Origin: Bdellovibrio sp.
GTDB lineage: Bacteria; Bdellovibrionota; Bdellovibrionia; Bdellovibrionales; Bdellovibrionaceae
Length of the DNA stretch: 57,592 bases
Reading direction: 5' to 3'
Assembly: GCA_014376935.1 (NCBI GenBank)
Contig: JACMQO010000040.1
Location: forward strand, 1-57,592
In this document: piece by piece, positions 1 through 57,592 of the stretch
Position numbering within the stretch: position 1 is the stretch's first letter
Layout: the number at the start of each line of letters is the position of its first letter
Made by a program: the position numbers and the translations under genes
Notes under the pieces: generated by a model
Databases searched by the model: none
Told to the model about the DNA's origin: nothing
Seen by the model: only the letters and a program-made list of their open reading frames with translations

Positions 1-11
1 GCTTAAAAACA

Positions 12-42
12 AAAAAGCCAGCTTCACAGCTGGCTTTTTTTT
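12..42. terminator. Bidirectional intrinsic terminator
   Basis: A perfect 12-bp inverted repeat (positions 12-23 and 28-39) with a 4-base loop is flanked by an A-run on the left and a T-run on the right. It can therefore stop transcription in both directions. On the minus strand it lies just downstream of the gene ending at 63; on the plus strand it would serve a gene outside the window. Confidence 0.85.
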
Positions 43-62
43 GCATAGTTCAGTAACGAAAC

Positions 63-494
63 TTAGTTTCTTAACCGATGATTTTCTGATTCAAGAACCT
101 TAATCAAAGTATTTAAATCCGAAATTTCTGAATTCAATCTTTGAATCTGCAATTCTTTTTCTTGAAGGATTTGCGTGTAAGCTTTTTTTAAGTCAGCCAG
201 CAACCTGTTCGCTGCTGTGATAACTGACTCTCCGGATTCTTTATTCGCTTCTAGACTAGACATCCTTGGCACTCCAGATTCGGACACATCACTTTTAAGG
301 GAGGGGCGATGTTCCTGGACGTAATTCGGGCTAGCTGCGACGGGTTCATCTAGTATTAAATATTTCCCATCATCGAACTTGTACTGAATATCCTCGGTCT
401 TAATGCGGCGGCGTAACGTGCTGATACTTACTTTGTACTTCATTGAGTAGTCAGCTAACGGCAACCAACTATTTTCAATGTGTTCAGTGTTCAT
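63..494 (-). CDS. Small putative DNA-binding protein with C-terminal coiled coil
   Basis: This 143-residue protein has no recognisable enzyme motif. Residues about 10-50 contain an Arg-rich segment (STLRRRIK) followed by a short 'DGKYLILDEP' hairpin. That arrangement resembles the helix-turn-helix plus wing of excisionase/MerR-like proteins, although this is inferred from the pattern only. Residues about 90-143 are a charged heptad-like helix rich in Leu, Glu and Gln, a probable coiled coil used for oligomerisation. The middle (about 55-85) is Ser/Glu-rich and likely disordered. It is a single gene with its own terminator downstream. A role as regulator or adaptor is a guess, and the gene call rests on length and the coherent domain pattern. 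Confidence 0.65.
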   Translation of the reverse strand: MNTEHIENSWLPLADYSMKYKVSISTLRRRIKTEDIQYKFDDGKYLILDEPVAASPNYVQEHRPSLKSDVSESGVPRMSSLEANKESGESVITAANRLLADLKKAYTQILQEKELQIQRLNSEISDLNTLIKVLESENHRLRN

Positions 495-581
495 GTTACG
501 TCTCCTCGACTATTCAAACGTAACATAGGAAAAAGACTTGTCAAACATGATATTCAATCCGGTCAAAGGTCTTGGATAATC

Positions 582-595
582 GCCTTGATCAAGGC
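582..595. promoter_or_regulatory. 14-bp perfect palindrome between divergent genes
   Basis: GCCTTGATCAAGGC is a perfect inverted repeat with no spacer. It lies in the 228-base gap between the divergently transcribed gene starting at 494 and the patatin gene starting at 723. A dimeric regulator could bind there. No further promoter elements are convincing in this gap. Confidence 0.35.
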
Positions 596-722
596 TTTCG
601 AAGGGTGTTCAAGGTGTGAATACCCGGATCTTAGTCTGGTTAGTCGTCTGATAAGTATGCGTTAATAACCAGTAAAATTCAGCTTACTCACGTCATTTTT
701 TCGTGCTTAACTATGTAAACCT

Positions 723-1940
723 ATGAATATTCATAAGAAAAAGAAGATAGCATTGGTCTTAAGTGGGGGCGGAATCAAAGCCGCCGCTTACCATATTGGC
801 GTGTGCCTGGCCTTGAAAGAAAAAGGTTTCATCTTTGCCGGTGGGCCTAAAGAGTTAGTTCGCCAAAAATTTGCGGACACATCCGAGTTAAAAAAACAGG
901 CATCTAAACCAACGATTCGGCTGTATGTCGGGTCTAGTGCCGGCGCTTTTGTGGCTTCGGTTTTAGCATCAGGCCGATCAATCGAATCATTAATCACGGC
1001 CTTTCAAGTCGGTTTTGGATCGCCCGCTTTTTACGATTTACCAAAAGACGATCATTTAAAAGCGATCGGTTACCGCCATATTTTTAATTTAAATTCGAAA
1101 AGAATGCTCAGTTGGTTGCCCGAAACCTTAATTCAAAAATCAATTTTAAGCGGCGGTTTAGAAGTTCTTTTAAAAAGAGGTTTTAAACTCAACGGTCTTT
1201 TCAACACCAACGGAGTCGAAAGATATTTAAGAAAATACGTATTAGACGAAAACGAGTTTACTAGACTAGGTGTGGAACTTTACATCGTTTCCACCCAATT
1301 AAATCAATCAAAGAAAACCATCTTCGGCCCATTTTTAGAAAGTCATTCGGCAAACTCGATCGAAAATATTGGCGACATAAAAATATCTGAAGCGGTTGCC
1401 GCATCGATTTCACTGCCTCCGGTTTTTGCACCTTACCCCATTAAAAAATCTAACGGTGAAACCGTATATCATTACGACGGAGAAATTCGCGACACCTTAA
1501 GCACCCATGTGGCCACCGACCAAGGTGCAGATCTAGTGATTGCATCGTATTCGATGCAACCTTACCAATATTCAGCAGAAGTTGGATCATTACATACTTA
1601 TGGAATGCCGGTAATCGCGAACCAGGCTTTGTACCAGGTCCTGGAACAGAAAGTTGCGAACAACATTCGCTTTCAAGAACAGAAACGCGACCTGTATTCA
1701 GCGATGAAAAAAGAAGCGGCCGAGCTTAATTTGTCGACCGCCGTCACAGAGAAAATTTTAGAAACCGTAAAAAAGAAATTAATGTTCAACCCAGATGTGG
1801 ACTACATTTACATTTCACCTAGACCACAAAATCATGAAATGTTTTTTGCGGATCATTTTTCATTGAACCCGCAAATCTTAGAAAAAATTGTACGGGTTGG
1901 ATTTAGGTCGGGGTTACATATTATGAAAAGTTATCTTTAA
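723..1940 (+). CDS. Patatin-like phospholipase
   Basis: This 405-residue member of the patatin-like lipase family has a Ser-Asp catalytic dyad. An N-terminal glycine-rich oxyanion loop (SGGGIKAA, residues 14-21) is followed by the nucleophile elbow GSSAG (70-74, catalytic Ser72). The DG motif that carries the catalytic Asp is at D252-G253. Family members hydrolyse acyl chains from phospholipids or other lipids. No signal peptide is visible: the N-terminus is Lys-rich and runs straight into the first beta strand, so the protein is either cytoplasmic or exported by a route that needs no cleaved signal. Bdellovibrio-type predators encode several patatins; a role in host lipid breakdown is inference. 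It appears to be monocistronic. The ATG at 723 fits the domain start well. Confidence 0.88.
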   Translation: MNIHKKKKIALVLSGGGIKAAAYHIGVCLALKEKGFIFAGGPKELVRQKFADTSELKKQASKPTIRLYVGSSAGAFVASVLASGRSIESLITAFQVGFGSPAFYDLPKDDHLKAIGYRHIFNLNSKRMLSWLPETLIQKSILSGGLEVLLKRGFKLNGLFNTNGVERYLRKYVLDENEFTRLGVELYIVSTQLNQSKKTIFGPFLESHSANSIENIGDIKISEAVAASISLPPVFAPYPIKKSNGETVYHYDGEIRDTLSTHVATDQGADLVIASYSMQPYQYSAEVGSLHTYGMPVIANQALYQVLEQKVANNIRFQEQKRDLYSAMKKEAAELNLSTAVTEKILETVKKKLMFNPDVDYIYISPRPQNHEMFFADHFSLNPQILEKIVRVGFRSGLHIMKSYL

Positions 1941-1947
1941 TTTGCGT

Positions 1948-2076
1948 TTATTTTACTAATCCGGCTTTAACGGCCGCTATCGCCATTGGGTCCACGCTAA
2001 TAGACAAATAAGACGTCGAGCCCCATGTTGATTTATAAGAACTAGCTTGTAGCAGCTTCTGGATAAAAAAGTAACT
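1948..2076 (-). pseudogene. In-frame 42-codon tail after the ATPase stop; possible gene remnant
   Basis: Directly after the TAG stop of the ATPase gene (2077-2079) the same minus-strand frame stays open for 42 codons and ends in TAA (1948-1950). The predicted peptide looks protein-like, with a segment reading YLSISVDPMAIAAVKAGLVK near its end. There is no obvious start codon or ribosome-binding site. It may be the 3' scar of an older gene or a readthrough tail, or it may be chance. I recognise no family. Confidence 0.25.
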
Positions 2077-3286
2077 CTACTTCGCTTCTTCGAAAATTTC
2101 TTTAATGCCATCACTCCACAATAAGCAACGAACACCTGCGAACGCCTGCGCTATTGGATCTAAAGAAAGATAATAGGTTTTTATTTTAGTATTCGCCGTA
2201 AGCTTGGCTAACTTATTAACCTCTACCTGATCTATTTTTTCTGAAGATTTTATCTCGATAAAAATAACTTCTTTTTTTCCACGCGACAACACCAGGTCTA
2301 CTTCTAAACCATCTTTGGTAGAAAAATAAGACAGCTTATAATCGGCTTCGTAATAATGATTTAACTTATAAATCTCAGATATAACAAAATGCTCGAAGAC
2401 TTCTCCGTAATACGAAGTTGACGGCACAACATCCGAAAGCAAAGTTTGCTCTAAAGCTCTTTTTACACCAGTATCAAAAAAATAGAACTTCGGGGTTAGT
2501 AAAATACTTTTTCTAAGTGATGTGTGAAATGCCGGAAGCATAAAACCTAAATAGGTATCTTCTAAAATCTGGTAGTAAGTTATAATAGTTTTTGTATCTA
2601 CACCAACTTCTTTGCCAATTTTTGAAAAATTTAAAAGCTTTCCATTCATTTGCGCGCAAACTTCTAAAAAGTTCTTAAACGGATCCAACTTGCGAACAAC
2701 TTGCTCCATTTGAATTTCAGTTTTTACATACGTACTAATATAAGACTTAAGATATTTAACCTTATCATTTTTTTCTTTGAAAAGCGTTGCTCCGGGAAGT
2801 AGTCCGTAATTTAAAGCGTCTTTCAAATTAAAATTTTCTGCTAGCTCAATAAAAGAAAATGGGTAAAGTCGATAATCAAAAGCACGTCCAGCCAAAAGAT
2901 TGGCACCATTAATTTTCAATTTGCGCGCACTTGATCCGGTAAGAATAAATTTGATTTTGTCTTTTACAATAAGCGACTGAATAACATCTAATAGTCTTGG
3001 AATCTTTTGAACTTCGTCAATAACGACCCATTTGGGCTTTATCTTTTTTCCCTCGATATCCGATCTTAACAAGTTCGGATTCTTAGATAGGCGCTCTTCG
3101 ACTTCATCATCTAATAAATCATAATACAGACACTGATTTTTCAACTTTTCCAGAACTTGACCTAAAATAAAGGTCGATTTGCCAGTGCCGCGGGCACCAA
3201 ATAAGAAAAAACTCGAGTTGTTTTAGGTGTTTAGCAACCTGTGGATCATGCTCCACAATAGTCGACCTTTTATGGAGTATAGTCAA
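2077..3286 (-). pseudogene. AAA ATPase (DUF4143 C-terminus), 5' frameshift
   Basis: The uninterrupted frame covers 2077-3222 and contains Walker A (FGARGTGKST, around 3170-3198), Walker B (VVIDEVQ), a sensor-1 strand (FILTGSS) and a C-terminal nuclease-like fold ending in EVDLVLSRG...FIEIKSS. These are hallmarks of the mobile, archaeal-type ATPase family that ends in DUF4143. A TAA at 3223-3225 cuts off the N-terminus. The expected N-terminal residues (VEHDPQVAKHLK) lie in the neighbouring frame, starting from a TTG at 3286 or a GTG at 3256. Adding one A to the AAAA run at 3221-3224 (minus strand) would join the frames. The result is either a decaying gene, a sequencing error, or a product restarted from an internal codon, and the last would lose Walker A if it began at the TTG at 3144. 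Such ATPases are often horizontally acquired. Cellular function is unknown. Confidence 0.8.
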
Positions 3287-3453
3287 GATCTAGTCGGGCA
3301 CTCTATATAGCCTAATACTACTAGGGTTTATGCTCATATCGTCTATACAAAAAATCCTGACAGCACCCTCTCGGGATTCCCGTACGAACATAAAATAACA
3401 AAAGAAAACAGGGCGGCCAGAGCACGGTGCGAAGCCCGACCCCACAAAAAGAA

Positions 3454-3474
3454 AAGCCGGCGACAAACCGGCCT
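3454..3474 (-). terminator. Intrinsic terminator of the nuo operon
   Basis: GCCGG (3456-3460) pairs with CCGGC (3468-3472) around a 7-base loop. On the minus strand the hairpin is followed by TTTTCTTTTT. It lies about 35 bases past the nuoN stop. The stem is short but the U-tract is good. The rest of the gap (3287-3505) shows nothing convincing except an 11-base palindrome at 3372-3382. Confidence 0.65.
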
Positions 3475-3505
3475 TCAATCAAACTAATATTGTAAACCCG
3501 AAACC

Positions 3506-4966
3506 CTAAACCAAACTTCTCTCAATCATAGAGAACAGCGGTCCAGAAGCTAACCCAAGCGTAAGAATCAAGATCGCCGCAACAACAATCAAAACAGTCG
3601 TCGCATAAGACCCTTCATCCGCAATATCACAATCACCTTCTCGCATATACATCATAACGATCGGACGAAGATAATAATAAACTGCGATAACAGAGTTAAT
3701 AACACCCCACAATGACAACCAGATTAAACCTTCATTCACAGCTGAACTGAATAAATAAAGTTTACCGAAGAACCCTAAAGTCGGCGGAAGCCCCGCTAAA
3801 GATAACAAGAACACCGTCAAACAAATCGCTAGCAACGGTTGTTTCTTCGCAAACCCCGCAAGGTTTTCAGTAGACACAACAGAATTCTCATCTTTTTCGA
3901 TCAAACTAATCACCGCAAAAGTTCCCATCGTCATTAACCCGTAGCCAATAAGGTAGAAGATAACGCTGGTCGCACTAAATGCCGAATTCTGGCTGATACC
4001 CGCAGTAATAATACCCACAAGCAAATATCCAGAATGAGAAATTGAAGAGTAAGCAATCGTACGTTTAAAGTTCGTCTGAACTAGCGCCGCCAAATTACCG
4101 ACCGTCATCGTGATCACTGCCAACCACTGCATCACATCAAATAAGTTCTGTGATCCAAGTAATGGTTTCGTCGCAAGCACCCGTAAGAAAGCCGCAAAAG
4201 AAACGGTTTTTACGGCCGTCGCCATAAACGAAGTTAACGGAGTCGGAGACCCTTGATAAACATCCGGAGTCCAAGCATGAAACGGAGCAATCGAAACTTT
4301 GAAACAAAAACCTAAAACGATAAACGCAATACCAAAAAGATAAAGCTTGTTCGTTCCAACTAGGCCAGCTGAAACATCCATAAGATCGATCAAGTTAACT
4401 GTACCCGCCGTACCAAACACGAACGAAATACCATACAAGAAAATTGCCGAAGCAAAAGATCCAAGTACGAAGTACTTAATTGCCGCTTCTTTAGAAATTT
4501 TTTGTTCATGCGACATCGCGACCATTAAGTATAACGATAAAGACATTAATTCTAAGCCGATGAAGATGATTAGCAAATCAACGGCCGAAACTAAAATCAA
4601 CATACCTAAAATCGAATTCATCGCTAAGAAAACTAATTCAGAGAATTGCTTTCCTTTTGTCGCCGGATTTTCGTACATCATAATTAAAGCGCCCGCAGAT
4701 GCGACCACCGCGATCAAACCCATCCACTGAGTTAATCCATCAAACACTAACTGGCCATTGAAAGCCGTTTTGCCCGAACCGCCGAATAGAATTAAAAGAC
4801 CGGCCGTTAAAGTTAAACCAATCAAAGCTTCAATCACTGTCGCTGCTGGTGATTGTTCAACGTTACCGCGTAAAACTTTGATCGTGATCGGAATCAAGCT
4901 GAAAACAAACAAAGCAATCAACGGAGAGATTAATAAAATATCGGCTATGCCTATCGAGATATTCAT
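3506..4966 (-). CDS. nuoN: NADH-quinone oxidoreductase subunit N
   Basis: This 486-residue polytopic membrane protein belongs to the antiporter-like family and is one of three proton-pumping subunits of the complex I membrane arm. Fourteen or so hydrophobic helices are apparent. The family hallmarks include LMSLSLYLMVA around residues 140-150 (a conserved Glu in 'GLELMSL'), a Lys in 'KYFVLGSFASA', and the 'FKVSIAPFHAWTPDVYQGSPTP' region split across a broken helix. Length matches bacterial NuoN (about 480-490). It is the last gene of the operon, 2 bases after nuoM, and is followed by a terminator. Function is assigned with high confidence; which hydrophilic module it works with is not encoded here. 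Confidence 0.97.
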   Translation of the reverse strand: MNISIGIADILLISPLIALFVFSLIPITIKVLRGNVEQSPAATVIEALIGLTLTAGLLILFGGSGKTAFNGQLVFDGLTQWMGLIAVVASAGALIMMYENPATKGKQFSELVFLAMNSILGMLILVSAVDLLIIFIGLELMSLSLYLMVAMSHEQKISKEAAIKYFVLGSFASAIFLYGISFVFGTAGTVNLIDLMDVSAGLVGTNKLYLFGIAFIVLGFCFKVSIAPFHAWTPDVYQGSPTPLTSFMATAVKTVSFAAFLRVLATKPLLGSQNLFDVMQWLAVITMTVGNLAALVQTNFKRTIAYSSISHSGYLLVGIITAGISQNSAFSATSVIFYLIGYGLMTMGTFAVISLIEKDENSVVSTENLAGFAKKQPLLAICLTVFLLSLAGLPPTLGFFGKLYLFSSAVNEGLIWLSLWGVINSVIAVYYYLRPIVMMYMREGDCDIADEGSYATTVLIVVAAILILTLGLASGPLFSMIERSLV

Positions 4967-4968
4967 TG

Positions 4969-6507
4969 TTATTTACCCTCGCCAGTTAAAACTAATGAGT
5001 AACCCATTTTGTTTTTAATTAAATGATCCACGCTGGCTTTTGAATAGTCCATAAAGTGGTTCGGGAACAAACCCATCCAGAAAATCAAAACAATCAACGG
5101 GGCTAAGACAACTAATTCACGTACGCTTAAATCATGTAACGCATGTTCTTTGTCGTGGGCTGCGTGCTTAACGATTTCTCCGGCAGGACCGAAGAATATG
5201 CGTTTAACCATCCACAGCATATAAGCCGCACCCAGAACCACACCGCTGACGGCAATTGAAGCCACCCACGGAGAATACTGATACGAACCTAGTAAAATTA
5301 AGAACTCTCCGATGAAACCATTTGTCATCGGAACCGCAATCGAAGACATCGTTACGATCACAAATATAATGGTGAAAATCGGTAATGCCGAAGCCAATCC
5401 GCCGTATTTAGAAATTTCACGTGAATGCGTTCTTTCGTAAATCATACCGATCAACAAGAACAGCGCGCCCGTTGAAATACCATGATTTAACATTTGGTAT
5501 AAAGCACCGTTAACGCCGTAGGCGTTCATCGCAAACAAGCCCACAATGATATAACCCATGTGCGAAACTGAAGAATATGCGACTAATTTTTTCACATCCG
5601 GCTGAACCATTGCAACCAAGGCTCCGTACACGATACCGATCACACCCACGGCCATAAAGATCCATGAATAATGTTCGGTCGCTTCCGGAAATAATGGAAT
5701 AACCCAACGTAAGAAACAGTAAGTACCCATCTTTAACATCACGCCCGCTAAGATCACAGAACCTGGAGTTGGCGCTTCAACGTGGGCATCAGGTAACCAT
5801 GTGTGTAGCGGAAAGATCGGAACTTTAATTGCAAAAGCCAAAGCAAAGGCAAAGAACAGCAACGTTTGTGCGGTAAAGAATTCACCTGCGATAAACGGAA
5901 TTCTTAACTTATAGAAATCTAAAAGGCTGGCGCTGATTTGTCCGCCCGTAACTTCTGGAGTTAAACGCATCATGAAAATGATCGCTAACAACATCAATAC
6001 CGAACCCGCCATTGTATAGATGAAGAATTTGATCGTCGCGTAAATGCGGCGTGCTCCACCCCAAATACCAACGATGAAATACATCGGGATTAGTGAAAGC
6101 TCCCAGAATGTATAGAATAAAATTGCATCCATCGCCAAGAAAGAACCTAACATCGCCGTTTGTAGAATAAACAAAGCCGCGTGAAAGCCTTTAATCTTTT
6201 TATCGATCGAATTCCAAGATGCTAAGATGATGATCGGAACTAAGAACGTCGTTAACATAACTAGCATTAAAGAAATGCCGTCGATACCGACGAAGTATGA
6301 AATTCCGAAGCGTTCAATCCACGTTGTTTTCTCTACCATTTGTAAAGCCGAACTTGCTGGATCAAATTTTTGTAACATCGCCAAAGAAATCACAAACTCG
6401 ATCACTGAAAGACCAAGAGCTATGTGGCGCACGGTATTTCGTTGCGGCCACACCGTAATAATCAGCGCGAACAAAAGCGGTAAGAATATTAAACCCGATA
6501 AAATCAT
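4969..6507 (-). CDS. nuoM: NADH-quinone oxidoreductase subunit M
   Basis: This 512-residue antiporter-like subunit of the complex I membrane arm couples electron transfer to proton translocation. The signature 'FYTFWELSLIPMYFIVGIWGG' (with the conserved Glu of helix 5) lies near residues 135-155. The lysine-bearing broken-helix region 'KVPIFPLHTWLPDAHVEAPTPGSV' lies near residues 235-258. A second lysine motif, 'KKLVAYSSVSHMGYI', follows. Length is normal for NuoM. It sits between nuoL (4-base gap) and nuoN (2-base gap), so translation is probably coupled. The ATG at 6507 is well placed. Confidence 0.97.
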   Translation of the reverse strand: MILSGLIFLPLLFALIITVWPQRNTVRHIALGLSVIEFVISLAMLQKFDPASSALQMVEKTTWIERFGISYFVGIDGISLMLVMLTTFLVPIIILASWNSIDKKIKGFHAALFILQTAMLGSFLAMDAILFYTFWELSLIPMYFIVGIWGGARRIYATIKFFIYTMAGSVLMLLAIIFMMRLTPEVTGGQISASLLDFYKLRIPFIAGEFFTAQTLLFFAFALAFAIKVPIFPLHTWLPDAHVEAPTPGSVILAGVMLKMGTYCFLRWVIPLFPEATEHYSWIFMAVGVIGIVYGALVAMVQPDVKKLVAYSSVSHMGYIIVGLFAMNAYGVNGALYQMLNHGISTGALFLLIGMIYERTHSREISKYGGLASALPIFTIIFVIVTMSSIAVPMTNGFIGEFLILLGSYQYSPWVASIAVSGVVLGAAYMLWMVKRIFFGPAGEIVKHAAHDKEHALHDLSVRELVVLAPLIVLIFWMGLFPNHFMDYSKASVDHLIKNKMGYSLVLTGEGK

Positions 6508-6511
6508 ATGA

Positions 6512-8461
6512 CTACCTCATCAACACGAAAGAAAGAACTACAACAACGCCGACACCAATATACATGGCGTACTGTTGCATGTTTCCGTTTTGTAACGCTT
6601 TAACAAAAGATCCGCCGCCATTTGCAACGTCAGCTATTTTAAAAGTCGCTTTATCAATAAAATTAACGTCGATGTAGTACCAAAGATTGCGGCTTAAGTT
6701 CACTAGCGGGTTAATAATTCCCGCAAAGTAAGCTTCATCAACTAAATATTTTTTGTTCACTAACTCGTAAGCTGGTCCGAAAGCTTTTGCCACTTTCGCC
6801 GAAGAGCCTTCTTTTTTCGTGTACATCACATACGCTGAAATCGCAGAAAGACCCGCTAACACAACCGAAACCACCATTAAAATAATTTCCAATGAAGAAT
6901 CGCCGTGTTCAACACCTTCGCCCGCAACCGCTGGGATTTTTGTAATCAAGGGCTCTAACCAGTGCTCCCACATGTTTGGAATATTTCCTAAAGCCGACCC
7001 GATCACATGGGGAATTCCGATCCATCCACCAATCACTGATAATAGAGCTAAAACCATCAAAGGAATCGTCATCGACAATCCGCTTTCATGAGGATGAACC
7101 GATTTATCAATGCGTGATTTACCCCAGAAAGTTAACGCCATTAAACGGGTCATGTAGAACGCCGTTAATACCGCACCCAAAACACCCGCTAACCAAAGTA
7201 ACCAGTGACCGCGCGGAGACGAAAACGCTTGCCATAAAATTTCATCTTTAGAAAAGAAACCCGCAAACGGCGGCATCCCGATAATCGCCAACCATCCTAG
7301 TAAGAATGTAAAATGCGTAATCGGCATATATTTTTTTAAGCCGCCCATTTTACGAATATCTTGCTCTTCGTGCATTCCATGAATCACTGAACCAGAACCC
7401 AAGAACATCAAAGCTTTAAAAAAAGCATGAGTCATTAAGTGGAACATTCCCGCACCGAAAGCGCCAACGCCCACGGCTAAGAACATGTAACCCAGTTGTG
7501 AAACCGTCGAATACGCTAAAACTTTTTTAATATCAAATTGAGTTAAACCAATCGTTGCCGCAAGGACTGCTGTCGACGCACCGACAATCGCAATAACCAT
7601 CATCGTGTTCGGAGCCATAATAAAGATCGGATCCAAACGAACGATCATGTAGACGCCAGCTGTAACCATTGTCGCCGCATGGATTAACGCCGAAACCGGA
7701 GTTGGACCCGCCATCGCGTCTGGTAACCAAACATATAAAGGAATCTGAGCTGATTTGCCGGTAGCACCGATGAATAACAACATCGTTCCGATTGTAACCG
7801 CACCCATCCAGCTAGAATCTAATACCGTCGGAGCTAAAGCGTTTAGTTCGTGCATGTTTAAAGTGCCGAACGTAACAAATAAAACAAACATACCAATAAT
7901 GAAGGCCGCATCACCAATACGATTGGTCACGAAAGCTTTCATGCCCGCGGCCGCCTTGGCAGAGTCTGTGAACCAGAAACCAATTAATAAATAAGAACAA
8001 AGTCCGACGCCTTCCCAACCTACGAACATCGTAAGTAAAGAATCTCCTAGAACTAAGATTAACATATTAAAGATAAAAAGATTTAAGTATGCGAAGTACT
8101 TCGTTACACCCTTATCGTGGTGCATGTAACCGATCGAAAATAAATGAATCAAAGATCCAACGCCCGTGATGATTAAAATCATAATCACGCTGATTTGATC
8201 GACAACAAAGCCTGCGTTGATTTTAAATTTATCAACCGCAATCCATTCAAAGAATGAAACCGCTAGGCGTCTGTGTTCTGCATCGGCATCTAACAGCTGT
8301 AAGAACAACAAAACCGAACAGACGAAAGACACAACAACCGCTGCCGTTGCAATCGACCCCGCCAACATGTAGTTCTTGCTGCGAAAGCGTAATCCATTTA
8401 GTAAAAACCCAACAACCGGGCTTAACAATAATATAGCTATTAATAACTCGTGATTAAGCAT
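6512..8461 (-). CDS. nuoL: NADH-quinone oxidoreductase subunit L
   Basis: At 649 residues this is the largest antiporter-like subunit, at the distal end of the complex I membrane arm. The motif 'MFVGWEGVGLCSYLLIGFW' carries the conserved helix-5 Glu. 'GATGKSAQIPLYVWLPDAMAGPTPVSALIHAATM' carries the key lysine. The C-terminal third contains the long lateral helix region that clamps NuoM and NuoN. A purine-rich Shine-Dalgarno (AAGGATAAGGCGG) precedes the ATG at 8461. It lies 9 bases after nuoK. Slightly longer than the E. coli protein (613), within the family range. Confidence 0.97.
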   Translation of the reverse strand: MLNHELLIAILLLSPVVGFLLNGLRFRSKNYMLAGSIATAAVVVSFVCSVLLFLQLLDADAEHRRLAVSFFEWIAVDKFKINAGFVVDQISVIMILIITGVGSLIHLFSIGYMHHDKGVTKYFAYLNLFIFNMLILVLGDSLLTMFVGWEGVGLCSYLLIGFWFTDSAKAAAGMKAFVTNRIGDAAFIIGMFVLFVTFGTLNMHELNALAPTVLDSSWMGAVTIGTMLLFIGATGKSAQIPLYVWLPDAMAGPTPVSALIHAATMVTAGVYMIVRLDPIFIMAPNTMMVIAIVGASTAVLAATIGLTQFDIKKVLAYSTVSQLGYMFLAVGVGAFGAGMFHLMTHAFFKALMFLGSGSVIHGMHEEQDIRKMGGLKKYMPITHFTFLLGWLAIIGMPPFAGFFSKDEILWQAFSSPRGHWLLWLAGVLGAVLTAFYMTRLMALTFWGKSRIDKSVHPHESGLSMTIPLMVLALLSVIGGWIGIPHVIGSALGNIPNMWEHWLEPLITKIPAVAGEGVEHGDSSLEIILMVVSVVLAGLSAISAYVMYTKKEGSSAKVAKAFGPAYELVNKKYLVDEAYFAGIINPLVNLSRNLWYYIDVNFIDKATFKIADVANGGGSFVKALQNGNMQQYAMYIGVGVVVVLSFVLMR

Positions 8462-8470
8462 CGTTCCGCC

Positions 8471-8797
8471 TTATCCTTTCAAGTGCTCGAAAAAGCGAAT
8501 GTTAACTTCTTTGAAACGTTTAAAAATTGAAACCGCTAAAGCTAAACCTACTGCCGCTTCAGCCGCTGCAATTGTCATAACGAAGAAGACCATCACTTGG
8601 CCGTCAATTTTACCGTTGAACTTAGAAAACGCGACGAAGCTAATGTTCACGGCGTTTAACATCAATTCAATACACATTAATAGAACGATCAAATTGCGAC
8701 GCAACAAAACGCCCGCCATCCCTAAAGAAAACAAAACAACAGAAAGAACTAGGTAATGGTTTAAACCAATATCAGTTATTAAATTAGTCTCTGGCAT
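8471..8797 (-). CDS. nuoK: NADH-quinone oxidoreductase subunit K
   Basis: This 108-residue three-helix subunit of the complex I membrane arm is the Mrp/MnhC-like K subunit. The conserved membrane glutamates are in '[18 protein letters not shown]' and '[13 protein letters not shown]'. A longer upstream reading to 8836 exists, but the ATG at 8797 is preceded by AAAGGGGGATCTC and gives the family-typical N-terminus ([16 protein letters not shown]). The start overlaps the end of nuoJ by 14 bases, which suggests translational coupling. Confidence 0.96.
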
Positions 8798-9338
8798 GAG
8801 ATCCCCCTTTACTGCGAGATAAAGCCACTGTTCCAACCGCGATCACAAGCAACAAAACACCAAGGGCTTCGAAGCCAAAAATATTTTTAATAAAAAGATT
8901 TTCTGCCAGCGCGCGCGTCGTGTCAGGATTTGTTTTTAAAGCAACGGCCGCATTTGCCGCCGAGGCCGACTCAGTCAACGTTGTTGCCGTTTTTAAACCC
9001 ATCGTTACTGCGCCAACAATTAGGCCTGACAAAATACCAACCGAAGCAATTTTAATCGCGCCCGTTATTCGGCCCCGAGTAAACGCTTGAAGTTCGTGTT
9101 TTAAATCGAAAAGCATAAGAACCATGACGAATAAAACCATCACGGCCCCAGCGTAAACGATCAATTGAACGCCCGCCAAAAAATATGCGTTTAATGTTAC
9201 AAACAGGGCCGACACACCAATCATCGTCATCGCTAATGAAAGCGCTGAGTAAATCGGGTTCGTCATTAAGACAACGGATAAACCGCTGACAACTGTTACC
9301 AAAGCTAAAAACCAAAATAGAAATGCATCTGAAGACAT
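8784..9338 (-). CDS. nuoJ: NADH-quinone oxidoreductase subunit J
   Basis: This 184-residue complex I membrane subunit has five predicted helices. The conserved '[22 protein letters not shown]' segment, containing the pi-bulge helix that switches during turnover, is at residues about 55-76. The frame extends upstream to 9437, but that reading would overlap nuoH. The ATG at 9338 has AAAGGAACGG upstream and begins exactly where NuoJ homologues begin. The usual gene between nuoH and nuoJ (nuoI, a ferredoxin-like subunit) is absent. Confidence 0.96.
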
Positions 9339-9352
9339 TTGGTTCCGTTCCT

Positions 9353-10495
9353 TTATAAGATGAAGTACGAAGTTACAAAAATAACCGTCGCAGTAATTAT
9401 CGTGTTTGCTAAAGCCCATGGAAGCATTGTTTTCCAACCTAAATCCATCAACTGATCGTATCTAAAACGCGGCAACGTCCAACGAACGTGAATAAAGATC
9501 CACAAAAAGATCGCAAACTTAACCGTGTAACAAAGGAAGTGCGCGATCACGCTAAGAATATTTGCTACTTGGTTTGAAACCGATAACGTATCTGCAAACC
9601 ACTGCTGAACATCGGCCGGAGTCGCCGCCCAAATGCTGTAGCCGCCGAAGTAGAAGGTCACCATTAAGCCCGAAGCGATCATCATATGACCGTACTCGCC
9701 GATGAAGAACATCAACATTTTAAATCCGCCGTACTCAGTATGGAAGCCGGCAACTAGTTCGGCCTCACCCTCTGCCAAGTCGAATGGTAAGCGGTTTGAT
9801 TCAGCAAAAGCCGCAGCAAAGAATAAGATCGCGCCAACCGGTTGGTAGAAAATACCCCAGTTTGGAGCCCATGGAGCCGTAATCGTATAACCAAAGGCCG
9901 AGAAATGAAACGCACCCGCCTGAGCATGAATCATTTCAGTTAGATTAAACGTTCCGTAAAGTAAAATCACACCGACGATCGCCAAACCCAAAGCTAATTC
10001 GTAAGAGATAATTTGTGCCGAAGCACGCAAAGCTCCCATTAAAGAAAACTTACTTCCCGAACCCCAACCCGCCATTAAAATCGTGTAGGCCGCTAAAGAA
10101 GAAATACCTAAAATGAAAACGATTCCAACGTTAACTTCGTAACCTTGAATTAAAAACGTATAGCTTTCTGTAACTAGCGGAACCGACATCGGAATCGCCA
10201 TGTAGGCGATCGCCGCAGGAATTAAAGCAAAAACCGGAGCACAGTAAAATAAGAAACGATTACCCGCTTCAGGGGCAAAATCTTCTTTCGTTAAAAACTT
10301 AACCGCATCGGCTAGTAACTGAATCAAGCCCAAAGGTCCAACACGGTTCGGGCCAAAACGATTTTGAATGAAAGCAGATCCTCGGCGCTCTAACCAAACT
10401 AAGATTGGAACCGCTTGAACCATCATGAAGAATACTAAAATTGTTTTAACCGCGTTGATCGCGATTTCGAACGTTGAATTACCCATTGATAACAT
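9353..10495 (-). CDS. nuoH: NADH-quinone oxidoreductase subunit H
   Basis: This 380-residue subunit lies at the junction of the membrane and peripheral arms and forms part of the quinone chamber. Recognisable motifs are 'ERRGSAFIQNRFGPNRVGPLGLIQLLADAVKFLTKE' near residues 35-70, 'SNRLPFDLAEGEAELVAGFHTEYGG' with its acidic cluster, and 'RWTLPRFRYDQLMDLGWK' near the C-terminus. The ATG at 10495 with an upstream GGAGTGGGA is preferred; a GTG at 10507 would overlap nuoA by ten bases. It is a little longer than the E. coli protein (325) because of a longer N-terminal part and an insertion in the second half. Confidence 0.96.
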   Translation of the reverse strand: MLSMGNSTFEIAINAVKTILVFFMMVQAVPILVWLERRGSAFIQNRFGPNRVGPLGLIQLLADAVKFLTKEDFAPEAGNRFLFYCAPVFALIPAAIAYMAIPMSVPLVTESYTFLIQGYEVNVGIVFILGISSLAAYTILMAGWGSGSKFSLMGALRASAQIISYELALGLAIVGVILLYGTFNLTEMIHAQAGAFHFSAFGYTITAPWAPNWGIFYQPVGAILFFAAAFAESNRLPFDLAEGEAELVAGFHTEYGGFKMLMFFIGEYGHMMIASGLMVTFYFGGYSIWAATPADVQQWFADTLSVSNQVANILSVIAHFLCYTVKFAIFLWIFIHVRWTLPRFRYDQLMDLGWKTMLPWALANTIITATVIFVTSYFIL

Positions 10496-10497
10496 AA

Positions 10498-10869
10498 TTA
10501 GTCCCACTCCAAGGCTTTAGATCGAATTTCCCACCATAAACCGAAAATAAAAATAACTAAGAAAATCATCATTGAAGCGAACATATAAAGTCCAACGCCC
10601 GAAGCGATGAAACTTTTAAAGTTGCTGGCCCATGGATACATGAAGATGATCTCGATATCGAAAAGAATAAATAAAATCGCTGTCAGATAAAATTTGACCG
10701 AGATCTTCGTGTCTTTCTTTTCTTCGCCAATGATACCGCACTCGTATACATCGAATTTTGCTTGGCTTGTTTTCTTTGCTTTACCGCCAGTCCAGCGGGC
10801 TAAGAAAATTAAAAACGTACCAAATGCAGCAATAAATAACGTGATAAAAATCACTCCACCTAATGGCAT
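10498..10869 (-). CDS. nuoA: NADH-quinone oxidoreductase subunit A
   Basis: This 123-residue three-helix subunit is the first gene of the operon. The family motif 'KFDVYECGIIGEEKKDTKISVKFYLTAILFILFDIEIIFMYPWA' has the cysteine-bearing loop and the FDIE glutamates, which lie close to the quinone site. The ATG at 10869 follows a near-perfect AAGGAGG; an in-frame upstream codon would skip that site. The next gene is nuoH rather than nuoB, so nuoBCD, nuoEFG and nuoI are all missing from the cluster. An inverted repeat TTGAAA-N11-TTTCAA (10879-10901) lies just upstream of the Shine-Dalgarno. Confidence 0.95.
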   Translation of the reverse strand: MPLGGVIFITLFIAAFGTFLIFLARWTGGKAKKTSQAKFDVYECGIIGEEKKDTKISVKFYLTAILFILFDIEIIFMYPWASNFKSFIASGVGLYMFASMMIFLVIFIFGLWWEIRSKALEWD

Positions 10870-11074
10870 GAGTCCTCCTTGAAAATATGATGACATTTCA
10901 ACATCTTAGTTCTTAAAAGCCAACGCCTAAAAACTGGCGAATTTTCAAAAAGTCTAGGTCGCAATTTCGTCCAATTTTTACGCCACCCCGGCCGAATAAC
11001 TTTTTTGTTAATTGCTGTTCTCAAAATAACTTAGCTTGCTGAAGTTTTTAGATTTCGCTAAGGTCTTCGAATTC

Positions 11075-14000
11075 ATGAATACTCAAGTGACGCACTCTCG
11101 ACTCGAAGGTTTTTTGCTTCGCGGTCTACAAAAAAATAAAAGCTTGTTCACTATCGAGGGCACTTCGTCGGAAGCCGCTATTTCGTATTTTTTGTCACAG
11201 TCATTGTCTAAAGAAATTAATAACTTACCAAGGCTTGTGGTCACAGCTAGTTTAGATGAGGCCAAGCTTTTTGAACAGCAAATGCGCTTTTTTTCGCCAC
11301 ACTTTCGCTGCCATTTGATGCAACACCATGACATCAGTTTTTACTCAGGACTTTACCCTTCGCCGGCTATAACCCAATCGCGTGTTGAATTTTTATACTG
11401 GGCTGCGCGCGCCCAAAAAAGCGACATTTTTATCGCGCCGATTTCTGCACTCCTTCAGCTTTCAGTTCCATTCTTTGAGTTTTCTAAACGTTGCCATATT
11501 TTTAAAAAAGGTGACGAGCTACCTGCCGATTTAGCGCAATTTTTTAACCTACTTGGATATCAACCGGCACCGATTATCGAAGATAAAGGCCAGTACAGTA
11601 TCCGGGGCGGCATCGTTGATGTTTTTTCACCGGCCGATAGCGCTCCCGTTCGTCTTGAACTTTTTGGTGATCAGATTGAAAGCCTTCGTACTTTTTCAAC
11701 TGTTAATCAACGAAGCCTTGATGAGGTCACGCAATTAAATCTATGCCCTGTCTACGAAACCGATTTAAGCGACGATCATTTAGAAAAACTAATCTCAAGT
11801 TTTCGTAAAACATTAAAAGACCGAAAAGTTCTACAGGCCGAAATCGAAGAAACGGTCCGAAGCTTAACTTTAAAAAATTATTTTCCCGGAAATGAATTTT
11901 TGCTGTCACACAATTACGAAAAATTAGTTTCGCCCCTGGATCACTTCAGTTCGGGTTTGAATATATTTTTATTAGACCCGGCAGAGATCCAAAGATCGGC
12001 CGAACAATACTATCAAGAGCTTTTGGCCGAATCAAAAATGCCAACAGCGCACTTGTTTCATCCCGACCTTAAAAAAGTACAAATGTCTTATGAGGATTTG
12101 AAGTGGCCTGACGAATCGCGCATCTTTCGATTCTCGAACCTTTCGTACTTCGACGAGCAAAATGAAAATGAAGAGCGCTTAGCGTACAGAACTTTGCCGC
12201 TGACCGAGTTTTCAAACTTAGCGCAAAACTTAGTTCCGGCATCTGAAACTTGGCAAAACCAAGCGTTACCGAAAATTGCCAAGTGGTTGCAAGATGATTA
12301 CAAAATTTTTATTTGTGTCAAATCTGCGACGCAAATCGACCGCCTAAAAGTACTACTTTTACGATTAGATTTAAAAATAGAAATCGCCCACGCAGATAGC
12401 TTTGATTGGGATTCGTGGCTAACAAACACGAAAATCACTTTGATTCCGCGCCCGCTGGGCGAAACGATTCAGTTCGTCGATGAAAAAGTTATTTTCTTGC
12501 GGGATGATGATTTTTTCGGGCGTAAGCAACGTTCAAGCAGCTCTGCATCGGGCTCATCGTACGAACAGTTTTCGGCCAAGGCGAAAAGTCTTAGTTTCGG
12601 CGATCTAAAACCACAAGATTTAGTCGTGCATATCAAACACGGCGTCGGCGTTTACGAAGGTTTAAAAGTCATGAATGTTGGCGGCGTCGATTCTGAATTC
12701 ATTCAAGTCGCCTACAAAGACAAAGATAAATTATATTTACCCGTTTATCGTGTTGGTCAGTTGCAAAAATTTTCAGGCCCGTCGGTCACGACCGTTCTAG
12801 ATAAGTTAGGCGGCACAGGTTGGGAAAAAACCAAAATCAAAGTTAAAAGTCATTTACGCGATATCGCTTCTGAACTTTTAAATTTATACGCTATCCGTTC
12901 AGAAATTAAACGTGACCCGATCATGCTCGACGAATTTGCTTACGCGCAATTTGAAAAAGATTTTCCGTTTGATGAAACAGATGATCAATTGCGCGCCATC
13001 GCTGATTTACAAAAAGATTTACATTCTGATAAGCCGATGGATCGCTTAGTTTGCGGTGATGTTGGCTTTGGTAAAACCGAAGTGTGCATGCGCGCCGCCT
13101 TTCAGGTGGCACAAAATAAAAAACAGGTCGGCGTTTTAGCCCCAACCACCGTTTTAACTTTTCAACATTTAGAAACTTTTAAAAAACGTTTCGCCAGCAC
13201 GCCCGACATTCAAATTCGCTCTTTAAATCGTTTTGTTCCGCCCGCTGAACAAAAGAAAACTTTGGCTGAGCTTAAAGAAGGTAAAGTTGACATCTTAATC
13301 GGAACGCACCGTCTTTTAAGTAAAGATGTCGTATTTAAAGATTTAGGTTTGCTGATTGTCGATGAAGAACAAAAGTTCGGAGTTCTTCATAAAGAGAAAA
13401 TTAAAAAATTAAAGAATAACGTCGACACATTAACGTTATCTGCAACACCAATTCCAAGAACGCTGAACTTAAGCTTCACGGGTGTTCGTGACTTATCGAT
13501 TATTAACACGGCTCCGGTTGATCGTTTGCCAACTAGAACTTTCATTTCGAAATTCGACACCGAACTTATTCGCAAAGGAATTACCTCTGAAATCGCTCGC
13601 GGCGGCCAAGTTTATTTCATACATAACCGCGTGCAAAGTATTTACGGATTAATGGACGAACTTCGCACCATCTGCCCCGATGCCCGCATGCGGGTGGCCC
13701 ACGGCCAAATGGAAGAACACGAATTAGAAGCGGCCATGCTTGCTTTCTTCAATCACGAAATCGACGTCTTAGTTTGTACCGCGATCGTTGAGTCCGGCAT
13801 GGACGTGCCACGTGCCAACACCATGTTTATCGACCAAGCGCATATGTTTGGCTTATCGCAACTTTATCAACTACGCGGCCGCGTTGGCCGAAGCAAGGCA
13901 CGTGCGTACTGTTATTTATTATTACCAAAAGATAGAAAGATCGAAAAAGACGCGCAAGAAAGACTTAAAATTATCCAAGAAAACTCAGCATTAGGATCTG

Positions 14001-14593
14001 GTATCCGCATTGCCCAATACGATCTAGAATTACGCGGAGCCGGAAATATTTTAGGCGACGATCAATCTGGTCATGTGAACTCGGTCGGTTACGAATTATA
14101 CATGGATTTGTTGAATGAAGCTTTATCAGAAGCTCGCGGTGAAAACATTCCAGATCGCGATTTAGATCCGGAAATTAACTTAAGAATTCCAGCGCTAATT
14201 CCTGATAGCTACATCGCAGATATTCGTATCCGTTTAAGTTATTACAAGGCCTTATCTGAAATTAAGTCACAAATGGATTTAGATCACATCGAAGCAGAAC
14301 TTACTGATCAGTTCGGAGAAATTCCAGAGCCCGTCGTGAATTTAATGGGCCTGATGCTAATCAGAAAACAATGTAAAGACCTTGGTGTTCGTGATGTCAG
14401 TGCGGGTCCAAAAAATATTTCTTTAATCTTTACCGAACGCACGCGCTTAAAGCCCGAGGCGGCAATTCGTTTAGCGATGCGCGAGAATAAAAAATATTCG
14501 ATCACGCCCGATCAGCGCTTAAACATCCGCGTGAACAACATCACATGGTCAGCCGTTTACGAAGAACTTAATTATTTGTTGTCGTTAATTTAG
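11075..14593 (+). CDS. mfd: Transcription-repair coupling factor
   Basis: This 1172-residue DNA translocase releases RNA polymerase stalled at lesions and recruits UvrA. In order it has a UvrB-like N-terminal module, a CarD-like RNA-polymerase-interaction domain around residues 505-570 (VVHIKHGVGVYEGL), then RecG-like helicase lobes. These carry Walker A GDVGFGKTE (about 660-668), DEEQ (about 762), SATPIPRT, VESGMD and QLRGRVGRS. A C-terminal regulatory domain follows. Two starts are possible: TTG at 11036 or ATG at 11075. I chose the ATG because the extra 13 residues are not family-like, although its Shine-Dalgarno (AAGG) is distant. It is transcribed alone, divergent from nuoA and convergent with the outer-membrane protein gene 18 bases downstream. 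Confidence 0.96.
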   Translation: MNTQVTHSRLEGFLLRGLQKNKSLFTIEGTSSEAAISYFLSQSLSKEINNLPRLVVTASLDEAKLFEQQMRFFSPHFRCHLMQHHDISFYSGLYPSPAITQSRVEFLYWAARAQKSDIFIAPISALLQLSVPFFEFSKRCHIFKKGDELPADLAQFFNLLGYQPAPIIEDKGQYSIRGGIVDVFSPADSAPVRLELFGDQIESLRTFSTVNQRSLDEVTQLNLCPVYETDLSDDHLEKLISSFRKTLKDRKVLQAEIEETVRSLTLKNYFPGNEFLLSHNYEKLVSPLDHFSSGLNIFLLDPAEIQRSAEQYYQELLAESKMPTAHLFHPDLKKVQMSYEDLKWPDESRIFRFSNLSYFDEQNENEERLAYRTLPLTEFSNLAQNLVPASETWQNQALPKIAKWLQDDYKIFICVKSATQIDRLKVLLLRLDLKIEIAHADSFDWDSWLTNTKITLIPRPLGETIQFVDEKVIFLRDDDFFGRKQRSSSSASGSSYEQFSAKAKSLSFGDLKPQDLVVHIKHGVGVYEGLKVMNVGGVDSEFIQVAYKDKDKLYLPVYRVGQLQKFSGPSVTTVLDKLGGTGWEKTKIKVKSHLRDIASELLNLYAIRSEIKRDPIMLDEFAYAQFEKDFPFDETDDQLRAIADLQKDLHSDKPMDRLVCGDVGFGKTEVCMRAAFQVAQNKKQVGVLAPTTVLTFQHLETFKKRFASTPDIQIRSLNRFVPPAEQKKTLAELKEGKVDILIGTHRLLSKDVVFKDLGLLIVDEEQKFGVLHKEKIKKLKNNVDTLTLSATPIPRTLNLSFTGVRDLSIINTAPVDRLPTRTFISKFDTELIRKGITSEIARGGQVYFIHNRVQSIYGLMDELRTICPDARMRVAHGQMEEHELEAAMLAFFNHEIDVLVCTAIVESGMDVPRANTMFIDQAHMFGLSQLYQLRGRVGRSKARAYCYLLLPKDRKIEKDAQERLKIIQENSALGSGIRIAQYDLELRGAGNILGDDQSGHVNSVGYELYMDLLNEALSEARGENIPDRDLDPEINLRIPALIPDSYIADIRIRLSYYKALSEIKSQMDLDHIEAELTDQFGEIPEPVVNLMGLMLIRKQCKDLGVRDVSAGPKNISLIFTERTRLKPEAAIRLAMRENKKYSITPDQRLNIRVNNITWSAVYEELNYLLSLI

Positions 14594-14611
14594 CGCCGAA
14601 GAAGTTTGAAT

Positions 14612-15625
14612 TTAAAATTCCATTTTCAAAGCGACCCCAATAGTCCCTTCAGAGCGCATATCTGGGTCGGCACTATGTGTCTCTGGATTGTTCGGAACAT
14701 ATGTTCCTGCTGATGCACTTGGCTCATACCAGGTCGCATACACATCTAAAAAAGTATTTTCTAACCCTGATGACCGTAAGCCCTCACTGTGTGTCGAAGA
14801 GTCAATTCCCTTTTCAATCCAGTTGAGCTGAAATAAAAGTCCTGCACGAAAATTTAAACTCGGTTGCGTCGTTGCCGACGTGCTGGCATCACCGATCGTC
14901 TCTGTGACATCAAACTGATGAACCCCAACTTGTCCATACGGAACAACCCAAGGTTCGTTGAAAAGCATATCGGCCGCATAACCTAAGGATAAATTAAGTC
15001 TAGAAACCTCCAGTTTATTCTTAACCGCGGTGACTGTGTCAGATGCGCTTCCCACGGCGTACGAACCCATTAGGTAAACTGCGCCTAATTGAAAATTATA
15101 TTTGTAGCCCACCTCGACATTAATAAGACTGATCGAAGAACCGCCGACAAGCTCCTTAATATTTACGTCTGTCGCAGAAAGCAAAGAATAGTATTCCGTC
15201 GGCTCGATATTCTCTATACCGACTTCAAATAAAAATCCGTGCTTACCACGTCTTTGTTTATACGGTTTACTGTAGTCTTGAACGCGCTCGTAACGAACTT
15301 CAGGCTCTGGTGAATAGTCACGTTCATCGATAACGTAACCACTATTGTTCGCGCTGGCGCGTAAGTCTTCATTTGTAAAACTTGGTTGTGCTGTCTGTGT
15401 TTCAAGGACTTGATTTAAATCTGCACTAGGAATCTCTGAAGTCAGCGCGTTCGAACTTGCTGCTGAGTCGGCGCCGATATTTAACTCTTCAAGCATTAAA
15501 TCTTTTTCAACTTGTTCGTCTGGTCCGATCGATGTTGTTGCGGCCGTTGCGACCAAAGAAAAATTCAGAGCAAAAACGCTTATTGAAAACAGAATGATAT
15601 GTCTAAAAAGACTGCTTTTTATCAT
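14612..15625 (-). CDS. Predicted outer-membrane beta-barrel protein
   Basis: The 337-residue precursor starts with a clear signal peptide (residues 1-29, ending ...LVATAA). A low-complexity, acidic periplasmic-type segment of about 90 residues follows (DEQVEKD..., ASANNSG...). From about residue 120 the pattern is one of alternating short amphipathic strands (FLFEVGIENIE, LINVEVGYKYNFQLGAVYLMGSYAVG, LNLSLGYAADML, LNFRAGLLFQLNW), and the last residues GVALKMEF end in Phe. That is the usual signature for BamA recognition. No specific family is recognised. It is probably a single-gene unit; the atpC terminator lies upstream. Confidence 0.8.
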   Translation of the reverse strand: MIKSSLFRHIILFSISVFALNFSLVATAATTSIGPDEQVEKDLMLEELNIGADSAASSNALTSEIPSADLNQVLETQTAQPSFTNEDLRASANNSGYVIDERDYSPEPEVRYERVQDYSKPYKQRRGKHGFLFEVGIENIEPTEYYSLLSATDVNIKELVGGSSISLINVEVGYKYNFQLGAVYLMGSYAVGSASDTVTAVKNKLEVSRLNLSLGYAADMLFNEPWVVPYGQVGVHQFDVTETIGDASTSATTQPSLNFRAGLLFQLNWIEKGIDSSTHSEGLRSSGLENTFLDVYATWYEPSASAGTYVPNNPETHSADPDMRSEGTIGVALKMEF

Positions 15626-15678
15626 GTCTTATCGTAGATCTTTTCTTCAACGGGTTTGACTAAAGAAACGCTTTCGAC

Positions 15679-15713
15679 AAAAAAAAAGACCAAGGTGTTA
15701 CGACCTTGGTCTT
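15679..15713 (-). terminator. Intrinsic terminator of the F1 ATP synthase operon
   Basis: An 11-bp perfect stem (15686-15696 with 15703-15713) encloses a 6-base loop. On the minus strand it is followed by nine U residues (the A-run at 15679-15687). It lies about 33 bases after the atpC stop. This is the strongest terminator in the window. Confidence 0.93.
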
Positions 15714-15745
15714 ATCTGATTTTAAAAATCGTATTTAGAACAGAG

Positions 15746-16150
15746 CTAGTGCTTAACTACGTCCATTGCGGCACGCGCTTTAGCAGCATCATTTACGGTT
15801 AAGTTAAATTCAGCGTCAGTTAAAATTTCTGTCGCTAACTTTTTCTCTGCCGTCGCAACTGCTTTTTCAGAATCTGCAACAGAAACCTCTTCAGGTGTTT
15901 GCATGAACTCAGCTAAAACATTTACGCCTTCAGTCGTCACTTCACAGTAACCCCAGCTGATAACCGCTTTGTGCGTTTTATCGACGCCTTTGATTCTGTA
16001 TTTTAAGATGCCAGTTCCTAAAGTTGTGATCATTGGCGAGTGACCCGGAAGAATCGTAACTTCGCCAGCATACGCCGGCACAGTTACTTCCGTGATCTCT
16101 TGGTCAAAGACCGCTTTTTTTTCTGGAGTTAGTAAGTTTAATTTAAACAT
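15746..16150 (-). CDS. atpC: ATP synthase F1 subunit epsilon
   Basis: This 134-residue rotor and regulatory subunit of F1 has an N-terminal beta-sandwich (KLNLLTPEKKAVFDQEITEVTVPAYAGEVTILPGHSPMITTLGTGIL) that is typical and complete. The C-terminal helical hairpin, which can inhibit ATP hydrolysis, is present from about residue 95. It is the last gene of the cluster, 9 bases after atpD and in front of the terminator. Confidence 0.96.
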   Translation of the reverse strand: MFKLNLLTPEKKAVFDQEITEVTVPAYAGEVTILPGHSPMITTLGTGILKYRIKGVDKTHKAVISWGYCEVTTEGVNVLAEFMQTPEEVSVADSEKAVATAEKKLATEILTDAEFNLTVNDAAKARAAMDVVKH

Positions 16151-16159
16151 TTTTTCCTA

Positions 16160-17590
<1,431 letters not shown>

Positions 17591-17614
17591 TTAAAAATTA
17601 AACTTAAATCGCAA

Positions 17615-18484
17615 CTACTTAAGCGACTCTGCTCCACTGACGATCTCTGTTAACTCTGTTGTGATTTTCTCTTGGCGCGCTTTGTTATACGTTAACGTTA
17701 ATTTGCTAATCATATCGCGCGCATTATTCGAAGAGTTTTCCATCGCCGTCATACGCGCACCATGTTCTGAAGCTACTGATTCAGACATTGCGCGGTACAA
17801 TTGAAGGTTGAAGTTTTTCTTCAATAGTTCTTCGATAATTTTTTCCGGAGAGGGATCAAAAATCATGTCGGCATTAAACTTTGTTAACGATGCCGCTTCC
17901 GACATGTCGACCTCAATCGGCAATAAAGTTTCGCAAGTTACTTTCTGAGAAATCGCTGACTTAAATTCATTATAAATCATACGCACTTCGTCGTATTTAT
18001 CGTTTAAGAATCGCTCAACGACGCTTTCTGCAATTGTGCTGGCTAGCGCGTAAGAGATATCTTTTTCTAGCTTAGTAAATATTTCGATGCCTTTAATATT
18101 CTTGCGGGCAAAAAAATCAGCGCCGCGTTTTCCAATAAAGATAAAGTCGATATTCACTTTTGATTTATTCTCTGCGTGGTATTTTTCAGCGAATTTATTA
18201 ATGCCGCTATTAAATGCGCCAGCTAAGCCGCGATCTGAAGTTAAAACGATTAACAAAACGTTTTTCACGTTACGACGGGCCATCATCAAAGGATGACTGA
18301 CCTTTTGAGTCGCCGCGATGTTCGCGATGACTTGTTTTAAAGTCAGCGCGTACGGACGCATGTTTTGAATGTTGTTTTGCGCTTTTCTTAATTTCGCCGC
18401 CGATACTAGCTTCATCGCTTTCGTGATTTGCTGAGTGTTCTTTGTCGAATCAATTCTTAAGCGTATATCTTTTAAGTTTGCCAC
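17615..18484 (-). CDS. atpG: ATP synthase F1 subunit gamma
   Basis: The 289-residue central stalk subunit is all-helical at both ends. The N-terminal 'MANLKDIRLRIDSTKNTQQITKAMKLVSAAKLRKAQ' and C-terminal 'TAMENSSNNARDMISKLTLTYNKARQEKITTELTEIVSGAESL' helices form the coiled-coil shaft and match the family closely. The Rossmann-like middle contains 'LLIVLTSDRGLAGAFN'. It lies 13 bases after atpA in the operon. Confidence 0.97.
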   Translation of the reverse strand: MANLKDIRLRIDSTKNTQQITKAMKLVSAAKLRKAQNNIQNMRPYALTLKQVIANIAATQKVSHPLMMARRNVKNVLLIVLTSDRGLAGAFNSGINKFAEKYHAENKSKVNIDFIFIGKRGADFFARKNIKGIEIFTKLEKDISYALASTIAESVVERFLNDKYDEVRMIYNEFKSAISQKVTCETLLPIEVDMSEAASLTKFNADMIFDPSPEKIIEELLKKNFNLQLYRAMSESVASEHGARMTAMENSSNNARDMISKLTLTYNKARQEKITTELTEIVSGAESLK

Positions 18485-18497
18485 TTAAAACCTTCAA

Positions 18498-20018
18498 TTA
18501 CTTAGAGGGTTGAAAAATCGCTTTAAATTCGCCAAGCGCGCTCACTAAATCTTTTTTCAAATCGTCAGAAATGGCTTTCTTGTCTTCGATTGTTTTTAAG
18601 ATTTGAGGGAACTTTTGCTTGAAGAACTGAAGCATTTCGATTTCGTAACGTTTAACATCAGTTTCAGGGATTGAGTCCGTGTAACCGTTTGTCGCTGCGA
18701 AAATCATCGCGATTTGCTCTTCAACTTTAGCGGGTTGGTATTGGCCTTGTTTTAAAACTTCAACCAAACGGCGGCCGCGAGCTAATTGTTGTTGAGACGC
18801 TTTATCTAAATCAGAAGCGAACGCAGCAAATGCTTCTAAAGCACGGAACTGAGCTAATTCTAATTTGATTGTACCAGCAACTTGTTTCATCGCTTTAATC
18901 TGAGCGGAACCACCCACGCGAGAAACCGATTTACCGATAGAAACCGCCGGACGAACACCTTTGTAGAATAAATCTGATTCTAAGAAGATCTGACCATCAG
19001 TGATCGAAATAACGTTTGTAGGAATGTAAGCCGAGATATCGCCTGCTTGCGTTTCAATGATTGGTAACGCAGTTAAAGAACCCGCACCTTTATCGTCAGA
19101 AACTTTTGCAGAACGTTCTAATAAACGGCTGTGTAAATAGAATACGTCGCCTGGGTACGCTTCACGTCCTGGGGGGCGACGTAATAATAAAGACATTTGA
19201 CGGTACGCTTGCGCTTGTTTTGTTAAGTCATCATAAATGATTAATGCATGTCTAGCAGAATCACGGAAGTATTCAGCCATCGCTGTTCCCGAATAAGCCG
19301 CTAAGTACTGCATCGGAGCTGGGTCAGAAGCGCCAGCAGCAATAATAGTTGTGTATTCTAATGCGCCCGCTTGGCGTAATTTTTCAACAACGATTGAAAC
19401 TGTCGATTGTTTTTGACCGATCGCTACGTAAAAGCAATGAACGCCTTGGCCTTTTTGATTGATAATTGTATCGATCGCGATTGCTGTTTTACCAGTTTGA
19501 CGGTCGCCGATGATTAACTCACGCTGACCACGGCCAATTGGAATCAAAGCATCGATTGCTTTCAAGCCTGTTTGTAATGGCTCGTGAACGGATTTACGGT
19601 AAACGATACCCGGAGCTTTTAATTCAACAACGCGCGAATGCGGAGTGTTGATCGGACCTTTTCCGTCAATAGGTTCACCTAGCGCATTGACTACGCGGCC
19701 AAGTAGCGCCTCTCCGACCGGAACAGAAACGATTTTTTTAGTCCGCTTTACAACATCGCCTTCTTTGATTTCACGGTCTTCACCGAAGATAACCACGCCG
19801 ACTTGAGCAGACTCTAAGTTTAACGCCATACCTGTTGCGCCACTTGCGAACTCCACAAGTTCACCGGCCATTACGTTTTCAAGACCATAAACGCGAGCAA
19901 CACCGTCACCAACAGAAAGCACGCTTCCTGTTTCTGCGATCTCGACTGATTTATTGTATTTTGAGATTTGTTCTTTTAGAACGCGACCGATTTCGTCGGC
20001 TCTGATTTGCGCTTCCAT
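18498..20018 (-). CDS. atpA: ATP synthase F1 subunit alpha
   Basis: The 506-residue non-catalytic nucleotide-binding subunit has Walker A GDRQTGKT at 171-178 and the arginine-finger region '[15 protein letters not shown]' near 365-380. The N-terminal strand-rich crown (residues 25-95) and C-terminal helical domain are intact, and length is normal. It directly abuts atpH (stop and next start adjacent), so expression is probably coupled. Confidence 0.98.
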
Positions 20019-20561
20019 TTATAGTCCTCTCTTAGAAATATCTTCTGTTAATTTTTTTAAATGATTTTGAGCTGAGTCGTCTAATATCCAACCACCAACT
20101 TGTACTTTAAATCCTGCGATCAAAGACTTGTCTGTTTGAACTTTCAAATGAACTTTCTTTTTTAAAACTTCAGAAACTTTTGCTTCTAATTTCGCTTTGA
20201 ACTCAGCCGTTGGCTCTTGAGCCGCAAACAAAACACCTTCAGCTTCTCCGCCCGATTGAGACGACTTCTCTTGAAATGCTTCGCTGATTTTTGCAATCAA
20301 CTGAATGCGTTCGTTTTGAACTAGCGTGATGATGAAGTTAAAAATTTCAGCCGAAACTTTTCCTTCTAAAGTTGCTTTCGCAACCATCATTTTATTTTCT
20401 TTTGAGTTGAACGGATTTTTAAAAAAATCGACAACATTTTGGTCGGAAAATGCTTTGGTAACAACGTCTAATTCGGCAGCCACTTTTGACAATGTGCTTG
20501 CGGCAAAACTAGTTTCAAACATCGCGTTCGCGTATTTTTCTACAATGATATCTGCGCTCAT
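20019..20561 (-). CDS. atpH: ATP synthase F1 subunit delta
   Basis: This 180-residue stator subunit links the top of F1 to the b/b' stalk. The N-terminal six-helix bundle begins 'IIVEKYANAMFETSFAAS', and the C-terminal signature 'DKSLIAGFKVQVGGWILDDSAQNHLKKL' is the family hallmark. Its start overlaps the stop of atpF by one base (TAATG). Confidence 0.95.
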   Translation of the reverse strand: MSADIIVEKYANAMFETSFAASTLSKVAAELDVVTKAFSDQNVVDFFKNPFNSKENKMMVAKATLEGKVSAEIFNFIITLVQNERIQLIAKISEAFQEKSSQSGGEAEGVLFAAQEPTAEFKAKLEAKVSEVLKKKVHLKVQTDKSLIAGFKVQVGGWILDDSAQNHLKKLTEDISKRGL

Positions 20562-21148
20562 TATTGAACCCCAACGTTATTAGAGTTTCCAACTTGCGAT
20601 AAAAAGTGCGCTTCGTTGGCCTGTAAAGACTGAGCCGTTCCCGCAGACAATTTAGCTTTAGACGCATTCACAGCTTCTGCTAAAATGATCGCGTTGATTT
20701 CAGCCGTTGCTTTCATAAGTTCGTTTTTAATAGACGCTTCAGCATCTGTTTTGATTTTAGCCGCTTGTATTTCGGCGTCTTTGATCAAATTGGCTTTAAT
20801 GATATTAGCTTCATGCTTAGCTGTTTCTAAAACCTTGGCTTCGCCCGACTCAAGATCTGCTAATTTCTTTTTTGTGTCGCGCAAATCGTCTTCAGCCAAC
20901 TTTAAAGCGGCTTTGGTTTTTTCAGCTTGCTCTAAAAAATCTGTTCTTCTTTTTGCGAACGATTCAACGACCGACTTTTTTAAGAAGAAAAATAAGGCGA
21001 TGACCAAAATACCTAAGTTCGCAGCTTGCCAGCCGATTTCAGTTAGTGGAATCGTTTGCTCGTTGTGACCGCCGCCGTGTTCGGCCTCGGCCGCCATCGC
21101 AACAACACCTAGTAATAGTGTTGCTGTGAATAGAATATTTTTTCTCAT
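20561..21148 (-). CDS. atpF: ATP synthase Fo subunit b, with signal-like N-terminus
   Basis: This 195-residue peripheral-stalk subunit has a single membrane helix (about 41-59, LGILVIALFFFLKKSVVESFAKR) and a long charged coiled coil to the C-terminus. Unlike E. coli b, it begins with a cleavable-looking signal peptide (residues 1-20, ending MAAEA) and a His/Gly-rich spacer. That is a feature of b subunits in several delta-type and other lineages. It is the second of two b-like genes (see atpF' upstream) and overlaps it by 4 bases (ATGA). Confidence 0.93.
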   Translation of the reverse strand: MRKNILFTATLLLGVVAMAAEAEHGGGHNEQTIPLTEIGWQAANLGILVIALFFFLKKSVVESFAKRRTDFLEQAEKTKAALKLAEDDLRDTKKKLADLESGEAKVLETAKHEANIIKANLIKDAEIQAAKIKTDAEASIKNELMKATAEINAIILAEAVNASKAKLSAGTAQSLQANEAHFLSQVGNSNNVGVQ

Positions 21149-21582
21149 ACTGTTCCCATTAATTTTTTTGTGATCGCCTCGGAAACATCTAAAGAGATTG
21201 TTTTAACCTGTTGTCCGGCGTTTTGCTTTTGTGTTTGAATTTGAGAAAGGGCTGTTTCAGTTGTTTTCGCAACCTGTGTTTTGGCCGTATCTATTAATAC
21301 AGATGTAGATACAATGGCTTCTTGTCGAGAGCCTTCAAAAATAGTTTTGATTTTATCGTTAATTTCGCGCGCTTTAAGTTGGTAAATTTGTACCAGTTTT
21401 TTCGCTTCGTCCTGAGCGTCGTTAGCCACTTGCTCAGCACCTTTTGTCAATTTGTGACGTTGATCGTAAGCCTTGAAGTAAGGGCCAAAAATAACCGTCG
21501 TTAAAAACGTAATCGCAATGATAAACAATACGAATTGTATGAACGCGGTTTCGTTAGCTCCAAGCTGTAACAGAATTTCCAT
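21145..21582 (-). CDS. atpF': ATP synthase Fo subunit b' (second b-type)
   Basis: This 145-residue b-type stalk subunit has one N-terminal membrane helix (residues about 13-33, FIQFVLFIIAITFLTTVIFG) followed by a continuous hydrophilic helix with many Lys/Glu/Gln. It lacks the signal peptide seen in the next gene. The pair implies a heterodimeric b/b' stalk, as in alphaproteobacteria and phototrophs. It is first in the stator/F1 operon and overlaps atpF by ATGA. Confidence 0.88.
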   Translation of the reverse strand: MEILLQLGANETAFIQFVLFIIAITFLTTVIFGPYFKAYDQRHKLTKGAEQVANDAQDEAKKLVQIYQLKAREINDKIKTIFEGSRQEAIVSTSVLIDTAKTQVAKTTETALSQIQTQKQNAGQQVKTISLDVSEAITKKLMGTV

Positions 21583-21621
21583 GAAACGCCTTTGATGATT
21601 AAATTATATTTAAGCCATACT

Positions 21622-21651
21622 TGGATAGCATTGGCGGCGTTTCGGGGTCAA
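21622..21651 (-). promoter_or_regulatory. Candidate promoter for the atpF'FHAGDC operon
   Basis: On the minus strand TTGACC (21651-21646) is separated by 18 bases from TATCCA (21627-21622), upstream of atpF'. The -35 match is good and the -10 match is weak. A TATAAT-like element is also present closer to the gene, within the run 'AAATATAATTTAA'. This is a pattern match only. Confidence 0.3.
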
Positions 21652-21677
21652 GATCTTAACATTTTAATATTATTTGG

Positions 21678-22010
21678 TTAGGCCTTGGGCACGTACGAAG
21701 CCCCTTCGAAAACAACACCTTCTTCAATTTTTAGACTAGGAGTTGTTACTGTTCCGCGAAAGTTTGCTGGCGGCACCATGATCACTTTTTGATGAGCCAC
21801 AATGTTTCCTTCGAACTGTCCCTTTAGAATGACGTGGCTGGCTTCGACTTCTGCGCTGACAGATGCCGTTTCAGAAATGATCAAATGGTCGCGGGTAAAA
21901 ATCTCGCCCTTAAAGTGCCCCGAAATTTTTGCAGTTCCGCTATAAGAAAGGCGACCCTCGAACGAGCTGCCCTCTTCAATAAGTGTTGAAATCGTCTGTT
22001 CTTTTTGCAT
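21678..22010 (-). CDS. Bactofilin
   Basis: This 110-residue bactofilin is a small cytoskeletal protein that polymerises into filaments without nucleotide. The core (residues about 12-100) has the repeating beta-helix pattern of the family: 'EGSSFEGRLSYSGTAKISGHFKGEI', 'LIISETASVSAEVEASHVILKGQFEGNI', 'FRGTVTTPSLKIEEGVVFEGA'. Short non-conserved tails flank it. Its ATG overlaps the parB stop by one base (TAATG), so it is the third gene of a parA-parB-bactofilin unit. In Myxococcus, bactofilin filaments position the ParABS system; a similar role here is inferred from the linkage. Confidence 0.9.
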   Translation of the reverse strand: MQKEQTISTLIEEGSSFEGRLSYSGTAKISGHFKGEIFTRDHLIISETASVSAEVEASHVILKGQFEGNIVAHQKVIMVPPANFRGTVTTPSLKIEEGVVFEGASYVPKA

Positions 22011-22981
22011 TATGTGTTCAACTTTTCATAAATCTGATTCAGCTGCTCGTCGCTGTAAAAGTGCAGAATCACTTGGCCTTTTCCAGACTTATAATTGATT
22101 TCTGTTTTCGTTCCCAATTTTTTCTGAATTTGATCCGCCAGCTCGTGCGCCAGCTTCGATGCGACGTCTATATTAAGGCCTTTCGCATTCTCTTGCGCTT
22201 TTGAGTTCGACTTCGTTTTGGCTTTGATTTCATTTTCTAAAGCTCGAACAGACCAGCCCTTGGCGGCACACTCTTTTGCCAGTTTTACTTGCATTGGTTT
22301 GTCGGCAACAGAAAGTAAAGATTTAGCGTGGCCTACGCTCAATATTTTATCGGCTAACATTTCTTTAAGCTCATTCGGTAATTGAATCAAGCGAAGCGCA
22401 TTTGCGACCGTTGATCTTTCTTTTCCAACGCGCTCAGAAACTTCTTGCTGAGAATATCCGAACTCTGTCATTAGGCGCTGATAACTTTCGGCCTCCTCAA
22501 TGGGATCTAAATCTTCACGCTGAATGTTTTCAATAATTGCGATTTGCAAAGCTTCTTTGTCGGTAACAGTCTTTATGATCGCGGGAACCTCATGAAGACC
22601 CGCTAACTGCGAAGCTCTCCATCGTCTTTCTCCGGCGATAATTTCAAATCCGCCGGCAGGTCTTTTTCGAACCGTGATTGGTTGAATTAATCCGTTTTCT
22701 TTAATTGATGTCGCAAGCTCTTCCAAAAGCATTTTGTCGAAGTGCTTGCGCGGCTGGTAGGCCCCTGGAACCATTTTGTCGATGGCTATTTTCCATATTC
22801 TAGCTTCTGCATCAACCTCTTGAGCGACCGTTTTTGCCGCCAACCCTGACTCTTCCTGCTTCTTTGAATAGTCAGAGCTCTCGGCTCCGGACCCAGCAGG
22901 AGCCATCGGACTTTGATCAAACAACGAGTGCATTCCGCGACCCAGACCTTTTTTGTTTTTATTTTCTTTAATTATATCCAT
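22010..22981 (-). CDS. parB: Chromosome-partitioning protein ParB
   Basis: This 323-residue CTP-dependent clamp loads at parS and spreads over origin DNA. The N-terminal 80 residues are Gly/Ser/Glu-rich and include 'KGLGRGMHSLF', followed by the CTPase/ParB domain with 'GERRWRAS' and 'ENIQREDLDPIEEA'. A helix-turn-helix (YSQQEVSERVGKERSTVANALRL) and a C-terminal dimerisation domain complete the protein. It starts 4 bases after parA. Three parS sites sit about 830-970 bases upstream. Confidence 0.97.
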   Translation of the reverse strand: MDIIKENKNKKGLGRGMHSLFDQSPMAPAGSGAESSDYSKKQEESGLAAKTVAQEVDAEARIWKIAIDKMVPGAYQPRKHFDKMLLEELATSIKENGLIQPITVRKRPAGGFEIIAGERRWRASQLAGLHEVPAIIKTVTDKEALQIAIIENIQREDLDPIEEAESYQRLMTEFGYSQQEVSERVGKERSTVANALRLIQLPNELKEMLADKILSVGHAKSLLSVADKPMQVKLAKECAAKGWSVRALENEIKAKTKSNSKAQENAKGLNIDVASKLAHELADQIQKKLGTKTEINYKSGKGQVILHFYSDEQLNQIYEKLNT

Positions 22982-22984
22982 TGT

Positions 22985-23794
22985 TTACACCGACAATTCT
23001 AGTTTAAAGTTCTCGTTTTTTCCGAAGTTTTTTGTCCGCTCTATAAGCTCTTTGGTCATTTCCATATACATAAGTGCGCCGATAGATTTTGCATCATAGC
23101 CAAAAATGGATACTCCGTGACTGGGGGCTTCGCTTAGGCGGACGTTTCGGGGAATGATTGCGTTGAAAACTTTTTCTTTAAAGTGGGCGCGTATTTCCTC
23201 AACCACTTGGTGACTTAAGTTATTGCGTTTATCGAACATCGTTAAAACAATCCCCTCGATATGCAGCTGCGGGTTGATTCCCTTTTTGACTAGTCCAGCC
23301 GTATTCAAAAGCTGACTTAACCCCTCAAGCGCATAGTATTCGCACTGAAGCGGAACTAAAAAACTATTTGCTGCAGCCAAGGCGTTCAAAGTTAAAAGGC
23401 CCAGCGAGGGTGGGCAGTCAATAATAACGTAATCATATAATGATGAAACGCTCATGATTGCATTTTTTAGGCGGTATTCGCGCTGAGGCATATCCACAAG
23501 CTCGATTTCGGCGCCTACAAGGTCCGGATTTGAGGTGGCAATCCAAAGGTTCTTCGTATGTGTTGCAAATACGACTTCTTGAATATTCTTTTCGCCGATT
23601 AAAACGTGATAAATGTTTTTGTCTTCGGCTTCGTGTTTTTTGACTCCCAGCCCGCTAGATGCGTTTCCTTGTGGATCCATGTCGATGACCAGTGTTCGGT
23701 AGCCAAGTTGTGCTAAGGCCGATGATAGGTTAACCGTTGTTGTTGTTTTACCAACCCCACCTTTTTGATTCGCGATACAAATAACTTTAATCAT
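22985..23794 (-). CDS. parA: Chromosome-partitioning ATPase ParA
   Basis: The 269-residue ATPase binds DNA non-specifically and moves the ParB-origin complex. Deviant Walker A 'KGGVGKTTTTVNL' (residues about 9-21), Walker A' 'VIDMDPQGNASSGLG' and Walker B 'DYVIIDCPPSLGLLT' are all intact. The frame is open to 23827, where the extra residues (MFHVEQ) are simply translation of a parS palindrome. The ATG at 23794, preceded by AAGGAGACT, is the correct start. It is co-transcribed with parB and the bactofilin gene. Confidence 0.97.
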   Translation of the reverse strand: MIKVICIANQKGGVGKTTTTVNLSSALAQLGYRTLVIDMDPQGNASSGLGVKKHEAEDKNIYHVLIGEKNIQEVVFATHTKNLWIATSNPDLVGAEIELVDMPQREYRLKNAIMSVSSLYDYVIIDCPPSLGLLTLNALAAANSFLVPLQCEYYALEGLSQLLNTAGLVKKGINPQLHIEGIVLTMFDKRNNLSHQVVEEIRAHFKEKVFNAIIPRNVRLSEAPSHGVSIFGYDAKSIGALMYMEMTKELIERTKNFGKNENFKLELSV

Positions 23795-23810
23795 TAAAGT
23801 CTCCTTAAAT

Positions 23811-23826
23811 TGTTCCACGTGGAACA
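23811..23826. promoter_or_regulatory. parS: parS site 1 (perfect)
   Basis: TGTTCCACGTGGAACA is a perfect 16-bp palindrome of the near-universal bacterial parS type. It lies in the parA leader, 16 bases upstream of the start codon. ParB binding here could load the clamp and repress parAB. Confidence 0.95.
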
Positions 23827-23896
23827 TGTGTAGACTATTGGTGATGTTTTCTGTTCGATCAAGAATTATTTCAGTTTCAACAGAATTGATCCGATG

Positions 23897-23912
23897 TGTT
23901 CTACGTGGAACA
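23897..23912. promoter_or_regulatory. parS: parS site 2 (one mismatch)
   Basis: TGTTCTACGTGGAACA differs from the perfect palindrome at one position in the left arm. It lies in the intergenic region between parA and the divergent lipoprotein gene. Confidence 0.9.
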
Positions 23913-23937
23913 CGTTTTTTGCGCTTTTTATGATCGA

Positions 23938-23953
23938 TGTTCTACGTGGAACA
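23938..23953. promoter_or_regulatory. parS: parS site 3 (one mismatch)
   Basis: It has the same variant sequence as site 2. It ends only five bases before the ATG (23959) of the lipoprotein gene, so it covers that gene's ribosome-binding region. Confidence 0.9.
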
Positions 23954-23958
23954 ATTAT

Positions 23959-24507
23959 ATGACCAAATATTTGATGATCTTATCCTTATTGCTGTGTTTT
24001 TCTTGTTCGAAAAAGGATCCGCATCCTGAATCGAAAGACGAAATCTATTCTGACCTGTTGGCCGAGCAAGACATCATGACAAAAAGTGTAGACGCCGCAG
24101 AAAAAGAATTAGTCAATATGGAAAAGGCATTAAAGGGCGCAGTTCCACAAACGGGCCAGCTTAAACAGATGGAAATAAAGTTTTTTGAATCGAAAAATAT
24201 ATTCGAGAAATTAAAACAACAAAAACAATATTTCGACATAAAAGTTGAAGAGCGAAAGCAAGAGGTCGGGCTTCGATACGAAGAAAGCTTAACAAAGTCC
24301 GGAAGAAAATGGCCCGACCCCAAAGAGATCGAAATTTACAAGCAAAGACTAAAAATGTATCGTGATAAAATCGCCTGGGACAAAAACAAGGGTATAGTAA
24401 AGGCGAAGCCGAAAACTGCAGTCGGGGCACCAGTTGGTGGGCATGGGGCCGCACCATCGGCGGCAGAGCACAGAGCTGCTGCTGAACCACCGCCAGAGCA
24501 CAATTAA
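23959..24507 (+). CDS. Small lipoprotein with helical, charged body
   Basis: The 182-residue protein begins with a short lipoprotein signal ending in a cysteine (LSLLLCFSC, Cys about 18); the lipobox is imperfect because Cys rather than Leu/Val/Ile is at -3. The body (residues 30-140) is helix-rich with alternating Lys/Glu/Gln, suggesting a coiled coil. The tail is Ala/Pro/His-rich and likely disordered. I do not recognise a family. The frame is open from 23896, but that stretch is translation of two parS sites, so the ATG at 23959 is used. It is transcribed away from parA and convergent with rsmG. Confidence 0.7.
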   Translation: MTKYLMILSLLLCFSCSKKDPHPESKDEIYSDLLAEQDIMTKSVDAAEKELVNMEKALKGAVPQTGQLKQMEIKFFESKNIFEKLKQQKQYFDIKVEERKQEVGLRYEESLTKSGRKWPDPKEIEIYKQRLKMYRDKIAWDKNKGIVKAKPKTAVGAPVGGHGAAPSAAEHRAAAEPPPEHN

Positions 24508-24525
24508 TAAACTCAAATTAAAGAT

Positions 24526-25179
24526 TTAAATTTTATCGGTTCGAACAACAAACAAACGCGTGTCGCCAGCCGGAAGTTCGTATTTACTTTCTAGCCCAGG
24601 CAACCAACTAGAACATAATTGCGACGGAATCTCTGATATTTCTAAACTCCATTCGTCTGATTTAATATGAAAAACGACTCCGCCCTGACGAACCAACTTT
24701 CGCAAGGTAAGCAACGCCCTTGGGAGCGGCATGAAGTCTCGACATATGGCCTGAGTGAAACAATCATGTGGCATCGTTTCCACTTTTTTATTCGCAACAG
24801 AAACGTTACTAAGCTCTAAGGTGCGCACGACACCTTCTAAAAATTTAAACCGGCGCTCATCGGGCTCAATAAGAATCACTTTTTGATCTCTGTACAAGAT
24901 CCCGTAAATCAAACCAGGCAAACCGATGGCCCCGCCAAAGCTATATAACTCTATGTTTTTGTTAAGTTTTTCCCTAACAATTTTAGACGACTCGATGCTG
25001 TTTGCAAAGTACACAAGGTCAGCGTTTAAAATAACCTTCGAGGCGATGATGCTAGCCGTTTTGTTGTATTGAATTAGTTCCTGATAAAAAGACTCTAACA
25101 CCACGTGCGTTTCTTGACCCAGGTTTGGATACCACGTGCGAATGCGCCAATTATAGTTCGGGTCTGCTGACGTCTTCAT
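24526..25179 (-). CDS. rsmG: RsmG-family 16S rRNA methyltransferase, divergent
   Basis: This 217-residue protein matches the RsmG family (16S rRNA guanine-527 N7 methylation, cofactor S-adenosylmethionine) in length, in a Rossmann-type core, and in position next to mnmG. The motif usually written D-x-G-S-G-x-G-x-P-G is here SFGGAIGLPG (residues 80-89), so the first Asp/Gly pair is lost. The conserved Arg-Ala after the core and the Lys-Gly near the end are also altered (CRDF, IKSDEW). It may be an active but diverged enzyme or a relic. Its start overlaps the mnmG stop by 29 bases. The symbol is given by synteny plus overall similarity. Confidence 0.7.
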   Translation of the reverse strand: MKTSADPNYNWRIRTWYPNLGQETHVVLESFYQELIQYNKTASIIASKVILNADLVYFANSIESSKIVREKLNKNIELYSFGGAIGLPGLIYGILYRDQKVILIEPDERRFKFLEGVVRTLELSNVSVANKKVETMPHDCFTQAICRDFMPLPRALLTLRKLVRQGGVVFHIKSDEWSLEISEIPSQLCSSWLPGLESKYELPAGDTRLFVVRTDKI

Positions 25180-27052
25180 GATTACTACCCTTTGTAATGT
25201 GATGCCCCTTTAAGTGTATCATCAAACATTGCAAAGCAGAAGGATTGACCCCGCTGATGCGCTCGGCCTGTCCTAAAGTTCTCGGTTTGATACGCGAAAG
25301 TTTGTCAACTTCCTCATTCGAAAGACCTTTGACCAGGTTGTAAACCAATTCAGGCGGTATCAACATTTGCTCAAGATTCTTAGCTTTCGCGATCAGTTCG
25401 TTTTGTTTTTTAATATAACCAGAGTATTTCACATCAATTTCGATCGCCTCCAAAACTTCTTCGGGGTAATCGCACTCAAAGCTCAATTGTTTCAACGTCT
25501 CGAAGCTAACTTCGGGACGACGTAAAAACTCTTCGTAGGTGGCGGGTTTTCCTAGCGGGGTGCTTCCTAGGGCCACAATTTTTTCGTTCGTCGCAGGATT
25601 TGGATAAAGACTGCTGGCCGCCAGAGTTTCTTTTAAAACTTTTCGCGACTCTTGAAGGGTGTTTAAAATATCGAGTTCTTTTTCAGAGGTAATTCCTAGC
25701 TTTTTAGAAACTTGGTGCAGGCGATCGATCGTGTTGTCTTCGCGAAGAACTAATCTATGCTCTGCGCGCGAAGTAAACATGCGGTACGGCTCGCGCGTAC
25801 CTTTAGTTACCAAATCATCGATCAAAACACCCGTATACGCTTGATCGCGATCAAGAATAAATTCGTCTTTACCTAATATCTGGTGGGCCGCATTGATGCC
25901 GGCAACGAAACCCTGAACCGCAGCTTCTTCATAGCCGCTTGTTCCATTGATTTGACCTGCTAAAAATAAATGGGCAATCGGTCGTGTTTCTAGACGGTGA
26001 AAAATTTGCGTTGGTTCGACAAAGTCGTATTCTACTGCATAGCCATATCGAACAACCTTCACGTTTTCTAGCCCAGGAATTGTTTTTAAAAATAGATCCT
26101 GAATATCTTCTGGTAAAGACGTCGAAATTCCCTGCAAATAAATAAGATCCGTATTTAAACCTTCAGGCTCTAAAAATGTTTGATGAGTTTTTCTTTCGGC
26201 AAAGCGCGTGATCTTGTCTTCGATACTTGGGCAATATCTTGGACCAACGCCCTCAATAATTCCGCTAAACATCGGTGATTTATCTAGATTGTTTCTGATG
26301 ATTTCGTGCGTTTCTTCGGTCGTGTTGGAAAGATAACATTCGATTTGCGGCAACTGATATGTGCGCTTCGATTTAAAACTAAACGGATAAAACTTATCGT
26401 CACCGTATTGAGGAGCTGTTTTCGACCAATCGATACTGGCTTTATGAAGGCGCGCGGGCGTTCCTGTTTTTAAACGGCGCACATCAAAACCGTAATGAGC
26501 TAGTTGATCTGACAAACCAACAGATGCGCCGTCGCCGATACGACCGCCGGCAATTTGTTTCAAACCAAAATGCATCACGCCGTTCATAAACGTTCCGGTT
26601 GTGATGATCACAGCTTTCGCCGTGATTTCAGTGCCGTCTTCTAAAACGATTCCTTCACAAACGTGATTATTCAAAATTAACCGCTTAACTTCGGCGCCTA
26701 ATAAACTTAAATTTTCTTGAGTTTTTAACGCCTCTGCTTGAAACGCAGAGTAAACATGCTTGTCGCACTGGGCGCGGCTTCCGCGAACCGCAGGCCCGCG
26801 GCTTGAGTTTAATCTTTTAAATTGAATGCATGAAGCATCAGAAGCCAGGCCCATTTGGCCGCCCAAGATATCGATTTCACGAACCATATGGCCCTTCGCC
26901 AAGCCGCCAATTGAAGGGTTACACGACATGTAAGCAATGCGATCCAAATTCGTTGTGACCATTAACGTTTTTAAACCTAAACGTGCGCCCGCCAAACAAG
27001 CTTCAACGCCTGCGTGCCCGGCCCCAACAACGATAATATCAAATGCTTGCAT
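25151..27052 (-). CDS. mnmG: tRNA uridine 5-carboxymethylaminomethyl modification enzyme MnmG
   Basis: This 633-residue FAD enzyme forms, with MnmE, the complex that adds a carboxymethylaminomethyl group to uridine 34 of certain tRNAs. The FAD-binding motif 'IIVVGAGHAGVEACLAGARLG' is at residues about 6-26, and family signatures 'NPSIGGLAKGHMVREIDILGGQMG' and 'TGTFMNGVMHFG' are clear. The frame runs on to 27130, but the ATG at 27052 (AAGGGA upstream) gives the canonical N-terminus; the longer reading would overlap mnmE. Length matches E. coli (629). Confidence 0.96.
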   Translation of the reverse strand: MQAFDIIVVGAGHAGVEACLAGARLGLKTLMVTTNLDRIAYMSCNPSIGGLAKGHMVREIDILGGQMGLASDASCIQFKRLNSSRGPAVRGSRAQCDKHVYSAFQAEALKTQENLSLLGAEVKRLILNNHVCEGIVLEDGTEITAKAVIITTGTFMNGVMHFGLKQIAGGRIGDGASVGLSDQLAHYGFDVRRLKTGTPARLHKASIDWSKTAPQYGDDKFYPFSFKSKRTYQLPQIECYLSNTTEETHEIIRNNLDKSPMFSGIIEGVGPRYCPSIEDKITRFAERKTHQTFLEPEGLNTDLIYLQGISTSLPEDIQDLFLKTIPGLENVKVVRYGYAVEYDFVEPTQIFHRLETRPIAHLFLAGQINGTSGYEEAAVQGFVAGINAAHQILGKDEFILDRDQAYTGVLIDDLVTKGTREPYRMFTSRAEHRLVLREDNTIDRLHQVSKKLGITSEKELDILNTLQESRKVLKETLAASSLYPNPATNEKIVALGSTPLGKPATYEEFLRRPEVSFETLKQLSFECDYPEEVLEAIEIDVKYSGYIKKQNELIAKAKNLEQMLIPPELVYNLVKGLSNEEVDKLSRIKPRTLGQAERISGVNPSALQCLMIHLKGHHITKGSNHEDVSRPEL

Positions 27053-27071
27053 GTGGTCCCTTGCCGGGAGC

Positions 27072-28478
27072 TTACTTCCCGATACAGAATTCTTTAAAAA
27101 CTCGGTCCATGATTTGGTCATCAAAAACATGACCTAAAATACGCTGGATCGACATCAAAGAGTCTTTCAAATACATCGCGATAAACTCCGCGCCCATATT
27201 TTTTTCTAACTCTTGTAACGAGGCGTCTAACATTTCAAGTGCGTGACGTGACATTTCGTACTGTCGTGCCGAAGTGATCATCGCCTCGTCTAAAACGTTT
27301 AACTGGCCTATTTTGGTCTTAACAGATGTTAATACTCTGTCTCGGCTCTTGGGATCAAGGCCCGATGTAAAAATGATGTCTTGCTCTTGGTAATTAGCAG
27401 ATAAATTTTGTAATTTTTTTCTAAACTCGGCCCGCTGGCTTTCGCTTAGAAGATCCGTCTTGTTAACCAGAATTAAGACCGGCGAATTGACTTCTGAAAG
27501 CTGGGTTTTTGCAATCTGCCAATCAGGCTCTGTGCCGTCAAATACGTATAAAACAACATCGGCTTTCCCGGCCTCTTTTTGGCTGCGGTCGACGCCGATT
27601 TTTTCAACCAGATCTTCAGTAGCGCGAAGGCCCGCCGTATCGCTTATCGTAAACCGAAAGCCGTCAAATAAGGTCGTCGCCTGAATCACGTCCCGAGTCG
27701 TTCCCGCAACGGGGGTCACGATCGCTTTGTCATCTTGCGAAAAAATATTAAGTAGGCTTGATTTACCTACATTTGGCTTACCCAACAAAACGACCTTGAT
27801 GCCGTCTTTAACAAGGCGCCCCGAACGATATGAAGAAACTAACGCTGACAAATCAACGCGAATAGCCTTCAACTTTTGAATCAAAACCACGGGGTCGACC
27901 ACATCAATGCCCTCGGTCGAAAAATCGATTGAGGCCTCGATATGCGCCAAACACCACGTTAAGTCCGATTCTAACTTTTCAAACTGTTTTGAAACGTAAC
28001 CTTGCAGCTGACGAACCGCCACGCGGGCCGAAGCTTGGTTTTGACTTTGAATTAACGAAAGAACCGACTCAGCCTGAACTAAATCAATTTTATTATTCAT
28101 AAACGCACGGTACGTGAATTCGCCTTTTTCGGCCAACTTACATCCGTTATCAACCAGTAGATCTACAATTTTTTCGGCGACGTATTCACTGCCGTGACAG
28201 CTGATTTCGACGACTTCTTCGCCGGTAAATGACTTCCCGTTCGCGAAATACGAAACCACAACTTCATCGACCGTCTCGCCACCAGAAATTCCGGTCGCGG
28301 TATCTTTGATTTTTGTGAAGTAGATTTGATGAGATTTAATTTCTTTTTGAGTAAGGCCTGGCGCAATTTTTTTACAGATTAAAAGCGCCTGCGGTCCACT
28401 AACGCGAATGACGGCGACGCCACCCACACCCGGAGGCGTCGAAATAGCACAAATTGTTTGTTCGCCTCGATTGCGCAT
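27072..28478 (-). CDS. mnmE: tRNA modification GTPase MnmE
   Basis: This 468-residue partner of MnmG has an N-terminal folate-binding domain (ICAISTPPGVGGVAVIRVSG, residues 9-28), helical middle domain, an inserted G domain with 'GKPNVGKSSLLN' (G1), 'DTAG' (G3) and 'NKTD' (G4), and the C-terminal CxGK motif (CIGK) that is essential for modification. It ends 19 bases before mnmG, so the two are probably co-transcribed in the order mnmE-mnmG-rsmG. Confidence 0.97.
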   Translation of the reverse strand: MRNRGEQTICAISTPPGVGGVAVIRVSGPQALLICKKIAPGLTQKEIKSHQIYFTKIKDTATGISGGETVDEVVVSYFANGKSFTGEEVVEISCHGSEYVAEKIVDLLVDNGCKLAEKGEFTYRAFMNNKIDLVQAESVLSLIQSQNQASARVAVRQLQGYVSKQFEKLESDLTWCLAHIEASIDFSTEGIDVVDPVVLIQKLKAIRVDLSALVSSYRSGRLVKDGIKVVLLGKPNVGKSSLLNIFSQDDKAIVTPVAGTTRDVIQATTLFDGFRFTISDTAGLRATEDLVEKIGVDRSQKEAGKADVVLYVFDGTEPDWQIAKTQLSEVNSPVLILVNKTDLLSESQRAEFRKKLQNLSANYQEQDIIFTSGLDPKSRDRVLTSVKTKIGQLNVLDEAMITSARQYEMSRHALEMLDASLQELEKNMGAEFIAMYLKDSLMSIQRILGHVFDDQIMDRVFKEFCIGK

Positions 28479-28524
28479 CCTATGTTTTCCTAACGAATAA
28501 CGTAATTATTTTGAATACTAAAAA

Positions 28525-29070
28525 CTATTTTTCTTCAACTTCAGCACCCTCTACGGCCGCGTTTTTAGCTGGAAAAATTTTGATTTTTTTGTAAAGGCCA
28601 TCACCCAAAGAGCGGCTTTTTACGCGGCCATCTTGCGCTAAATATTGGTGAACAACTTTACGTTCTTTCGGAGGAAGCGCGCGGTAATATACTGATTTAC
28701 CTTGCTCGATCGCAATTTTTTTGAGGTGTTCGGCGCGCTCGATTAAAGCCGCTTCTGATTCTTCACGGAAACCGCCGCAATCAACCAATACATTTGTTTG
28801 TACATCAGCGAAGTGGTGCTGAGTCACGCGCTTGATGATCAATTGAAACGCGTCCATTAATTGACCTTTGTAGTCTTTTAATAAGGCTTCGTCGTTACCA
28901 GAGAATTCAATTTTTACTTCAGTTATTTCTTCTTTTTTCTCGATGTTTAATTCGTAAGATAAATCAAAGCCACCTTTTTCTAAGATGCCATTAAGTGTTT
29001 CCTCAACAACCGATTCAAGGTTGTTTTCTTTTTTTCCGCCACCGAAAATTTTACTGAAAAAGCCCGCCAT
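28525..29070 (-). CDS. khpB: RNA-binding protein Jag/KhpB
   Basis: This 181-residue member of the Jag/KhpB (SpoIIIJ-associated) family contains a short N-terminal Jag region, a KH-type segment around residues 55-115, and an R3H domain at about 115-170 ('ALPPKERKVVHQYLAQDGRVKSRSLGDG' with the Arg...His spacing). It binds RNA and in several bacteria acts with KhpA on envelope genes. It sits directly downstream of yidC, the usual place. Confidence 0.93.
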   Translation of the reverse strand: MAGFFSKIFGGGKKENNLESVVEETLNGILEKGGFDLSYELNIEKKEEITEVKIEFSGNDEALLKDYKGQLMDAFQLIIKRVTQHHFADVQTNVLVDCGGFREESEAALIERAEHLKKIAIEQGKSVYYRALPPKERKVVHQYLAQDGRVKSRSLGDGLYKKIKIFPAKNAAVEGAEVEEK

Positions 29071-29085
29071 ATATCCCCCTAATTA

Positions 29086-30690
29086 CTACGCAGCCTTAGC
29101 TGCTGATTTGTCTTTTAATAAAAAATACTGCTGAGTCACGCCGAACAAAGCACTTACAAAATTGTACAGTGTTAATCCGCTCGGAAGACTGAACATAAAC
29201 ACCGTGAAAATGATCGGCATAAAATTCAAGATCTTTTGTTGCATCGGATCCATTGTCGTTGGAGTCAATTTTTGTTGGAAGAACATTGTAATACCCATCA
29301 AAACTGGAATCACAAAAAATGGATCGTGCGAACTTAAGTCATGAATCCAGCCAAAAAACGGCTGTTGGTAGATTTCAACGCTGGACCCAATCGTTTTCCA
29401 TAGCGCGAAGAAAATCGGAATTTGAATCAACATCGGCAAGCACCCACTTAACGGGTTTGCTTTGTTTTCTTTCATAATCGCCATTGTTCGACGATTTACT
29501 TCTAACGGATCTGCCTTATAACGCTCGCGCACTTCTTTTAATAGCGGCTGAATCTTCTGCATAGCGCGCGAAGATTTGAATGATAAAATATTAAAAGGAA
29601 GCATAATTAAACGAACAATTAAAGTTAAACCGATAATCGCTAAGCCCCAGTTGCCTAAAATTTTGTGTAAGGCGCGCATTAAAATTAATAACGGTTTCGC
29701 GATAAAGCCGAACATGCCGTAGTCCATCACTTCAAGCATTACCGGATCAATCGCTTTTAAAATATCAGTGTCTTTTGCGCCGACATAATAAATTTGATTC
29801 AAACTTTTTACCTGAGAATTTGCTAGGTCGTAGTGTAAATCTAACTTAGCCAGCTGACCCGAAACATTCATGTTTACCGATGGGGCCACTTCTGATTTAT
29901 CAATCGTCGCGATCGTAAAGTACTGTGTTCCGATAGCTGCCAAAGACACATTGTTAGCTGATTTACTTAACGTTTCGCCCTCTTTTACTCCAGAAATATG
30001 TTCGGTTTTAATTTTATCAACTTCTTTGTACAAGAAATCTTGTTTTTCAAAAGAGGGCATTAGGAAGTTCGCACCCTTAACGGCTAACTTCTTTTCGTCG
30101 ATTGAAAGCTGAACGTTTTGTAAACCAGGCTCAAATGAAGTGTTTGATTCAAAGAAAAGTTTCTCTTTATCAAACTTCACAACGCGTGTGATTTTTTTAT
30201 TCTCGACCGTAGCTTCACCCTTGTATTCGACGTCAGAAACTTGAGTTAAATTAAAAGCGATTTTTTTGTTGTTCGCAGATAACGCAAAGATATGTTCTGC
30301 CGATGTAAATTCAATGTTTTTACCTTCGCGGTCTTTGTAATCTTTGATAATAAATGTTTTTAAGCCCATACCGTTTGATGAAATAACCCATTTAGCTTTT
30401 TCGTTTTCAAACGTAAATTCTTTTTCTTCAGCCGCGGCTGAAATCGTTGCTTGCGCGTTCGCCGCTGCTTGTGACGAGGCCCCAGAAGCCACCGTGGTAG
30501 CGGTGTTCACGCCACCAGCCGTAGCAGGGTTTGTCGCTGCATTCGTCGTTACCGCATTTACGGGAGCCGCTTGCGGAGGATAAGTTTTATTCATGTAATA
30601 CTGCCATCCCCAAAGACCAACAAAGGTCGCGACGATAGCGATTAAAAACTTAGGATTTGTGAATGGATTTTCAGGTTGATTTGGAGTCAT
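29086..30690 (-). CDS. yidC: Membrane protein insertase YidC
   Basis: This 534-residue inner-membrane insertase works with Sec or alone. One N-terminal transmembrane helix (about 13-30) is followed by an Ala/Thr/Asn-rich spacer (about 38-80), a periplasmic beta-supersandwich domain (about 90-320) and the conserved membrane core with the 'WGLAIIGLTLIVRLIMLPF' segment, whose Arg lies in the hydrophilic groove, and 'NPLSGCLPMLIQIPIFFALWKTI'. Length is as in Gram-negative YidC. It overlaps yidD by about 20 bases and is followed by jag. Confidence 0.97.
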   Translation of the reverse strand: MTPNQPENPFTNPKFLIAIVATFVGLWGWQYYMNKTYPPQAAPVNAVTTNAATNPATAGGVNTATTVASGASSQAAANAQATISAAAEEKEFTFENEKAKWVISSNGMGLKTFIIKDYKDREGKNIEFTSAEHIFALSANNKKIAFNLTQVSDVEYKGEATVENKKITRVVKFDKEKLFFESNTSFEPGLQNVQLSIDEKKLAVKGANFLMPSFEKQDFLYKEVDKIKTEHISGVKEGETLSKSANNVSLAAIGTQYFTIATIDKSEVAPSVNMNVSGQLAKLDLHYDLANSQVKSLNQIYYVGAKDTDILKAIDPVMLEVMDYGMFGFIAKPLLILMRALHKILGNWGLAIIGLTLIVRLIMLPFNILSFKSSRAMQKIQPLLKEVRERYKADPLEVNRRTMAIMKENKANPLSGCLPMLIQIPIFFALWKTIGSSVEIYQQPFFGWIHDLSSHDPFFVIPVLMGITMFFQQKLTPTTMDPMQQKILNFMPIIFTVFMFSLPSGLTLYNFVSALFGVTQQYFLLKDKSAAKAA

Positions 30691-30967
30691 ACAGTCCTCG
30701 GAGGCTAATTTCAGAAGTGGTTTTCGGAGCGGGAACAGGATCGTGATAATTTTTTTTACTGAACGGGTGACAGCTTAGAATGCGAAAAAAAGAAAGTTTA
30801 AAAGCTGTAAAAAAAGAATGCGTTTCAAAAGCTTGTTTTGCATAATGTGAACAGCTTGGATAGTAGCGACAGTTCCCGCCTAGAAAATACGAAATAGAAG
30901 CTTGGTACAAGACGATTAAACTTTTAAAAATAAAGTTTAGCGGGTTAAAGCTTCTTAAAAACTTCAA
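30671..30967 (-). CDS. yidD: Membrane protein insertion efficiency factor YidD
   Basis: The core is unmistakable: 'YQASISYFLGGNCRYYPSCSHYAKQAFETH' contains the three conserved Cys (in R/KxYPSCS) of YidD. This small amphipathic protein aids YidC-dependent insertion. The frame is open upstream to 31183, fully inside rnpA. The most sensible start is a TTG at 30967 inside the 3' end of rnpA, preceded by AAAGAG, which gives 98 residues; the family is usually 70-90. The C-terminus overlaps the yidC start. Confidence 0.82.
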   Translation of the reverse strand: MKFLRSFNPLNFIFKSLIVLYQASISYFLGGNCRYYPSCSHYAKQAFETHSFFTAFKLSFFRILSCHPFSKKNYHDPVPAPKTTSEISLRGLYDSKST

Positions 30968-31292
30968 CGAACTCTTTGTATTTAAGCTGCTTGTAAAATT
31001 CTTCGGTTGTTTGTGGTCTGAACACAAACACAACTCTTTTTGAGATAAACTGTTCTGGCCATTTTTCTGAACGAACACAATTACGCACCCATCTTTTAAG
31101 TCTGTTACGAATAACAGACGGACCAACCTTGCGAGACACAGTGATGCCGTAATAACTAAGCTCTTCTGACAAAGGCAATACATGAAGACTCAGCCAGGTG
31201 GCCGGTCTTAATTTTTTACCTTTAATAGAAGCTTCTTTATAGTCGGACGATCTCGTAAGAGGTTTTGGTTTACTTGCCACCAGCAGTAACAA
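30945..31292 (-). CDS. rnpA: Ribonuclease P protein component
   Basis: This 115-residue protein assists the RNase P RNA in tRNA 5' maturation. The signature RNR motif is present: '[20 protein letters not shown]' (residues about 54-73). There is no ATG: translation must start at TTG (31292) or at an in-frame GTG (31280), both inside the end of rpmH. Such overlap is common for rpmH-rnpA. The 3' end overlaps yidD. Confidence 0.93.
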
Positions 31293-31419
31293 CTAAGCGT
31301 TTACGGCCTTTAGCGCGACGTTTAGATAAAATCTTTTGTCCGTCTTTAGTGGCCATGCGAGCACGGAAGCCGTGAGTTTTTTTGCGACGACGATTACTTG
31401 GTTGATATGTTCTTTTCAT
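31270..31419 (-). CDS. rpmH: 50S ribosomal protein L34
   Basis: This short gene encodes 49 residues beginning [20 protein letters not shown] and ending in a Gly-Gly-Lys tail. The sequence, start and length are exactly those of bacterial L34. It is the first gene of rpmH-rnpA-yidD-yidC-jag, divergent from dnaA. A short inverted repeat GACGT-N5-ACGTC (31463-31477) lies upstream. Confidence 0.98.
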
Positions 31420-31602
31420 TTTGCACCTCTATATAAAACCAGCTATACACTGGAAATCCTACGACGTCATTCACGTCAATTGTGTATTATTTAAGCACTC
31501 ATTTTGTAAGTGAATTAAATATAAAGCACATTGCGGCATAGTGGTCAACTGTTGATAAGTCGAAGTCATGTTGTTAATCAATCCAAGTCCAGAGGGGGAT
31601 AA
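31420..31602. promoter_or_regulatory. Divergent rpmH/dnaA control region
   Basis: This 183-base region holds the inverted repeat GACGT-CATTC-ACGTC (31463-31477), an imperfect CACT...AGTG repeat near 31496-31512, and one DnaA-box-like 9-mer with one mismatch (TGTTGATAA, 31550-31558), followed by AGAGGGGGAT as the dnaA ribosome-binding site. No cluster of consensus DnaA boxes is present here, so the main origin appears to be downstream of dnaA. Confidence 0.5.
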
Positions 31603-33006
31603 GTGGAAATCAATAGTTCGTTTTGGAGCCAAATCAAATCCTCGATGAAAAATAAAAATGGCGCCAGCAAGCTTTTAGAGAACTGGTTGGATCCTATCGA
31701 TCTAATTAAAGCCGAAAAAATTGACGGAAAATTAAAGATCACTTTGGGCGTTCCAAATCAGTTTTTCTTCTTCTACGTGAATGAACATTTGAAAGAAAAA
31801 ATTACGCTAGAACTTTCAGATCTTTGCCAAGAGGCGGTCCTGGTTGAATTCGTTGTGACTGGAAAAGTGGCTGATGAGTACAACACGTCTTTGCACGATG
31901 TTTTGCAAAATGCGGATCAGGTTTTTCAAACAGCTCAACAATCCGTAATTCCTAGACCAGCGCCTGTAAAAATTTCCGAAAACTTAAACACCGACTTCAC
32001 TTTTTCAACATTCGTTGTCGGCAAGAACTCAGAATTTGCGCACGCGGCCACTTATAACGTTTCAAGAAACCCGGGTTCAGACGATTACAATCCCCTGTTC
32101 ATCTACGGACCATCTGGAATGGGTAAAACGCATTTACTAAATGCGGCCGCGAATGAAATCAGAACTAACTTTCCCCATTACCGCATCACTTACGTCTCAG
32201 CTGAGCGCTTCTTAAACGAGTGCGTTTCAGGAATTCGTCGCCAAGAGATGGATAAATTTCGTCAAAAATACCGTGATAATACAGATATTCTAGTGGTCGA
32301 CGACGTTCAGTACATCGGGCGCGGTCAAGCGGTTCAAGAAGAGTTCTTTCATACAATCAACTCTTTCATTGAACGAAAAAAACAAGTGATTCTAGCCAGC
32401 GATAGAATGCCGAAAGATATTCTTAATTTAGAAGATCGTTCTCGCACACGTTTAGAGCGTGGGTTGATCGCTGATATCACAATGCCCGATTTAGAAACAC
32501 GTATTGCCATTTTAAGATACAAGTCTGAAAACTTTAACTTAAGAATTTCAGAAGAGACGATACTATATATAGCGAAGATATCTAAAAAATCGATTCGGGA
32601 ACTTGAAGGCAATTTAAAGAAAATTAAAATGTATTCAGAGCTTCAGGGCTTAAGCATTAATCTTGAACTTGCGCGCAAAGTTTTAGCACACCACGAAAAC
32701 ACGATCACGATTAGTATCGAAGAAATTCAAAGAATTGTTTCGGAATACTTCAAAATTCGTGTAGCTGATATAAAATCAACCAGCCGTGCGAAGCCCATCG
32801 TCGTGCCTAGACAAATTGCAATGTACCTAATTAAGAAATTTTTAGACAAATCTTTGGTGGATATCGGGCGCGCTTTTGGAGGCAAAGACCACACGACCGT
32901 GATCAGTTCTTTAGAAAAAGTAAAGAATCTACAATTGTCGGATCCTCAATTTAAGAACGATATCGATGAGTTAACTAACATTATCCACAATATCACAGGA
33001 CTGTGA
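31603..33006 (+). CDS. dnaA: Chromosomal replication initiator protein DnaA
   Basis: This 467-residue AAA+ initiator binds DnaA boxes and opens oriC. Domain I covers about 1-90. A short linker (about 100-125) precedes domain III with Walker A GPSGMGKTH (169-177), Walker B 'ILVVDDVQ', and the arginine-finger sensor segment. Domain IV has the helix-turn-helix signature 'GRAFGGKDHTTVISSLEKV'. The start is GTG at 31603 with a good AGAGGGGGAT ribosome-binding site. Length is typical. Confidence 0.98.
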   Translation: MEINSSFWSQIKSSMKNKNGASKLLENWLDPIDLIKAEKIDGKLKITLGVPNQFFFFYVNEHLKEKITLELSDLCQEAVLVEFVVTGKVADEYNTSLHDVLQNADQVFQTAQQSVIPRPAPVKISENLNTDFTFSTFVVGKNSEFAHAATYNVSRNPGSDDYNPLFIYGPSGMGKTHLLNAAANEIRTNFPHYRITYVSAERFLNECVSGIRRQEMDKFRQKYRDNTDILVVDDVQYIGRGQAVQEEFFHTINSFIERKKQVILASDRMPKDILNLEDRSRTRLERGLIADITMPDLETRIAILRYKSENFNLRISEETILYIAKISKKSIRELEGNLKKIKMYSELQGLSINLELARKVLAHHENTITISIEEIQRIVSEYFKIRVADIKSTSRAKPIVVPRQIAMYLIKKFLDKSLVDIGRAFGGKDHTTVISSLEKVKNLQLSDPQFKNDIDELTNIIHNITGL

Positions 33007-33007
33007 A

Positions 33008-33204
33008 TGTGGATTGTGGAAACGGGTGTGGGTAACCAGGCCGGAATCTGTGTGGATAAAGTTAATCCCCAATTTTTGGGAATTTGAGTTTGAAACGTGA
33101 TTGAGTTTTCCACGAACAAAGGTTAGTTATTTCAAACCTTTAGTTAAAAATTCGATTTACCAACGGTGCTACTACTACTACTACATTTAAATATAATATT
33201 ATTA
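33008..33204. other. oriC: Origin of chromosome replication (oriC), dnaA-dnaN
   Basis: A perfect DnaA box (TGTGGATAA, 33051-33059) lies among near-matches TGTGGATTG (33008), TGTGGAAAC (33015), TGTGGGTAA (33027-33035) and TTTTCCACG (33106-33114). About 55 bases further on is the run CTACTACTACTACTAC (33169-33184), which reads TAG-TAG-TAG on the minus strand, the DnaA-trio pattern used to melt the duplex in Bacillus and other bacteria. An 20-base stretch of A/T only (33185-33204) follows directly, a good unwinding element. The order box, GC-containing spacer, trios and AT-rich DNA matches known dnaA-dnaN origins. Confidence 0.88.
33169..33184 (-). repeat. DnaA-trio run (CTA)5-C
   Basis: Five contiguous CTA triplets plus C (33169-33184) read as TAG repeats on the minus strand. 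Each could hold one DnaA protomer along the single strand. It abuts an all-A/T stretch. Confidence 0.75.
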
Positions 33205-33218
33205 GGAAAACAGAACAC

Positions 33219-34325
33219 ATGAAAATAGAGATACAAAAGAAAGAGTTATTGAATATTTTAAGCAGAACTCAAAACATCGTAGAAAAACGAAATACGATGC
33301 CTATTTTAGTGAATGTTCTTTTAGAAGCACAAGATAATAGCCTGAAGGCCTACGCAACCGATTTAGAAGTTAGCCTAACCGATGTAGTCCCAAGTGTAAT
33401 TAAAGAGCCTGGCAAGGTCGCAGTAAGCGCTAAGAGCTTATTTGAAATCACGAAGGAATTGTTAGACGGACCTATTCAATTATTTAAAAAAGAAAATAAT
33501 TGGTTAGAAATTAAGCAAGGTAAGTTCTTATCTAAGATCATCGGCGTCGCGGCTGAAGAGTATCCGGTCTTTCCAACTTACAATTCAGAAAACTTTTCTA
33601 AAATCAATGCCTCTGAATTTAAAATGATGATCGATAAAACAATTTACAGTGTTTCTAATGATGAGACTCGTTATCATTTAAATGGTGTCTTCTTTGAATC
33701 TTTCGAAAAAAATAAAATTACAATGGTCGCTACCGATGGTCATCGTTTAAGCTTAATCAATAAAACTTTTAAAGAATTAAGCTTCACCGAAAAGATCGGC
33801 GTGATCATCCCGAAAAAAGGTTTATTCGAAATTAAAAAATTAATCGAATCAACGGTTGAAGATGTTTACATCGCGGTTGAAGGATCGCAGTTTATTTTAA
33901 AATCGGGATCAAGCGTTTTAATGATTCGTTTGATTGAAGGTAAATATCCCAATTACCAACAGTTTATTCCACAAAAGCTAACTCATAAAATCGTAGTTCC
34001 GCGGGAAATGATTTTATCTAGTTTAAAACGAGTTTCATTATTAGCGAATCAGAAGTCGAAAGCGATTTTAATGTCTTTCAGCGAAGATAAATTAGAAATC
34101 ACTTCGAATAATCCTGAGCTTGGTGATGCTAAAGAAGAATTAGATATTTCGTATAAAGGCCCGGACCTTAAAATTGGCTTTAACGCGCGCTACATCGAAG
34201 ACGTGCTGAAAAATATCGAGCAAGAGTTTGTCGAGTTCGAGCTTAACGATCAGCTGTCTCCGGGCGTGTTACGTGCTCACAATAATGCAGACTACTTAAA
34301 CGTAGTTATGCCAATGAGAATTTGA
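33219..34325 (+). CDS. dnaN: DNA polymerase III sliding clamp (beta)
   Basis: The 368-residue ring-forming processivity clamp has three homologous domains, each about 120 residues. The N-terminal 'KKELLNILSRTQNIVEKRNTMPILVNVLLEA' and C-terminal 'LRAHNNADYLNVVMPMRI' (the hydrophobic cleft and M-P-M-R tail) are family-typical. The ATG at 33219 is preceded by AGGAAAACAG. It follows oriC and begins the dnaN-recF pair. Confidence 0.98.
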   Translation: MKIEIQKKELLNILSRTQNIVEKRNTMPILVNVLLEAQDNSLKAYATDLEVSLTDVVPSVIKEPGKVAVSAKSLFEITKELLDGPIQLFKKENNWLEIKQGKFLSKIIGVAAEEYPVFPTYNSENFSKINASEFKMMIDKTIYSVSNDETRYHLNGVFFESFEKNKITMVATDGHRLSLINKTFKELSFTEKIGVIIPKKGLFEIKKLIESTVEDVYIAVEGSQFILKSGSSVLMIRLIEGKYPNYQQFIPQKLTHKIVVPREMILSSLKRVSLLANQKSKAILMSFSEDKLEITSNNPELGDAKEELDISYKGPDLKIGFNARYIEDVLKNIEQEFVEFELNDQLSPGVLRAHNNADYLNVVMPMRI

Positions 34326-34383
34326 TTATTCGGTTAATCATTAAAGTAGGCTACCCGCTTTTAAAAAAAACTGGAACTGACGC

Positions 34384-35511
34384 ATGAAAATTCGGCAATT
34401 AATCACGACGAATTTTCGTAATTTCGATGCGCTGAATATTCAATTCAGCGATCGCTTAAATATTTTTGTCGGACAAAATGGAAATGGTAAAACCAATATT
34501 TTGGAAGCCATTTATTTTTTAATTGAAGGCGATAGTTTTAGATACTCACGTTATGATACTTTGATTCAAGAAAATAAAAATGAAGCTTACTTACGCTGTT
34601 TGTTAGAAAATAAAGATTTAGATTACAGCCTAAAAATTAATTTAACGGCTAAAACAAAGACGTTTTTACTGAATGATAAAAAAGTTTCACAAAGTAATGT
34701 TCCTTTACCCCCACTTATTTTATTTTCTCCAGAAAGTTTGAACAGCATTAAAGAAAGTTCGGATCATCGCAGACAGTTACTAGATCAAATTTTGGTACAA
34801 ACTTTTTCATACGGAAAAAAACTAGTTAACGAATTTAAGAAAGCGTTGAAAACTAGGAACAAAATTTTAAAAGATATTTTACAAGAAAAAATTGACCGCG
34901 AAATGGGAATAAAAACGTTAGAAAGTGTAAATCCGATCTTCATCAGATTAGCTGCAGAATTAACTTTTATGCGCTTAGAAGCGTTAAAAAATATCAAACC
35001 TGAAGTTCAAAAATCACTGCATCAAATACACACAGAAAACCAGGCCGAGTTTGATTATTCATACATAATTTCCGAGCAAAGTTTTAAAGAAGTTTCTAAA
35101 GAAAAAATCGAAGAATTCTTGCTTAAAAGACTGACAGAATTATCATTTGCCGAGCTTAAATCTGGAACCTCTTTAATTGGTCCCCAAAAACACGACGTCC
35201 TGTTTCTATATAACGGAAAAGACTCACGATTTTTTTGTTCGCAGGGGCAGCAAAGATCTATCATATTAGCTTTCAAAATGGCGCAGATTGTGTATCATCA
35301 TAGGGTTCACGGTTTTTATCCGGTATTGCTTTTAGATGATGTTTTATCTGAGCTTGATTTGGCAAAACAAGAGTCGTTAATTTCGACCCTTAACCAAATT
35401 GAAACTCAAACGTTTGTAACCACAACCGATACAACTTTTCTTAAAAAGCTCCATATGGAAAAAAGCCAGGTGTTCCATGTTAGTCAGGGCGCAATTTCTA
35501 CGGATTGTTAA
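34384..35511 (+). CDS. recF: DNA replication and repair protein RecF
   Basis: This 375-residue SMC-like ATPase helps load RecA at gaps. Walker A 'GQNGNGKTNILEAIYFL' is at residues about 30-46. The ABC-type signature 'CSQGQQRSIILAFKMAQI' and Walker B 'PVLLLDDVLSELDLAK' lie in the C-terminal third, with a helical coiled-coil insert between. It lies 58 bases after dnaN. The last 15 residues are not conserved. Confidence 0.96.
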   Translation: MKIRQLITTNFRNFDALNIQFSDRLNIFVGQNGNGKTNILEAIYFLIEGDSFRYSRYDTLIQENKNEAYLRCLLENKDLDYSLKINLTAKTKTFLLNDKKVSQSNVPLPPLILFSPESLNSIKESSDHRRQLLDQILVQTFSYGKKLVNEFKKALKTRNKILKDILQEKIDREMGIKTLESVNPIFIRLAAELTFMRLEALKNIKPEVQKSLHQIHTENQAEFDYSYIISEQSFKEVSKEKIEEFLLKRLTELSFAELKSGTSLIGPQKHDVLFLYNGKDSRFFCSQGQQRSIILAFKMAQIVYHHRVHGFYPVLLLDDVLSELDLAKQESLISTLNQIETQTFVTTTDTTFLKKLHMEKSQVFHVSQGAISTDC

Positions 35512-35551
35512 TCTCCGTTTTTAAATTTTCTCTCTTAAAACACATCTGCGA

Positions 35552-35560
35552 TGTGGATAA
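35552..35560 (-). promoter_or_regulatory. Consensus DnaA box upstream of gyrB
   Basis: TGTGGATAA is an exact match to the DnaA box on the minus strand, 45 bases before the gyrB start. It is followed by the near-direct repeat ATGTTGAAT-ATGTTGAAA. It may be an extension of oriC or a DnaA control site for gyrB. Confidence 0.6.
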
Positions 35561-35595
35561 ACATGTTGAATATGTTGAAATGTTTTATTGGGTAA

Positions 35596-38076
<2,481 letters not shown>

Positions 38077-38103
38077 GATTTAAATTTTTGACAAAGGTGA
38101 TTT

Positions 38104-40566
38104 ATGGCTATTGAAAGTAATGAAAAAGGCGTAACGAATATAGATATCAATAAAGAAATGCGCGATGCGTATTTGCAATATTCGATGTCGGTTATTGTGG
38201 GTCGCGCCCTACCCGACGTGCGTGATGGTTTGAAACCAGTTCACCGTCGTATTTTATTTGCTCAACACGAACTTAGCAATACACATGATAAACCGTATAA
38301 AAAATCAGCCCGCGTGGTTGGTGATGTTATCGGTAAATACCATCCGCACGGTGACTTAGCCGTTTACGAAACTATGGTTCGTATGGCGCAAGATTTTTCA
38401 CTACGTTACCCTTTGATTGATGGTCAAGGTAACTTCGGTTCGATTGATGGCGATTCGGCCGCAGCCTCACGTTACACCGAAGTTCGTATGACACGATTGT
38501 CAGAAGAGTTGTTAGCGGATCTTGAAAAAGAAACGGTTCCGTTTGGCCCCAACTATGATGACTCTTTAGAAATTCCATTAGTATTACCTGCAAAATTTCC
38601 AAATCTTTTAGTGAATGGTTCGTCGGGTATCGCGGTTGGTATGGCGACGAACATTCCGCCGCACAACTTAGGCGAGGTGATCGATGGTTGCGTTTACTTA
38701 ATCCAAAACCCGGACTGTACGATTGAGGATTTAATTGAAAGAATTCCGGGACCAGATTTTCCAACGGCGGCGCAAATTGCGGGTCGCTCAGGAATTTTAC
38801 AAGCTTATAAAAAAGGTCGTGGCATTATCACGATCAAAGCGAAGACAGATGTTGAAGTTAAAAAAGATCACGAAGAAATTATCGTGAACGAACTTCCGTA
38901 CCAAGTGAATAAAGCGAAATTAATTGAAACAATCGCCGACCTAGTTCGTGAAAAAACGGTTGAAGGGATTTCTGATATCCGTGATGAATCATCACGCGAA
39001 GGCATGCGCGTTGTGATCGTTTTAAAGCGCGGTGAAAATGCTTCGGTTATTTTAAATCGTCTTTTAAAGTTTACGCAGCTGCAAGTTAGTTTTGGTATCA
39101 ACATGTTAGCGCTTGATAACAAAAATCAGCCGGTCACATTTGACTTGAAACGTATGTTAGAAGCTTTCGTTGATCATCGTCGTGACGTGGTTACGAAGCG
39201 TTGTATTTTTGAACTTAAGAAAGCCCAAGAGCGCGCGCACATTTTAGAAGGTCTTAAGAAGGCGCTAGATCAAATTGATGAAGTGATCGCGACGATTAAG
39301 GCTTCAAAAGAAGCGTCTATCGCGCGCGAAGCGTTGATGACAAAGTTCAGTTTCAGCGAACGCCAAGCGGTAGCGATTTTAGAAATGCGTTTACAGCGTT
39401 TAACGGGTTTAGAGCGTGATAAAATTATCAACGAACTTGCAGAGCTTGTAAAACAAATCGAATGGTTACGTTTCGTATTAGCAGACGTTAAAGAAATCTA
39501 TAAAATTATCGTTGGCGAATTAGAAGATATTAAAAAACGCTACGCAGATAAACGCCGTACCGAAATCACGGGTGATTTAACAGATATCGAAGACGAAGAC
39601 TTAATCGCGGACGAGCCAATGGTCGTAACGGTAACAAATACCGGTTACATCAAGCGCATCCCGACCGAAGAATACCGCGTGCAAAAACGTGGTGGTAAGG
39701 GCTTAAAGGGAATGGAAACACGTGAAGAAGATTACGTGACCGATCTGTTCATTGCTTCAACCAAGACTCAGTTATTAGTCTTTACCGATAAGGGTAAAGT
39801 TTACTGGTGTAAAGTGCATCGCCTTCCGCTTGGAAGCCGTATCGGCAAAGGTAAATCTTTAGCGAACGTTGTGAACTTAACAGCGGGTGAAAAAGTAAGA
39901 GCCATCCTACCGGTGGATGAGTTCAGCGAAAATAAATACGTGGTGATGTTAACTGAAAAAGGAATTATTAAGAAAACGTCTTTAGATGCGTTCAATAATC
40001 CACGCCAAGCGGGCATTATTGCTTTAACGACAGATCTTGAAGATCAAGTTGTGACGGCGCAAATTTCTGATGGTGAAAGCGATATCTTTATCGCGACTAA
40101 AGAAGGAATGTCGATTCGCTTCAACGAAGCGGATGTTCGCGGCATGGGTCGATCGGCTCGTGGCGTAAAAGGCATTACACTTTCTAAAGACGACATCGTT
40201 GTTGCAATGCAGGTTTTAGAGAAAAATACTCCAGACACGATCTTAATGGTTACCACAAAAGGTTACGGAAAACGTTCTGAAGTTTCTGAGTACCGCACGC
40301 AATCACGTGGCGGCGTTGGTATTATTACGCAGAAAACGACCGACAAAGTGGGAACCGTTGTTGGAACTAAAAAGGTTTCAGCCTCTCAGGAGCTAATTTT
40401 ATCGACGGATCAAGGCCAAGTTATTCGCATGAAGATTTCTGACATTTCGGTATTAGGACGTAACACGCAAGGTGTTCGTTTAATTAACCTAGATGAAAAA
40501 CAAGAATTCGTAACCGGATTAGCGGCGATTGATGACGAAGATAAAGCTGGTGAAGAAGTTCACTAA
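38104..40566 (+). CDS. gyrA: DNA gyrase subunit A, with Leu at the quinolone Ser position
   Basis: The 820-residue cleavage subunit has catalytic Tyr124 in '[10 protein letters not shown]'. The five or six C-terminal beta-pinwheel repeats (about 510-800) wrap DNA; '[14 protein letters not shown]' is the GyrA-box, marking this as gyrase rather than topoisomerase IV. In the quinolone-resistance region the motif is [10 protein letters not shown]: Leu85 and Glu89 replace the E. coli Ser83 and Asp87. It lies 27 bases after gyrB. The stop is at 40564-40566. Confidence 0.97.
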
Positions 40567-40567
40567 G

Positions 40568-41425
40568 TTGCAAAACAAAAAACTTCAGTCAAACAGACTC
40601 TTTTTTAAAACTGCAGCGCTTGTTAAAAGCACTGCAGTTTTTATTTTAACGGTGACCGTTGTTTTTTCGACCAGTGGATGTACCCCGCAGGCCGAAAAGC
40701 TTTATGATGAAGCGTATAAAGAAATTGAAAGTGGTCATTTTCGGATCGCCTTAAATCTTTTAGAGCGCTCGGCCGATCTTGAAAAAAACGATAAGAAAAA
40801 AACCAAGGCTTTAACTGAAGCTGCACGTATTTCTAGATTTGAAATTCAAGATTTTGACCGGGCCCTTCGTATTTACCGTCAAATTATTTTAAAATCGCAA
40901 GATCCCCGTTCGCGTTTCAATGCGCAAGATTCTTTGGCCGAAGTTTACTTAGAAAATCTACAGAATTATCAACAGGCTTTGAAAGAACTTTTGATTTTAG
41001 AACAGCTTGATGTCGGGGCCGAACTTAAAGAAAAAACGAAATTTAAAATTGCGCAGGCGCAGTACTTATCTGGAAACGCAACGGCCTCATTAGAATATAT
41101 CGATGCCGCCTTCAAAATGACGTTGGCCGATAAGCGGCCGTTTTTAAAATTGAAGGCTCAGGTTTTATTGTCACTGAAAAAATATGACGAGGCTCTAACG
41201 GCGTACGAAGAAATTCGTCGTATGGACGACCGCTATTTTGCGCAAGAAAATTTATTTATCGCGACGTCGATTGTTTACGAAGAAAAAGAAGACTACTCGT
41301 CAGCGACTTCGTACCTAGAAAAATATCAGGATGAAATTGAAGATAAATCGTACTATGAACTTCGTATTAAGCGGCTTAAAGAGAAGTTAATAAATAAGCC
41401 CCTATTTAAAGGTCGCCGTAAATAA
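40568..41425 (+). CDS. TPR-repeat lipoprotein
   Basis: The 285-residue protein begins with a long N-terminal hydrophobic stretch (about 22-38) ending 'STSGC', a near-canonical lipobox. From about residue 45 to 260, repeated helix pairs with the TPR pattern (Ala/Tyr/Leu spacing) are visible, for example 'YKEIESGHFRIALNLLERSADLE' and 'KYDEALTAYEEIRRMD'. TPR proteins act as scaffolds, so no specific partner is suggested. The frame continues upstream into gyrA; a TTG at 40568 directly after the gyrA stop gives a signal of normal length. Confidence 0.78.
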   Translation: MQNKKLQSNRLFFKTAALVKSTAVFILTVTVVFSTSGCTPQAEKLYDEAYKEIESGHFRIALNLLERSADLEKNDKKKTKALTEAARISRFEIQDFDRALRIYRQIILKSQDPRSRFNAQDSLAEVYLENLQNYQQALKELLILEQLDVGAELKEKTKFKIAQAQYLSGNATASLEYIDAAFKMTLADKRPFLKLKAQVLLSLKKYDEALTAYEEIRRMDDRYFAQENLFIATSIVYEEKEDYSSATSYLEKYQDEIEDKSYYELRIKRLKEKLINKPLFKGRRK

Positions 41426-41461
41426 ATTTTACGCTTACGGGACACACAGGTAAATACCGCT

Positions 41462-41650
41462 ATGAAAAAAAATAAATACATCGTTTTTGCGGCCATCGGT
41501 TTTGAATTGATCGGTCTGATTCTATTTTCTTTATGGGCCGGAAAGTGGCTTCAGGACAAGGGTTACGCCGGGGCGCAGGCCATTTGTGTGGTTCTTGGCT
41601 TTTTTATTTGGTTCGTCAGTCTAATTATTAAACTAGGGCGATTAAAATGA
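41462..41650 (+). CDS. atpZ: AtpZ-like ATP synthase accessory protein
   Basis: The 62-residue protein has two membrane helices (about 7-27 and 38-57) separated by a 'GKWLQDKGY' loop. It resembles AtpZ (also called AtpQ), small proteins commonly encoded just upstream of atpB. They are thought to aid assembly or ion uptake; the exact role is unclear. Its stop overlaps the next start in ATGA, implying a shared operon with atpI-like, atpB and atpE. Confidence 0.65.
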   Translation: MKKNKYIVFAAIGFELIGLILFSLWAGKWLQDKGYAGAQAICVVLGFFIWFVSLIIKLGRLK

Positions 41651-42003
41651 TCAAACTAACAGCAATTTGGATGGTATTATACACCGTTGCGATCTCGGGC
41701 CTACTTTGTTTTTACCAAGGAAACGATGCGGCCTTAAGTTGTCTTTTGGGCGGCGGGATTATGTTGCTGAACCTGTTTGGTATTTATATCTTGTGGAGCT
41801 TAATTTTTGCTAAAAAATCTATTGCGCTGGCGGTTTTCGTCATTATATTTAAATACTTCATTTTGGGCGTTGTTTTATGGAATTTGGCGGCGATGGGTTG
41901 GATCAAACCATTGGGCTTAGTTTCGGGCCTATCAACTTTGGTTTTAGCGATATTAAGCGCGACTTTAATGAAAGGTTTTGTTAAGACTAACAAAACTTTG
42001 TAA
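41647..42003 (+). CDS. atpI: AtpI-like membrane protein
   Basis: The 118-residue protein has four hydrophobic segments (about 5-22, 29-52, 59-78, 85-107), the layout of AtpI. AtpI aids c-ring assembly. Sequence similarity is weak, so the symbol depends on size, topology and position between atpZ and atpB. Confidence 0.6.
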   Translation: MIKLTAIWMVLYTVAISGLLCFYQGNDAALSCLLGGGIMLLNLFGIYILWSLIFAKKSIALAVFVIIFKYFILGVVLWNLAAMGWIKPLGLVSGLSTLVLAILSATLMKGFVKTNKTL

Positions 42004-42024
42004 ACGTAAGAATAAGAAGGTCAT

Positions 42025-42711
42025 ATGCACTTTAATTGGACTCAATTAATTCCCGGAGTTGGACATCACTACGCACACGTTGCGACGTTACTTATTGTAA
42101 CCGTTATCCTTGCGCTTGTTGGTTTACGCGCGAAAGCCACTTTAGGTTCTGGCGAAGCTTCTGTTGTTCCAACAGGAAAATTTTCTGTTCGTGGCATTTT
42201 TGAAATTTTAACTGAAACAATTGGCGACGTATCGACACAAGTTATCGGTCATCACGGTCGCGACTTTGCTCCTTACTTTACTGCGGTTTTTACTTTTATT
42301 TTATTTAATAACTTAGTTGGCTTACTTCCAGGCATGACTCCGGCGACAGACAATTTCAATACGACATTTGCGTTTGGTATTTTTTCTTTCTTAGCTTACA
42401 ATGTTGTTGGTCTTAAGCACGGCGGTCTTGGATACCTAAAACATTTCTTGGGCCCGGTTTTATGGTTAGCGCCTTTGATGTTGATCATCGAAATTATTTC
42501 TCACATTATTCGCCCGTTAACTTTAGGTCTTCGTTTGGCTAACGTTATGACGGGCGACCACACGGTTCTTACGGTGTTCTTAGGATTATTTCCTTTGGGT
42601 CCTGCGATTCCGTTCTACGCGATGGGTTTGTTGGTTTCGACCATTCAAGCTTTCGTATTTACTTTATTATCAATGGTCTACGTAGCTCTTGCAACAGCTG
42701 ACGGCCACTAA
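42025..42711 (+). CDS. atpB: ATP synthase Fo subunit a
   Basis: This 228-residue stator subunit forms the two ion half-channels and holds the essential Arg in 'LGLRLANVMTGDHTVL' (about residues 170-185). 'FFNNLVGLLPG'-like motif FILFNNLVGLLPGMTP is at about 91-106. A cluster of His residues near the N-terminus (HHYAHV) is unusual but not diagnostic. It is 30 bases before atpE. The remaining Fo/F1 genes are 20 kb away on the other side of the origin. Confidence 0.96.
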   Translation: MHFNWTQLIPGVGHHYAHVATLLIVTVILALVGLRAKATLGSGEASVVPTGKFSVRGIFEILTETIGDVSTQVIGHHGRDFAPYFTAVFTFILFNNLVGLLPGMTPATDNFNTTFAFGIFSFLAYNVVGLKHGGLGYLKHFLGPVLWLAPLMLIIEIISHIIRPLTLGLRLANVMTGDHTVLTVFLGLFPLGPAIPFYAMGLLVSTIQAFVFTLLSMVYVALATADGH

Positions 42712-42741
42712 TTAAATGCCTTATAAGGCAAGGAGATCCCC

Positions 42742-43068
42742 ATGAAAAAAGCAATTCTATTTGCAGTAACAACATTAGCATCTGTAGCAGCTTTCGCTCA
42801 GGACGCAGCTGTCGTAGCAGTTAATCATTCACAAAGCGGTTTAATCGCTATCGGCGCAGCAATCGCGATTGGTTTAGCGGTATACGGCGGAACTTCTGCT
42901 CAAGGTAAAGCGGCAGCAGCAGCTTTAGAAGGTATCGCTCGCAATCCAGCAGCTGGCGACAAATTATTCACTCCTCTAATTCTTTCATTAGCATTAATCG
43001 AGTCTTTAGTTATCTTAGCGTTCCTAGTTGCTTTCATCAAGATCCCAGCAGCTTCTTTCGGTTTCTAA
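42742..43068 (+). CDS. atpE: ATP synthase Fo subunit c, with signal peptide
   Basis: This 108-residue precursor of the rotor-ring subunit starts with a clear signal peptide (residues 1-19, ending AFA), leaving about 89 residues. The two membrane helices are separated by the loop RNP (67-69). The ion-binding carboxylate is Glu87 in 'LALIESLVIL'. Gln54 precedes the loop and Ser88 follows the Glu, positions that also occur in sodium-binding c-rings; the Thr and Tyr of the full sodium site are replaced by Leu. Strong GAGATCCCC-type leader and a downstream terminator. Confidence 0.95.
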   Translation: MKKAILFAVTTLASVAAFAQDAAVVAVNHSQSGLIAIGAAIAIGLAVYGGTSAQGKAAAAALEGIARNPAAGDKLFTPLILSLALIESLVILAFLVAFIKIPAASFGF

Positions 43069-43130
43069 AAAGGTACCAGCTCACTTTTGGTAAGGCGCCG
43101 CGTAACTATTACGGCGGCGTAAAAAATAAG

Positions 43131-43158
43131 AAGGTCGACAGCGATGTCGGCCTTTTTT
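43131..43158 (+). terminator. Intrinsic terminator after atpE
   Basis: AAGGTCGACA (43131-43140) pairs with TGTCGGCCTT (43145-43154) with one G-U pair and a GCGA tetraloop, then T-rich sequence. A second, bulged GC-rich hairpin lies just before it (about 43097-43120) and may protect the 3' end. Confidence 0.88.
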
Positions 43159-43289
43159 ATTTTGTAAAGCCAAGATAAGCTGAGTTTACATGAAAAACTC
43201 AGAGCCTTCAAAAATATACGATTCTTTAAAAGTTGCCGATCCACTTTTGGGAAGGCTGTGCGGATGTTTTTTCGGTAATGGTGACGGGC

Positions 43290-45197
43290 TCATTCGGCCT
43301 TGTGATTATTAAGGATGTCTTTTAATGCAGATGGCAATTGAATATTAAAATGAATAATCTTGGGTAAAATTAATCCATCATCCGTTGCAAGTCGAAGAAA
43401 GTGGGCATGGTCAACTTCTTCAGGTAGCGTTACGCCTTTTGCCGATTCCAGCTTATATAAGTTTAGAGAACGAACTTTTTTAGGCATCACCAGGTTTGAT
43501 GCTCTAACTAGTGAGCTCATATCAACGTCAATCACGACGGCCTGGGGCAGTAGAACATTATCCGCCCTCGTGACGCTTCCAAGATAAAGAGACCCAACGA
43601 CAGACTCGGAAAATTGGATGTCTGTGATGTCGTCTACATTGCGCATATCTAAATTGCCCGATATTTTTTTTGGAAGGATTAGGGTCGGAGTTGATTTGTG
43701 TAGTATTGTTACATCACCTAAAACAATTTCTGGTAGCGAAAATTTGCTAAGGTCAATGTCTGGGGTTAAATATAGATTTCCCACAAGAAACTTTATTCCG
43801 CCGTTTAAAACCTCACTCCCATTTAAGGCTATTTCCGATTCCGTATACTTCAGATCGTGGGAGACGATGTAATCTTGTTTTCGATTTCGTTTCTTTTTAA
43901 TTTCTTCGATACGAGGGTCTGCATGGTGACCAAATCCGTCGATTTTATTTTCGGCTTCGTAAAGGAAAACGAGGTCTTGTTTTGTAAGCGCTATACCTTT
44001 CGATTGTTTGGTATCGATTTCTGTTAAACGCGTCATGTCCGCAGATTTTTTTAAATAAGCTGAGCCCCGATCGCCAAACTCCGCTAACTTGTCATTTAAA
44101 ACGGATGCATTAACAATTCCCAAATCTAAATTTTGATTTTTGGCTGTTCCGCGAATTTCACCGATTTGTTGATCAGCCATACGAATGGCTATTCGAGGGA
44201 TCCTCGGAACCCCTTCCTTGTCGTGGCTGTAATAGACATAAAAGTCACCATTAGACAATTGTTGGCGAGCCGTATTTTCTCCTGCTGTGCACCAACCGGT
44301 ATTCATATTTTTTAATGAAGCAACCAATGGCGCAGGGTCAGAACCTTTGTCATACTTTATCCAGCTTCCAGCTACCGTTCCGCCTTGCGATTTCTCCGTA
44401 GTGAGCAGTTGGAGCGCACGTCCATAAAGTTTTCCAAAATTTGTTCCTTCCAATAAACTTAGTAATTTTTGGTCGTCTATATCTTTAATGGCATGTCCAT
44501 TTACCTTTTTTACGATGGCGTCGATGACCATAGCGAAAGCTTCACGGTTTAACTCGGCGAACGTGTTCATTTGTTGCTTACTACGCTCAGTAAAACTTCC
44601 AGTTTCGGTGTTAAAATTTCCTAGTTTGACTAAACCAGTAAAACTCCAATACTTAGCCCACATCGGGTAACTGGCGGATTCGTCAGATAAAAAATACGAT
44701 AACCAATCGTCTAGCGAATTGCGTTGATCTTTGATGGCGTTTTGGGCCAGCTCAAGTCGCTGCTGGGTGGTCATAACGATATTTCCGCGACCTTGTTCTC
44801 GCGCAATTCTTACATTCATGTCATAGAAGCTCTCTGGGACATCTTCTATTTTAATAATATAGCGGTTCAAATAACTTTCTTTTATTTTTTGAATAACTTC
44901 AGGGTGCGAATGATGTTTTTGGTAGCTTTGGTCTAAATAGTTAATCCATGCCGCAACTTTTTCCGGAGGCTTCGTAAGTGTAACTTTAGACGTATTCTTT
45001 ATCAACAGCACCAACTGCTCGACAGGATTTGATGTATGCAGATTTGGATTCTTCTGGTGAAGAAATGCGCCGCCCTTAACGTCCATAGGAAGTGGAAACA
45101 GTTGGGTACACATATTGGCCGCAAAAACATTAGACACATGAATAAATGTGATACATCCAACGATTAATGGGCTAAGTGATAAATTTGTCGTTTTCAT
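43290..45197 (-). CDS. Exported protein with WCTAG-motif domain and beta-solenoid repeats
   Basis: The 635-residue protein starts with a signal peptide (about 1-26, ending SNVFA). The region around residues 270-345 is distinctive: 'MNTGWCTAGENTARQQL' (Trp302, Cys303) is followed by 'GDFYVYYSHDKEGVPRIPRIAIRM' and an 'IRGTAKNQNLD' strand. Residues about 473-615 hold seven repeats of about 20-21 residues with the consensus G-x-L-x-L...(A/N)-x-x-LP-x-x-V, which should form a beta-solenoid. The first 250 residues are helical and unrecognised. ATG at 45197 is preferred over in-frame ATG 45209 because it gives a compact signal. It is monocistronic. No family name can be given with certainty; an effector or adhesin-like role is speculation. 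Confidence 0.75.
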   Translation of the reverse strand: MKTTNLSLSPLIVGCITFIHVSNVFAANMCTQLFPLPMDVKGGAFLHQKNPNLHTSNPVEQLVLLIKNTSKVTLTKPPEKVAAWINYLDQSYQKHHSHPEVIQKIKESYLNRYIIKIEDVPESFYDMNVRIAREQGRGNIVMTTQQRLELAQNAIKDQRNSLDDWLSYFLSDESASYPMWAKYWSFTGLVKLGNFNTETGSFTERSKQQMNTFAELNREAFAMVIDAIVKKVNGHAIKDIDDQKLLSLLEGTNFGKLYGRALQLLTTEKSQGGTVAGSWIKYDKGSDPAPLVASLKNMNTGWCTAGENTARQQLSNGDFYVYYSHDKEGVPRIPRIAIRMADQQIGEIRGTAKNQNLDLGIVNASVLNDKLAEFGDRGSAYLKKSADMTRLTEIDTKQSKGIALTKQDLVFLYEAENKIDGFGHHADPRIEEIKKKRNRKQDYIVSHDLKYTESEIALNGSEVLNGGIKFLVGNLYLTPDIDLSKFSLPEIVLGDVTILHKSTPTLILPKKISGNLDMRNVDDITDIQFSESVVGSLYLGSVTRADNVLLPQAVVIDVDMSSLVRASNLVMPKKVRSLNLYKLESAKGVTLPEEVDHAHFLRLATDDGLILPKIIHFNIQLPSALKDILNNHKAE

Positions 45198-45421
45198 TTT
45201 TGCAGTCATAACAAATATGAACCGCAAAGCAGTGTCCAAACAAGGCGTCTCAAAATGGAACGCTCTCGCACCGCTTGTTGAAAATAATTCTGCAAAGTTG
45301 GCCTTGCGCTATTTTTTTAAAATCGTCTTCAAGGGAAATCGACAGGCCCTAAAGTATAAACAAATTGTTCCCCATTTTTAAAGCGGCGACTCTTTGAGAC
45401 GGGGCTACTTTTCGTATCTAG

Positions 45422-46792
45422 TTAGAGATACTTATTTACGACCGTCATGACTGAATCTTCAATTCTTTTTAAGCCTTCGGCGCTGTTGGATTCAAATCTT
45501 ACAACCAGCACGGGCTGTGTGTTTGATGAACGCGCGAGGGCCCAACCGTCTGGAAAGCTAATGCGGATTCCATCGACTAAGTTCACCTTAATATTTGGAT
45601 CAGTTTGATTTTCGAATTTTTCTTTTACTTTTTCTACGATCAAGACTTTTTTTTCTTCTGTGGTGTCGATGCGAATTTCTGGTGTGTTAAATACTGTTGG
45701 TAAACCTTCTAGTAATTGCGGAATTGTTTTACCTGTTTGAGCTAGAATTTCGCAAAGTCTCAAACCTGCGTATGGGGCGTCGTCGTAGCCGTAGTTTCTG
45801 TCTGTGAAGAAAACGTGTCCGCTCATTTCTCCGCCTAGGGGAGCCTTTTCTTGTTTGATTTTTTCTTTAACTAAGCTGTGTCCTGATTTCCATAAAATAG
45901 GAATGCCGCCGTGTTTGGCGATGTCGTTGTACATGCGGTCGCTGCATTTTACGTCGCCGACGATTTTTGCGCCTTTTTGTGTTTGTAAAATCGCGCGCGC
46001 GTAAACTGTCATTAATTCATCGCCGTAAATCATTTTACCTGTGTGATCAACAACACCGATACGATCAGCGTCGCCGTCGAAACCAATGCCGGCAACGGCT
46101 CCGGTTTCTACAACTTTTTTGGCCAGGTCTTTTAAGTTTTCTTCAACCGTTGGATCTGGATGGTGATTTGGGAATGTTCCGTCCGGCTGTTCAAATAAAA
46201 TTTCTGGATGTAGACCAACAGTATTGAAAAGTTTTCTGGCGATGATGCCGCCCGCGCCGTTACCGCAATCTAAAACGACTTTGACTTGTTTCATTTCGCC
46301 GAACTCTTTTTTATAGCGCGCTAAGTATTCCGGAAAGATGTCGTACGGGTTCACAGACCCGGCGTTGCCCGTGATGAAATCTTTTTCGTTCATGATTTTT
46401 TTAAGCGCTTGGATTTCGTCGCCAAAAATTGTGGTTTTACCAAGGCTTACTTTGAAACCGTTGTAATCAGGTGGGTTATGACTGCCCGTTACCATGATGG
46501 CGCCGTCTAAATCTAATTGGAATGTCGAATAGTAACACATCGGGGTTGTGACCAAGCCCAGAATTAAAACTTCGGCGCCAGACTCTTTCATGCCTTTTGA
46601 TAATTGTTCAACAATCGGCGCTGATGAAACGCGCGCATCGTGACCGATAGAAAATTTGAAATTGCGCTTGCCGGTTTTTTTTGAAACGTAAGAGGCGAAA
46701 GTTTTTCCTAAGTTGTACGCGAAGTCTAAATCGAAGTGTTCGTTGTAAACGCCACGGATATCGTATTCACGGAAGATGACTGGTTGAAACAT
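45422..46792 (-). CDS. Phosphomannomutase/phosphoglucomutase
   Basis: This 456-residue alpha-D-phosphohexomutase interconverts hexose 1- and 6-phosphates for surface polysaccharide and lipopolysaccharide precursors. The catalytic phosphoserine loop 'VTGSHNPPDYNG' (residues about 101-112), metal loop 'GFDGDADRIGV', sugar-specificity loop 'GGEMSGHVFF' and phosphate-binding loop 'ARSSNTQPVLVVR' are all present. The GEMSGH motif is that of PMM/PGM (AlgC-like) dual-specificity enzymes, so manB/algC-type; exact substrate is uncertain. The ATG at 46792 has AGAGGT upstream. Confidence 0.92.
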   Translation of the reverse strand: MFQPVIFREYDIRGVYNEHFDLDFAYNLGKTFASYVSKKTGKRNFKFSIGHDARVSSAPIVEQLSKGMKESGAEVLILGLVTTPMCYYSTFQLDLDGAIMVTGSHNPPDYNGFKVSLGKTTIFGDEIQALKKIMNEKDFITGNAGSVNPYDIFPEYLARYKKEFGEMKQVKVVLDCGNGAGGIIARKLFNTVGLHPEILFEQPDGTFPNHHPDPTVEENLKDLAKKVVETGAVAGIGFDGDADRIGVVDHTGKMIYGDELMTVYARAILQTQKGAKIVGDVKCSDRMYNDIAKHGGIPILWKSGHSLVKEKIKQEKAPLGGEMSGHVFFTDRNYGYDDAPYAGLRLCEILAQTGKTIPQLLEGLPTVFNTPEIRIDTTEEKKVLIVEKVKEKFENQTDPNIKVNLVDGIRISFPDGWALARSSNTQPVLVVRFESNSAEGLKRIEDSVMTVVNKYL

Positions 46793-46802
46793 GTTTTACC
46801 TC

Positions 46803-47780
46803 TTAGATTAACTTTAAATTAAGATTGATAGCATCTAACATAGACGCCTGATTTGCCAAGTTTTTATTATAGATATCGAACGCGGTCCCGTGATCAACGC
46901 TGGTTCTGACGAACGGCAATCCCATCGTGATATGCACGCCGGAATCTTGCCCGTGAACTAATTTAAAAGGTATTAAGCCTTGGTCATGATAGAGACAAAT
47001 AAAGACAGAGTATTTATTCCAGTTCGCCTTTAAGAATGCCGCATCCGGAACTAACGGGCCCACGACATCTATTGGCAGCTTAGACATGAATTTCTTTTCA
47101 AATTGGCCCAGCATACCCTTTTCGCCAGAGTGTGGATTTAAGCCAAGAATAGCGATTTTCTTTTTTGATTTTAATAAAGTTTTAAATTTTCGGGCGTTAA
47201 TGATTGCCTCGGACAAAGTTTTTTTTGTTAAAAATTGCGGCACCTTTTCAAGCGCAATATGATCCGACGCTAAGAGCACATTAAAATTTTCACCCACAAA
47301 AGCCATATGCATTTTTGATTTTGGATACATCGCCCTGAATGCACCCGTATGCCCTACAAAAGAAAACCCCGCATCTTTGACTAAGGTTTTTGAAAGCGGG
47401 CCCGTCACTAAGCTTGAAACAGTTTTTTTATGGCAAGCAGTGGCGGCATCAACGACCCACTGAGCCGCCGATGTTGAGAGTGCTAAATCAAACAAAACGT
47501 TTTTCGGCAAAGCTTTTTGCTTAACCATCAAGTCGAAAAAAACAAATGCGGATTGTTCGCTCGCAAAAGTTAGGCGAACAAAGGATTTATCTAACAACTT
47601 AAATAATTTGGGTTGAGCTTTTTGTTGATTGCGATCGCGGTAGATAAAAAAAACGGCGTTTGCAAGTGGTCCCAAATCAGCCAGCGCCTTTGCGGTGACT
47701 TCGAAACCTATGCCATTTGGATCACCGGTTGTGATCGCAACTTTCTTAAGTCGCGTTGTCGTAGATTGTGATGTAGGCAT
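46803..47780 (-). CDS. pdxA: 4-hydroxythreonine-4-phosphate dehydrogenase
   Basis: This 325-residue enzyme of pyridoxal phosphate synthesis oxidises 4-phosphohydroxythreonine with NAD. The family motifs are 'TTGDPNGIGFEV' (about 17-28), 'SFVGHTGAF' with a metal-binding His, 'YHDQGLIPFK' (a second metal His) and 'RTSVDHGTAFDI' (third His). It overlaps the upstream isomerase gene by 35 bases, recalling the surA-pdxA pair of E. coli. Length is normal. Confidence 0.94.
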   Translation of the reverse strand: MPTSQSTTTRLKKVAITTGDPNGIGFEVTAKALADLGPLANAVFFIYRDRNQQKAQPKLFKLLDKSFVRLTFASEQSAFVFFDLMVKQKALPKNVLFDLALSTSAAQWVVDAATACHKKTVSSLVTGPLSKTLVKDAGFSFVGHTGAFRAMYPKSKMHMAFVGENFNVLLASDHIALEKVPQFLTKKTLSEAIINARKFKTLLKSKKKIAILGLNPHSGEKGMLGQFEKKFMSKLPIDVVGPLVPDAAFLKANWNKYSVFICLYHDQGLIPFKLVHGQDSGVHITMGLPFVRTSVDHGTAFDIYNKNLANQASMLDAINLNLKLI

Positions 47781-48720
47781 CTTGTTTCTTTGATTCGAAC
47801 CAGTTTTTCAATTGGCGAGCAAAGTTTTTCTCGCTGAGGTAGCCTTTGATTTGGTCTTTATATTTTAAAAATTGCGGATCCATCGTGGTCTTTTTTGATA
47901 ACAACTTAAAGATATGAAAACCTTGTTTCGTGCGCACCACATCGGTGTAGTCGTTTTCAGAAAGACCGGCAATCGCGTTTTCAGTTTCTGGCTTAAGTTC
48001 ACCCGTTTTAAATGTTCCTAGAATGCCGTCCTTGTTGCCAGATCCGTCTTCGTTAAACTTATTCGCTAAAGTTTCGTAGCTTTCTCCCGCCTTTAATTTT
48101 TCCAAAACGGCGTTAGCTCTGGCCAAAGCGGCTTCGCCTTCGCCCTTTAAACGTGGATTAAAAAATATTTGTGCGACTTTGAATTCATTCACATTCGGTT
48201 TGTAGTTTGGATTTTTTGTTTGGTATTCACCGTAAGCGTCTTCGTCGGTGATACGTAACTTTGATACAATTTCATTTTCAAAGAAGCCTTGGCGCTCCAT
48301 TTTGTTTTTTTGAATTTCTTTGTAGTCTTCTACGGTTAAGCCTTGTTTAACGATGAACTTCTCAAACTCGGGGCGGGTCATTTGACCGCGTTTAGCCAGC
48401 TGGTTCATTTCGGCATCGACCTTGTCGTCGGTGACCGAAAGGTTTTGTCTTTTGATTTCAGCGGTAATTAGTTTTTCGCGGATTAAAAATTGAAGTTGCG
48501 CATTTTTATCTGATTTTAAAGATTCGATCGGCTCGCCTAACAAAATAGATTCATCAATGGCGCCTGGCTTCGTGATGCGTGACTGCAGCTTTTTCATATC
48601 AGACAGTAAGATCGCCTCTGAGTTCACCGTGGCAATAATTTTATCAACAACCTCTTTGGCCGCAAAAGTTGGACGGGTCGCGACCGACATCAGCACAACA
48701 AGTAAAAGTTTTTTAAACAT
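47746..48720 (-). CDS. SurA-like periplasmic chaperone/prolyl isomerase
   Basis: The 324-residue precursor has a signal peptide (1-20, ending TFAA). A SurA-type N-terminal helical domain (about 22-170) is followed by one parvulin domain (about 175-275: 'FKVAQIFFNPRLK', 'GILGTFKTGEL', 'VRTKQGFHIFKLLSKKT'). It probably helps outer-membrane proteins fold. It is third of three tandem parvulin genes and immediately before pdxA. E. coli SurA has two parvulin domains, so it is shorter; surA is a plausible but unproven symbol. Confidence 0.88.
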   Translation of the reverse strand: MFKKLLLVVLMSVATRPTFAAKEVVDKIIATVNSEAILLSDMKKLQSRITKPGAIDESILLGEPIESLKSDKNAQLQFLIREKLITAEIKRQNLSVTDDKVDAEMNQLAKRGQMTRPEFEKFIVKQGLTVEDYKEIQKNKMERQGFFENEIVSKLRITDEDAYGEYQTKNPNYKPNVNEFKVAQIFFNPRLKGEGEAALARANAVLEKLKAGESYETLANKFNEDGSGNKDGILGTFKTGELKPETENAIAGLSENDYTDVVRTKQGFHIFKLLSKKTTMDPQFLKYKDQIKGYLSEKNFARQLKNWFESKKQDAYITIYDNAT

Positions 48721-48734
48721 ATAGAGTCTCCTAA

Positions 48735-49754
48735 TTACTGCGATTTGCCGTCTTGAGTTTCGATATAAAGAGCGTCAATCGCTTGGGCATTTTTCAAAAT
48801 CTTGTATCTCTTGATTTGTTCATCCAGCCAAGCAGAAAATTTAGCTGTTTGGCGTAATGCAATCACGTCATTCTTAGCCTGATCTTTGACTTCTTCAAAG
48901 GTTTTTTGTCTGCGACTGCGTCGTTGTTCAACTTTAAAAAGATGATAACCGTCCTGCAATTTAACGGGGCCAATAATATCGCCAACGCGTGATTTAAAAA
49001 GCTTCTCAAGCTCTTCGTTGGCGTCTTGGTCGATCCAACCGTAGTTGCCGCCAAAGGCTGCGTCGGGGCTCATCGAAAACTTCTTAATGATATCTGCAAA
49101 CTTTTGAGTCTTTGTTAGCTTTTTTACGATGTCGGCCTGGTTTTCATCCATAACTAAAATATGAGAAAGCTGCACTGACTCTTTTTGTTGGTATCGATCT
49201 TTATTGTTATTGTAGTAGGATTGAAGCTCTTCATCTGAAGGTAGACTAATGTTTTGATTCATGTGTTTAAAGGCCACCTTGCGCTTTAAACCTGTTTCAA
49301 CGCGACGGCGCCACTGCGAATACGGAACGCTTTCTTCAGACAACGCTAAACGAAAGCTTTTGTCGTCTGGGTAACCAGCCTGTAGATCTTTCAGTTCTTT
49401 TTCTAAATCGTCCTGATTAATCGTTAATTTTTGCTCGTCAAACCAAAGCGAAATCAGCGATTCAACTACGAAATCAGAAATTATTTTCTCTTTGAATTTT
49501 GATATAATTTGCGGGTCTTTTGCTGAAAGCGCATCTAAGTTTTTAAGCTTTCCGGCCAAAGCTTTCGAAAAATCTTGCATCGTCATTCGGTAATCGCCGA
49601 CTTCGACAACAGGCTTTGTTAAAATACGATTTGAGAAAAAATCACAGCTTGAAAGAAAGAATGAACTGATAAAAATAAAAAGAAAAAACCCCGATTTCGC
49701 GGGGCTTAATTTAAAAGAAATGAAAGCTAAAAGCTTACTCAACCAACTTCGCAT
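48735..49754 (-). CDS. Parvulin-type prolyl isomerase lipoprotein
   Basis: The 339-residue protein has an N-terminal hydrophobic segment ending in the lipobox 'FFLSSC' (Cys about 37), so it is probably lipid-anchored. A SurA-like helical segment (about 50-190) precedes a parvulin domain ('VQLSHILVMDENQADIVKKL', 'FGGNYGWIDQD', 'VKLQDGYHLFKVEQRRSR'). The frame is open to 49865, but the ATG at 49754 gives a normal lipoprotein signal and overlaps the previous gene by only 20 bases. PrsA/PpiD-like in domain order. Confidence 0.82.
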   Translation of the reverse strand: MRSWLSKLLAFISFKLSPAKSGFFLFIFISSFFLSSCDFFSNRILTKPVVEVGDYRMTMQDFSKALAGKLKNLDALSAKDPQIISKFKEKIISDFVVESLISLWFDEQKLTINQDDLEKELKDLQAGYPDDKSFRLALSEESVPYSQWRRRVETGLKRKVAFKHMNQNISLPSDEELQSYYNNNKDRYQQKESVQLSHILVMDENQADIVKKLTKTQKFADIIKKFSMSPDAAFGGNYGWIDQDANEELEKLFKSRVGDIIGPVKLQDGYHLFKVEQRRSRRQKTFEEVKDQAKNDVIALRQTAKFSAWLDEQIKRYKILKNAQAIDALYIETQDGKSQ

Positions 49755-50547
49755 TGATCGTGATCGGGTATTGTTTTTTAGTTTTAGCGAAGTAATTATC
49801 AAACACAGCCTTACGTTTTTCATCAAAGACAGCCATACGAAGCTCGCGCTTAGAGGCTTCTTCAAAGCTACGGCGGCCCGTTAGTTTAATGATATGAAAT
49901 CCAAATGGAGTTTCAATGATGTTTGAAATTTCGTTTGTTTTTAAAACGTTAGCGGCTTCGTAATAAGTTGAAATTAAAGACGTGCGCGATTGCCATCCAA
50001 CATCGCCGCCCAAGTTTTTTGTCGTCGTGTCGTCAGAGTATAAACGAACAAGCTCTTCAAACGGACGTTTTGACTTTTTAACTTCAGATAAAATTTCATC
50101 ACCGCGTTTTTTTGCTTCAGCACGTTGAGCTTCTGTTGCGCCCGGCTTCACTTCAATTAAAATATCTGACAAACGAATTTGTGGATTTTTTGCGTACCAC
50201 GTTTTCATTTCAGCTTCTGTGACTGTGCTTTCTTGTACTTTTTTGCCAAGCTCTTTTTCAAGCAAGGCTTTGTAAAGCTCTTGATTGATTCGATCTTGAA
50301 CAACCGGATCTTTTTCAATTCCGCGTTTGCGGGCTTCTTGAACGCCAACTTCGTAACGGATTAAGTCTTCTAAGAAAACTTTTTTTGTTGGCGGGTTAAC
50401 TAAAACCTGTCCGACAACTTCTTTATATTTTTTATTAAATTCATCGAGAGTGATTTTTTTTGTTCCAACCGTTGCTACGACTTGGTTTGCGTTTTGTGCA
50501 AATGCCGACGTTGAAACTAAAAAAAGTAAAGATAAGAACCAATTCAT
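49735..50547 (-). CDS. Periplasmic parvulin-type prolyl isomerase
   Basis: The 270-residue precursor has a signal peptide (1-18, ending SAFA), a short SurA-like helical region (about 30-110) and a parvulin domain ('IRLSDILIEVKPGATEAQ', 'LGGDVGWQSRT', 'ETPFGFHIIKLTGRRSF'). First gene of the three-isomerase cluster, ATG at 50547. Its 3' end overlaps the next gene by 20 bases. Confidence 0.88.
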   Translation of the reverse strand: MNWFLSLLFLVSTSAFAQNANQVVATVGTKKITLDEFNKKYKEVVGQVLVNPPTKKVFLEDLIRYEVGVQEARKRGIEKDPVVQDRINQELYKALLEKELGKKVQESTVTEAEMKTWYAKNPQIRLSDILIEVKPGATEAQRAEAKKRGDEILSEVKKSKRPFEELVRLYSDDTTTKNLGGDVGWQSRTSLISTYYEAANVLKTNEISNIIETPFGFHIIKLTGRRSFEEASKRELRMAVFDEKRKAVFDNYFAKTKKQYPITINAKLVE

Positions 50548-50597
50548 AACAGCAATCCTTTGTTGTAATATCTAATTTGGATAATCTTATTTAAATG

Positions 50598-51263
50598 TTA
50601 CAGTTCTGAAGCCTTAGGCGCCAACAAATTGGTCGCTTGCTGTCGCGCAGCAAAGAGTTGATTCTTCAGGGTTTTTGCCAAATCTTCAGATCTAGGATCC
50701 TGGTCTTTAGTCACGCGATCAAAGGTTTTAATCCAGACAACTTTAATAATTGCGAATGGTTTTGGAAGGTATGTTTTGTTCCACGATCTTGGAAAGTGCC
50801 AGGCGCGATCGCAGCAAACACCACCCGCATAGATGGGTGATTTCAATAGCCTAGATAGTTCAAACACCCCAGGTTTTGGATCGTAAATCGGCCCACGGGG
50901 ACCATCCACAGCAAGGCTTGAGTTAGAACCTTTTTTGCAAAACTCGATCAAACCTTTGAGAGCCGAAACCCCGCCGCGGGTCGAAGAGCCGCGCGAAACT
51001 CGCCCGCCCATTAAACGTAAAACGGTGGCCATCATTTCGCCGTCTTTGCTGTTTGAAGACATCGTCGCAATTTTATAATCTGGAGTTAACGCCACCAAGG
51101 CTAATTCATCTTGGTGGAAATGAGCTAAGATAACGGGTTGTTTTTGCTTGCGGTCGTTTTTTAGATCATCAGGTTCGACGATCTGAATTCGCCACGTCAA
51201 AGACAAGGTTCTATAAACTAACCAGATTATAAAACCAAATATCCAACCGCGCAGCTTATGCAT
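50598..51263 (-). CDS. DUF374-family lysophospholipid acyltransferase-like protein
   Basis: The 221-residue protein has an N-terminal membrane helix (about 5-25). 'ILAHFHQDEL' (about 45-54) is the His-containing catalytic-type motif and 'RGSSTRGGVSALKGL' and 'SLAVDGPRGPIYDPKPGV' are signatures of DUF374, related to LPLAT/LpxL acyltransferases. A role in lipid A or phospholipid acylation is likely; the acceptor is not known. Its start overlaps the etfA stop by one base. Confidence 0.82.
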   Translation of the reverse strand: MHKLRGWIFGFIIWLVYRTLSLTWRIQIVEPDDLKNDRKQKQPVILAHFHQDELALVALTPDYKIATMSSNSKDGEMMATVLRLMGGRVSRGSSTRGGVSALKGLIEFCKKGSNSSLAVDGPRGPIYDPKPGVFELSRLLKSPIYAGGVCCDRAWHFPRSWNKTYLPKPFAIIKVVWIKTFDRVTKDQDPRSEDLAKTLKNQLFAARQQATNLLAPKASEL

Positions 51264-52222
51264 TAGTGAGCTAAAACTTTTTTAAATTCAGCGGTTAATG
51301 CCGGAACGATTTCAAATGCATCACCCACGATTCCGTAAGTTGCTTTTTGAAAAATAGGAGCATTTGGATCACTGTTAATCGCAACGATCACCTTACTGCC
51401 GCTCATGCCGGCCAAATGTTGAATCGCGCCCGACACACCAACTGCGATGTAAAGAGATGGAGCAACAGTTTTACCCGTTTGACCCACTTGCATCGAGTGG
51501 CCGACCCAGCCCGCATCAACAACCGCGCGAGTCGCGCCAACTGTGGCCCCCAGAACGTCTGCCAAGTCGTTTAACATTTTAAAATTGCCCGCTTCTTTTA
51601 AGCCACGACCGCCCGATACGATAATATTGGCCTCTGTTAAATCTAGTTTTTCAGAAGTACCTTTAACGATATCTTTGATGATTGTTTTTAAACTCGGTTT
51701 TGTAAAAGTTAATTCAGTAACGGTTGCTGATTTTGAAACGTCAGCCGCCGCGACAGGTAGTTGATTCGGACGCATTAAAACAATTTTTACATTTGTGTTT
51801 TCAAACGTTGCCGTCGCAAAACATTTTCCAGAGTAGAAAGGCTTTTTAACTTTAACATCGTCGCCCGTGATTTTGATTTCGATACCGTCAGAAACCACGC
51901 CGGCTTTGATTTTCGCAGCAACACGTGGAAACAAATCTTTTCCAGTTGAAGATGAAGACGCTAAAACAACTGTGGCGCCTGACTTTTGAATCGCCTCAGC
52001 CGTAGCGACCGTAAATAATTCTGGATTGTAAGAGTTAAAGCCAGCATCAGCGCTAAACAACACTTCAGTTGCGCCGTGATGAGCCGCCTGCGCGCCATCG
52101 GTAGAACCTAAAACTAGCGCTGCGACCGTGTTTCCAGTCGTAGCGGCAAACTGTAAAAGCTCTTGAGAGCTGCGTTTGATTTTTCCATTTTGAAATTCTG
52201 TAAATACTAAAATTTTAGACAC
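51263..52222 (-). CDS. etfA: Electron transfer flavoprotein subunit alpha
   Basis: This 319-residue ETF subunit accepts electrons from acyl-CoA dehydrogenases and passes them toward the quinone pool. The C-terminal FAD-binding domain is clear: 'VSGGRGLKEAGNFKMLNDLADVLG' (about 200-225), 'GWVGHSMQVGQTGKTVAPSLYIAVGVSGAIQHLAGM' and 'INSDPNAPIF'. Length is normal. It follows etfB by 36 bases, so the two form an operon. Confidence 0.96.
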   Translation of the reverse strand: MSKILVFTEFQNGKIKRSSQELLQFAATTGNTVAALVLGSTDGAQAAHHGATEVLFSADAGFNSYNPELFTVATAEAIQKSGATVVLASSSSTGKDLFPRVAAKIKAGVVSDGIEIKITGDDVKVKKPFYSGKCFATATFENTNVKIVLMRPNQLPVAAADVSKSATVTELTFTKPSLKTIIKDIVKGTSEKLDLTEANIIVSGGRGLKEAGNFKMLNDLADVLGATVGATRAVVDAGWVGHSMQVGQTGKTVAPSLYIAVGVSGAIQHLAGMSGSKVIVAINSDPNAPIFQKATYGIVGDAFEIVPALTAEFKKVLAH

Positions 52223-52258
52223 AAAAACCCCGTATATTATTTAGTGTAGTAATTAAAA

Positions 52259-53032
52259 TTAAATAACTTTTGCTTCGTTACGTAACGCTTGAACTAATGC
52301 GGCCGCTTGCGCAGTAGCATCACCCGTTAATAATTTCACCGCTGGTTTTTCAGCTGGTAACTCAAAGCCTGCGTATTTTACTTTTTGTTCTGTCGCCGCA
52401 ATTCCAAGAGTTGAAAATTCGATTTCTTTAATCACTTTTTTCTTAGCCTTCATGATGCCCGGAAGACTTGCGTATCGTGGTAAATTTAAACCTTTATTGG
52501 CCGCAACTAGTGCCGGAGACATTAACTGAACAACTTCTTTCGTTCCGCCGTCAGCATCACGTTCGACCGTGAAAGATTCAGGAGTCGCTTCAAATTTAGA
52601 AACAACAGATGTGTGAGGAATGTTTAAAAATTCAGCCACCATCTGTGGAACTGAAGATTGATTATTATCAATCGCCATTTTTCCAGCTAGAACTAAGTGG
52701 GCTCCGCCTTCGGCCTGAATCACTTTTGCTAGAGCTTCAGCCGTTGTGATGGCATCCATGTTTTCAGCATTAATAACGATTGCTTCATCAGCTCCCATAG
52801 CTAAAGCGGTACGAAGAACTTCGACGGCTCTGGCTTTTGGTCCGGCTGTGATCGCCCAAACTTGAGCGGTTGGATTTTTTTCTTTGAATTTAATCGCTTC
52901 TTCGACGGCAAATTCATCGTACGGGTTCATAACCCATTTGATTCCGGCCGTGTCGATTCCCGAATGATCAGGCAATATTTTGATTTTTGTTTCGGTGTCA
53001 GGCACTTGTTTTAGACAAACAAAAACTTTCAT
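52259..53032 (-). CDS. etfB: Electron transfer flavoprotein subunit beta
   Basis: This 257-residue ETF subunit pairs with EtfA and binds AMP. Signatures are 'FVCLKQVPDTETKIKI' at the N-terminus, 'NPYDEFAVEEAIKFKE' and the recognition-loop region 'GKMAIDNNQSSVPQMVAEFL'. The ATG at 53032, preceded by AGGGGTG, is preferred to an in-frame GTG at 53041. It diverges from sdhC. Confidence 0.95.
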   Translation of the reverse strand: MKVFVCLKQVPDTETKIKILPDHSGIDTAGIKWVMNPYDEFAVEEAIKFKEKNPTAQVWAITAGPKARAVEVLRTALAMGADEAIVINAENMDAITTAEALAKVIQAEGGAHLVLAGKMAIDNNQSSVPQMVAEFLNIPHTSVVSKFEATPESFTVERDADGGTKEVVQLMSPALVAANKGLNLPRYASLPGIMKAKKKVIKEIEFSTLGIAATEQKVKYAGFELPAEKPAVKLLTGDATAQAAALVQALRNEAKVI

Positions 53033-53118
53033 AGAATTCACCCCTGTTAACGTGTGGTTTTTGGTAGCCTCAGTTCTAGCCTAAGTGCTTGAAAACAGAA
53101 ATATATTTTAAACCATGA

Positions 53119-53173
53119 CATATTGCAAAATATGGACTGGCCCATGACTTTTTAAAATACAAGGCGTATTTTA
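53119..53173. promoter_or_regulatory. Two inverted repeats in the etfB/sdhC divergent region
   Basis: The first repeat is CATATT-GCAA-AATATG (53119-53134). The second is TAAAATAC-AAGGC-GTATTTTA (53153-53173), which can extend with GACTT/AAGTC arms. They lie between etfB (start 53032) and sdhC (53228), a place where one regulator could control both transcription units. No known motif is matched. Confidence 0.45.
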
Positions 53174-53227
53174 AGTCATACATTAAATGAAAATGAATTG
53201 ATAAATTAAACAACGAAGGATTTCAAT

Positions 53228-53890
53228 ATGCTAGATTTTCTGAAGTCGACTGTTGGCCGAAAGTATATCATGGGCCTAACGGGACTTGTGTGGATGGGTT
53301 TCGTCTTGGCTCACATGGCCGGCAACATGCTGATTTTATTCAGCACCGATGCATTCAACGCTTACGGTCACGCAATCGTGTCGAATAAGCCTTTACTGTT
53401 TGTCGCAGAAACGGTTTTGCTTTTAACATTAATCGTTCACGTGACGACAGCAATTTCACTAACGATTGAAAATCGCGCGGCAAAAAAATCGCGATATGCG
53501 GTTCAACCCACTGGAGTAAAAAGCACATCGTGGGCTTCTCGCAACATGGGTTTTCAGGGATCGTTGATTCTTTGTTTTATTATTCTTCATTTAATTACTT
53601 TTAAATACGGCGCGCATTACGAAACAACTGTTAATGGCGTTGTGATGCGTGATTTAGCGAAGTTGATGTTCGAAGTGTTCACACAGCCGGGATACGTGAT
53701 TTGGTACGTGGTCTGTTTGATTCTTTTAATGTTCCACTTAAGTCACGGTGTGCATTCAGTGTTTCAGTCGTTCGGATTTTTAGAAAGAAAAATGCAAGCG
53801 GGATTAAAAACATTCGCTTGGATTTACGCTTTGATCGTTGTCGGTGGTTTTTTATCTCAACCTCTTTACGTTTTTTTCATTCACCAATAA
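53228..53890 (+). CDS. sdhC: Succinate dehydrogenase/fumarate reductase cytochrome b subunit
   Basis: The 220-residue membrane anchor has five hydrophobic helices (about 12-38, 55-80, 100-125, 150-175, 190-215). Conserved His residues in 'LAHMAGN', 'LIVHVTTAI', 'ILHLITF' and 'MFHLSHGVHSVFQ' are the likely ligands of two haems, as in the single-subunit type B anchors. It is first of sdhCAB. Confidence 0.94.
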   Translation: MLDFLKSTVGRKYIMGLTGLVWMGFVLAHMAGNMLILFSTDAFNAYGHAIVSNKPLLFVAETVLLLTLIVHVTTAISLTIENRAAKKSRYAVQPTGVKSTSWASRNMGFQGSLILCFIILHLITFKYGAHYETTVNGVVMRDLAKLMFEVFTQPGYVIWYVVCLILLMFHLSHGVHSVFQSFGFLERKMQAGLKTFAWIYALIVVGGFLSQPLYVFFIHQ

Positions 53891-53902
53891 AGGCAGGCCA
53901 GA

Positions 53903-55819
53903 ATGTCAGTTATCTTAGACAGTAAAGTTCCAGGCGGATCCCTAGAGTCAAAATGGACGGATCATAAGTTTCACATGAAGTTGGTTAATCCGGCGAATAA
54001 ACGTAAGCATTCTGTTATCGTGATCGGTACCGGTTTGGCGGGCGGCGCTGCTGCGGCTTCGTTGGGCGAACTAGGTTACAAAGTAAAAGCTTTTTGCGTG
54101 CAAGATTCTCCACGTCGTGCCCATTCGGTGGCGGCACAAGGTGGTATCAATGGAGCAAAAAATTACCAAAATGATGGCGACAGTGTTCAGCGTCTGTTTT
54201 ATGACACAATTAAAGGCGGAGACTTCCGCGCACGCGAAGCGAACGTTTACCGTTTGGCTGAAGTTTCTGTAAATATTATTGATCAAGCCGTTGCCCAAGG
54301 TGTTCCTTTGGCGCGTGAATACGGCGGAATGTTAGCCAACCGTTCGTTCGGTGGCGCTCAAGTTTCAAGAACGTTCTATGCTCGTGGTCAAACAGGTCAG
54401 CAATTATTATTAGGCGCTTACTCGGCGATGATGAGACAAGTTGATGCTGGTTCGGTCGAGCTTCACGCAAGATCTGAAATGCTAGATTTAGTAGTTGTCG
54501 ATGGAAAAGCGCGCGGCGTGATCGTTCGTAATTTAATTACCGGCGCTATCGAAGCCCACGAAGCAGATGCAGTTGTTATCGCATCTGGCGGTTATTCAAA
54601 CGTATTTTACTTATCGACGAACGCAATGGCTTGTGCCGTAACAGCATCTTGGAAAGCGCACAAGCGTGGGTCGTACATGGCGAACCCCTGTTACACGCAA
54701 ATTCACCCGACTTGTATTCCCGTACACGGTGAAAATCAGTCGAAATTAACTTTGATGTCTGAATCGCTTCGTAATGACGGCCGCGTTTGGGTTTCTAAAA
54801 AAGCGGGCGACATGAGAAAGCCTGCCGACATTCCTGAAAATGAACGCGATTATTATTTAGAACGCATTTACCCAAGCTTTGGTAACCTAGCCCCGCGTGA
54901 CGTGGCATCGAGACAAGCGAAGTACCTTATCGACAAAGGTTTTGGCGTATTAGGTGAAGAAGCTGTTTACCTTGATTTTAAAGAAAGTATCGGCCGCCTT
55001 GGTGAAGATAAAATTTCTGAGCGTTACGGAAATCTTTTTCAAATGTACGATAAAATCACAGGCGAAAACCCATATAAAACTCCAATGAGAATCTACCCAG
55101 CTCCGCATTACACGATGGGTGGCCTTTGGGTTGATTATAATTTAATGAGTACAATTCCTGGATTGTTCGTAGCCGGAGAGGCTAACTTTAGTGATCACGG
55201 AGCAAATCGTTTAGGTGCTTCGGCATTAATGCAAGGTTTGGCTGATGGTTACTTCGTAATACCAAGTACAATCGGCGATTATATCGCTAATACGAAGTTA
55301 GACAAAGTAACGACAACAAACGATGCGTTCAAAAACGCAGAAAACGATGTGAAAACAAATGTTTCACGTTTAATGAATATCAAAGGTGAACGAACAGTTG
55401 AAAGCTTCCACAAAGAGCTTGGCCACATTATGTGGGAAAACTGCGGCATGGCGCGAAACAAACAAGGTCTTACGGGCGCGATTGACCAAATTAAAAAATT
55501 ACGTGAAGAGTTCAACCACAACGTTCGTATTCCGGGCGAAGCAAACCGCATTAATAGAGAGTTAGAAAAGGCCGGCCGTGTTGCTGACTTTATCGAGCTT
55601 GGTGAACTGATGTGTCGTGATGCTTTAGTGCGTGAAGAATCTTGCGGCGGACATTTCCGCGAAGAACATCAAGTTGATGGCGAAGCAAAACGTGACGACA
55701 CGAACTTCTGTCATGTCGCTGCTTGGGAATGGAATGGTTCGGCCGACAAGGCGCAAACCCGCCACCAAGAAGATCTAAAATTCGAAAATATTAAACTTGC
55801 AACACGTTCGTACAAATAA
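53903..55819 (+). CDS. sdhA: Succinate dehydrogenase flavoprotein subunit
   Basis: The 638-residue subunit oxidises succinate to fumarate (or the reverse) with covalent FAD. '[20 protein letters not shown]' (about 41-60) is the FAD fold and '[17 protein letters not shown]' contains the His that is covalently linked. The active-site region '[26 protein letters not shown]' and '[25 protein letters not shown]' are intact. It lies 12 bases after sdhC. It is of the type that pairs with a five-helix anchor. Confidence 0.97.
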
Positions 55820-55833
55820 GGTAGGGACTAAAT

Positions 55834-56625
55834 ATGGATAATAAAAAACCAATTAATTTAACTTTAAAAGTTTGGCGCCAACAAAACACAAACTCTGATG
55901 GCAAATTTGTTGAATACGATGCAAAGACGGTTTCTCCGGACGCATCGTTTTTGGAAATGCTTGATGCTGTTAACGAAGAAATCATTAAAAAAGGTGACGA
56001 GCCGATTTCTTTCGACCACGACTGCCGCGAAGGTATCTGTGGAAGCTGTGGATTTATGATCAACGGTAATGCGCACGGCCCACAAAAAGGCACAACGATC
56101 TGCCAATTACACATGAGAAATTTCAAAGACGGCGAAAAGTTAGTTCTTGAACCGTGGAGCGCAAAAGCATTTCCAATCATGAAAGACTTAATGGTTGATC
56201 GCACCGCTTTTGATCGCATCATCAGTTCTGGTGGATTTATTTCTACAAACACAGGAAGTGCGGCCGAAGCGAATTCAACACCAATTCCAAAACCAGATGC
56301 GGATGAAGCGTTTTTGTCTGCGGCTTGTATTGGTTGCGGCGCGTGTGTGGCATCTTGTAAAAATGCTTCCGCAGCATTATTCACAAGCGCCAAGATTTCT
56401 CATTTAGCGCATTTACCACAAGGTGCGGTTGAAAAAGATAAGCGCGCTTTAGATATGGTTGCACAAATGGACGCAGAAGGCTTTGGAGCCTGTACAAGTA
56501 CAGGTGCTTGTTCGGCGGCGTGCCCGAAAGAAATTTCATTAATTAACATCGCAAAAATGAATCGCGAATATTTACGCGCTTCAATTACGAAAAAACAAGA
56601 AATGGCTGGCGGCGGAGAAGGTTAA
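55834..56625 (+). CDS. sdhB: Succinate dehydrogenase iron-sulfur subunit
   Basis: The 263-residue subunit carries three Fe-S clusters. '[27 protein letters not shown]' binds the 2Fe-2S, '[13 protein letters not shown]' the 4Fe-4S and '[15 protein letters not shown]' the 3Fe-4S cluster (C-x5-C-x3-CP). The sequence ends in a Gly-rich tail. It follows sdhA by 14 bases and completes a three-gene operon with no sdhD. Confidence 0.96.
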
Positions 56626-56675
56626 TCACCTTTTCCCCCTTCCCGTTTTTCCCGCAAACACTGGGGTGCTAGAAC

Positions 56676-57578
56676 ATGAAAGATTTTGCAAAGATATTCG
56701 TGGTTCTTAGCCTTTGTGTGGTCGCATTTATGTACGGCCGAAATTACGGCGAAACCACGTACAAAGACTCTGCCGAATACAAAAGTCTGATGCAGGCCCA
56801 AGAAGAGTCCAAATTCGCCAAGTCTGAATTAGAAAATATAAAAGCCAAATTTCAAAATATCGCCGATGGATCATCGACGAAAAAACAAGAAGAAATTTTA
56901 GCGCAAATACTACAAATCTTTTTAGTTGACCTGGGTTTACGCGTCAGTGACCCCGAACACTTTGCAAAAACAACCGCACAAGCAACCACTACGGGTAGTT
57001 TGCCTCCGAAATTAGAAACTCAAAAAACACATGTGGAAAAACCTGTGGCCTTGCTGCAAAAGCCAGAAAAGACTTTCGATTATTCCAAATTAAAATCATA
57101 CGAATGGATTTTACAAAACTCGACGGGGACAAATGAAATTAAAAAGAATTTAGCGAATGTGGAGATTAAAGATCTAAATGGATTTTTAAAAGGCGCCAGA
57201 GCCGCAACACCGCAAGAGCTAGAATCGATCTACGGCACGTATCGGGGGCGTATCATAGCCGTGGATAACTCCGAATATGGAAGTTTAGCGATTACTGTTA
57301 ATCCAATCACGAGTGCAAACGGCAAGATCACCCTTAAAGGCAGCGTAAAGATATATAACAACGGGCAACACAATCTAGATATGAATTTCAATACAGATCA
57401 GTTGGGTTACGTTGGCCAGGGTTCGCGCGGTTTTGTCATCGACAACATGAATCGCTTTTTTCAAGTTTACAAAATTCCAGAAACGCAGCAGCTAACAGGA
57501 TACTTTTACGATCGCATGGTCAACGGAACCACGAAAACAATTGGTTCATTTGTTTTAAACCGTACCGATCAGTTTTAA
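56676..57578 (+). CDS. Membrane-anchored protein of unknown function
   Basis: The 300-residue protein has an N-terminal membrane helix (about 5-20, IFVVLSLCVVAFMYG) that is probably an uncleaved anchor, then a charged helical stretch (about 30-85), a Thr/Pro/Lys-rich linker (about 95-125) and a strand-rich C-terminal domain (about 175-300, 'GTYRGRIIAVDNSEYGSLAITVNPI', 'SVKIYNNGQHNLDMNFN', 'TGYFYDRMVNGTTKTIGSFVLNR'). No family is recognised. The ATG at 56676 follows GGGGTGCTAG. Probably a separate unit after sdhCAB. Confidence 0.72.
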   Translation: MKDFAKIFVVLSLCVVAFMYGRNYGETTYKDSAEYKSLMQAQEESKFAKSELENIKAKFQNIADGSSTKKQEEILAQILQIFLVDLGLRVSDPEHFAKTTAQATTTGSLPPKLETQKTHVEKPVALLQKPEKTFDYSKLKSYEWILQNSTGTNEIKKNLANVEIKDLNGFLKGARAATPQELESIYGTYRGRIIAVDNSEYGSLAITVNPITSANGKITLKGSVKIYNNGQHNLDMNFNTDQLGYVGQGSRGFVIDNMNRFFQVYKIPETQQLTGYFYDRMVNGTTKTIGSFVLNRTDQF

Positions 57579-57592
57579 GCTATTTCGTTTAA

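Follow-up and report, generated by a model that had tools for sequence, protein, structure and literature searches.

A chromosomal parS cluster adjoining a conserved predicted FliA-type promoter upstream of a lipoprotein gene in Bdellovibrio

Results

Genes and parS sites at the locus

We have analysed a window of 57,592 nucleotides from a Bdellovibrio genome, in which the genes parA and parB are followed by a divergent lipoprotein gene, with a cluster of parS sites in the intergenic region (Table 1). The cluster has parA/parB on one side and, on the other, a convergent block (rsmG-mnmG-mnmE-yidC) running towards dnaA. With dnaA at 31603 and dnaN at 33219, parS is ~8 kb from dnaA, and the cumulative GC skew has its minimum near 30 kb, i.e., the parS sites are both adjacent to parAB and proximal to the origin. 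A bactofilin gene (21678-22010) comes directly after parB, as does bd3904 in B. bacteriovorus, and its product is a possible candidate for a cytoskeletal partner of the segregation system. No Rfam family matches the window.

Table 1. Coordinates of the genes, parS sites and predicted promoter boxes in the window
Feature	Position	Strand	Description
parB	22010..22981	-	Pfam HTH_ParB, ParB_N, ParB_C
parA	22985..23794	-	Pfam AAA_31, 2.1e-68
parS site 1	23811..23826	.	perfect palindrome TGTTCCACGTGGAACA; parA leader, ~+1 to +16 of the predicted parA transcript
Predicted parA -10 box	23834..23839	-	AATAGT; N17 from -35 box
Predicted parA -35 box	23857..23862	-	TTGATC, sigma-70 type; spacing from upstream parS same in 8 sister genomes
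Predicted sigma-28 (FliA) -35 box	23870..23874	+	TTCAG; consensus from PMC3627812
Predicted sigma-28 (FliA) -10 box	23891..23896	+	CCGATG; 16 nt after -35 box; start expected inside parS site 2
parS site 2	23897..23912	.	TGTTCTACGTGGAACA, one mismatch; abuts -10 box of predicted FliA promoter
parS site 3	23938..23953	.	TGTTCTACGTGGAACA, identical to site 2; 5 nt before lipoprotein ATG
Lipoprotein gene	23959..24507	+	class-restricted; homologue of B. bacteriovorus bd3907 product; helical; motif C-x-KPDPxPELxDPIYxDL
rsmG	24526..25179	-	convergent with lipoprotein gene

The initial annotation had described three parS sites within 23811-23953, one perfect and two identical copies with one mismatch, and these are present exactly at the given coordinates, each being a 16-bp palindrome. 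It had also asked for a search of the genome for further copies; in the 3.27 Mb none exists beyond these three when up to two mismatches are allowed, while control matches amount to 0. Judged from its sequence, the cluster is the whole chromosomal centromere of a ParABS system. For B. bacteriovorus ParB and parS, CTP-dependent binding of parS by the cognate ParB is established (PMC10547168).

As to the positions of the sites, two placements made in the same annotation are correct: site 1 is in the parA leader, where it stops 16 nt short of the parA ATG (23794), immediately ahead of an AAGGAG Shine-Dalgarno sequence, and site 3 covers the ribosome-binding region of the lipoprotein gene (ATG 23959). 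Site 2, to which no role had been assigned, is the one that adjoins a conserved promoter element. The earlier reading holds in its outline, in that the sites are the chromosomal parS of an oriC-proximal ParABS system and are placed where bound ParB should hinder promoters, but it overlooked a conserved promoter of the FliA type.

A lipoprotein family restricted to one class

The assignment of the divergent gene product as a lipoprotein is borne out by 44 homologues, in which the lipobox Cys is invariant; the segment KPDPxPELxDPIYxDL after this Cys and a PQTGQ motif are conserved as well. The divergent gene is present in 55 of 60 relatives. In a profile search across the phylum, it was found in 89 of 291 genomes, all of them within the class of the window and with a single copy each. 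The window protein matches no curated family in Pfam and NCBIfam, and against the same collections the 44 homologues give scattered weak matches only, in one or two members each. Structure prediction yields a helical protein (pLDDT 80), for which a fold search in the PDB has returned generic coiled coils only and no significant solved relative. In B. bacteriovorus the homologue bd3907, located between the two parS sites, is listed only as an unknown protein (PMC10547168).

The gene is undetected in seven genomes of one related family (G039, G089, G239, G258, G267, G275 and G300; L295-L308; 1.3-2.4 Mb), where parS is kept and the promoter box described below is absent. An eighth genome of this family, G065 (99% complete), shows neither the lipoprotein gene nor parS at one mismatch, for which an assembly gap is possible.

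A predicted FliA-type promoter box at a fixed distance from parS

In B. bacteriovorus, the attack-phase FliA consensus has been mapped as TTAAG-N16-CCGATA, and promoters of this type make up about two thirds of the mapped attack-phase promoters (PMC3627812). The boxes TTCAG-N16-CCGATG in the window agree with 9 of the 11 consensus bases, and their spacing is exact. Since shuffled sequence gives ~11 matches of this quality per 57.6 kb, a single match is not significant and carries little information by itself, so the case rests on conservation. A pattern search for the simple FliA motif in four genomes was too unspecific to be of use.

Upstream of the lipoprotein gene, 73 of 92 related loci, from 35 of 51 genera, carry a CCGA that is followed by parS after 0-2 nt, and in 8 further loci parS is ~35-41 nt upstream of CCGA, beside the -35 box. 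A -35 box T(T/C)(A/C)AGnTTT precedes CCGA by 16 nt in 29 nonredundant loci, although the -35 box was not a criterion of selection, and this shared element agrees with the mapped attack-phase FliA consensus. As a control set we used the matches, mostly from unrelated organisms, that were obtained when all genomes were scanned for CCGA adjacent to parS. A -35 match of at least 4/5 at N16 spacing occurs at 40 of 46 family loci, as against 2 of 124 control matches in other genomes, and one of these two is itself a homologue.

Such a box could also be an extended part of the ParB site. This explanation is ruled out, as CCGA is found at only 3 of 98 downstream parS sites, and at none of the parA-side parS sites of six genomes in which parA and parS are present and the lipoprotein gene was not detected. 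The controls together thus assign the box to the lipoprotein gene and not to the ParB site. The six genomes have retained FliA, which rules out loss of FliA as the cause of the missing gene.

The window genome encodes FliA itself (TIGR02479, 272.5 bits, C128:2034-2705), and similar boxes exist at some of its flagellin genes. In one genome that retains the promoter element (G091), the FliA search has found no match; RpoD-like matches were missed there too, and the search may have failed. Overall, the anatomy of the DNA in which parS and the promoter are joined is well supported, and we regard the conservation of this junction between parS and a predicted attack-phase promoter as the main finding of this work.

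It has to be considered whether this is simply a centromere, where the sites serve for nothing but ParB loading and lie so near the lipoprotein start because a short intergenic region is used economically, with no regulation. The compact parAB-parS-rsmG neighbourhood would agree with this, as would the second parS sites of relatives, which lie in or past the 3' end of the lipoprotein gene; moreover, according to a review, loss of chromosomal ParB usually alters few nearby genes (PMC7022226). On the other hand, the spacing between parS and the -10 box is fixed within 2 nt over 35 genera, while the rest of the intergenic DNA shows hardly any conservation, and parS, by overlapping the -10 box, imposes a non-consensus last base on it. 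Several of the loci that have no parS overlap revert to the consensus CCGATA. We thus consider a centromere of this plain kind unlikely, though it deserves attention.

A predicted parA promoter and the arrangement of parS in relatives

Leftward of the FliA-type boxes there is a predicted parA promoter, and a similar one is found in 8 sister genomes, with a distance to the upstream parS of exactly 77 nt in each. It is weak by consensus, and a standard consensus scan of the window did not list it; in B. bacteriovorus HD100 an equivalent parA promoter is not recognisable. Site 1 begins 7 nt past the -10 box, i.e., at ~+1, and in most relatives the parA promoter and leader contain no parS. Since the two divergent -35 boxes are only 7 nt apart, polymerases at both predicted promoters should interfere with each other.

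In a typical locus, one parS is just upstream of the lipoprotein gene and another is in its 3' end or just past the stop codon, near the junction with rsmG; in the sister genomes the second parS, which nearly all relatives possess, is inside the 3' end of the gene. Compared with this arrangement, the window has two extra upstream sites and lacks the downstream parS, which is absent at 24380-24540 even with up to three mismatches. One sister genome (L014:1917) contains a decayed copy of the downstream parS, and another genome, G098, has 7-8 parS matches, compared with the usual 2-3 in relatives. Alignment suggests that sites 2 and 3 arose by duplication of the single upstream parS of the sister genomes. 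Among the three arrangement classes, the ParA tree requires at least nine changes, and its resolution is too poor to name the ancestral one. The parA-leader site and the triple cluster are, in this comparison of genomes, lineage-specific features.

These comparisons bear on the model of the initial annotation, in which ParB mainly represses parAB (autoregulation) and the lipoprotein gene, and FliA is irrelevant. The location of site 1 at the predicted parA start and of site 3 across the ribosome-binding region is what one would expect from such a repressor, and P. aeruginosa ParB does repress genes beside parS3/parS4, according to a review (PMC7022226). However, the parA-leader parS exists in only part of the genus, and the position of site 3 is likewise found only in some genomes; not being conserved, both are poor evidence for general autoregulation. 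In addition, the conserved feature is a FliA-type promoter, which is expected to be active while ParB is scarce. As a whole this model appears quite improbable to us, even if it is plausible in itself that ParB may repress parAB or the lipoprotein gene.

An effect at the RNA level, with the parS palindromes acting as hairpins in the 5' leader to control translation, would be compatible with the overlap of site 3 and the ribosome-binding region, and pairing is possible between half of site 3 and that half of site 2 which remains in the predicted transcript (23904-23953). In most relatives, however, the predicted leader contains half a parS, which is too short for a hairpin, and the chance that this explanation is right is very slim. 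The pairing between the halves of sites 2 and 3 would leave the region of the lipoprotein start codon free.

Discussion

The arrangement described above leads us to propose, with somewhat better than even confidence, that parS is occupied in alternation by FliA polymerase in the attack phase and by ParB in the growth phase, as a switch in which each excludes the other. According to this proposal, parS would sit on the starts of two back-to-back promoters, a rightward FliA promoter for the lipoprotein gene and a leftward sigma-70 type promoter for parAB. In the attack phase, transcription of the lipoprotein gene by FliA polymerase, with the DNA opened at parS, would block the loading of ParB and hinder the parA promoter. 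In the growth phase, when FliA has decreased and ParB has increased, ParB would occupy parS, build the segregation complex and shut the lipoprotein promoter. The activity of the promoter, its phase and the mutual exclusion are all inferred from DNA sequence. That the lipoprotein is regulated with the cell cycle, as had been suggested before, is likely, and the conserved FliA-type promoter gives a stronger reason for it than the one offered originally.

The proposal fits published observations in B. bacteriovorus. The parAB transcript varies by phase, and ParB is almost unnoticeable in the attack phase; in this phase ParB forms foci on bare parS, but none on parS with its native flanks (PMC10547168). 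Exclusion between FliA and ParB would partly explain why ParB clusters are missing from native parS in the attack phase. Both extended parS fragments blocked the foci in that study (PMC10547168), but the FliA element is present at only one B. bacteriovorus parS, and the other has no comparable promoter; we have also rejected a FliA promoter that would overlap HD100's second parS, as the best match there is weak. Occlusion by FliA is accordingly not the whole cause, and another factor or mechanism must act at the second parS, whose flanks also block.

A bolder version, which is possible but rather doubtful at present, would be that in the attack phase the centromere is switched off by a developmental sigma factor: FliA polymerase would occupy the promoter adjoining parS, make the class-restricted lipoprotein and shut out both ParB and the parAB promoter, until ParB takes over at the start of the growth phase. 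If this is true, the centromere would itself be a switch between non-replicating and replicating states. The 2023 study raised, and did not answer, the question of which Bdellovibrio-specific factor excludes ParB from native parS in the attack phase (PMC10547168). For at least one of the two sites, the conserved FliA promoter next to parS offers a concrete and easily mutated candidate, and it would link chromosome segregation directly with the master regulator of predatory life. In the open-access literature that was searched, only three papers contain parS, ParB and FliA together, and judged by title and abstract none of them deals with this topic.

Comparison with known systems

In P. aeruginosa, binding of ParB at the intergenic parS3/parS4 lowers the expression of the adjacent PA0011/PA0013, and these are chromosomal parS sites like those of the window; in the part of the review that describes them (PMC7022226), they appear without an alternative-sigma promoter at a fixed conserved spacing and without a phase switch.

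The ParABS system of B. bacteriovorus HD100 (PMC10547168) has the same gene order and a homologous lipoprotein gene. Its upstream parS (locus L036) abuts TTATG-N16-CCGATG in the same manner as in the window, but bd3907 is bracketed by two sites, parS1 and parS2, whereas all three sites of the window are upstream of the gene and a downstream one is absent. That study does not mention FliA, nor does it mention any promoter at parS.

The attack-phase FliA promoters of B. bacteriovorus (PMC3627812) have the same TTAAG-N16-CCGATA type of boxes and the same spacing as the element found here. The window differs from them in that the last base of its -10 box is not the consensus A, and in that the predicted start is inside a ParB site.
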